Below, piece by piece: positions 1-41,375 of a DNA stretch of 41,375 nucleotides. Positions within the stretch are counted from its first letter, which is position 1, and every line of letters starts with the position of its first letter. Under the pieces are notes generated by a model that was not told the origin of the DNA, did not search any database, and was given only the letters and a program-made list of their open reading frames with translations. The position numbers and the translations under genes are program-made. This DNA is from Planctomycetota bacterium (GTDB taxonomy: Bacteria > Planctomycetota > MHYJ01 > JACPRB01): positions 1 to 41,375 of the forward strand of contig JACPRC010000118.1 in the NCBI GenBank assembly GCA_016190175.1. The letters run 5' to 3'.

Positions 1-1053
1 CTGAAGTGCGCCGACGTCGGAAATGACCCTACAGGCCCCTTGCTGGCAGGCTACGGCACGGAGGACCTCCCCACAGATCCTGGCCCCTCAGCGGCCCGCC
101 AGCGGCCTCCGGTTACCCATACCGTAGTGTCTGATTCACTGGGGACCACGAGGAACCGCCTGGCACGCATCCTGCCTGACGGGAGCTTGGATCCGAGCTG
201 GGACCCGAATGCGAACAGCAGTGTCTTGGCGCTCGCGGTGAGCGGTTCGACGGTCTACGCGGGGGGCTACTTCACGTTGATCGGCGGGACGCCGAGGAAC
301 TACTTGGCCGCCATCGGAACGAACGGGGTATTGGATCCGAACTGGAATCCGGGCGCGGACAGTTGGGTGTTCGCACTGGCGGTGAGCGGCTCGACGGTCT
401 ACGTGGGGGGCTGGTTCTCGACGATCAACTCGACGGCGAGAAGGAACTACCTGGCCGCCATCGGAACGGACGGCACGCTCCAGAGTTGGGACCCGAATGC
501 GAACGGCACGGTGAATGCGCTCGCGGTGAGCGGCACGACGGTCTACGCGGGGGGCGGGTTCACGACGATCGGCGGGACGGCGAGGAACCGTCTGGCCGCG
601 ATCGGGACGGACGGGACGCTTCAGAGCTGGAACCCGGATGCGAACAACACAGTGGCTTCGCTCGCGGTGGGGGGCTCGGCCGTCTACGCCGGGGGCTGGT
701 TCACGACGATCGGCGGGACGGCGAGGAACTATCTGGCCGCGATCGGGACGGACGGCACGCTGCAAAGCTGGGACCCGAATGCGAGCTACTCAGTGAATAC
801 GCTTGCGGTGAGCGGCACGACGGTCTACGCGGGGGGCCAGTTCTCGACGATTGGCGGGACGGTGAGGAATAAGTTGGCCGCGATCGGGACGGACGGCACG
901 CTCCAGAGCTGGAACCCGGATGCATACGGCTCCGTGTGGGTGGTCGCGGTGAGCGGCTCGACAGTCTACGCGGGCGGTGCTTTCACCACGATTGGCGGAC
1001 TGGGTCGAAGTTGCGTTGCCGCGATTGACGCCGTGACCGGGATCGCGCAGTAG
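1..1053 (+). CDS. DUF5122/delta-60-type beta-propeller repeat protein, probably 5'-truncated by the window edge
   Basis: Frame open to base 1. About six ~47-aa repeats of the form W[D/N]P[N/D]A...V.ALAVSG.TVYAGG.FTTIGGT.RN.LAAIGTDGTLQS. Confidence 0.75.
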   Translation: MKCADVGNDPTGPLLAGYGTEDLPTDPGPSAARQRPPVTHTVVSDSLGTTRNRLARILPDGSLDPSWDPNANSSVLALAVSGSTVYAGGYFTLIGGTPRNYLAAIGTNGVLDPNWNPGADSWVFALAVSGSTVYVGGWFSTINSTARRNYLAAIGTDGTLQSWDPNANGTVNALAVSGTTVYAGGGFTTIGGTARNRLAAIGTDGTLQSWNPDANNTVASLAVGGSAVYAGGWFTTIGGTARNYLAAIGTDGTLQSWDPNASYSVNTLAVSGTTVYAGGQFSTIGGTVRNKLAAIGTDGTLQSWNPDAYGSVWVVAVSGSTVYAGGAFTTIGGLGRSCVAAIDAVTGIAQ

Positions 1054-1084
1054 CCGGCGACCCCGCGGTTGGGCTCGGGCACGC

Positions 1085-2242
1085 TCACCGCGCCAGGCTT
1101 CTACGCCGCAGTCGGTCGCAGAACACCGCGAACGGGAGAACGTCGATTCCGTCGGAGGTTCGCCCCGTCTCGACCCCGAGATGGACCAGGAGCCGCGCCT
1201 TGAGGCCCGCCAACCCCTCGATCGCGCGCAGACCCCGGAAATGCTCGCCGCGGACGCGGGCCGACGCCTTCACCTCGAGGGCGAATCGCTCGCGCCCGGC
1301 CGACACCAGAAAGTCCACCTCCGTGTTTCGGGCCTCTGCCGGAGCCCAGTAGTGCACGGCGTCCCAGAGCCCGCGCACGTCGCGGTAGAGGCACAGCATC
1401 GCATGGACGAACCCCTCGAGAAGCGCCCCCCGTTCCTCCGCGATCGGGTCGCCCTTCGCGCCCTTGAGAGCGCGGACGAGCCCCGGATCGATGAAGTACA
1501 GCTTCGGGTGCTTGCGCTCGCGGACGCGCAGCTTCGCCTCGAAGGACGGCAGGAGCGCGACGATCAATGTGTCCTGGAGGACCTCCACGTAGCCGTGCAC
1601 CGTCGTCCGGGCGACGCCGGCGTCGCGGGCGACGTTGGAGACGTTCACGACCTGCCCGTGCAGAAGCGCCGCGATCGGGAGGAAGCGCGCGAATCCCTGC
1701 AGGTTCCGGACGGCCGCCTCCGCCTGGATCTCCTCCTTCAGATACAAACGCGCATAGGCGGCGAGGCGGTCCTCGGGGTCCTCGGACGTCCAGATGAGGG
1801 GGAGCGTTCCGATGCGCAAGGCGCGATGGAGATCGAACGCCTCGCCGAGCTCCTCGGGCGCAAACGGGTACATGGCGCGGCGCACCGCCCGGCCCGCCAG
1901 AAGATTCACTCCCGCACGCCGGAACTTCCGCGCGCTCGATCCGGTCAGCGCGAACCGCATCTTCCGTTCCTCGATGGCGCGATGGACTTCGTTGAGAAGG
2001 AAAGGGAGCCGCTGGACCTCGTCCACGACGACCCACGAGCCGGCCGGAAGCGCCCGCAACTCGCGCTCGAACAGGGAGACGTCGGCGAGGTACCGCTGGT
2101 ACCGCGCCTCGTCCAGGAGGTCGATGCGATGCGCGCGGGGGAAGTGCTCGCGCAGCCAGGTGGTCTTGCCGCTCCCCCGGGGGCCGAAGAGGAAGAACGA
2201 CGACTTCGGGGGGCGAAGAAGGCGTGGAAACATCACCGTCAT
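1085..2242 (-). CDS. AAA-family ATPase with DUF4143-like C-terminal domain
   Basis: P-loop FLFGPRGSGKTTWLREHF, Walker B-like WVVVDEVQRLP, and C-terminal EVDFLVSAGRERFALEVKAS typical of DUF4143 ATPases. Start at 2242 (MTVMFP) or 2233 (MFP). Confidence 0.85.
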   Translation of the reverse strand: MTVMFPRLLRPPKSSFFLFGPRGSGKTTWLREHFPRAHRIDLLDEARYQRYLADVSLFERELRALPAGSWVVVDEVQRLPFLLNEVHRAIEERKMRFALTGSSARKFRRAGVNLLAGRAVRRAMYPFAPEELGEAFDLHRALRIGTLPLIWTSEDPEDRLAAYARLYLKEEIQAEAAVRNLQGFARFLPIAALLHGQVVNVSNVARDAGVARTTVHGYVEVLQDTLIVALLPSFEAKLRVRERKHPKLYFIDPGLVRALKGAKGDPIAEERGALLEGFVHAMLCLYRDVRGLWDAVHYWAPAEARNTEVDFLVSAGRERFALEVKASARVRGEHFRGLRAIEGLAGLKARLLVHLGVETGRTSDGIDVLPFAVFCDRLRRRSLAR

Positions 2243-2360
2243 AATACGGCGTAATCCGACGATGTCCAGGACAATCCCTGCCGTCCGATTCGCGGCACGG
2301 CCGGGGGCGCCCCCGCCGGCGGGTTTCAAGCGTCGACCGAGGTTCGCGGGGGCGGTTCGG

Positions 2361-3302
2361 CTACTCGGACAGAAGCATCGGGGACGGATTGTTCGTCCAG
2401 TATCCCCCGGGAACTCCTCCGACGAACTCGACCGCTTTGGGCGAGGAGAGCGAGCCGTCGTCGTTCTCGTAGGCGGCCCAGATGGTCTCCTTCTTCCCCG
2501 GCCAGCCGTCTCCGAAGTAGAGGAAGTAGACCCAGACTCTTCCGGAGGCGTCCGTGGTGGCGCCGGGCACGCTGGCATGTTCCACCAGCGGCTGGTTCTC
2601 CGGGGTCCAGTTCAGCCCGTCGCCGCTGAAGGCGCGGTAGATCACGTGGGAATACGGCGTGCCGTCGCTCTCCGAAAGCGGAGGCGCGCACTTGTAGTAC
2701 ATCACGTAGCTTCCGTCCTTGCGTCGGGCCACCGTGGGATCCGCCGACATCGCCATCCCCGGAGGGTTCTCCGCCAGTCGCTTCCCCGATTCGGGTTCAT
2801 ACGTGAGCCCGTCCTGCGAGAAGGCGCTTCCGATTCCTTCATGTCCGAAGTACATGCGCCAACCGTCGTCCATCTCGAGGAAGTCCGGGTACTGATAGTC
2901 CCCGGAGAAGATCAGATCCGCCGCCGGGAAGAACGGAGTCTCCGCGTGCGAGGCGAAGCCGATTCCGAGGACTCCGTTTCCGCCGACGGCGCAGAAGGCC
3001 ACGCGCCAGACGTTGTCCTTGCCCCGTCGCACGGCAGGATCGGCCATGGCGGCATCCGACCATGTCTCCTCCTCGATCGTGAAGGTGAACCCGTCGGAGG
3101 ATACGGCGCTGCGCAACGTCTTCTTCCCTTGCCCCGTCGTCGGGTCGAGCGTGAAGAAGAGCCGACAGGTGCCTGGGCCGGACGAGGCTGTGGCCTGCCC
3201 GGAGGCGTCGACCGCGGCCGTATCCTCCGTTCCCGACGATCCCCCGCACGCTCCCAAGTCCGGAAGCAATCCCGCGAGGACGACCGCCCATGCGTGTTTC
3301 AT
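2361..3302 (-). CDS. Putative lipoprotein with glycosyl-hydrolase-like (GH43/five-bladed-propeller-like) domain
   Basis: N-terminus MKHAWAVVLAGLLPDLGACGG is lipobox-like. Repeated ADPAVRR / SADPTVARRKDGSYVMYY / PSPMLL blocks. Confidence 0.55.
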   Translation of the reverse strand: MKHAWAVVLAGLLPDLGACGGSSGTEDTAAVDASGQATASSGPGTCRLFFTLDPTTGQGKKTLRSAVSSDGFTFTIEEETWSDAAMADPAVRRGKDNVWRVAFCAVGGNGVLGIGFASHAETPFFPAADLIFSGDYQYPDFLEMDDGWRMYFGHEGIGSAFSQDGLTYEPESGKRLAENPPGMAMSADPTVARRKDGSYVMYYKCAPPLSESDGTPYSHVIYRAFSGDGLNWTPENQPLVEHASVPGATTDASGRVWVYFLYFGDGWPGKKETIWAAYENDDGSLSSPKAVEFVGGVPGGYWTNNPSPMLLSE

Positions 3303-3519
3303 GAAAGCCTCGCCTTCTCTCGTTCCACTTCGCGACACGGAAGACCTCGACCGTCACTCGCGGCACGCAGGGGCGGCCGGTGCGTGATGCGCTCCATCTC
3401 CCCGGAACCCCGGCGCTCGAGACGAACCTGCGGGGAGGCGGCGGCGAACAGGGCGGGGAGGAATGTCATGAGCACCGGAGAACCGTCGGGGAGCGACCGT
3501 GCCGGCTTCGTCGGGCCCG

Positions 3520-3599
3520 CCCTTGACACGGCGCCCGGTCCGGAAGACCGGACCGCCGAGAGCCGTGCGCCGCGTGTCGGGGCAGCGCCGCGTCAAGGG
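3520..3599. repeat. Branched palindromic element, copy A
   Basis: CCCTTGACACGGCGC...GCGCCGCGTCAAGGG with internal hairpin GGTCCGG-AAGA-CCGGACC. Termini shared with 36816-36897. Confidence 0.75.
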
Positions 3600-3654
3600 C
3601 CCGCGCAACTTTTGCCTCATTGAGGGGTTTATAGTAGGTGGGACTCTTCAATCA

Positions 3655-4626
3655 ATGAGCGCGCTCCTCATTCTGCTCTTCGTGCAGGACGGCAACCTGG
3701 TCCAGAACCCCGGCTTCGAGGACGGCCGGAAGGACCCCGCCCACTGGGACCGATGCGACGGACTCACGACCTTCTGGGAGAAGGACCCGCTGCGCCCCGG
3801 CAAGTGCATCCGCGTCTTCTCGCGCATCCACATCGACGACTACCACAAGCGGCTGGAGGAGATGAAGCTGGAGAATCCGCCGCCGCCGTCGAAACCGCGC
3901 GAGATCAAGGGCAAGGGCTACGACACGGTCGGAGGGCTCGACGGCGTCGGCTACTGGTCCGACTGGATCGACCTGAAGGCGGGGATGAGATACACGCTCA
4001 CCGCGGACGTGCGCTCCGAGGGCGGCAAGCCCAAGATCTTCGTCAAGGGGTACTCCGAGCTGCCCGTCGAGATCGACGACAACGGCAAGGCGAAGAAGGT
4101 TCTGATGCGGCGCGTGACCTTCAAGATCTACCTCGACTGCGACGGCGGCGACAAGTGGAAGACGAGCACCGTCACCTTCTGCCCCACGCACGACCGCGAG
4201 GACGTGAAGTGGGCACGCGTGATGCTCTACGGCTATTGGCCCGCGCAGAACTACTGGTTCGACAACATCCGCATCGTCGAAGCAGGCAAGGACCCCGAGG
4301 CGCCGAAGCGATGGGCCGCGCTCAAGGAGAAGGCGGAACAGCAGCAGCGGTCCGAGCGCGAGGCGCAGGTGAAGGAGGCGCGCTACTGCCTCGCGTACGT
4401 CCGCAAGGGGATCGAGCGGTACAAGGCGGACGTCGGCTCCCTCCCGCCGGGCCTGCGTGCGCTCGTCGAGGACCCAGGCGATCCGAAGTGGTGCGGCCCG
4501 TACGTCCTCGAGCTGGGCGACGATCCGTGGGGGAAGCCGTACCAGTACAAGCAGACGTCGGCCGGCTACGCGCTGAAGTCGCTGGGACCCGACGGGGCGG
4601 AGGGGGGCGGGGACGACGTCGAGTAG
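3655..4626 (+). CDS. Secreted-type protein: carbohydrate-binding-like N-terminal domain plus GspG-like C-terminal domain
   Basis: N-terminal NLVQNPGFEDG... module. C-terminal YKADVGSLPPGLRALVEDPGDPKWCGPYVL...DDPWGKPYQYK...SLGPDGAEGGGDDVE matches the type II secretion GspG C-terminal pattern. Confidence 0.65.
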   Translation: MSALLILLFVQDGNLVQNPGFEDGRKDPAHWDRCDGLTTFWEKDPLRPGKCIRVFSRIHIDDYHKRLEEMKLENPPPPSKPREIKGKGYDTVGGLDGVGYWSDWIDLKAGMRYTLTADVRSEGGKPKIFVKGYSELPVEIDDNGKAKKVLMRRVTFKIYLDCDGGDKWKTSTVTFCPTHDREDVKWARVMLYGYWPAQNYWFDNIRIVEAGKDPEAPKRWAALKEKAEQQQRSEREAQVKEARYCLAYVRKGIERYKADVGSLPPGLRALVEDPGDPKWCGPYVLELGDDPWGKPYQYKQTSAGYALKSLGPDGAEGGGDDVE

Positions 4627-4647
4627 CGGCGAAGGCGGAAGGAACGC

Positions 4648-4727
4648 GGGGAGACCCGGAGACAAGGAGATCAAGAGGCCGCGAGACATGGAGACCCGGA
4701 GACAGGGAGACCAGGGGATCGGGAGGC
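4648..4727. repeat. Degenerate 8-nt tandem array (NNGGAGAC) x10
   Basis: ggggagac|ccggagac|aaggagat|caagaggc|cgcgagac|atggagac|ccggagac|agggagac|caggggat|cgggaggc. Confidence 0.85.
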
Positions 4728-4778
4728 GGGGGGGCCGCGCGACGTCCTCGGCGTTGCCCCGTGGCGACCGCGCGCCTG

Positions 4779-4850
4779 CTGACCGGCGGTCATTTCCTGA
4801 CTCTCAGTCAGTGTATGACTCGCGGTCCGTCTCTGACCGCGGATCTCGGG
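4779..4850. repeat. Degenerate 18-nt tandem array x4
   Basis: CTGACCGGCGGTCATTTC|CTGACTCTCAGTCAGTGT|ATGACTCGCGGTCCGTCT|CTGACCGCGGATCTCGGG; TGAC cores at 4780, 4798, 4816, 4834. Confidence 0.75.
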
Positions 4851-4863
4851 AGGGGCGGGGACG

Positions 4864-6858
4864 ATGTTGAGCAGCCTCGCGATCCTCCTGCTGGCGCAGG
4901 CCGCCGACTGGTGGAATCCCGACTGGTCCCACCGCCGCACGATCTCCGTCACCGACACCGTCCGCGGATCCCACGCCGCCGACCTCGCCCTCGTCGAAGT
5001 CCCCACGCTCGGCGTCGCGAATCCCGACGGAAGCGACTACCGCATCATCGACCGCGAGGGCAAGGAAATCCCCGTCCGCGTCGTCGCGAGCGGCTTCGAG
5101 GACCGCGCGCTCCTCGCCTTCGAAGTCGAGTATCGCGGCAACTACACGCTGTACTTCGGCAACCCCAGGGCGAAGGCGCCCGCGCAGGCGCCGGAGTTCC
5201 GCGCCGGCCTGATCCTCGAGGTCCGCGAGCTCGGGCAAGGCAATCCCCGCGACTGGCGTGGGATGCAGAAGCTCCTCGACGCGAGCCCCAAGGTCCTCGG
5301 CCGCTGGTGGGTGCCGGGCATCGCTCTCGGCTTCAACCCGATGGGACCGTGGGACCGCGGGATCTTCCTCTTCACCGGCACGCTGTACTGTCCGACGGAC
5401 GGCACGTATGCGTTCGCCACGAACTCGTTCGACGCCTCCTTCGTGCTCATCGACGGGCAGGTCGTGGCGGAATGGCCCGGGTGGCACGGCGCGGGGGGCG
5501 GGGAGCGGGGCGGCCACGAGGGCAAGATCGAGCTGAAGGCGGGGCCGCACCGCATCGAGTACGTGAACGCGTTTCGCAGCCACGGCGCCTGCTCCGCCGG
5601 CTGGCAGCGCCCCGGCGACAAGCGGCTCGCTCCCTTCCAGCGCGAGGCCTTCGTGGGCTACTACGTGGCGCGGCCGGGGCCAGCGGAGTCGAAGGAAGGG
5701 CCCGTCGCCGACTTCGAGTGGATCCTCGACGACGACCTCGGGCTCGAAGGGCGCCGCGTCACCGCCGTCCGGTTCCTGCCGCTCCTCCGGGGCAAGAACT
5801 GCCGGTGGTCCTTCGGCGACGGCGTCACGAGTGTCGAGACGTCGCCCGTCCACGTCTTCCTGGAGGCGTCCGTCTTCGACGTCGCGCTGGAAGTGGACGG
5901 GAAGAAGACGGCGCAGAGGGTCCGCGTCGCGCCCGCGCGCGGCCACCTGGGCAAGGGGTACGAACGCCGGATCGCCGATTACGCGGACCGGATCCACGCG
6001 TACTCGACCGAAGGGCTTTCCGCCGCCGCGTGCTTCGAGATGGGGATGATCTGCCACGAGGCGCGGCGCACGGATTCCGCGATGCGCGCCTTCCGGGCGG
6101 CGCTCGAGAAGGGCTGGAAGCCCGCGAACGCCGAGGAAGGGCGCTGGATCCTGCGCCTCTACGAGCTCTACCGCGACGCGGGGAAGTACGACGACGCCGT
6201 CTGGGTCTGCGACCATGTCCTCAAGTCGCAGCCCGCGGACGCGATCGCGGCGACCGCGCTCGCGCTGAAGGCGGAGATCCTGTACGACTACCAGGACCGC
6301 CGCGACGAGGCGGAGGCCTGCTGCAAACTCGTCCTCGAGAAGCACCGCGCCGCGGGCACGGACTTCGTGCGGTGGGCCTACATCCGCAGCGGCGAGCTCG
6401 CGCTCGCGCGCGGCGACCGCGACGGGGCGAAGAAGGTCCTCGAGGACGCGCAGTACTCCGACAAGTGGAAGAAGTGGACGGGCGACTTCGACCTGAGCGA
6501 GGGGGCCCACTCCATCAATTTCGAGGAGTACCTGCGGAAGGGCGAGTTCGAGGCTGCGTTCAAGGAGGTCGCGTCCTGGACGTGGGAGAAGCCGGCGGAG
6601 ATCTTGCGCGGCACCCCGCGCCACATGCGCGGACGCGTCTTCCTGGCGATGAAGAAGCACGAGCTCGCGGTGCGGGAGTTCGAGCGCGCCCTCGCCGCGG
6701 ACCCGCAGGCGCCGTTCCTCGACGAGGCGCTCTTCTGGAAGGGCGAGGCGCACCTGGCGCTCAAGCAGGCCGACAAGGCGCGCGAGTGCTTCGAGCGCAT
6801 CGTGCGCGAGTTCCCGGAATCCAGTCTCGCCGCGAAGGCGAAGGAGAAGCTGAAGTAG
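4864..6858 (+). CDS. Multidomain extracellular protein: DUF2341-like, PA14-like, PKD-like and TPR regions
   Basis: WWNPDWSHRRTISV (DUF2341-like). GTLYCPTDGTYAFATNSFDASFVLIDG (PA14-like). CRWSFGDGVTSVETSPVHVF (PKD). C-terminal TPRs including AVREFERALAADPQAPFLDEALFWKGEAHLALKQADKARECFERIVREFPES. Confidence 0.75.
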   Translation: MLSSLAILLLAQAADWWNPDWSHRRTISVTDTVRGSHAADLALVEVPTLGVANPDGSDYRIIDREGKEIPVRVVASGFEDRALLAFEVEYRGNYTLYFGNPRAKAPAQAPEFRAGLILEVRELGQGNPRDWRGMQKLLDASPKVLGRWWVPGIALGFNPMGPWDRGIFLFTGTLYCPTDGTYAFATNSFDASFVLIDGQVVAEWPGWHGAGGGERGGHEGKIELKAGPHRIEYVNAFRSHGACSAGWQRPGDKRLAPFQREAFVGYYVARPGPAESKEGPVADFEWILDDDLGLEGRRVTAVRFLPLLRGKNCRWSFGDGVTSVETSPVHVFLEASVFDVALEVDGKKTAQRVRVAPARGHLGKGYERRIADYADRIHAYSTEGLSAAACFEMGMICHEARRTDSAMRAFRAALEKGWKPANAEEGRWILRLYELYRDAGKYDDAVWVCDHVLKSQPADAIAATALALKAEILYDYQDRRDEAEACCKLVLEKHRAAGTDFVRWAYIRSGELALARGDRDGAKKVLEDAQYSDKWKKWTGDFDLSEGAHSINFEEYLRKGEFEAAFKEVASWTWEKPAEILRGTPRHMRGRVFLAMKKHELAVREFERALAADPQAPFLDEALFWKGEAHLALKQADKARECFERIVREFPESSLAAKAKEKLK

Positions 6859-6936
6859 CCTCGTAGCGCGAACGACGCCATTTGATGCCTCCACGCCGTC
6901 CCGCTTGATCCGAGTTGAAATCGGCTCGCACGATTG

Positions 6937-6963
6937 TTGACAGCCCTGAAGCAACCTGATACT
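6937..6963 (+). promoter_or_regulatory. Candidate promoter of the MamI-like gene
   Basis: TTGACA (6937-6942), 15-nt spacer, GATACT (6958-6963). The spacer is short. Confidence 0.35.
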
Positions 6964-6998
6964 TCTCTGACGCGCATGCCTCTCGTCCCGCAGACAGC

Positions 6999-7640
6999 AT
7001 GAAGATCCAGATGTCGGCCCTCAAGAAGGCATTGGCCTTCCTGAACAACCATCGTGAGGCCTTCTTCAAGGCCCGTCAATACGCAGAAGAGACAGGTCAC
7101 ACCGTCCCGAGCGACACGAAGTCATCTTCCCAGATCCTGGTCAGCATTCTCACCGGCACGAGCGGCCTGCATCGGAAGAAAGGACGCGATCTTGAGGACG
7201 GATCGGACGTCAAGGCCGCAAACGCGTGGGACGCCATCGACGTCCCCAGGTTCAATGGCGTCCTGCCCGCAGGTCGAAAGAAGATGTACGGGGACGTATC
7301 CGCGCTGGACGACATGCCGTTCGTCTATTTCGTGCTTTGGGATCGAGCGACTGGGCTCGCCGGGTCGGAACGGTGTCGTGTGTGGGTCGTCCGTCCCAAG
7401 GTCGACGCCACGTTCAGAGCGGTCGCGGACCGTTGGTACAAGGCTCGCGAGCGTGGGGAGATCACGAGCGACAACTTCCAGTTGCACCCGCCGATCGGTG
7501 ATGAGAGCAATCTCGTCACGAACGAAGCGGGGAATCTCCTCTTGCCCCTGTTCTTTCGCGCCGACTTCGACGGCCGGAAGTACAGGTTGAAGATCGTGGC
7601 TCCGGAAGCCCGAACATCCGCTGAGTGCCGCCCCGAGTAG
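6999..7640 (+). CDS. Putative type II restriction endonuclease, MamI-like family
   Basis: SSSQILVSILTGTSGLHRKKGRDLEDGSDVKAANAWDAIDVPRFNGV...FVYFVLWD...CRVWVVRPKVDATFR...NFQLHPP resembles the MamI family as I recall it. Convergent with a DNA methyltransferase gene. Confidence 0.6.
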   Translation: MKIQMSALKKALAFLNNHREAFFKARQYAEETGHTVPSDTKSSSQILVSILTGTSGLHRKKGRDLEDGSDVKAANAWDAIDVPRFNGVLPAGRKKMYGDVSALDDMPFVYFVLWDRATGLAGSERCRVWVVRPKVDATFRAVADRWYKARERGEITSDNFQLHPPIGDESNLVTNEAGNLLLPLFFRADFDGRKYRLKIVAPEARTSAECRPE

Positions 7641-7691
7641 ACGTTCCGGATTCGACTGGTGTCTGCAGACAAGCCCTGGGCGCACAGCCTG

Positions 7692-9647
7692 TCAATGGCC
7701 GTTATCGCCTTGGTCCAAGACCGCCAGCTCTCGCATGCGCGCGCGATAGATGCAAGACCTGGTCCGCGCCAGCGTTCTCAGAATCGCCTGGTACCTCCGT
7801 CCACCGGGCATCGGGATATCGAGCACGCTCGTCTTCTCCACCCGTTGGCGACTGGACGAAGTTCCTCGGGCCTTGGCCAAAATCGAGGCGCGACCGTCGC
7901 CTTTCAAGAGGCCGACGAACAAGGGCCACGCGTTCCTGCGAGGGTTCGGACGAAGCACGGCAAACTCCTGGCTGCAACTCCACTCGGCCGGCGGCGTGTC
8001 GGGAACCAGAGTGACGCGCCAGATCTTGGGATTGATGCACGACACCAGGACGTCGCCCGGCTTGCACAATTGGACCCGGCTCACGGGGCGGTTTGCGCGG
8101 ACGCTCCGAAGGTCAATCAGTCCCGTCTCATCCACATCGAGCACGGAGATGTGGTAGTGCGGAAGTGGTCGAGAGCCGGTCGCCGCACCGGGCGCGGAGA
8201 ACTCGCGCACGAGCGATGCCATGTCCCCCGCTTGCACAGCCCGATCCTGACCCGAGCCGTTGCGGCTGTGGTGGAGCAGCCATGACGGAGAATGGCTCCG
8301 GACCTGTCGCCACGGGACGGTCCAGAGTCCCCTTTCGCCCCGCCCCGAACAGAACTCCCTGGAGATAGCCGCCAGGTCGTTCCCGGCAGGGTCGGGGATT
8401 CTCGCGTTGCCTCGCTTCAGGAACCCGACGTGACTCGCCACCGCGGCGAAGACAGCCACCTCCCGATGATCCGCCGGGGGGTCCTTGCGAATGATCAGGA
8501 AGCTGGTTTTCGCAACCGTTCCTCCTAGCGCGAACGTAGCTACGGGCAAAGAGACCGCGGCCAGGATCTCGAGTCGCGTGCCGGATGCGCGTTCGATCTC
8601 GCGGAGGCACCGCCTTGTTCGTTCAGAATACGCCACGCCGTCGGGGAGGACTATCGCGAGCACACCACCGGGCGCGAGCAGGTCGAGATTCCGAGCAAGA
8701 AACACCTCCGAGGGATCCGATCGAGTATCCTCCGCGTCCAGCCCAAGGACATCGAGAACGCGAGGGGAAAACTCCTGCCGCAAGCGATGGGACGCCCGGT
8801 ACTTGCCGACTCCGAAAGGCGGATTGGTCGCCAGGAGCCCGAATCTGCCCCGGAGGGCGGAAACGCGTGCACTGACCAGCGAGTCCTCCACATGTTCGAA
8901 ACCGTCGTGCGACAGATTCTCCAAGAGGAAATTGATCCTGCCCAAATCGAGCGATAGTCTTGATTGGTCGAAAACTCGGCATCGACGCGAAACGTCCGCC
9001 GGTGAGAGGTGAAAGCGTCTTGCCAAGTCGTCTACCATGGCATACGCAAAGCGGCCGGTTCCTCCCGCGATGTCGCCGAACAAGAGAGATGCCCCTTCGC
9101 TTCCAGATAGACCTTTCGCGGCTTCCGGCCCAAGGGATGCGGCAGCCATCCGCACCATGGGCGTGACGACCTCCTCCGGCGTAAGATAGGTGCCGAGGCC
9201 TTCACCCGCCTCGAACTTGCCGCGAAGGAGCGTGTTGAACAGCAGCCCCAGGGCATCCGTTCCATGGGCAAGTTCGCGGACTTCCTTGAGCATGGCGAGC
9301 ACCATGGGAAGGTGAGGCTCGCACTCGCGGAGGATCCTGTCGAACTCATGAACATCGGCCTCATCGGACATCCCGACTGTGATCGCGACATCCCGGTAAG
9401 CCCTTCCTATGTCCGCCCGAGATTCAAGCCGCTGACCGCCTTTGCGGGTCAGCGTGAGGAGCAGTCGGGACATGAAGAACAGCACCTTGGACATCGGCTT
9501 GAGAGCGGAATGAACGTAGATGAAGTCCGCGAGCTCGAGGATGAGCGATTCCGCGCGGCTGATGCTGGGTTGCGACGTCCCCGGCCTCTCGTCACAGTCC
9601 CCAACTTCAGCCGATGGAACCCGTTGCGTCTGATCCACCTTGGTCAT
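7692..9647 (-). CDS. N6-adenine DNA methyltransferase (HsdM-like) with C-terminal HsdS-like target-recognition region
   Basis: LLATNPPFG (motif IV NPPF), LLFGDIAGGTGRFAYAMV (motif I-like), LAPGGVLAIVLPDGVAYSERTRRCLRE. The C-terminal ~180 aa are TRD-like (VQLCKPGDVLVSCINPKIWRVTLV). Confidence 0.8.
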   Translation of the reverse strand: MTKVDQTQRVPSAEVGDCDERPGTSQPSISRAESLILELADFIYVHSALKPMSKVLFFMSRLLLTLTRKGGQRLESRADIGRAYRDVAITVGMSDEADVHEFDRILRECEPHLPMVLAMLKEVRELAHGTDALGLLFNTLLRGKFEAGEGLGTYLTPEEVVTPMVRMAAASLGPEAAKGLSGSEGASLLFGDIAGGTGRFAYAMVDDLARRFHLSPADVSRRCRVFDQSRLSLDLGRINFLLENLSHDGFEHVEDSLVSARVSALRGRFGLLATNPPFGVGKYRASHRLRQEFSPRVLDVLGLDAEDTRSDPSEVFLARNLDLLAPGGVLAIVLPDGVAYSERTRRCLREIERASGTRLEILAAVSLPVATFALGGTVAKTSFLIIRKDPPADHREVAVFAAVASHVGFLKRGNARIPDPAGNDLAAISREFCSGRGERGLWTVPWRQVRSHSPSWLLHHSRNGSGQDRAVQAGDMASLVREFSAPGAATGSRPLPHYHISVLDVDETGLIDLRSVRANRPVSRVQLCKPGDVLVSCINPKIWRVTLVPDTPPAEWSCSQEFAVLRPNPRRNAWPLFVGLLKGDGRASILAKARGTSSSRQRVEKTSVLDIPMPGGRRYQAILRTLARTRSCIYRARMRELAVLDQGDNGH

Positions 9648-9972
9648 GTCGCCCCCGTCTCCTGCCTCATCAGGATATCCAATGGACAGTGGCCACGCAC
9701 GGGGTATCGTGGTGTGTGCGTGACCGCCTACCACCGTCCCACATGATACGGGTCAGAGTGTCAGAACGGGACACATCCCGTGTCGAAGGCATCGGACTTG
9801 TCCTTCGTGAACACGACGCGAGGGCTGCAATCGTGTCATGCCGTCTCCATGGATGCTCCGCGATGGAAGAATGCAAGCGCAACTCACCCAATGTAGACTA
9901 CAGTAACCTGAGCCCCTCCAGCGGGGTTGATTGCTAGGGGAATCCCGTTGAATCGCTAGCGGAGGCTTGCAC

Positions 9973-11460
9973 ATGAAGACGCTCGTCGCCCTCCTGTTCC
10001 TCATGCCCGCCGGCCTTGCCCAGGACGACGGTCCCTGCGGCCTCCCGCCCGAAGGCAAACCCCAGCGCATCAAGGGCGGCGAGTCCTTCCCGCCGCTCCC
10101 GCTGCCGGCGACGCCTCTGCGGCGCACGGAGCGGAAACGCGAGCCCGCCCCGCCTACGCTAGTGGGCAAGCTCACGTGGGGTGAGTACCACTCGACGGTC
10201 CAGTCCGACGGCCGCAAGGTCGGCTGGTACGACTGGAACACCGACCCCGCCGACATGCAGCGCCTCATGAAGTTCGCCAACGCGAAGCTCAACGTGAAGT
10301 ACCGCCACATCAACGTCGACGCAAAGAGCTTCTCCTGGGACCCGACCGAGATCCCGGTCCTCTACGTCCAGGGCCGCAAGGCGCTCCGGTTCGACGACGC
10401 GACCCGCAAGAAGATCCGCGAGTACGTCACGAGGGGCGGCTACGTCTGGGCCGACGCGTGCCACGGCTCCGACGCCTTCGCGAACGCCTTCCGCGAGGAA
10501 ATGAAGCTGATCTTCCCCGACCGGCCGCTCCAGGTGCTCCCGCCGGACCATCCCGTCTTCCGGAGCCCGCACCTGGTCGCCAAGGTCAAGTACTCGCCGA
10601 AATCGGACCGGCCGGACGGCTATCCCGTGCTCGAAGGGTTGTACGTCGGCTGCCGCACCGCCGTCTTCCTCTTCCCCTACGATCTCTCGTGCGCGTGGGA
10701 CTCGTTCCACGTCCCCGACGACGGCAAGTGCATCGTCGGCGACGACGCGATGAAGCTCGGGATCAATCTCGCGGCCTACTCGATCTCGTACTTCAACCTC
10801 GGCCGCTTCCTCGCCCAGCGGCGCTCGATCGACACGAACGACGACTCGCTCCGCGGCGACTTCGTCTTCGCGCAGGTGAAGACGAGCGGCTACTGGGACC
10901 CCGATCCGTCCGCCTTCGCGAGCCTGCTCAAGACGGTGCTGGCGACGACGAACACGAAGGTGACGTTCGGTCGCAAGGAGGTGCCGCTCACCGACCCGAA
11001 GCTCCAGGACTACCCGTTCCTCTATCTCACGGGCCACGGCGACTTCACGTTCTCGGACGAGGAGATCGGGAACCTGCGGCGGTTCCTCGCCAACGGCGGC
11101 TTCCTCCTCGCGGACGCCTGCTGCGGCAACCTCCAGTTCGACCAGGCCTTCCGCCGCGAGATCAAGCGTGCGCTGCCCGACTCGGCGCTCGCCGTCCTTC
11201 CGGCGGAGCATCCCGTCTTCACGACCTTCCACAAGATCTCGACGGTCACGTACACCCCGCAGGTGAAGGTCAGTTTCCAGGAGGTGAACGGGCCGTATCT
11301 CGAGGGGATCGTGAACGGGGACGAGACGCGCGTCATCTACTCGCGGTTCGATCTCGGCTGCGGCTGGGAGGGCGAGGACCACCCGTGGGCGTACGGCGTC
11401 GCCGCCCCGGACGCCGTCCGGCTCGGCGTCAACGTCATCATGTACGCGATCACGCATTGA
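9973..11460 (+). CDS. Secreted protein with two tandem DUF4159-like domains
   Basis: Signal peptide MKTLVALLFLMPAGLAQD. Two similar blocks: YVTRGGYVWADACHGSDAFANAFREEMKLIFPDRPLQVLPPDHPVF and FLANGGFLLADACCGNLQFDQAFRREIKRALPDSALAVLPAEHPVF. Confidence 0.75.
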   Translation: MKTLVALLFLMPAGLAQDDGPCGLPPEGKPQRIKGGESFPPLPLPATPLRRTERKREPAPPTLVGKLTWGEYHSTVQSDGRKVGWYDWNTDPADMQRLMKFANAKLNVKYRHINVDAKSFSWDPTEIPVLYVQGRKALRFDDATRKKIREYVTRGGYVWADACHGSDAFANAFREEMKLIFPDRPLQVLPPDHPVFRSPHLVAKVKYSPKSDRPDGYPVLEGLYVGCRTAVFLFPYDLSCAWDSFHVPDDGKCIVGDDAMKLGINLAAYSISYFNLGRFLAQRRSIDTNDDSLRGDFVFAQVKTSGYWDPDPSAFASLLKTVLATTNTKVTFGRKEVPLTDPKLQDYPFLYLTGHGDFTFSDEEIGNLRRFLANGGFLLADACCGNLQFDQAFRREIKRALPDSALAVLPAEHPVFTTFHKISTVTYTPQVKVSFQEVNGPYLEGIVNGDETRVIYSRFDLGCGWEGEDHPWAYGVAAPDAVRLGVNVIMYAITH

Positions 11461-11607
11461 GGGCCTGTCTCGGTAGACCGGACCGAGCCGGGCGGAGCGC
11501 CGGAGCCGCAGATGCCAGGAGCGACGACGCAGATGCGGCCCCGCCGCCCGCCTGCGCGGCCGTAGCCACGGCCGCTTCGGCGACGGGAGTTCTGCCGAGA
11601 TAGGCTC
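11461..11607. mobile_element. MITE-like element, about 147 bp, with 17-bp imperfect terminal inverted repeats
   Basis: Left GGGCCTGTCTCGGTAGA versus reverse complement of right GAGCCTATCTCGGCAGA (14/17). Flanked by TGA on both sides (11458-11460 and 11608-11610). Internal GGCCGT-AGCC-ACGGCC hairpin. Confidence 0.5.
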
Positions 11608-11620
11608 TGAAGGGAGAACC

Positions 11621-12940
<1,320 letters not shown>

Positions 12941-12944
12941 GTCG

Positions 12945-13022
12945 TCAGCCATCAGCGTTCAGCTCTCAGCCGTCTGCTGATCGCCGGTGGCTGATTGCTG
13001 GTTGCTGATTGCTGATTGCTGA
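12945..13022. repeat. Palindrome with 7-nt periodic arms (TCAGCNN)n ... (NNGCTGA)n
   Basis: TCAGCCA|TCAGCGT|TCAGCTC|TCAGCCG ... TGGCTGA|TTGCTGG|TTGCTGA|TTGCTGA|TTGCTGA. Confidence 0.9.
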
Positions 13023-13027
13023 GATCC

Positions 13028-13918
13028 ATGCGTGCGGTCACGGAGTTGCTTCCGCCGGCGGCGCTCGCCCGCTTCGCCAACCTCGACCTCGTCGCGCGCT
13101 GGATCGTCGAAGGCTTCCTCTCCGGCCTCCACAAGTCGCCCTACCACGGCTTCAGCGTCGAGTTCGCCGAGTACCGGCAGTACACGCCCGGCGACGACCT
13201 GCGCCACTTCGACTGGAAGGCCCTCGCGAAGTCGGACCGCCACTACGTGAAGAAGTACCACTCGGAGACGAACCTCCGCGCGCACGTCCTCGTGGACTGC
13301 TCCGCCTCCATGGGATTCGGCGAGCCCGCGACGAAGCTCCGCTACTCGCAGGCCGTCGCCGCCGCGATCGCCTTCCTCATGGTCCGGCAGCAGGACGCCG
13401 TCGGCGCCGCGCTCTTCGCCGACGAGATCGTGCGATACCTCCCGCCGAAATCGTCGTCGCGCCACTTCCGCGATCTCCTCACCGTGCTGGACTCCGCGAA
13501 GCCGCAGAAGACAACGAACATGAGCAAGGCGCTCCACTATCTCGCGGAGACGGTGAAGTCGCGCGGGCTCTTCGTGATCCTGTCGGACCTTTACGACGAC
13601 GTGGACGCCGTGGTCGCGGGGCTGCGCCACCTGCGCTTCCGCAAGCACGAGATCATCCTCTTCCACATCCTCGACCACAAGGAGGTGGACTTCCCGTACC
13701 GCGTGCTCTCCGAGTTCCGGGACCTGGAGAGCGGCGAGCGCGTCCAGGTCCTGCCGATGGCGCACCGGCCCGCGTACCTCGCCGCGCTCGACGCGTTCGC
13801 GCGGAAGATGCGGCAGGAGTGCTCCGCGATGCTGGTGGACTACCAGCTCGTGGACACCGCGGTGCCGTTCGACCGCGTGCTCGCGCAGTACCTTGCCAAG
13901 CGGCAGCGGGTGGGGTGA
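13028..13918 (+). CDS. DUF58 domain protein
   Basis: SPYHGFSVEFAEYRQYTPGDDLRHFDWKALAKSDRHYVKKYHSETNLRAHVLVDCSASMGFG is the canonical DUF58 motif. Confidence 0.93.
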   Translation: MRAVTELLPPAALARFANLDLVARWIVEGFLSGLHKSPYHGFSVEFAEYRQYTPGDDLRHFDWKALAKSDRHYVKKYHSETNLRAHVLVDCSASMGFGEPATKLRYSQAVAAAIAFLMVRQQDAVGAALFADEIVRYLPPKSSSRHFRDLLTVLDSAKPQKTTNMSKALHYLAETVKSRGLFVILSDLYDDVDAVVAGLRHLRFRKHEIILFHILDHKEVDFPYRVLSEFRDLESGERVQVLPMAHRPAYLAALDAFARKMRQECSAMLVDYQLVDTAVPFDRVLAQYLAKRQRVG

Positions 13919-16092
13919 TGCACTTCCTTCACCCGGCGTTCCTGATCGGCGCGGCCGCGGTGTCGGTGCCGATCATCATCCACCTCGTCTTCAAGATGAA
14001 GGCGCGGGTCGTCCCGTTTCCGAGCATCCGCTTCCTCCGCCAGATCGAGCGGCAGGTCGCGCGAAGACAGAAGCTCCAGCAGTGGCTCATCCTCGCGCTG
14101 CGATGCCTGACGCTCCTCCTCCTCGCGCTCGCGCTCGCGGGACCGGTCTACAAGCCGTCCGGCGGCGCCTACGGCGCGAGCAGCACCGCGGTCGTGATCG
14201 TCCTCGACGATTCGTATTCCATGGCGCTCTCGGACCCGGAGGGGCCGGTCTTCGCGAAGGCGAGGGCCGCGGCGCTCGCGGTCCTGCGGACGCTCAAGCC
14301 CGGCGACGCCGCGTGCGTCCTGACCTCCTCGCGCCCGCCCGTGATGTCCCGCGACGTCGGCTCGCTCGAGGAGGAGGTGCGGAAGCTCGAACCCTCCGCG
14401 GGCGCAGGAACGCTCCGGCCGCTCGCGGGCGCGGCGATGAAGCTCCTGCGCGAGACGCCCGCGGCGCAGCGCGAGCTCTACATCGTCTCCGACTTCCAGG
14501 AGCGGGCCGCCGACGTCGCGGACATCAACTGGTTCGCGCGCGACTTCAGCGCGGTCCTCATCCCCGTGCGTTCGACCCGTCGCGACAACCTCTCCGTCGA
14601 GGGTCTCGAGCCCGTCTCGCCCTTCGCGACGACCTCCGTGCCGTGGCGCGTGCGCGCGACGGTGGCGAACCGCGGGCCCGACGTCGCGGGCAAGAACCTG
14701 ACGTTCCGCGTGGATGACCGGCCGGTGGGGTCGCAGATGGTGCAGGTGCCGCCCGGCGGCACGTCCGTCGTGAGCGCGGACCTGCGGCTGGAACAGGCCG
14801 GATGGAAGACGGTCTCGGCCGAGCTGGAGGACGACGCGCTGCGCCCCGACAACCGGCGCCTCCTGGCGGTCGAGGTGCGCGCGAAGCTGTCGGTCCTCGT
14901 CTGCCGTCCCGAGGCCGCGGGGCCTCTGTCGCGGAGCTTCTACGTCGAGAAGGCGCTCAACCCCGGCGGCTCGGCCGCTACGGGAGTGGAGATCGTGACG
15001 TGCGAACCCTCGGGCCTCGCCGAGCGCGAGCTCGACGACTTCGCCGCGATCTTCCTCGTGGAGGCGCTGCCGCTCGACGAGTCGGTCCATGCCGCGATCC
15101 GGAGCTACGTCGCCGCGGGCGGCGGTCTCGTGATCGTGCCCGGCGTCTCGCTCGACCCCGAGGAGTTCCAGCGCGCGTTCGGGCCGGAGGGCGACGAGCG
15201 CGGCCCGCTCTCGCCGGGGAAGTTTGCGGGCGTCGAAGGCGACGAGCGGCGACCGGAGACGTACCAGGCCATCCGCGAGTTCGATCCGCACCATCCGGTT
15301 TTCGTGCGGCTGCGGCGCGGCTCGACGCCGATCGACCTCGGCACCGCGGCGTTCTACCGGTGGTGCCGCTTCGAGCCGTACGAGTCGGCGCGCGCGATCG
15401 CGAAGTTCCGCTCAGGCGATCCCGCCATCCTGGAGAAGCCGTACGGCGCGGGCCGCGTTCTGCTCGTGGCGTCGGCGCTCCATCCCGACGTCACGAACCT
15501 GCCGCTGAAGGTCGGCTTCCTGCCGCTCCTCCACGGGATCGTGGGCCATCTCACCGCGGGGCCGCGCTCGGAGGGCGTGCTGGTGGGGGAGGAGGTGCGG
15601 CTGCGGTTGCCGAAGTCGGGCGCGCCCGCGGCGGCGAAGCTCTACCGCTCGCCGACCGACGTGACGGAGGCGCGCGCGGCCGTGCGCGGCGGGACGGCGG
15701 AGTTCGACTTCGGGCCCGCGGCGGCGCCGGGGACGCTGACGTTCGAGTGGCTCGCGCCGGAGACACTTGAGTCGCGCGTCGTCGCGGTGAACGTCGATCC
15801 GGCGGAGGGGGTGCTGCGGTACGTCGATCCCGCGAAGTCGTTCCCGCCCGAGATGCACACGCTCCGGTCGCTCGACGATCTGCCGTCGGTCCTTACGCGG
15901 ATCCGGCACGGGCGGAGCCTCGCGATCTTCTTCCTGATCGCGGCGCTCGTCGCCGCGCTGGCGGAGGCGCTGCTGGCGAACCGCTTCGCGTTCGGAGGGA
16001 GCGGGGGGGGAGGAGGGGCGCCGGGCGTCGCGACGCTCGCGGGGATCGAGGCGGCGGGCTCGCAACGCCCGGCCGCGCGGAGCGGATCCTGA
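13918..16092 (+). CDS. BatA-like N-terminal membrane domain / vWA protein
   Basis: MHFLHPAFLIGAAAVSVPIIIHLVFKMKARVVPFPSIRFL (BatA N-terminal), vWA motif VIVLDDSYSM, C-terminal TM segment. Start overlaps the DUF58 stop (TGATG). Confidence 0.85.
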   Translation: MHFLHPAFLIGAAAVSVPIIIHLVFKMKARVVPFPSIRFLRQIERQVARRQKLQQWLILALRCLTLLLLALALAGPVYKPSGGAYGASSTAVVIVLDDSYSMALSDPEGPVFAKARAAALAVLRTLKPGDAACVLTSSRPPVMSRDVGSLEEEVRKLEPSAGAGTLRPLAGAAMKLLRETPAAQRELYIVSDFQERAADVADINWFARDFSAVLIPVRSTRRDNLSVEGLEPVSPFATTSVPWRVRATVANRGPDVAGKNLTFRVDDRPVGSQMVQVPPGGTSVVSADLRLEQAGWKTVSAELEDDALRPDNRRLLAVEVRAKLSVLVCRPEAAGPLSRSFYVEKALNPGGSAATGVEIVTCEPSGLAERELDDFAAIFLVEALPLDESVHAAIRSYVAAGGGLVIVPGVSLDPEEFQRAFGPEGDERGPLSPGKFAGVEGDERRPETYQAIREFDPHHPVFVRLRRGSTPIDLGTAAFYRWCRFEPYESARAIAKFRSGDPAILEKPYGAGRVLLVASALHPDVTNLPLKVGFLPLLHGIVGHLTAGPRSEGVLVGEEVRLRLPKSGAPAAAKLYRSPTDVTEARAAVRGGTAEFDFGPAAAPGTLTFEWLAPETLESRVVAVNVDPAEGVLRYVDPAKSFPPEMHTLRSLDDLPSVLTRIRHGRSLAIFFLIAALVAALAEALLANRFAFGGSGGGGGAPGVATLAGIEAAGSQRPAARSGS

Positions 16093-16117
16093 CCACGCAC
16101 CGTGGTCGTGATATACT
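16089..16117 (+). promoter_or_regulatory. Promoter with embedded operator-like palindrome upstream of the DUF433/DUF5615 pair
   Basis: CTGACC (16089-16094), N17, TATACT (16112-16117). Perfect dyad GACCACG-CAC-CGTGGTC at 16091-16107. Confidence 0.55.
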
Positions 16118-16173
16118 GGCGGCAGAGAAGTAGGGGCGCAATCGCGCTCCACGTTCCGATTCGGAGGCAGGCC

Positions 16174-16425
16174 ATGGAAGAGGAAAAGCTCCTCGAACGC
16201 ATCACGGTTGACCCGAAGATCTTCGGAGGAAAGCCCATCATCCGTGGCCGCCGGCTGGCGGTGGAGCATGTCTTGGGCATGCTCGCGGCCGGCGACACCG
16301 TGGAGACGCTCCTGGAAGGCTATCCGTGGCTCGACAAGGACGACATCCGCGCCTGTCTCGCATATGCCCGTCGGCTCGTCGGCCATGAACGCGTGGAGCC
16401 GCGAGTTGCCGGGGCGGAACCGTGA
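16174..16425 (+). CDS. DUF433 domain protein, antitoxin-like
   Basis: ITVDPKIFGGKPIIRGRRLAVEHVLGMLAAGDTVETLLEGYPWLDKDDIRACLAYA. Confidence 0.9.
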   Translation: MEEEKLLERITVDPKIFGGKPIIRGRRLAVEHVLGMLAAGDTVETLLEGYPWLDKDDIRACLAYARRLVGHERVEPRVAGAEP

Positions 16426-16796
16426 GGGTCCTGCTGGACGCGTGCGTATGGGGAGGCGCGCGGGGCGAGATCGAATCTGCGGGCCACGATGTGGTCTGGG
16501 CCGGAGAGTGGAAGCAGGATCCGGGCGACGATGAAATCCTTGCCCGCGCTCATCGCGAAACGCGCGTCCTCATCACGCTCGACAAGGACTTCGGTGAGGC
16601 GGCCATCGTACGGGGCGTCGCCCATTCGGGAATCGTCAGGTTGGTGGATGTGTCGGCCCGACGCCAGGCGGCGGTCTGCATCCGCGTCCTTGCCCGGTAC
16701 GGCGGCGATCTTCTCGCTGGGGCGATCGTCACTGCGGAGCTGCACCGGTTGCGTTTCCGCCCCGGCACGAAAGGGACCCTCGGACCGGACACATGA
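16422..16796 (+). CDS. DUF5615 (PIN-like) protein, putative toxin partner of the DUF433 protein
   Basis: GTG start overlapping the upstream stop. GHDVVWAGEW..DDEILARAHRETRVLITLDKDFGEAAIVRG..HSGIVRL. Confidence 0.85.
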   Translation: MRVLLDACVWGGARGEIESAGHDVVWAGEWKQDPGDDEILARAHRETRVLITLDKDFGEAAIVRGVAHSGIVRLVDVSARRQAAVCIRVLARYGGDLLAGAIVTAELHRLRFRPGTKGTLGPDT

Positions 16797-16955
16797 GAAA
16801 GATCGCGGCGCGTTGTCGCGGTGAACGTCGATCCGGCGGGGGGGCCTCGCCTATCGCGGCGCCCGAGGGGGCGGTCGCGAGGCAGCGGACGTGATCGGAG
16901 GTCGCCCGGGGCAGCGGCGGGAATCAGGTTCGACCAGTACGGACGGCTTGCCCTG

Positions 16956-17639
16956 ATGAACCGGCTGGATCAGGTGGTCGAATACAAGAACTTCAAGTAC
17001 GCCGACCGAACTCACGAGGCCCGACTTTCGTTCGAGAGCCTCATGGCGGGTGAGAGCCCGACAAGCAACAGTGAAAGCGGCGGCGGCTACAAGCCCGACA
17101 TGTGTTTCAACGACTACTTCACGGGCGACGTGGCCGACCTCAAGGAGGGCCGCTATGTCACGTATGTGACCGAGTATCGTGGCCGGAAGACGACGACGAA
17201 GACCACGGTCGTGGGCAAGGACGCGGACAACTGGTGCGTCGAAGAGTGGACCGAAGGCGACAAGTCGTACGGTCTCTTGATGTGCGTCGCCGCAGACGGC
17301 AAGGTGGTCAAGGCCTACGCCGCGGCCAAGGGCGACAAGAAGTGGACGGAGATCAAGGTCAATGGATCTCTGTTCCCCGATTTCCCGAAGCCCAAGATGA
17401 CCGTTACCGACGACACGAAGGAAGTGAAGGCCGGAAAGTTCGCCTGCAAGAAAGTCACCGTCAACCCCGGCAGGACCTTCGAGACCTATTCCTGGTTCTC
17501 CAGCGAAGTCTGGAAGCTCAGGGACAAGTACGAGTACGGCGGCCTTGTCGCGATAGAGTGGCCCGAGGACAAGTCCAAGATGTGGCTCGAGGCCAAGGGC
17601 GAGGACGGTAGGGCCACGATCGAGGTGAAGAAGAAGTAG
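16956..17639 (+). CDS. Hypothetical protein
   Basis: Long ORF with consistent codon usage, ending EVKKK. The N-terminal boundary is uncertain. Confidence 0.6.
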   Translation: MNRLDQVVEYKNFKYADRTHEARLSFESLMAGESPTSNSESGGGYKPDMCFNDYFTGDVADLKEGRYVTYVTEYRGRKTTTKTTVVGKDADNWCVEEWTEGDKSYGLLMCVAADGKVVKAYAAAKGDKKWTEIKVNGSLFPDFPKPKMTVTDDTKEVKAGKFACKKVTVNPGRTFETYSWFSSEVWKLRDKYEYGGLVAIEWPEDKSKMWLEAKGEDGRATIEVKKK

Positions 17640-17657
17640 GAAGTCCCTACGCGCCGC

Positions 17658-17894
17658 TCACGACCGGGTCAGGCGCGCCAGGATCCGAGCCCGGACCGTC
17701 GTCCAATCCCCGCCGCCCTGCCCGATCTCGCGCGCACGCTGGACGCGCCGATCGAGTTCCGCAAGCCACAGGGCATCCCAGTCGCCGTCGGGAGGGCCAT
17801 CCACGCTTGCGATCAACTCGGTTGCCAACTCCAAGCGTTCCTTGTCGGACAGGGCAAGCGCCTTGGCCAGGATCTTCTTTGCGTCGGCGGTCAT
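17658..17894 (-). CDS. Addiction-module component (RelB/E-type antitoxin) family protein, orphan
   Basis: MTADAKKILAKALALSDKERLELATELIASVDGPPDGDWDALWLAELDRRVQRAREIG: typical 'putative addiction module component' pattern. Confidence 0.8.
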   Translation of the reverse strand: MTADAKKILAKALALSDKERLELATELIASVDGPPDGDWDALWLAELDRRVQRAREIGQGGGDWTTVRARILARLTRS

Positions 17895-17904
17895 CTCCTC
17901 ATGA

Positions 17905-17933
17905 ATTCTAGGGTCGGCGAGGACGAAGATCAA
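17905..17933 (-). promoter_or_regulatory. Sigma70-like promoter for the orphan antitoxin
   Basis: Minus strand TTGATC-N17-TAGAAT, 10 nt before the ATG, with GAGGAG as RBS. Confidence 0.6.
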
Positions 17934-18059
17934 GGGCAGCCCCGGTCGCCCCCAAGTAAACCCGTTACCTTCCCGTAACATCCCATCCCCGTTCTCCCCC
18001 GCGCCCCGCTTGGCCCGGAGATTGCTCTGCCCCGTGCGGTCGTATGCGGGGAGGCGCAC

Positions 18060-21000
18060 ATGGTCCGGCGAAACAAGGGCGCGGTGCTCATCATCCTCCT
18101 GTCCATCCTCGCGATCCTGGCGTTCCTCGGCGTCGTCTTCGTCGCCATCGCCGCCCAGGAGCGGTCCGTCAGCCGCAACTACGTCGACGCCGTGCGGGCG
18201 CGGCTCGTCGCGCAGTCCGGGATCGAAGACGGGATCCAACGCCTCGACCAGACGCTCGCCCTCGGCGCGGGCGGCTTTCACGGCAAGGAGTGGCGCTACT
18301 ACGGCGACGACCTCCTCGAGACGGGCGACCCGCTCCTGATGTCCGTGCCGCTCGAAGGTGCGCGCAATCCCTCCTACGCCCGCGAGGTCGACGACCATCC
18401 GCTCGCGGGCTCGCCGAAGCCGATGACCGTCAAGGTCGGCGGAAAGCGGATCGGCTTCACCGCCTGCGCCGAGACGGGGACGTACGGCGTCCACGGCGAC
18501 TTCTACTCCCTCCGCGTCCGCGACCTGCAGGGCGCGATCCACGTCAACGACGGCGTGCGCGAACCGGGAGTCGTCGACGCGAACGGCGACGGCGAGATCG
18601 ACTCGCGCGATTCCAGCGTCAGCCAGAACCTGCGGAGGATCCTGAACAACCTCGGGGCGATTCCTTCGGTCGGCGTGGCGGGACTGGGCGACAAGATCGT
18701 CGGGAGCCGGCCGGCGGGCGGCTACCGGACCCTCGACGATCTCCGCGTCGTGCTCGGGAACGAGGCGTTCGAGAAGGTCCGGCCGTTCCTGACGGCGCGG
18801 GCGTGGACGGACCGGGACGTCGCCAATCCCGTCCCGTTGAGCGCGCAGGCTGCGCCGCTCCATCCCGTGAAGTACTTCCGCGGCGACGGGTCGTATCGGT
18901 ACGGACGCAACCGGAACTCGGACGGCGCGCTCGTGGCGACGCCGCTCCTCTTCGCCCCGCCCGGCGCGGACGGGACGCAAAACGCCGTCTTCGGCATGGA
19001 CGAGCTGAACCCGCAGCACATCCAGATCGTGGAGCGCGCCCCGGTCAACGTGAACGTCGCGCCGCGCGAGGTCCTCATCGCGCTCCTCGACGGCCTCAAG
19101 GGGTTCTTCCTCGTCGAGAAACGCGAGAACGACCTGCCGCTCTGGACGAGTGCGTACCAGTGGGTCAACCGCGAACACACGTTCGACACGGCGGGCTCCT
19201 TTCGCGGAGCCGTCGGCTTCCTCTATCAGACGCTTCCGATCGTGGGTCCCGGCTCGCCCGGAGTCGCCGGGATCTCCGCGGAGACGATCGCGGACCATAT
19301 CCTCGCGTGCCGCGAGGCGCGCCCGACGCCGGCCTTCGACTATTCCTCCGTCTGGTGGGGCGGGCCGTTCCGGACGTGGAGGCAGTTCAACGCCTTCTGC
19401 GACAACCTCGTCGCGATCGGGCTCGTCGCCGACGACCGCGAGATCTTCCGCGACTTCGACGGGACCGAGCCCTCGAAGGCCCAGCGCCGCGTCGCGTCGC
19501 AGGCGATCGCCGACGTCCTCAAGGCGAACTTCAACCCGAACCTCCACCTCAACGAGACCAATCCGGACGCCAACCTCTTCACGCTCGTGGACAAGACGGA
19601 CCTGATCGTGAACTCGACGGAGTTCTGTTTTCTCCCGTGCGGCCTTTTCGAGATCGAGTCGATCGGCCGCGTCGTGCGGCCCGTGGGATCGGACGACGCG
19701 TGGACCGCCGGCGACAACGAACCCGTCGCGAAGGCGAAGATGAGGGCCGTGGTGAAGCTCTTCGACGTCCATCGCGAGACGAGCCAGAAGCACTTCGCCG
19801 CGGGCACGGTTTCGCCGCGGGAGGCGCTGCCGTTGAGCGACGGCGACCGCTCGCTCCAGGTCGGGCCCGAGCCCGACCGCGGCAAGGCGCCCGCCGAGAA
19901 CGAATGGGACGGCTGGATCGCGCTGCCCACCGTCGGCGGGACCGGCGGGGCGCTCGTGGGAAAGAGCGAGATGGGGGAGACGCTCCACGGCCACTTCTCC
20001 GGCGACTTCCTGCTGCACTACCATGCGGACGGGATCCGCGACGAGCTCGCGTCGAAGTCCGTTGCGGGCGAGAGCGTGGCGAACCTGCCCGACCGCACGG
20101 AGGCGGGCGCGGGACCGTACGGCGCCAGCGGCGTCCACCGCCTCGCGCGCTCCTTCCGGCTGACGGTGGGCGCGTCGCTCCCGGACCTGAAGCTCCGCGC
20201 GCCGCTCGACCTGCGGATCGACGGCGCGTACTCGGAGCGCCACTCCGCGCCGGCCTACTGGCTGTCGCCGAAGGTCCTGGGCGCCGAGACCGGGACGATG
20301 CAGGGCGTGCTCGCGATGTGGGTCAAGCCGTCGTTCCTCCCGGAGACGTCGGGGAAGCCGCGGATCTGGCTCAACATGGATCGCTCGTGGTCCTCGACGG
20401 ACACCTACATGAACCCGAGCCCGCTCGAACTCGTCTACACGGCCTCGCACGACGCGCCGGCGGGCGTCGCCTCGCCGGGCGAGATGGCGGTGCCCCTCTA
20501 TAACCTCGCGGGGGCGGGCTTCGGGGTCCAGGGGCTGCGCCCCACGTCGCTCGCCTTCGGATACGGGTACAGCGCCTTCACCCGCTACGGTGCCGGCACG
20601 ATCGCGGAGGGCGGCTGCGTCACTCCGTCGCTCAACCACCTCGTCCATCCGCACGCGGCGGCGAAGGAGTCGCTCCTCCGGGGCCACGAGTGGGTGCACG
20701 TCGTCGTGACGTGGAATCCGCGGAACCCGGACGACTGTTCGATCTACGTGGACGGCGCGCTCCAGGCGGGCACGGCGCGCGCATGGTTCTCGCGCTACGT
20801 GCCGGGCAGCAAAGTGGACTGGACCCTCCACGAGGACGGGAGCCGCAACACGCTGAGGCTCGGATCGGTATCCAGGTTCCGCGACGCGAAGGACTGGGGC
20901 TACGCGCGCAACTGGGCGGCCGACGCGACGGTGGACGAGGTCTACCTGTGGAACTCGATCGACCGGCTCGACACGGCGCTCGCGCTCTGGCAGCAGGGCC

Positions 21001-21488
21001 GGTATCGCCGGCCCGCGGCCGCGGGCGAGGGCGTCTTCACCTCGGGCGAGATCGACCTGTCGGCCTCGCCCCGATCGCTGCCCGCGGGATCGGCCGCCGT
21101 GCCGCCCGAGGCGACGGGCGCCGGGCCCTCGGTCGCGGAGGTCGTCTCCTCGCCGTCCGGCGTCCGGATCGTCGGCATCTCGTGGACCTGGTTCGCGGAG
21201 CGCGCGGACGCGAAGGGGAAGGAGATCCTCGTCGATCGCGCGAGCGGGACGGCGCTCCATCCGGAGGTGGGAATCTCGATCGTCTCGGGGGCGGTCGAAC
21301 ACGGCCCGTACTCCGACGCGGGCTTCAGCTCCGTTTCCGGCGCGGAGGGGCCGTTCCGGTACCGGGTGCGCTTCTCGATCCCCGACGCGCAGTTCGACTC
21401 GGTCCTCCTGGCGACCCCGGTCGTGGACGACGTGACCGTTTATTATCGGCGCGCGGGATTGGAACTGGAGTCGTGGGTGGTGGAGTAG
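18060..21488 (+). CDS. GspK-like pseudopilin with C-terminal LamG/concanavalin-like region
   Basis: MVRRNKGAVLIILLSILAILAFLGVVFVAIAAQERSVSRNYVDAVRARLVAQSGIEDGI (prepilin-type N-terminus). GspK-type helix-hairpin-helix segments. LamG-like HEWVHVVVTWNPRNPDDCSIYVDGALQ...DATVDEVYLWN. Confidence 0.75.
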   Translation: MVRRNKGAVLIILLSILAILAFLGVVFVAIAAQERSVSRNYVDAVRARLVAQSGIEDGIQRLDQTLALGAGGFHGKEWRYYGDDLLETGDPLLMSVPLEGARNPSYAREVDDHPLAGSPKPMTVKVGGKRIGFTACAETGTYGVHGDFYSLRVRDLQGAIHVNDGVREPGVVDANGDGEIDSRDSSVSQNLRRILNNLGAIPSVGVAGLGDKIVGSRPAGGYRTLDDLRVVLGNEAFEKVRPFLTARAWTDRDVANPVPLSAQAAPLHPVKYFRGDGSYRYGRNRNSDGALVATPLLFAPPGADGTQNAVFGMDELNPQHIQIVERAPVNVNVAPREVLIALLDGLKGFFLVEKRENDLPLWTSAYQWVNREHTFDTAGSFRGAVGFLYQTLPIVGPGSPGVAGISAETIADHILACREARPTPAFDYSSVWWGGPFRTWRQFNAFCDNLVAIGLVADDREIFRDFDGTEPSKAQRRVASQAIADVLKANFNPNLHLNETNPDANLFTLVDKTDLIVNSTEFCFLPCGLFEIESIGRVVRPVGSDDAWTAGDNEPVAKAKMRAVVKLFDVHRETSQKHFAAGTVSPREALPLSDGDRSLQVGPEPDRGKAPAENEWDGWIALPTVGGTGGALVGKSEMGETLHGHFSGDFLLHYHADGIRDELASKSVAGESVANLPDRTEAGAGPYGASGVHRLARSFRLTVGASLPDLKLRAPLDLRIDGAYSERHSAPAYWLSPKVLGAETGTMQGVLAMWVKPSFLPETSGKPRIWLNMDRSWSSTDTYMNPSPLELVYTASHDAPAGVASPGEMAVPLYNLAGAGFGVQGLRPTSLAFGYGYSAFTRYGAGTIAEGGCVTPSLNHLVHPHAAAKESLLRGHEWVHVVVTWNPRNPDDCSIYVDGALQAGTARAWFSRYVPGSKVDWTLHEDGSRNTLRLGSVSRFRDAKDWGYARNWAADATVDEVYLWNSIDRLDTALALWQQGRYRRPAAAGEGVFTSGEIDLSASPRSLPAGSAAVPPEATGAGPSVAEVVSSPSGVRIVGISWTWFAERADAKGKEILVDRASGTALHPEVGISIVSGAVEHGPYSDAGFSSVSGAEGPFRYRVRFSIPDAQFDSVLLATPVVDDVTVYYRRAGLELESWVVE

Positions 21489-21491
21489 ACG

Positions 21492-22502
21492 ATGATTCAA
21501 GCGCTTCTTGCCGTTCTCTTGCAGGATGAGCCGACGCTCCGGCCCGGGGAGCCGAAGGTCGCGAAACAGGACGCCCGATGGGCGGTCGTGCTGCCGCTGG
21601 AGGCGGATCTCCCGGACGGCACGGTCGTCCGGGCACGAGTCCGGCCGGTGCTCCTCCGGTTCCGCGAGGAGCGCATGGAATTGGAATGGGCGGAGTCCGA
21701 GCGAGGCGCGTCGCGGCGGTCCGTGTCGGTGAGCGGCGGGAAGGCGGAGTTGCGCCTCGTCGTCCCCGCGCTCCGCAGGATCGTCGTCGCCTGGGCGGTG
21801 GAGGGGGCGTCGGCCCGCCGCACGCACGTTCTGGGGCCGCTCGATGAACGCATGCGCGTCTTTCGCGACGGGTACGAGAGGCCGTCGAAGCTCCGCGCGC
21901 GGCTGCTGGAGATCCTGAAGCAGTTGGAGCCGATCGAGAAGTCCGGGCGCGGCGCGGCCGGCGTCGCGGCGGCCCTCGACGACTTCCTCGATCGCTGCGC
22001 GCGCGAGCCGGCGTTCCCGGCGACCGTGGGTCATCTTGAAGCGGTGGCGGGCGACGCGGCGACGTTCGTCTCGTGGCTGACGAGGCGCAAGGCCGGCGCG
22101 GACGCTCCGGCCGGCGATCCGGCGCGATCGGATGGCGTTGAAGGGGAGGCGCCGTCGGGGCGCCGCGACAACCGCGACATGGGGCGCGAGTCGTCGGCGG
22201 CGTTGCGGAAGCGGCTCGACTGCGTCCCGGCGCTCCTGCGTGCGGAGGCGCTGCTGGCGCTGGATGCGGAAGCGGTCGAGGCGATCGAACGCGCGCTCGC
22301 GGGCGCCGCGGTCGACGCGCGCGGGCTGCGCGAGTCGCTCGACTTCCTGGATCGCGCCTTCGAGCGGGAAGGCGTTCCGGCGGAGCGGGCGGCGCACCTG
22401 CGGCGGGCCGTCGCGGCGCTGGCGGACGGGGACGGGGAGGCTCTCAAGAAGGCGCGGGAAGAGGTGAAGGGGAGGGAGGGAGCGGACGCGCGGGTGAGAT
22501 GA
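21492..22502 (+). CDS. Hypothetical protein
   Basis: Starts 3 nt after the preceding stop, same strand, full-length ORF. Confidence 0.6.
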   Translation: MIQALLAVLLQDEPTLRPGEPKVAKQDARWAVVLPLEADLPDGTVVRARVRPVLLRFREERMELEWAESERGASRRSVSVSGGKAELRLVVPALRRIVVAWAVEGASARRTHVLGPLDERMRVFRDGYERPSKLRARLLEILKQLEPIEKSGRGAAGVAAALDDFLDRCAREPAFPATVGHLEAVAGDAATFVSWLTRRKAGADAPAGDPARSDGVEGEAPSGRRDNRDMGRESSAALRKRLDCVPALLRAEALLALDAEAVEAIERALAGAAVDARGLRESLDFLDRAFEREGVPAERAAHLRRAVAALADGDGEALKKAREEVKGREGADARVR

Positions 22503-22549
22503 ACCCGGGTCGCGTCACCGCCCCAGGATCGCGCCGAGGCTCGCGAGCG

Positions 22550-22578
22550 TTGATCGACGTTTCCCCGCCCGGTATCAT
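22550..22578 (+). promoter_or_regulatory. Sigma70-like promoter for the nucleotidyltransferase gene
   Basis: TTGATC (22550-22555), N17, TATCAT (22573-22578). Confidence 0.55.
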
Positions 22579-22598
22579 GCGGGGGAAGGGAGCCGCCG

Positions 22599-22901
22599 AT
22601 GACGTATCACGGCATCGAGATCCCGCGCGATGCCATCGCGGGATTCTGCCGACTCTGCCATATCCGCAGGCTCGCGCTCTTCGGCTCCATCCTCAGGGAC
22701 GACTTCCGGCCGGACAGCGACATTGACGTGCTCGTGGAGTTCGAGCCGGGGCACCTGCCGGGCTTGGCGTTCTTCGAACTGGAGCAACGGTTGGCCGGGA
22801 TCCTCGGGCGCAAGGTGGATCTCAACACGCCGGGCTTTCTGAGTCCTTCCTTTCGCGACGACGTCTTGCGCGAGGCGCAATTGCAATATGCCGCAGGATA
22901 G
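22599..22901 (+). CDS. MNT-family nucleotidyltransferase (MntA-like antitoxin)
   Basis: [27 protein letters not shown]: GSxxR and DSDxD motifs; C-terminal [16 protein letters not shown]. Confidence 0.9.
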
Positions 22902-23019
22902 GAACCTCGTCCGGCTGAGACACATGCTGGATCATGCAAGGGATGGCGCTTGCAGGTCCCCTATGGCGTTGACGGGGAGATGCGGCATTCCGCCAGGAAG
23001 TCGCACGAGCTGCACTTGA
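22888..23019 (+). pseudogene. Truncated HepT/HEPN toxin remnant
   Basis: [20 protein letters not shown] resembles the start of HepT/DUF86. It overlaps the MNT stop by 14 nt and then degenerates (ACRSPMALTGRCG...) with a stop after 43 aa. Confidence 0.65.
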
Positions 23020-23605
23020 TGGCCTTCGGTGGCCAGGGGCGCATACCGCCCGCGACGAGACGCCCCCACTTCTCCATCTGCTCCTCCACGTACGCGCGAT
23101 CCGTCTTCTCGGTTGCGGAGATCATCTCTTGCTCCTCGCGCAGCCAGATATCGTACCGTACCTTGGGCCGACCAAAGAGGTAGCCGTAGATCTGGACCTG
23201 GAGTCGCGCGACGGGTTTCTCGAACTTCACCCAGAACTCCTTCGCACAACTCTTGAATTCGTAGGCAAGTCGGGATGTGAGCCCGTCGGGTTGCGCCAGG
23301 ATCAGCGAGTTCCTCCACTTGAAGACGCGGCGCTCCGTGGGGTAGTTCCTTGCGTGCCGCTCCTCGTCGTCGAGGGTGCCGTCAAAGTGGTCGGCGGATC
23401 GAACTGAACGAGCCGGGCGTCCGGTGCGCCGCGGAATGGATACTCGCCAGTTCGGGACCTTCATCACTTCCTTGATGGCGCTCTTGATCGTAGGCGTTTC
23501 CTTGCGCATCTTGAAGATCGCGGACTGATGGCACCACAGTAGCTTCGCGATGGTGGCGACATTCCAGAAGAAAGGGCGCGGTCGCGCCGTCGTCTCGTGA
23601 CGCAT
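22961..23605 (-). CDS. PD-(D/E)XK nuclease-like protein (RecB/Cas4-like)
   Basis: LAQPDGLTSRLAYEFKSCAKEFW (D...EFK), then QVQIYGYLFGRP and C-terminal IKCSSCDFLAEC cysteine cluster. Confidence 0.65.
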   Translation of the reverse strand: MRHETTARPRPFFWNVATIAKLLWCHQSAIFKMRKETPTIKSAIKEVMKVPNWRVSIPRRTGRPARSVRSADHFDGTLDDEERHARNYPTERRVFKWRNSLILAQPDGLTSRLAYEFKSCAKEFWVKFEKPVARLQVQIYGYLFGRPKVRYDIWLREEQEMISATEKTDRAYVEEQMEKWGRLVAGGMRPWPPKAIKCSSCDFLAECRISPSTP

Positions 23606-23619
23606 GGATGCCTCCCGCC

Positions 23620-25104
23620 CTACCTCCCCACGTGCTCCATCGCCCGCAGCGACAGCTCGTGCATCGTGCCCGGCATGAGCCCCAGGAGGATCGTGAGGAA
23701 CGCCGCCGTCGCCACCGCCGCGCCCACCGCCATGTCCCCCTTCTGCGACGGCTCCTCCAGCGGGTCCTTCATGTACATGTACACGACGACCCGCAGATAA
23801 TAGTAGACCGAGACGATCGACATGAGGATGCCGATCAGCGCCAGTACATAGTGGCCCTCCTGGATCGCCGCGCGGAAGAGCATGAACTTGCCGGCGAAGC
23901 CCGCCGTCGGCGGGATCCCCGCGAGCGACAGGAGGAACAGCGTCATCGCCGCCGCCGTCCACGGCTTGCGGCGCGCGACGCCCGCGAAGTCGAAGAGGTC
24001 CTCCGCGTCGTGCCACTCCGGCGCGCGCGCGCCCGGGAAGCTCACCTCGCGTCCGAGGTAGGCGAGCGTCGCGAAGGCGCCGAACGTCATGAAGGTGTAG
24101 ACGAAGAGATAGAAGATCGCCGCGCCCGCCGCCGCGTGACTCGTCTTCAGCGCCGCGAGGCCCAGGAGCACGTACCCCGCGTGCGCGATGCTGGAGTAGG
24201 CGAGCATCCGCTTCACGCTCCGCTGCGGGACGGCCATGAGGTTTCCCACGATCATCGTCGCCGCCGCCAGGCCCCACACCATCCCGCCCCACTGGGCGGA
24301 CTGCGCGGGCAGCCCCGCGACGCAGACGCGCACGAGCGCGCCGAACGCGGCCGCCTTCACCGCGACCGACATGAAGGCCGTCACCGGCGTCGGAGCCCCT
24401 TCGTAGACGTCCGGCACCCACATGTGGAAGGGGACCGCGCCGACCTTGAAGGCGAACCCGACGAGGAGGAGCCCCATCCCCAGGAGTGCCATCGGCGTCG
24501 CCTCGCGCAGACGCACCGCGATCTCCGCGAGCTGGACCGACCCCGTGGCGCCGTAGAGGAACGCCATTCCGTAGAGAAGGAAGCCGCTGGCGAACGCGCC
24601 CGTCACGAAGTACTTCATCGCCGCCTCGCCCGAGCGCGGCTGCCGGCGCGTGATCCCGGTCAGCACGTAGACACAGAGCGACAGGATCTCGATCATGAGG
24701 AAGATCATGATCAGGTTCACGCTCTGCACCAGCAGGATCATCCCGGCCGCCGCGAGGAGGACGATCGCGTAGAACTCGCCCGCGTGGACCTTGCGGCGCC
24801 GCATGTCCTCGCCCGACATCGTGACGAGGAGCGCCGTGGCCGCGAGGATCGCGAGCGAGAGGTAGACCGAGAGCTCGTCCAGCACCACCGATCCGAAGAA
24901 GCCGCGCACGGGCGGCATGCCCTCGCCGAGCCGCCGGAAGCAGATATAGAGCGCCGCGCCGATCCCCGTGTACGAGACGATCTCCAGCGGCGCCTTCGAC
25001 GCGTCCTTCGGGAGCAGCATATCCACGAGGACGACGAGGAACGCCGCGCCTATGACCGCGAGCGCGGGCGAGATGGAGATCCAGTCGACCCACGTGATGT
25101 TCAC
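23620..25104 (-). CDS. nuoN: NADH-quinone oxidoreductase subunit N
   Basis: Antiporter-like membrane protein (MKYFVTGAFASGFLLYGMAFLYG...FKVGAVPFHMWVPDVYEGAPTPVTAFMSV). GTG start overlaps the nuoM stop. Confidence 0.95.
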   Translation of the reverse strand: MNITWVDWISISPALAVIGAAFLVVLVDMLLPKDASKAPLEIVSYTGIGAALYICFRRLGEGMPPVRGFFGSVVLDELSVYLSLAILAATALLVTMSGEDMRRRKVHAGEFYAIVLLAAAGMILLVQSVNLIMIFLMIEILSLCVYVLTGITRRQPRSGEAAMKYFVTGAFASGFLLYGMAFLYGATGSVQLAEIAVRLREATPMALLGMGLLLVGFAFKVGAVPFHMWVPDVYEGAPTPVTAFMSVAVKAAAFGALVRVCVAGLPAQSAQWGGMVWGLAAATMIVGNLMAVPQRSVKRMLAYSSIAHAGYVLLGLAALKTSHAAAGAAIFYLFVYTFMTFGAFATLAYLGREVSFPGARAPEWHDAEDLFDFAGVARRKPWTAAAMTLFLLSLAGIPPTAGFAGKFMLFRAAIQEGHYVLALIGILMSIVSVYYYLRVVVYMYMKDPLEEPSQKGDMAVGAAVATAAFLTILLGLMPGTMHELSLRAMEHVGR

Positions 25105-26633
25105 GGCCTCACTCCGATCAGGCGGCCGGCATCGCCGGGTCTCTTCAGCATCCGCACGTAGGCCTCCACGGGCTTCTCGGTCCTCGACAGGACGATGTTC
25201 GGGAGCACGCCGAGCGCGAAGATGAGGACGATCAGCGGCGCGAAGTACCCGAATTCGAGCGCTCCGATGTCGCGGACCTTCTCGTGCTTCGGGACGGAAA
25301 CCGGCCCGAAGAAGACGACGCGGTAGGTCCGCAGGAGGTAGAGCGCGCCGAGGACCACGCCGGTGCCGCCCACCGCGGCGGCGAAGGCGTGCCGCTGGAA
25401 GGTCCCGAGCAGGACGAGGAACTCGCCCACGAACCCGTTCGTGCCGGGCAGTCCGGCGGAGGAGAGCGCGACGATCATGAAGATCGCGGCGAAGCGAGGC
25501 GTCACCTTGGCGAGGCCGCCGAAATCGTCCACGCCGCGGAGATGGGTCTCGTGATAGAGGTACCCGACGAGCAGGAAGAGCGCGCCGGTAGAGATCCCGT
25601 GGTTGACCATCTGGAGCACGGCCCCCTGCGCGGCGGAGGCGGTGCCCGCGAAGAGGCCGAGCATCACGAAGCCCAGGTGGCTCACGCTGGAGTAGGCGAT
25701 GAGTTTCTTGATGTCGGCCTGCGCCAGCGCCATGAGCGCGCCGTACACGATCCCGATCACGGAGAGCGCGATGATGAGCGGCGTGAAGCGGATCGCGGCG
25801 TCCGGGAAGAACGGCACCGCGAACCGGATGAAGCCGTACGCCCCCATCTTCAAGAGCACGCCCGCGAGGAGGACGGAGCCTGCGGTCGGCGCCTCGACGT
25901 GCGCGTCGGGGAGCCAGGTGTGGAAAGGAAACATAGGAACTTTGATCGCGAACGAGACCGCGAAGGCGAGGAAGAGGACCGCCTGGGCCGTGCGCGCGAG
26001 GCCGAGCTGGTAGGGGAGGATCTGCTGGAGCCGCGCGATGTCGAACGTCGGCTCGCCGAACCGGTGGGAGAGGATGTAGCAGTACACGATCGCGCCGAAC
26101 ATGAGGAGGCTGCCGAAGATCGTGTACACGATGAACTTGACCGCCGCGTACACCCGCCGCGGCCCGCCCCAGACCCCGATGATGAGGTACATCGGGATGA
26201 GCATGACCTCCCAGAAGACGTAGAAGAGGAAGAGGTCCGCCGCCGCGAAGACCCCCATCATCCCGGTCTCGAGGAAGAGTATCGAGACGAAGAACTCCTT
26301 CACGCGATCGTGGATCGAGTTCCACGACGCCAGGATCGCCAGCGGCGTCAGGACCGCCGTGAGCACGACCATCGCCAGGCTGATCCCGTCGATCCCGAGG
26401 TGGTAGCGGACGTGGTAGGCGGGGATCCACGCGTGGTTTTCGACGAACTGCATCCCGGCGGCGTCGGCCTTGAAGGCGGCGAAGACGAGGAGGGAGAGCG
26501 CAAGGACGATCCCGGAGACGGCGAGGGCGACCCATTTCGTCAGCTCGCCCTTCGGGTCGCGCGCGAAGGCGGCGAGCAGCGCGGCGGCGGCCGGAAGGAA
26601 CGTGATGAGCGTGAGGTAAGGAAAGCTAGCCAT
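25101..26633 (-). CDS. nuoM: NADH-quinone oxidoreductase subunit M
   Basis: FYVFWEVMLIPMYLIIGVWGG...VKVPMFPFHTWLPDAHVEAPTAGSVLLAGVLLKMGAYGFIRF. Confidence 0.96.
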   Translation of the reverse strand: MASFPYLTLITFLPAAAALLAAFARDPKGELTKWVALAVSGIVLALSLLVFAAFKADAAGMQFVENHAWIPAYHVRYHLGIDGISLAMVVLTAVLTPLAILASWNSIHDRVKEFFVSILFLETGMMGVFAAADLFLFYVFWEVMLIPMYLIIGVWGGPRRVYAAVKFIVYTIFGSLLMFGAIVYCYILSHRFGEPTFDIARLQQILPYQLGLARTAQAVLFLAFAVSFAIKVPMFPFHTWLPDAHVEAPTAGSVLLAGVLLKMGAYGFIRFAVPFFPDAAIRFTPLIIALSVIGIVYGALMALAQADIKKLIAYSSVSHLGFVMLGLFAGTASAAQGAVLQMVNHGISTGALFLLVGYLYHETHLRGVDDFGGLAKVTPRFAAIFMIVALSSAGLPGTNGFVGEFLVLLGTFQRHAFAAAVGGTGVVLGALYLLRTYRVVFFGPVSVPKHEKVRDIGALEFGYFAPLIVLIFALGVLPNIVLSRTEKPVEAYVRMLKRPGDAGRLIGVRP

Positions 26634-26735
26634 GAGTCAATCCCGAGTTCGATGGCGAAACGCGTTCAAGGCGCCGTGCGGCGGCGGGCGATGCGATGTC
26701 GGATTCCCTCCTTCGCCCTGCGGGCTCCGGCGGGC

Positions 26736-26791
26736 AAGCCGGATGCCGGATGGCGGCACGAGCCCACACCCCGGCATCCGACATCCGGCCT
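26736..26791. repeat. Palindrome with 7-nt periodic arms (ATGCCGG-type) between nuoL and nuoM
   Basis: AAGCCGG|ATGCCGG|ATGGCGG ... CCGGCAT|CCGACAT|CCGGCCT. Confidence 0.8.
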
Positions 26792-26814
26792 CCCGCTTCG
26801 GTCCCCGATCCGAT

Positions 26815-28734
26815 CTATCCAAGAAGCACCCGATAAAGCAGGTAGCCCAGCGTCGCCAGCACGCCGACGACGATCCCGCCGGCCGCGACGTTCACCGTCC
26901 CCGCCTGTGCCCGGCGCAGGCCGCCGCCCGCCAGGGACACGGCCCTGCCCGTCCCGCCGACGAGGAGCGTGTCGATGAAGAGCTTGTCGAAGACGAACCA
27001 GACGCCCGCGGCCGCCGTCTTGATCGGCGCGATGACGGTCCAGAAGTAGATCTCGTCGACGTAGAACTTGTTCGCGACGAGCCCGTGGAGCCGCCTCCCG
27101 GGTCCCTCCACGAATCGGGTCAACCCCGCGCGCCACGGCCCGTAGAGGAGGACGGCGCCGACGAACCCCAGCGCGAACGCGCCGACGGAGTAGGCCAGCG
27201 CCGCGTGGTGCGCCGCGGGACCCGGCGACGCGTGCGCCCGCCAGACCGGTTTCAGGAGATGCTCCATGCCCTCCTGGAGATGGCCGCCGAACGCAGACAG
27301 GACCGCGAGGATCGCCAGCGGCACGAAGAGGATCGGGCCGGTCTTGTGCGGGTGACGATCGCCGGCCGGGCCGAAGAAGACGAGGAGGATCAGGCGCGTC
27401 GTGTAGAAGGCGGTGCAGAGCACCGTGACGACGAGCATGCACCACGTCAGTTTCCACGCGGGCCCGGCACGGCTCATCCGGTCGAAGACGCCCACGAGGA
27501 TCGCGTCCTTGGAGTAGAAGCCGGAGAAGCCCCAGCAGCCCGCGAGCGCCAGGCCGCCGATCGCGAAGACGAGGAAGACCCAGCGCATCTGCGGCGCCAG
27601 GCCGCCCATCTTCCGGATGTCCTGCTCGCCGCCCAGCGCGTGGATGATCGCGCCCGCGCCGAGGAAGAGGAGGGCCTTGAAGAAGGCGTGGGTCACGAGG
27701 TGGAACATCCCCGCCGTGAACGTCATCGCCGCCATGCCGCAGAACATGAAACCAAGTTGGCTGATCGTCGAGTACGCCAGCACCTTCTTGATGTCGTTCT
27801 GCGCGATCGCGATCACGCCGGCCAGGAGCGCCGTCGCCGCCGCCACGATGCCGATCCCCGCGAGCACCGCGGGCGCCAGGACGTAGACGAAGTTGAGCCG
27901 GGCGATCATGTAAATCCCGGCGGTCACCATCGTCGCCGCATGGATGAGGGCGGAGACGGGCGTGGGGCCCGCCATCGCGTCGGGGAGCCAGACGTAGAGC
28001 GGGATCTGCGCGCTCTTGCCCGCCGCTCCGATCGCCAGGCACACCGTCGCGAACTCGATCACGCCCCCCGCGGTCCAGCCCTGGAACGGACCCGCGGTCA
28101 GTTTCTGACCGAGAGTCAGCGCCGAGACCTTGAGCCGCAGCCCCTCGATCCCGAGCGTCCCGGCCAGCGAGAAAAGGGCGAACATCCCGATCAGGAACCC
28201 GAGGTCGCCGATCCGGTTCGTGATGAACGCCTTCTGCCCGGCCTCCGCGTTCGGCATGTGCTTGTAGAGGTAGCCGATGAGGAGGTACGAGCAGAGCCCC
28301 ACGCCCTCCCAGCCCACGAAGAGGAGCGGCAGGCTGTCCCCGAGGACGAGGACGAGCATCGCGAAGAGGAAGAGGTTCAGGTACGAGAAGTAGCGCCAGA
28401 CGCCCTCGTCCTCGTGCATGTAGCCGACGGAGTAGAGGTGGATGAGCGACCCGACGCCCGTGATGACGAGGACCATCACGGCCGAGAGGCCGTCGAGATG
28501 GAGCCCCACGTCGACTGAGAATTCCCCCGCGGCCATCCAGGAGAAGTACGTGAACGCCGCCGTCCCCCCGTGGCGGACGTGGAAGAAGGCCGCCAGCGCC
28601 AGGCCGAACGAGGCGAACGGACCGAGCACCGCGATCGCCTCGACGACGACGCGCGGGAGGCGCTTCCCGAAGAGCCCGTTGATCAGGAAGCCGGCCAGCG
28701 GCAGGATGGGGATGAGCCAGAGGATGTCAGCCAT
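26815..28734 (-). CDS. nuoL: NADH-quinone oxidoreductase subunit L
   Basis: GWEGVGLCSYLLIGYLY...FITNRIGDLGFLIGMF...KSAQIPLYVWLPDAMAGPTPVSALIHAATMVTAGIYMIARL. Confidence 0.96.
   Translation of the reverse strand: MADILWLIPILPLAGFLINGLFGKRLPRVVVEAIAVLGPFASFGLALAAFFHVRHGGTAAFTYFSWMAAGEFSVDVGLHLDGLSAVMVLVITGVGSLIHLYSVGYMHEDEGVWRYFSYLNLFLFAMLVLVLGDSLPLLFVGWEGVGLCSYLLIGYLYKHMPNAEAGQKAFITNRIGDLGFLIGMFALFSLAGTLGIEGLRLKVSALTLGQKLTAGPFQGWTAGGVIEFATVCLAIGAAGKSAQIPLYVWLPDAMAGPTPVSALIHAATMVTAGIYMIARLNFVYVLAPAVLAGIGIVAAATALLAGVIAIAQNDIKKVLAYSTISQLGFMFCGMAAMTFTAGMFHLVTHAFFKALLFLGAGAIIHALGGEQDIRKMGGLAPQMRWVFLVFAIGGLALAGCWGFSGFYSKDAILVGVFDRMSRAGPAWKLTWCMLVVTVLCTAFYTTRLILLVFFGPAGDRHPHKTGPILFVPLAILAVLSAFGGHLQEGMEHLLKPVWRAHASPGPAAHHAALAYSVGAFALGFVGAVLLYGPWRAGLTRFVEGPGRRLHGLVANKFYVDEIYFWTVIAPIKTAAAGVWFVFDKLFIDTLLVGGTGRAVSLAGGGLRRAQAGTVNVAAGGIVVGVLATLGYLLYRVLLG
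28084..28119 (-). repeat. Two in-frame 18-nt repeat units inside nuoL
   Basis: Minus strand CTGACTCTCGGTCAGAAA|CTGACCGCGGGTCCGTTC, encoding LTLGQK|LTAGPF; same family as 4779-4850. Confidence 0.65.
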
Positions 28735-28761
28735 CAGCCATCAGCTTTCAGCAATCAACCC
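28727..28761. repeat. One-sided 7-nt periodic array at the nuoL/nuoK junction
   Basis: TCAGCCA|TCAGCCA|TCAGCTT|TCAGCAA|TCAACCC. Confidence 0.8.
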
Positions 28762-29048
28762 TTGAGCGAGGTCAGGTCTCCCGTGTCCACCGTCCTGCGC
28801 GTCCGGAAGAGCGCGATCAGGATCGCCAGGCCGACCGCGACCTCCGCCGCGGCGACCGCCATCACCATGAGGACGAACACCTGCCCGTCCGGCCCTCCGT
28901 GGAGCCGCGAGAACGCCACGAGCGCGATGTTGACGCCGTTGAGCATCAGCTCGATCGACATCAGGACGATGAGCAGGTTCCGGCGCGCGAGCACGCCGTA
29001 GACGCCCACCGAGAACATCGCGGCGCTGAACAGGAGATACGGCAGCAT
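28755..29048 (-). CDS. nuoK: NADH-quinone oxidoreductase subunit K
   Basis: MFSVGVYGVLARRNLLIVLMSIELMLNGVNIALVAFSR...MAVAAAEVAVGLAILIALFR. Confidence 0.95.
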   Translation of the reverse strand: MLPYLLFSAAMFSVGVYGVLARRNLLIVLMSIELMLNGVNIALVAFSRLHGGPDGQVFVLMVMAVAAAEVAVGLAILIALFRTRRTVDTGDLTSLKG

Positions 29049-29545
29049 CAGAGTTTCCTCTTCGCCAGGACGACGCATCCGAGAATCGCGACGACGATCA
29101 GCACCGACACCAGCTCGAACGGAAGGGCGTACTGGTGGAACAACGCCCGCCCCACGTGCTCCACGCCGCCGAAGCCTTCGTCGGGCGGCGGAAGCCGGAA
29201 CCTCAACCTGGGCTCGCGCGCCAGCGGGACCGCGATCGCCCCGAACAGCAGCACGCACAGGAGCGCCAGGGCCCCCTTGACCCAGTCGGGGTGCTCGCGC
29301 CCCAGTTCCTCCTCCTTCAGGTTCAGCAGCATGATCACGAAGAGGAAGAGCACCAGGATCGCCCCCGTGTAGACGAGGACGTGCATCGCGGCGAGGAACG
29401 GCGCTCCAAGGCGCAGGAAGACGACCGCGAACGCCAGGAAGCACAGCATCAGGGCGAGCGCGCTGTACACCGGGTTGCGGCTGCGCACCACCATGAGGGA
29501 GGCCACGCAGCTCACGAGCGCGCACGCCAGGAAGACGTAGTCCAT
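29048..29545 (-). CDS. nuoJ: NADH-quinone oxidoreductase subunit J
   Basis: RNPVYSALALMLCFLAFAVVFLRLGAPFLAAMHVLVYTGAILVLFLFVIMLLNL. Confidence 0.94.
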   Translation of the reverse strand: MDYVFLACALVSCVASLMVVRSRNPVYSALALMLCFLAFAVVFLRLGAPFLAAMHVLVYTGAILVLFLFVIMLLNLKEEELGREHPDWVKGALALLCVLLFGAIAVPLAREPRLRFRLPPPDEGFGGVEHVGRALFHQYALPFELVSVLIVVAILGCVVLAKRKL

Positions 29546-29555
29546 GCCGCTCCCG

Positions 29556-29706
29556 AAGAACAGAGAAGAAAGAACCAAGAAGAGAGAGGGCGGGGGACGG
29601 ATCCCCCGCGCCCCCTCACGACGGGGCGTCCGAGAGAGAGGAGGGGGTTCGGGGGAGGCTTCCCCCGCCCCTTTCTTCTTGGTTCTTTGTTCTTTGTTCT
29701 TTCCTC
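29556..29706. repeat. ~150-bp branched palindrome with 7-nt periodic arms between nuoI and nuoJ
   Basis: Left arm AGAACAG|AGAAGAA|AGAACCA|AGAAGAG; right arm reverse complement AAAGAACAAAGAACCAAGAAGAAAG. Core hairpins GCGGGGGA-CGGA-TCCCCCGC and CGGGGGA-GGCT-TCCCCCG. Confidence 0.85.
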
Positions 29707-30121
29707 ATCGGTTCATGAGCTTCTGCAGGTCGTAGATCTTCTCCTCCCTCGTGGTTGCGATCTGCGTGAACGTCGGCGTCAGCTCGATCGCGTCGCACGG
29801 GCACGCCTCCTCGCACATCCCGCAGTAGATGCACTTCAGCAGGTCGATCTCGAACGAGACGGGGATCTTGTCCCGGTCGGGCCACGGGGACGGCCCCGCG
29901 ACGATCCGGATGCACTCGGCGGGGCACGCCGTCGCGCACATGAAGCACGCGACGCATTTCATCCGTCCCTGCTCGTCCTTCTTCAGCCGGTGCTCGCCCC
30001 GGTAGCCTTTTCGCGGGATGTACTTCTCCTCGGGATACTCCAGCGTCGCCTTCTTGCCCACGAGGTGCTGGAACGTCCGGAACATCCCCTTGAACAGCGA
30101 CCCGATGTTGTAGTTGGTCAC
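29705..30121 (-). CDS. nuoI: NADH-quinone oxidoreductase subunit I
   Basis: Two 4Fe-4S motifs: CVACFMCATACPAEC and CIYCGMCEEACPCDAI. GTG start overlaps the nuoH stop. Confidence 0.95.
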   Translation of the reverse strand: MTNYNIGSLFKGMFRTFQHLVGKKATLEYPEEKYIPRKGYRGEHRLKKDEQGRMKCVACFMCATACPAECIRIVAGPSPWPDRDKIPVSFEIDLLKCIYCGMCEEACPCDAIELTPTFTQIATTREEKIYDLQKLMNR

Positions 30122-31173
30122 GGTTTGCCCCCCGTGAAGACCCCCACCACCGCCAGCAGCGCGACGTTCGCCAGCGACAGCGGCAGCAGCCCCTTCCATC
30201 CCAGGTTCATGAGCTGGTTGTACTTGAAGCGCGGGAACGTCCAGCGGATCCACACGTACACAAACAGGATCGCGAACGTCTTCGCCATGAAGACGCCGAC
30301 GGAGAGGATCCCGCCGAGCCACGAGTGGTCCGCGGGGTTCGTGATCCCCGGGAAGTACCAGCCGCCGAGGTAGAGCATCGTGACGATCGCGCTCATATTG
30401 ACCATCGCGACGTACTCGCCCATGAAGAACATCGCGAACTTCATGCTCGAATACTCGGTGTGATAACCTCCGACCAGCTCCTGCTCGCACTCCGGCAGGT
30501 CGAAGGGGAGGCGGTTGTTCTCCGCCAGCGCGGCGGTGTAGAGGAGCAGGATCCCCAGGAGCCCGCACGGAAGCGCGAGGAGGTTTCCGCCCCCGAAGAC
30601 GTTCCAGCTCAGGATCCCGCGCGTCTGCTTGGCCACGATCACCTGCGGGTCCACGCTCTCCGCCATCATGATGGCGACGAGGATGGCGAGGCCGAGCGTC
30701 AGCTCGTACGAGATGAGCTGCGCCGAGGCACGCAGCCCGCCGAGGAGCGACCACTTGTTGTTCGAGGCCCAGCCGCCGATGGCCAGCCCATACACCGCGA
30801 TCGACAGCACCGACATCATGAAGAGGACGCCGATGTTCAGGTTCACCGCCTGGAGTTTCACGGAGCCGATCTGGTTCCCCCACGGGATGACGGCGAAACC
30901 GATCGCCGGCGGGACGAAGACGAGCATCGGCGCGATGAAATGGAGGAGGCGATCCGCCCTCGCCGGGACGAACTCCTCCTTGAAGAACGCCTTGATCCCG
31001 TCCGCGACGGGCTGGAGCAAACCCCAGGGACCCACGCGGTTCGGTCCCCAGCGATTCTGGATGAAGGCGGCGACGCGCCGCTCGACGATCGTCATGATCG
31101 GCACGAGGCCGACGGCGATCCCCACCGTCGCCAGGAAGACGACGAGCTTGTAGAGGACGTCCTTAGTGACCAT
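30118..31173 (-). CDS. nuoH: NADH-quinone oxidoreductase subunit H
   Basis: ERRVAAFIQNRWGPNRVGPWGLLQPVADGIKAFFKEE...AENNRLPFDLPECEQELVGGYHTEYSSMKFAMFFMGEY. Confidence 0.97.
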   Translation of the reverse strand: MVTKDVLYKLVVFLATVGIAVGLVPIMTIVERRVAAFIQNRWGPNRVGPWGLLQPVADGIKAFFKEEFVPARADRLLHFIAPMLVFVPPAIGFAVIPWGNQIGSVKLQAVNLNIGVLFMMSVLSIAVYGLAIGGWASNNKWSLLGGLRASAQLISYELTLGLAILVAIMMAESVDPQVIVAKQTRGILSWNVFGGGNLLALPCGLLGILLLYTAALAENNRLPFDLPECEQELVGGYHTEYSSMKFAMFFMGEYVAMVNMSAIVTMLYLGGWYFPGITNPADHSWLGGILSVGVFMAKTFAILFVYVWIRWTFPRFKYNQLMNLGWKGLLPLSLANVALLAVVGVFTGGKP

Positions 31174-32635
31174 TCGAAGCGGCCCCCTGGTTCCCGAGCT
31201 TCCCGTAATCGAGACCCGCCAGCGCCGGGACCTCCTTCGCCGCCTGGAGGAAGACCCCCTCCGCGGAGAGCGGCTCCGTCCCGAGCGCCTCCTGGAGCCA
31301 TGCGACCTCGGCGCGAACGGCCGCCGGCGGCTCGATCGCCTTCCGGATGCGCTGGACCCGGCCGTCCACGTTCATGAACGTGCCGTCCTTCTCCGCCCAC
31401 GCGCACGCGGGCAGGACGACCTGCGCCTTCTCGACGAGCGGGCCCTTCCGGAGATCGCTCACGGCCAGGAACTCCGCGCCGTTCGCCGCGGCCATGAGTT
31501 CGGGCGGGCCCTCCAGCTCCGGAATCCCGTTGAGAACGAAGAGCCCCTTGCAGCCGGCCGGGACCGGCTTGAGCTCGCCGAACAGTTTCTCGGCGAACCT
31601 CCGGTTCGGCGTCTTGTCGGGCTCGATGACGAGCCCTCCGAACTTCTTCCGCTCGCCGCGCGTCAGCGTAAGGAACCCGACCGGCGCCTTCCACGCCTCC
31701 GCGAGCCGCTTGACGAGCCACATCTCCTCGATCGTCTGGTACGTCGAAAGGACGATCCCGAAGTTCCCCTTCCGCGCCGCCGCGTCGAGGTCGCGCGCCG
31801 ATCCCTTCGACGCCGTGAGCCGGCGGTCGTCCGCGAGATAGCGCGTGTTGAGCCGTCCCTCGTCGCACATCCACCAGGTGTTCACGTCGGCGTTGACGCG
31901 CGGGACCATCCGCTTGATCCGGTTGTCGAGCGCGGTGATCTTGACGTTGCAGCCGCGCGCGCAGCTCGCGCAGACGGACTCCGTCTCGCGGGCGAACCAG
32001 ACGCGCGCCTGGTACAGGAAGTTCCGGTCGATGAGCGCGCCGACGGGGCAGAGATCGACGACGTTGAGCGAGACGGGGTTGTCGATCGGGATCGTCGGGA
32101 AGACGTCCACGACGCTGTGGTCCCCGCGATTGACGAGGCAGAGCTCGCCCGTCCCCGCGACCTCCTCGCAGAATCGGACGCAGCGGGTGCAGGCGATGCA
32201 GCGGCTCCCCCAGATGCGGACGTTCGGGCCGAGGTCCTTCGTGTGCTTGATGACCTTCTTGTCGCGGAAGCGGGAGACGCCGCCGCGGTAGGCGTACGTG
32301 TAGTCCTGGAGATCGCACTCGCCCGCCTTGTCGCAGATCGGGCAGTCGAGGGGGTGGTTGATGAGCATGAACTCGAGGACGTCCTGCCGGCCCTTCGCCA
32401 CCTCGGGTCCCTCGGTCGTGACCTCGAGATTGTCCGAGCACGGGTACATGCACGAGGCCTCGAGCTTGCGCGAGTTCGAGACCTTGACGAGGCACATCCG
32501 GCAGTTGCCGGCGGGGGAGAGGCCCGGGTGCCAGCAGTAGTGCGGCACGAACGCGCCGTTGTCGACGCACGCCTGGAGGACGGTTTTCCCCGGCGCGACC
32601 TCGACTTCCTTCCCGTTCAGCTTGATCTTGGGCAT
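31163..32635 (-). CDS. nuoG: NADH-quinone oxidoreductase subunit G, compact form
   Basis: 2Fe-2S N-terminus (HYCWHPGLSPAGNCRMCLVKV), HPLDCPICDKAGECDLQ, CIACTRCVRFC, CASCARGC...WWMCDEGR. Confidence 0.95.
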   Translation of the reverse strand: MPKIKLNGKEVEVAPGKTVLQACVDNGAFVPHYCWHPGLSPAGNCRMCLVKVSNSRKLEASCMYPCSDNLEVTTEGPEVAKGRQDVLEFMLINHPLDCPICDKAGECDLQDYTYAYRGGVSRFRDKKVIKHTKDLGPNVRIWGSRCIACTRCVRFCEEVAGTGELCLVNRGDHSVVDVFPTIPIDNPVSLNVVDLCPVGALIDRNFLYQARVWFARETESVCASCARGCNVKITALDNRIKRMVPRVNADVNTWWMCDEGRLNTRYLADDRRLTASKGSARDLDAAARKGNFGIVLSTYQTIEEMWLVKRLAEAWKAPVGFLTLTRGERKKFGGLVIEPDKTPNRRFAEKLFGELKPVPAGCKGLFVLNGIPELEGPPELMAAANGAEFLAVSDLRKGPLVEKAQVVLPACAWAEKDGTFMNVDGRVQRIRKAIEPPAAVRAEVAWLQEALGTEPLSAEGVFLQAAKEVPALAGLDYGKLGNQGAASNGH

Positions 32636-33089
32636 ATCCAGCCGCCAAAACGCCAAGACGCCAAAGGGCCCATCATGAGAGGACGACCCTCTGCAAACCG
32701 TCAGGTAGCAGAACCTCGTTGAAGTTCATCAGCAACCCGAGATGATGGCCCGTCGCCTTCAGGTACGATATCACTTGCGCCTTGTGGACCGGCGCCAGAC
32801 GGTCCGCCGCCTTGATCTCGACGACAAGTCTTCCCGCGACGAGGAAATCCAGTCGCCCTTCCACCACGGGACGCCCCTTGTACTTCACCTGAAACGGCTT
32901 CTGTCTTTCGAACGGGATTCCCCGCTCGCCGAATTCGATCGCAAGCGCCTTCTCATAGGCGGACTCCAGATGCCCGGGGCCAAGCACCGTATGTACCTCG
33001 ATCGCGGCTCCGATGACACGGTGCGCGAGATCGTCCAGTTCCTCTTCTGGTTCCCGTCTTGGCGTTTTGGCGCTTTGGCGGTTCATATC
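32633..33089. mobile_element. Putative insertion unit carrying a GxxExxY gene, with inverted 8-nt periodic termini and CATATC direct flanks
   Basis: CATATC at 32633-32638 and 33084-33089. CGCCAAAACGCCAAGACG (32643-32660) is a perfect inverted repeat of CGTCTTGGCGTTTTGGCG (33055-33072). Confidence 0.65.
32673..33086 (-). CDS. GxxExxY family protein (PD-(D/E)XK-like)
   Basis: AHRVIGAAIEVHTVLGPGHLESAYEKALAIEF...RLDFLVAGRLVVEIKAADRLAPVHKAQVISYLKATGHHLGLLMNFN. Confidence 0.95.
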   Translation of the reverse strand: MNRQSAKTPRREPEEELDDLAHRVIGAAIEVHTVLGPGHLESAYEKALAIEFGERGIPFERQKPFQVKYKGRPVVEGRLDFLVAGRLVVEIKAADRLAPVHKAQVISYLKATGHHLGLLMNFNEVLLPDGLQRVVLS

Positions 33090-33095
33090 TTCTCC

Positions 33096-34985
33096 TCAAT
33101 GAGACCCCACCCCCGCCGGTTCTGGCTTCGGAGCGTGGCCGTGCTTGTACGGGCACTTCTTCGCCCGCGCGTGCGCCTCGAACTCGGCGCGGAACTTCTT
33201 CACGAAGCTGCGGGCCGGCATCGCCGCCGCGTCCGCCAGGACGCAAATCGTGCGCCCGCACATGTTCGCGGCGACCTCGTCGAGGAGCGCGATCTCATCG
33301 TCGCGCCCGCCGCCGCGCTCCATCCGTCCCGCGAGCTTGGCGATCCAGCCCGTCCCCTCGCGGCAGGGCGTGCACTGGCCGCACGACTCGTGCGCGTAGA
33401 AGCGCAGCGTGTTCCACAGCGCGTCCACCATGCACGTCTCCTCGTCCATCACGATCACGCCGCCCGAGCCGAGCATCGAGCCGGCTCCCGCGATCGACTC
33501 GAAATCCATCGTGATCGGGACGCGCGACTCCGCCTTGGTCGCGGCATCCACCTTCACGTACCCGTTGTCGACCTCGTCGGCAGCGAAGACCGGCGCGGAG
33601 AGGCCGCCCGGGATCACCGCTTTCAGCTTCTTTCCTCCCCGGACGCCGCCCGCGAGGTCGTAGATGAGCTCCTTGATCGGGATGCCGAGGGGCACCTCGT
33701 AGTTCCCCGGCCGGTGGACGTGGCCGCAGACGCTGAAGATCTTCGGGCCCGGGCTCTTCTCCGTGCCCATCTTGCGGAACCACTCCACGCCGTTCTTGAG
33801 GATGTGCGGGAGCGTGGCGATCGTCTCGACGTTGTTCACGATTGTCGGACTGCGGAAGAGACCCTCGACGGCGGGGAAGGGGGGCTTGATCTTCGGGTTG
33901 CCGCGCTTCCCTTCGAGCGAGGAGAGAAGCCCCGTCTCCTCGCCGCAGATGTACGCGCCGCCGCCGCGATGGACCGTGACGTCGATCTCGGATGCGGTGC
34001 CGAAGACCTTCCTCCCGAGGAACCCCTTCTCGTACGCCTCGTCCACCGCCTTCTGGAGGATCCACGCGCCGATCCCGAACTCGCCGCGGATGTAGATGTA
34101 GCACGTCTTCGAGCGGATGGCGTACGCCGCGATGATGATCCCCTCGATGAGCTGGTGCGGGTCGCGGTCGATGAGGAGCTTGTCCTTGAACGTGCCCGGC
34201 TCGGACTCGTCGGCGTTGACGACGAGATACCGCGGCTTGTCGTTCTTCGCGAGGAACTTCCATTTCTGGCCCGTGGGGAACCCGGCGCCGCCGCGGCCCC
34301 GCAGGCCCGACTTGAAGACGGTCTCGACGACCTCGTCCGGATTGCGCCCGGATTTCACGATCTCCTCGGCCGTCTTGTAGCCGCCGCGCGCGAGGTAGTG
34401 CTCCATCGTCTCCGAGCCGGCCTCGAGGACGTGGCGGAGCAGGACCGGCTGGTGCGTGTTCGGCGGGACGGAGTAGATCTGGCCCGGCGGCGTCCAGCGC
34501 CCCGCGCGGATCTGCGCGACCAACTGGTCGCACATCTCGGGGGTGGCGTTGTCGATGTACTCCTCGTTGACCTGGAGGCACGGCGCGCGGTCGCAGTTCG
34601 CGAGGCACTCGACCTTCTTCAGGGTGATCGCCGGCTCGCCGGCCGTGATCTTCTTGAGGTGGTCGTAGAGGCTCTCCGACCCCTTGAGCGCGCACGGGAG
34701 GGTGGAGCAAACCTGCAGCAGGACCTTCGCGTCGGAGGAGCGGCGGAAGTGCGTGTAGAACGTGAGGACGCCGTACGCGTGCGCCGGCGAGACGCCGAGG
34801 AGCTTCGCGACGAGGATCATCCCCGGTTCGTCCACGCAGCCGAACTCGCGTTCGAGGAGCCGCATGGCGGGGAGGAGCGCCGCCTCGCGCCTCGGATAGC
34901 GCGCGCAGATCCGCTCCAGCTCGACCAGCGTCTCGGCGCCGAATTCCCGGTTCACCCCGCCAGACTCCGATCGACTCGATGGCAT
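33096..34985 (-). CDS. nuoEF: Fused NuoE-NuoF subunit
   Basis: NuoE-type VCSTLPCALKG...VECLANCDRAPCLQVN, followed in-frame by NuoF-type GLRGRGGAGFPTGQKWKF...VVNADESEPGTFKD...ESCGQCTPCREG. Confidence 0.93.
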   Translation of the reverse strand: MPSSRSESGGVNREFGAETLVELERICARYPRREAALLPAMRLLEREFGCVDEPGMILVAKLLGVSPAHAYGVLTFYTHFRRSSDAKVLLQVCSTLPCALKGSESLYDHLKKITAGEPAITLKKVECLANCDRAPCLQVNEEYIDNATPEMCDQLVAQIRAGRWTPPGQIYSVPPNTHQPVLLRHVLEAGSETMEHYLARGGYKTAEEIVKSGRNPDEVVETVFKSGLRGRGGAGFPTGQKWKFLAKNDKPRYLVVNADESEPGTFKDKLLIDRDPHQLIEGIIIAAYAIRSKTCYIYIRGEFGIGAWILQKAVDEAYEKGFLGRKVFGTASEIDVTVHRGGGAYICGEETGLLSSLEGKRGNPKIKPPFPAVEGLFRSPTIVNNVETIATLPHILKNGVEWFRKMGTEKSPGPKIFSVCGHVHRPGNYEVPLGIPIKELIYDLAGGVRGGKKLKAVIPGGLSAPVFAADEVDNGYVKVDAATKAESRVPITMDFESIAGAGSMLGSGGVIVMDEETCMVDALWNTLRFYAHESCGQCTPCREGTGWIAKLAGRMERGGGRDDEIALLDEVAANMCGRTICVLADAAAMPARSFVKKFRAEFEAHARAKKCPYKHGHAPKPEPAGVGSH

Positions 34986-35051
34986 CGTGTCACCTGCCGT
35001 CCGTCGCGTCCCGGAGGACGCGCGCGAAGAACCGGGGGGGTCTGACGGGGT

Positions 35052-36290
35052 TCATCGGTCCAACTCGCCGGCGATGATGTTCAGGCTCGAGAGGATCGCC
35101 ACCGTGTCGCTGAGCATATGGCCCTCGCACAGCCGCGCGAAGGCCTGGTAGTTGTAGAAGCTCGGTCCGCGCACGCGCCACCGGTAGGGCCGCTCCGTCC
35201 CGTCGCTGATCAAATAGTAACCCAGTTCACCGTTCGGCGCCTCCGTCGGGACGTACACCTCGCCCTTCGGCGGCCGCACGCCGTGGCCGTGCATGAAGTT
35301 CTTGAAGTGGTAGATCAGCCCCTCCATCCCGCCCGAGGGACGGTTCTCCTCGTTCTTCACGGGGATGACGATCCGCGGGTCGCTCACGCCCACGGGGCCG
35401 GAGGGCATCTTCTTCAGCGCCTGGTCGATGATCTTCAGGCTCTGGATCATCTCCCGGCAGCGGACGCGGTACCGGGCGTAGCAGTCGCCCTCCTTCTCGG
35501 TCGGCACCTCGAACTCGTACTGCTCGTATCCGAGATAAGGCCGGACCTTCCGGATGTCGTAGGGGACGCCCGCGGCGCGGAGGATCGGCCCGGTGAGCCC
35601 GAAGCTGATCGACTCCTGCGCGGACAGCGCGCCGACGCCCCGGGTGCGGTTCACGAAGATCGGGTTCTCGTCGAGCATGTACTCGACCTCGCGGACCGTG
35701 GACTCCAGCCTCCCCATGACGGCGCGGATCATCTCCTCGAAGTCCTTGGGGACGTCGCGCATGAGGCCGCCGATCCGCGTGTAGCTCGTCGTGAGCCGCG
35801 CGCCCGTCACGTTCTCGAAGATGTCGTAGAGCTTTTCGCGCTCGATGAAGGTCCAGAGCATGACCGAGAAGGCGCCGAGGTCCATGCCCTGGAGGCCGAC
35901 GACGATGATGTGGTCGGCGATCCGCGACAGCTCCGCGAGGACCACGCGGATGGCGGCGCACCGCGGGGTCACCTGGATCCCCATCATCTCCTCGACCGCC
36001 TGCGCGAGCGCGATGTTGTTGTTGAGCGGGGAGAGGTAGTTCATCCGGTCCGAGACGACGACGGACTGGTTGTAGCTGCGGTACTCGGATATCTTCTCGA
36101 AGCCGCTGTGGAGGAACCCGATCTCCGAATCGAGCTTGAGGATCTTCTCGCCGTCGAGCTCGATGATGTTGCGGAGCGTCCCGTGCGTCGCGGGATGCTG
36201 CGGCCCGAAGTTGACGACCATGTGGCGGGCGCCGAGGTCGCCCGTGGTCTCCTCCTCGACTTCGAGGGGCGTCCTAGTGAGAGGTTCCAT
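35052..36290 (-). CDS. nuoD: NADH-quinone oxidoreductase subunit D
   Basis: VNFGPQHPATHGTLRNIIELDGE...GFLHSGFEKISEYRSYNQ...HFKNFMHGHGVRPPKGEVYVPTEAPNGELGYYLISDG. Confidence 0.97.
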   Translation of the reverse strand: MEPLTRTPLEVEEETTGDLGARHMVVNFGPQHPATHGTLRNIIELDGEKILKLDSEIGFLHSGFEKISEYRSYNQSVVVSDRMNYLSPLNNNIALAQAVEEMMGIQVTPRCAAIRVVLAELSRIADHIIVVGLQGMDLGAFSVMLWTFIEREKLYDIFENVTGARLTTSYTRIGGLMRDVPKDFEEMIRAVMGRLESTVREVEYMLDENPIFVNRTRGVGALSAQESISFGLTGPILRAAGVPYDIRKVRPYLGYEQYEFEVPTEKEGDCYARYRVRCREMIQSLKIIDQALKKMPSGPVGVSDPRIVIPVKNEENRPSGGMEGLIYHFKNFMHGHGVRPPKGEVYVPTEAPNGELGYYLISDGTERPYRWRVRGPSFYNYQAFARLCEGHMLSDTVAILSSLNIIAGELDR

Positions 36291-36786
36291 GCGCGTCTCT
36301 CGTGTATCTCGGGAAGTTCTGGCGCTCGCCCTCGCCGATGAGCGGATAGTCCTTCCGCAGCGGGAATCCGCGGTAGCCCTCGGGGAGGAGGATGCGCTTG
36401 AGGTCCGGATGGCCGCGGAACCGGATCCCGTACATGTCGAACGCCTCGCGCTCCGCCCAGGGGGCGGACTTCCACAGCGCCGCGACGCTGTCGATGACCG
36501 CGTCCGTCTCCGGGACGAAGGCCTTGACGCGGAACCGGACGCTCTCCTTCACGCAGGTGAGGTTGTAGACGACGCAGAAGCGCTCGGGCATGCCCTGGTT
36601 GAGGTAGTCCACGCCGCACAGGTCGGCGAGCAGGTCGAACCCGGCGACGTCGCGGAGCCACCGGAGGATGTCCACGATCCGGTCGCGCCGGACGTGGGCA
36701 AAAGGCTGCCCCGCGTGCTCGCCGGTGGAGAGCACTTGGTCCGCGAACTTCTTTTTCAGCTCCTCGATGACGGCCTTGAGGTCCAA
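36274..36786 (-). CDS. nuoC: NADH-quinone oxidoreductase subunit C
   Basis: YLNQGMPERFCVVYNL...WKSAPWAEREAFDMYGIRFRGHPDLKRILLPEGYRGFPLRKDYPL. TTG start inferred. Confidence 0.92.
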   Translation of the reverse strand: MDLKAVIEELKKKFADQVLSTGEHAGQPFAHVRRDRIVDILRWLRDVAGFDLLADLCGVDYLNQGMPERFCVVYNLTCVKESVRFRVKAFVPETDAVIDSVAALWKSAPWAEREAFDMYGIRFRGHPDLKRILLPEGYRGFPLRKDYPLIGEGERQNFPRYTRDAHGTSH

Positions 36787-36815
36787 ACGATTCCCCAATC
36801 CGGGCGCCGGGCCTG

Positions 36816-36897
36816 CCCTTGACAAGACGCGGCGCCAAAGGCGCCGTCGCCGCAGGCGACGGTTCCGGCTGCGCCGGAACCCGCGCCGCGTCAAGGG
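36816..36897. repeat. Branched palindromic element, copy B, between nuoB and nuoC
   Basis: CCCTTGACAAGACGCGGCGC...GCGCCGCGTCAAGGG enclosing GGCGCC-AAA-GGCGCC, GTCGCC-GCA-GGCGAC and GTTCCGG-CTGCG-CCGGAAC. Confidence 0.85.
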
Positions 36898-37377
36898 TCA
36901 ATTGCGGGCCGAGAACTTCTCCTTCTGCACGATCTCCTGGATCTTGATGAGGGCGTCGATGACGCTCTCCGGGCGCGGCGGGCAGCCGGGGACGTACACG
37001 TCGACCGGGATGAACCGGTCGATCCCCTGGATCATGGCGTAGGTGTCGAAGACCCCGCCGCACGACGCGCACGCGCCCATGGCGATGCACCACTTGGGCT
37101 CCGGCATCTGCTCCCAGATCCTCAGGAGCACGGGCATCATCTTGATCGCGATGCGGCCGCACACCATCATGAGGTCGGACTGCCGCGGCGAGAAGCGGAT
37201 CACCTCGGCGCCGAAGCGCGCCATGTCGTAGCGCGAGGCGAGCACGGACATGAGCTCGATCGCGCAGCAGGCGGTCCCGAACGGCATCGGCCACAGGCTG
37301 TTCTTCCGGGCCCAACCGACCACGCTTTCCACCCGCGTGGTGAGCGCGCCCTCCGGGAGCCAGCTCTCTACTCCCAT
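36898..37377 (-). CDS. nuoB: NADH-quinone oxidoreductase subunit B
   Basis: MPFGTACCAIELMSVLASRYDMARFGAEVIRFSPRQSDLMMVCG...MGACASCGG...VPGCPPRPE. Confidence 0.97.
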   Translation of the reverse strand: MGVESWLPEGALTTRVESVVGWARKNSLWPMPFGTACCAIELMSVLASRYDMARFGAEVIRFSPRQSDLMMVCGRIAIKMMPVLLRIWEQMPEPKWCIAMGACASCGGVFDTYAMIQGIDRFIPVDVYVPGCPPRPESVIDALIKIQEIVQKEKFSARN

Positions 37378-37718
37378 TCCAGCGCCCTTCGTTTGAGGAC
37401 GTAGAGGAGGCCGAAGCCGAGGACGGCGACGAAGATCCCCACCTCCACGAGGCCGGGGACCCCGAGCTTCCGGTACAGCACCGCCCACGGGATAAGGAAC
37501 ACGGTTTCGATGTCGAAGAGGATGAAGAGGATCGCGACGAGGTAGAAGTGGACGGAGAAGCGCTCGCGGGGGCTGCCGATGGGCTCGACGCCGCAGTCGT
37601 AGGCGGCGTCCTTCGCGGGGCGGGGCCTGCGGGGGCCCAGGAGCCGTGAAGCGACGAGCATCCCCACCGCCATCGCGATGACGAGCCCGATGTAGATCCC
37701 GGCGGAGCCCCACTCCAT
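37368..37718 (-). CDS. nuoA: NADH-quinone oxidoreductase subunit A
   Basis: AYDCGVEPIGSPRERFSVHFYLVAILFILFDIETVFLIPWAV. Confidence 0.96.
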   Translation of the reverse strand: MEWGSAGIYIGLVIAMAVGMLVASRLLGPRRPRPAKDAAYDCGVEPIGSPRERFSVHFYLVAILFILFDIETVFLIPWAVLYRKLGVPGLVEVGIFVAVLGFGLLYVLKRRALEWE

Positions 37719-37727
37719 CAAAAACGT

Positions 37728-37756
37728 ATTATAGGGGAAACGGGCGGGGCAGTCAA
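37728..37756 (-). promoter_or_regulatory. Strong sigma70-like promoter of the nuo operon
   Basis: Minus strand TTGACT-N17-TATAAT ending 6 nt before an in-frame TTG and 9 nt before the nuoA ATG. Confidence 0.8.
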
Positions 37757-37778
37757 AGCTAAAGGAAGGGGAAATGCA

Positions 37779-39074
37779 TCAACCACCCATATGGGCGATG
37801 CGATCCCGGATTTCTTTTTCAACGTCCCGCGTCACCGCGCCGGAGGCGTCCGTGATGCGGCAGCCCTCGAAGCGCGGGAGCGCCTGCTTGAGCCGCGCGA
37901 GCGCCTCCTCCTTCCGGCCCTCGGCGACGGCGGCGTCGATCTCCTTGCGGAGCGAGTCCCACGCGCCCGCGGCCCGGCGAGCGACGTCCCGCTTCGCCTC
38001 CGCCACCTGGTCGCGGACGGCCGGGTCGAAGAGCCGGAGGGCGATCAGCTTCTCGATGTACGCATCCCACGCCTTGAGCGCGCCCGCGTAGTCGGCGCTC
38101 GCGGGGTCGTCGAGCGTGAAGTCGCGGACGATCTTCGATTTCGCCTTCGAGAAAGGGATGGGGTCGATATCGTCGCCGATCTTCCTCCGGCGCTCGTCCA
38201 CCCGCTCGATCGCCTTCTCCAGCTCCCCCGTCCACGGGACGCCGAGAGCCCGGTGGGATTCCAGCATCCGCTGCAGGTCGTCCAGGAACTCCTTGATCGC
38301 CGCGCGGTCCGTGCTCGCCAGGACGCCGGGCAGGCGCTCCCTCGCGCGGCGCCATTCCTCCGCCGCCTGGTTCTTGCGGGTTCTGGTGCCCTCGATATCC
38401 GAGATCGAAGCCCGGATGGACGCCGCGGTCGTCCCGAGTTCGCGGTGCTTCTCGCACAGCGCGAGCGCGTGCCGGTACTTCGCGATCGCGGCGTCGGGGT
38501 TCGTCGGGGCCTCCTTCGCGGCCTCGGTCACGAGCCGCGTGACCTCCTCGCGATCCAGTTGGAGCCTGCTCGGGCCCTGGAAGAGGAGGACGAGCGTGAC
38601 TACGGTCGCGCCGAGGGCGACGGTGACGCCGACGAAAACCGCGAGCGGCGGGACCCCGCGCCGGCCCGCCTCTTCGACATAGCGCCGCGACTTGGAGGTC
38701 GGGAGCCGGCTCGTCGCCTTGAGCGCCGCGCTTTTCTCCGCGGAGGTCACCTCCCCCACGCCGGGAAAGCGCGTCGCCGTGTCCTCCGCGCCCGCGACGA
38801 AGAGGAGCGTCGTGGTCCCGATCTCGATGCAGTCGCCGTTGCGCAGGGGTTCCTCGCGATCGAGGGGGTTCCCGTTGAGGCGCGTGCCGTTGCCGCTGCC
38901 GAGGTCGACGACGTGCGCGCCCTTTCCGTCGATGGTAATGCGGCAGTGGCGGCGCGAGGACTTCAGGTCGCGGATGCGGACCTCGCACTCGAGGGCGCGT
39001 CCGACGGTGAAGACGCCGGGCTTGAGGGCGAACCGCTCCTCGCGGCCTTCGGCGCGGACGGCGAGGATGGGCAC
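37779..39074 (-). CDS. FHA domain protein with a single TM helix and coiled-coil/TPR-like region
   Basis: FTVGRALECEVRIRDLKSSRRHCRITIDGKGAHVVDLGSGNGTRLNG; TM VFVGVTVALGATVVTLVLLF. GTG start preferred because TATAAT overlaps the upstream ATG at 39083. Confidence 0.85.
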   Translation of the reverse strand: MPILAVRAEGREERFALKPGVFTVGRALECEVRIRDLKSSRRHCRITIDGKGAHVVDLGSGNGTRLNGNPLDREEPLRNGDCIEIGTTTLLFVAGAEDTATRFPGVGEVTSAEKSAALKATSRLPTSKSRRYVEEAGRRGVPPLAVFVGVTVALGATVVTLVLLFQGPSRLQLDREEVTRLVTEAAKEAPTNPDAAIAKYRHALALCEKHRELGTTAASIRASISDIEGTRTRKNQAAEEWRRARERLPGVLASTDRAAIKEFLDDLQRMLESHRALGVPWTGELEKAIERVDERRRKIGDDIDPIPFSKAKSKIVRDFTLDDPASADYAGALKAWDAYIEKLIALRLFDPAVRDQVAEAKRDVARRAAGAWDSLRKEIDAAVAEGRKEEALARLKQALPRFEGCRITDASGAVTRDVEKEIRDRIAHMGG

Positions 39075-39152
39075 GGGGGACATTATAGGCGGTCGCAAGG
39101 CGCGGTCCAAGGAATGGGGAACGGCGCGGCCGCACCGCGACGGGGGAGCGGA

Positions 39153-40478
39153 TCAGGCCGGGCGGGGGACCACGATTCGAAACGTGCTTCCCCCGCCTTC
39201 CTCGGTTTCCAGCTCGATCCGCCCCCGGTTCATCTCCACGGCCCATCGCGCGATCGCCAGTCCAAGACCTACGCCTCCCGCCTCCCGGTCTCTCCCGCGG
39301 TCGATCCTGTAGAAGCGATCAAACACCCTCTCGCGATGCTGCGGCGCGATTCCGGGGCCGGAATCGATGACTTCGATCACCGCCTCTTGAGAGCCGCGGT
39401 TCCTCGCCCTCACAAGGACTCGACCCTTGGAAGGCGTGTACTTGATCGCGTTGTCGAGGAGATTCGTGACGGCCTGCCGGAGGATCGCCGGATCCGCCTC
39501 GGCGAAAACGGCCTTCTCGATTTCGACCGAAAGCGTCTGATCCTTCTCCTCGGCCAGGACTCGAAGACAATCCGCGACGGTGGAGGACAGCTCCCCGAGA
39601 TCCACACGCTGCGCCGCGCTCTTGATCCGCCCGGATTCCCCTCTCGTGAGCGTGAGCAGACTGTCGACGAGCCGGGCCAGCCGGTCCACCTCTTCCAGCA
39701 TGCTGCCGATGACGTCGCGATATGCGGCGGGATCGAGGGAGCCCTGCAACGCCACTTCCCCGACGCTCCTGAGAGCGGTGAGAGGGGTGCGCAGCTCGTG
39801 CGAGGCGTCGGCCGTGAACCGCCGGAGCCGTTCGAAGGAATCGTGCAGCCGCGCCAGGACTTCGTTGAATGCGGTCGCCAGTCGCCCGAACTCGTCCCTG
39901 GGATTCTCGACGGGGAGGCGCTCCGAGAGCGACTCCGCGGTAATCCGCGCCGCCCGGGCCGCCATCGAGCCCACGGGTCCGAGAAGACGCCCGGCAAGGA
40001 CGTACCCACCCCCGACCGCGCCCAGCAGCGCGAACGGCAGCCCCAGCGCCAGCACCAGGAAGAGGCTCTTCAGCGTTCCTCTCGCGTGCGTCGTGTCCTG
40101 AGCCACGACGACTTCGCACCGATCCTTCCGCTGCCGGGCGAAACGGTATTCATGGCCGTCTTCCGACACCCATGTCCACCGTCGATCTCCGCCCGTCAGA
40201 GCCCTGTCCAATCCCGATCGACCCCAGCCATGGCTCTGGAAGGAAGGGTCTCCGGTCACCTTGAACAAGGCGATTGCGCCGTGCTCGTCGAGCTCGGCGA
40301 TCTCGTACGCCCCGCCGGGATACGCCTTGTCGACGAGTTCCAGATCCGTGGTCAATTGCCGCTCGATCTGCCCATAGAGCTTGGCGCGGAGAACCAGATA
40401 CGTCGCCGCGGCGAACCCAAGGACAAGAAGGGCCAGGATCCCCGCATGCCATAACGCAAGTCGAGTCCGTACGCTCAT
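39153..40478 (-). CDS. Sensor histidine kinase
   Basis: HAMP-like region; H-box FTADASHELRTPLTALRSVGE; N-box LRQAVTNLLDNAIKYTP; G-box GVGLGLAIARWAVEMNRG. Confidence 0.95.
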   Translation of the reverse strand: MSVRTRLALWHAGILALLVLGFAAATYLVLRAKLYGQIERQLTTDLELVDKAYPGGAYEIAELDEHGAIALFKVTGDPSFQSHGWGRSGLDRALTGGDRRWTWVSEDGHEYRFARQRKDRCEVVVAQDTTHARGTLKSLFLVLALGLPFALLGAVGGGYVLAGRLLGPVGSMAARAARITAESLSERLPVENPRDEFGRLATAFNEVLARLHDSFERLRRFTADASHELRTPLTALRSVGEVALQGSLDPAAYRDVIGSMLEEVDRLARLVDSLLTLTRGESGRIKSAAQRVDLGELSSTVADCLRVLAEEKDQTLSVEIEKAVFAEADPAILRQAVTNLLDNAIKYTPSKGRVLVRARNRGSQEAVIEVIDSGPGIAPQHRERVFDRFYRIDRGRDREAGGVGLGLAIARWAVEMNRGRIELETEEGGGSTFRIVVPRPA

Positions 40479-41158
40479 CGAGCCGCCTCGCCGAGGAGGA
40501 ACCCGACTCCGCGGATGGTCTTCAGCAGCCTGCGATCGAACGGATCGTCGATCTTCCTGCGCAGACGGGCGACCGTGACGTCGATGACGTTGTCCAACGG
40601 AGTCGCCCGCGCGGTCGCCTGCCAGACGCCCTGGGCCAGCATCTCGCGGGAGATCGTCTGCCCCTGATGCCGCAGGAGATACTCGAGAAGTTCGAACTCC
40701 TTTCCCGTGAGCTCCACCTCTCGTCCGGCCCGCGTCACGCGATGCGTGACGAGATCCATTTCGAGATCGTTCACCCGGAGTCTCAGGACCTGGTCCGTCC
40801 GCCCTCTTCGAAGGAGGGCTCGAATGCGGGCGATGAGCTCCGGGAATGCGAACGGTTTGACCAGGTAATCGTCGGCGCCGGCATCCAGTCCCACGACCCG
40901 ATCCTCCACCGTGTCCTTCGCCGTCAGGATCAGCACCGGCGTCTGCAGGCCGCGTTTCCGGAGCGCGGCGAGAATCTCGATGCCGTCCCGCTTCGGAAGC
41001 ATGAGGTCGAGGATCACGAGATCGAACGTCTCGTTCGTCACGAGGAAAAACCCGTCCTCGCCGGTGGCCGCGACCCGGACCTCGTAGCGATCGGTTTCCA
41101 GCCCGCGCCGGAGGGCGCCGGCCACCTTCTTCTCATCCTCGATGATCAGGATCTTCAT
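40475..41158 (-). CDS. OmpR-family response regulator
   Basis: MKILIIEDEKKVAGALRRGLE...DLVILDLMLPKRDGIEILAALR...GADDYLVKPFAFPELIARIRALLRR, plus a winged-helix C-terminus. Overlaps the kinase start. Confidence 0.97.
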   Translation of the reverse strand: MKILIIEDEKKVAGALRRGLETDRYEVRVAATGEDGFFLVTNETFDLVILDLMLPKRDGIEILAALRKRGLQTPVLILTAKDTVEDRVVGLDAGADDYLVKPFAFPELIARIRALLRRGRTDQVLRLRVNDLEMDLVTHRVTRAGREVELTGKEFELLEYLLRHQGQTISREMLAQGVWQATARATPLDNVIDVTVARLRRKIDDPFDRRLLKTIRGVGFLLGEAAR

Positions 41159-41375
41159 CCGCGCCTAGTGTAAGCCCTGCGGCCGCCGTCCGGAAGCGCC
41201 TTACAGCGAAGTAAGGAAGACTTCAGTGGCGGGACATCTCCGCGGGGCGTTATCAGTATGCATGGAACAAGGAGTTCGGGGTTTCGAAGGCCTTGCGGAT
41301 CCGTCCGCGCAGCAAGTGAGGCTCCCCGCCCCAAGGGGCGAGGCTTCTCTTGAACAGCGCCGAAACCCTCCGAAG

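Follow-up and report, generated by a model that had tools for sequence, protein, structure and literature searches.

What is a palindrome of short repeats doing between two neighboring genes of a planctomycete, and how did it get there? The question is raised by a stretch of 41,375 nucleotides (the window; contig JACPRC010000118.1 of assembly GCA_016190175.1), in which an FHA-MoxR ATPase gene is followed on the same strand by a DUF58/vWA gene, with facing arrays of heptamers occupying almost all of the DNA between them.

The array in the MoxR-DUF58 spacer

The FHA-MoxR (AAA_3) gene runs from 11621 to 12940 on the forward strand and matches the Pfam families FHA (8e-16), AAA_3 (2e-62) and AAA_lid_2. 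Its TGA stop codon (12938-12940) lies 4 nt ahead of the array, and the ATG of the DUF58/vWA gene (13028-13918, forward strand; Pfam DUF58, 2.6e-49) lies 6 nt past it. Genes were called with a home-made, retrained caller that agrees with Pfam-confirmed genes. Among named relatives, those closest to the MoxR protein come from Planctomycetota bins, and the source is planctomycete-like.

A palindrome of TCAGCNN and NNGCTGA heptamers filling this spacer had been reported in the initial annotation and is indeed present far beyond chance. The array takes up 78 nt (12945-13022) of the 87-nt spacer. Its left arm (12945-12972, forward strand) consists of four TCAGCNN heptamers, with CA, GT, TC and CG as their free bases. 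These are followed by an apical part (12973-12988), made up of TC, a TGCTGAT unit and a degenerate CGCCGGT unit, that is predicted to fold as the tip of the hairpin, and by a right arm (12989-13022, reverse strand) reading GGCTGAT, TGCTGGT, TGCTGAT, TGCTGAT and TGCTGA, in which one unit has GCTGG instead of GCTGA. The four left heptamers had been counted correctly, but the five units assigned to the right side are too few: TRF (tandem repeat detection) finds a period-7 array of 6.9 copies at 12975-13022, and about six NNGCTGA units face the left arm. A second TCAGCNN array in the window, at 28727-28752 on the forward strand, has a left arm only (TCAGCCA, TCAGCCA, TCAGCTT and TCAGC).

Transcription through the spacer is predicted to yield an RNA hairpin (12938-13027, forward strand) that begins at the MoxR stop codon and ends a few nucleotides short of the DUF58 start. 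Folding of 12938-13030 gives -46.8 kcal/mol, compared with -30.7 +/- 3.2 kcal/mol for shuffled sequences (z = -4.98). No Rfam covariance model matches at its gathering score anywhere in the window.

A dispersed family of intergenic palindromes

The window array belongs to an abundant, dispersed family of palindromes with arms of 7-base repeats. From the source genome (G000), 3.72 Mb were recovered (64% complete), and the pattern TCAGCNNTCAGCNNTCAGC, which requires three in-phase TCAGC pentamers, has 376 matches there, compared with none for the reversed control. In a sample of 1.41 Mb, most of whose contigs were picked for carrying pattern matches, 98 arrays were read: 74 with a forward arm followed by a reverse arm, one with two such pairs in succession, 23 single arms, and none in the reversed order. 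The TCAGC arm thus precedes the GCTGA arm in 74 of the 75 two-armed copies, and not one of the 98 arrays lies mostly within a gene. Contigs chosen regardless of matches carry 18 arrays in 454 kb, which corresponds to about 150 in the recovered genome. An array unique in its genome, or an unpaired microsatellite, had been named beforehand as the outcome that would contradict the palindrome interpretation; instead, there are many copies, and their arms are paired almost everywhere (75 of 98).

Among 246 Planctomycetota genomes, 13 contain the palindrome and the control is zero in all. Large numbers occur only in the source genome (127 pattern places), G033 (62), G004 (17) and G214 (16). The modal arm length is about four units, in the source genome and in G033 alike. 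The TCAGC copies of G033 often have in common an AT-rich loop with TTAATATT-like cores.

Could the array be an ordinary microsatellite, grown by slippage, that faces a second one by chance? A few single arms do look slippage-grown, such as one of 15 units alternating CA and AA as free bases (L046) and one with CA five times over (L042). Across the family, however, adjacent spacer dinucleotides are alike at a frequency of 0.134, compared with 0.121 by chance, the modal arm has about four units, as noted above, and the arm lengths of paired copies are uncorrelated. In addition, no paired copy has its arms reversed, and paired arms exist at periods 7 and 8 only. The chance-level likeness of neighboring spacer dinucleotides excludes recent slippage, as the initial annotation had supposed, and we consider the chance-facing microsatellite very improbable.

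Two single arms (L046:4558-4660 and L185:4911-5065) are exceptionally long, with 15-16 units in which two heptamers alternate, giving a period of 14 and a look of recent slippage. Another planctomycete genome has a long, unpaired array of TCAGCCT and TCAGCAC (G043:C42:119168-119366) that is unlike the palindromic copies.

A transposed subfamily and a majority type

Searching with one copy revealed a subfamily, designated A, of 26 copies of 104 bp with a conserved loop and four heptamers per arm. Its ends are GCAAGCGTTCAG and TGAACGGTTAC, and the element reads GCAAGCGTTCAGCC...GGTGAACGGTTAC. Direct repeats of at least 7 bp flank 12 of the 26 copies, compared with 0.8% for mismatched flanks, and because of this excess we conclude that subfamily A has transposed, with target duplications of about 8 bp. 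Two copies are nested in palindromes of a different unit, AAGAANN (L178 and L166). A further small set consists of five copies with a common GC-rich loop.

The majority type, B, includes the window copy. Its edges are sharp, with RGC-NN-TCAGC at both ends followed by random sequence, and its conserved features are the arms only; a conserved loop is absent. Four direct repeats of at least 6 bp flank type B copies, compared with 2.9 expected, so there is no excess that would indicate target duplication, and target duplications were also sought and not found around the G033 copies. Subfamily A therefore resembles miniature inverted-repeat transposable elements (MITEs) in its conserved 104 bp, terminal inverted repeats, target duplications of about 8 bp and nested insertions. 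Type B, including the window copy, differs from MITEs in lacking both a target duplication and a conserved interior. An autonomous partner was not found for subfamily A either: the 1.41 Mb sample contains no right end without a left end nearby, and searching all of the recovered genome (64% complete) for right ends returned only 22 places and no autonomous element.

Comparison of the junction in relatives had been proposed as a check for empty sites, and such a site exists in the closest named relative with a MoxR-DUF58 pair (L051), whose spacer is about 20 nt long and has no array. A second candidate junction, L052 (JACQVW010000263.1), was rejected as an independent copy. It is identical to the window over about 830 bp (12390-13220) and 61-80% identical on either side, and for this reason it is probably a chimeric contig, formed by co-assembly at the conserved MoxR-DUF58 region; it was left out of the comparison.

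A mobile origin of the palindrome family is likely. For type B, transposition is suggested by the dispersal of copies with arms in common, by their sharp edges and by the empty spacer in the relative. The evidence supports viewing the family as mobile DNA similar to REPs (repetitive extragenic palindromes) and MITEs, non-autonomous, with ends that are arrays of short sites.

Adjacency to stop codons

Type B copies hug stop codons: 36 of 44 stop-facing distances fall within -8 to +5 nt. The largest single class is exactly -2, where a TAG stop is composed of a T and the AG of the element's outer AGC, and TAG is overrepresented at type B stops (21 of 38, compared with 418 of 1199 in the genome; p = 0.009). 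Where the gap between genes is roomy, 10 of 13 type B copies are no more than 12 nt from a stop, compared with 3.7 expected; for subfamily A, which has no preference, the count is 4 of 20 (4.8 expected). Removing the element from same-strand pairs leaves a median residual gap of 6.5 nt for type B and of 90.5 nt for subfamily A. Five of the 44 type B copies lie between divergent genes. The adjacency could reflect targeted insertion, or the retention of message-ending hairpins combined with deletion of the intervening DNA.

A long, stable hairpin right after a stop codon is also what an intrinsic (Rho-independent) terminator between MoxR and DUF58 would provide. That role was rejected, as there is no T-tract (T fraction 0.18; TTTT in none of 38 copies) and no terminator-like match was called at 12945-13022. 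The stem also greatly exceeds a usual terminator stem in length, and in the first sample of 38 copies, 4 lie between convergent and 7 between divergent genes, compared with 31 and 57 of 244 background junctions. We regard termination as scarcely credible here.

Position behind genes likewise recalls REPs, which are moved by Y1 tyrosine transposases (RAYTs) and are, like the present family, dispersed extragenic palindromes often found just 3' of genes (Di Nocera 2013, PMC3733652; RepRanger 2025, PMC12306157). A REP in the strict sense, tagged with GTAG/CGTC, would account for the missing target duplication of type B and for the many copies that start with TAG at the gene end, and Y1 transposases are found in all 12 other carriers of the palindrome. 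However, they are also found in most non-carriers, and no Y1_Tnp was found in the source genome (64% complete). REPs are furthermore single palindromes of 20-40 bp with GTAG/CGTC at one end, whereas the present elements span 60-100 bp, have heptamer arms, and have two like ends (RGC-NN-TCAGC) without a one-sided tag. The T of the apparent TAG belongs to the gene end; it is not enriched at the distal edge, where the base beyond RGC is unconserved. A RAYT/REP identity is thus not supported, and we find it improbable.

Conservation of the motif rather than of the pairing

The arms pair through their fixed pentamers only, a feature that had escaped the initial annotation, as had the transposed subfamily and the stop-codon adjacency. 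In subfamily A, agreement with the consensus is 97.2% for pentamers, 75% for spacer dinucleotides and 80% for the loop. In type B, 93 of 456 units have one change, and 55 of these 93 affect the central A, which becomes G or C. Pentamer changes between facing arms are shared in 5 cases and unshared in 83, giving no sign of compensation. Spacer bases are not complementary across arms in the source genome, and in G033 complementarity (0.05-0.09) lies below the permuted value (0.17). Changes tolerated by G-U pairing (14) are no commoner than those that are not (16). Because spacer complementarity, compensation and G-U asymmetry are all absent, what is conserved in the pentamer is a motif on both strands and not one half of a stem. 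These data argue against an RNA stem constrained by its pairing, although a strong RNA hairpin is still predicted.

This strand-symmetric constraint keeps alive the main rival to our own reading, namely that a DNA-binding protein (IHF/HU or another nucleoid protein, or a regulator) recognizes the double-stranded arms as arrays of sites and that the hairpin is incidental. Conserved pentamers with a tolerant center base fit such sites, as do the three null results for pairing and the arms of about four units in both genomes, and IHF/HU has been proposed for the same layout by Aklujkar et al. (PMC2700814). On the other hand, many unrelated units with the same layout in one genome (see below) would call for many proteins, and adjacency to stops, not to promoters or starts, is unexpected for a chromosome-binding site. 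Binding-site arrays are therefore possible, if rather unlikely.

The same layout built from other units

The initial annotation had pointed to an element at 29.6 kb with a different unit and the same architecture. This element is a palindrome of AAGAANN facing NNTTCTT with a G+C-rich inner stem (29556-29702), ending about 3 nt from the stop codon of a gene on the reverse strand (29705-30121). AAGAANN palindromes form a separate family in the source genome, and elsewhere host the nested 104-bp copies.

To what extent does the layout recur? We scanned the intergenic DNA of the source genome for arrays of at least three units, applying a strict rule for inverted partners. Period 7 occurs in 127 of 668 intergenic regions, 99 of them with an inverted partner, and period 8 in 28 of 668, 5 of them partnered. 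At each of the periods 5, 6 and 9-13 there is no more than one region with a partner, and a peak at period 14 is the double of 7. Besides TCAGCNN, the units include AAGAANN, GTGGTTN, ACGTTCY, TTAGCNN, GACCNNN and GAATCNN, many of them a few bases from a stop codon. G033 has partnered arrays in 37 of 175 regions and a larger set of units; in its intergenic DNA (loci L089-L108), paired heptamer arrays are densely packed and represent at least ten unrelated units, among them TCAGC, ATGAA, ACTCG, AGGTT and AATCG. The architecture thus recurs with other units in both genomes. No such arrays are present in the 42 intergenic regions sampled from G002, a genome of the same family as the source.

One may speculate that architecture, and no particular sequence, sets the class: its arms would be inverted and about four units long, at period 7 or 8 only, with a core of 5-6 nt and 1-2 free bases, many unrelated cores per genome, and delivery to or retention exactly at stop codons. 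A single machinery that recognizes this layout, as regular short duplexes parted by mismatches, would then make and place all of them. We consider this a doubtful, frankly unlikely extension.

The window contains several other repeats. Facing octamer arrays (CGCCAANN and NNTTGGCG) at 32643-32665 and 33055-33080 lie about 390 bp apart and flank a weakly supported ORF of 104 aa (32673-32987, reverse strand). Between the genes at 3655-4626 and 4864-6858, the spacer (4650-4842) is occupied by an octamer array, GGAGACNN, after which comes another repeat, rich in TGACT/AGTCA. Finally, 141-bp tandem repeats within an ORF (195-998) encode repeated TVYAGG..FTTIGG motifs.

Relation to known heptamer and octamer arrays

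The STRR sequences of cyanobacteria are direct arrays of heptamers. They had been used as a comparison for the window array, with the proviso that the arms here face each other; the proviso stands, but there are closer precedents in the facing arrays of Geobacter metallireducens and Xanthomonas. In Beggiatoaceae, TAACTGA repeats form abundant intergenic direct arrays of 2-6 units, mostly just upstream of start codons, and only one of 170 arrays in the BOGUAY genome is an inverted case (MacGregor 2015, PMC4679880). The present family has intergenic heptamers in common with these direct repeats and differs in that most of its arrays are paired and inverted.

In Geobacter metallireducens, 'putative global regulator binding sites' of classes 1-4 consist of GTTGCTYN octamers, four per site, and others of MTYCTGA heptamers, five per site, mostly as opposite-strand pairs with variable spacing and in many copies (Aklujkar et al. 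2009, PMC2700814). The period of 7 and the modal four units found here fit these tandem arrays, whose units are 7 or 8 nt long and number about four or five in each arm; opposite-strand pairing and high copy number are further points in common. The unit sequences and the phylum are different, the Geobacter sites were read as putative IHF/HU sites, and the main text mentions neither target duplications nor a position next to stop codons, nor does it analyze constraint. GGGAATC heptamers in Xanthomonas are intergenic as well, forming 70-75 closely facing array pairs per genome, and on the sense strand they cluster close to stop codons (Rehm et al. 2015, PMC4692102). They differ in having a G-quadruplex-forming unit and longer arrays (14 units in one example), and a transposed subfamily does not appear in the accessible sections of that paper. 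Since facing heptamer or octamer arrays have been described in these two groups, the kind of element is already known. Judged provisionally against the open-access literature, what is new is the family in planctomycetes with its transposed subfamily, its precise adjacency to stop codons, and the separation of motif conservation from pairing.

Possible origin and effect of the array

Our preferred reading, to which we give an even chance, is that the array is a dispersed, non-autonomous palindromic repeat similar to REPs and MITEs, with inverted heptamer arrays at its ends (about four heptamers each, in which TC(A)GC is the fixed pentamer and two bases are free), mobilized via these arrays and kept behind stop codons as a post-stop hairpin. 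The heptamer arrays would be the recognition sites that mobilize the element. Copies landing just 3' of a stop codon would be kept, and the surrounding DNA compacted, as a transcribed hairpin may be harmless or useful there. Against this reading stand type B and G033 copies without target duplications beyond chance, the missing autonomous element, and the absence of visible selection on the RNA stem in the complementarity, compensation and G-U tests.

In the MoxR-DUF58 operon, the likeliest present effect would be that of a post-stop hairpin. It may block ribosome run-on and immediate re-initiation and shield the 3' end of the upstream message, thereby making MoxR and DUF58 less tightly coupled. 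Stable structures behind stop codons govern re-initiation and limit it in a synthetic E. coli operon (Chemla et al. 2020, PMC7518266). REPs within 15 nt of a stop codon affect translation (PMC3733652; PMC12306157), and work cited in PMC12306157 has E. coli REPs less than 16 nt from a stop lowering it. The predicted hairpin resembles these ribosome termination structures in being a stable RNA structure directly behind a stop; they are a general class without a sequence definition, whereas here a repeated DNA element supplies the structure. Chemla et al. also found post-stop structures to be depleted in tight same-strand pairs (PMC7518266), while the present arrays occupy such pairs. For the five type B copies between divergent genes, a role at the 3' end is impossible because of their position.

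So far, reports of dispersed heptamer arrays (Geobacter, Xanthomonas, Beggiatoaceae and cyanobacteria) have been piecemeal and lack a common description. The source genome brings together a transposed subfamily and a majority type bound to stop codons, shows in its constraint pattern that site conservation is distinct from base pairing, and has several unrelated units of like period and layout. It thereby makes testable what causes the period of 7-8 nt, what moves the elements, and whether mobile DNA may serve as a wholesale source of post-stop RNA structures.
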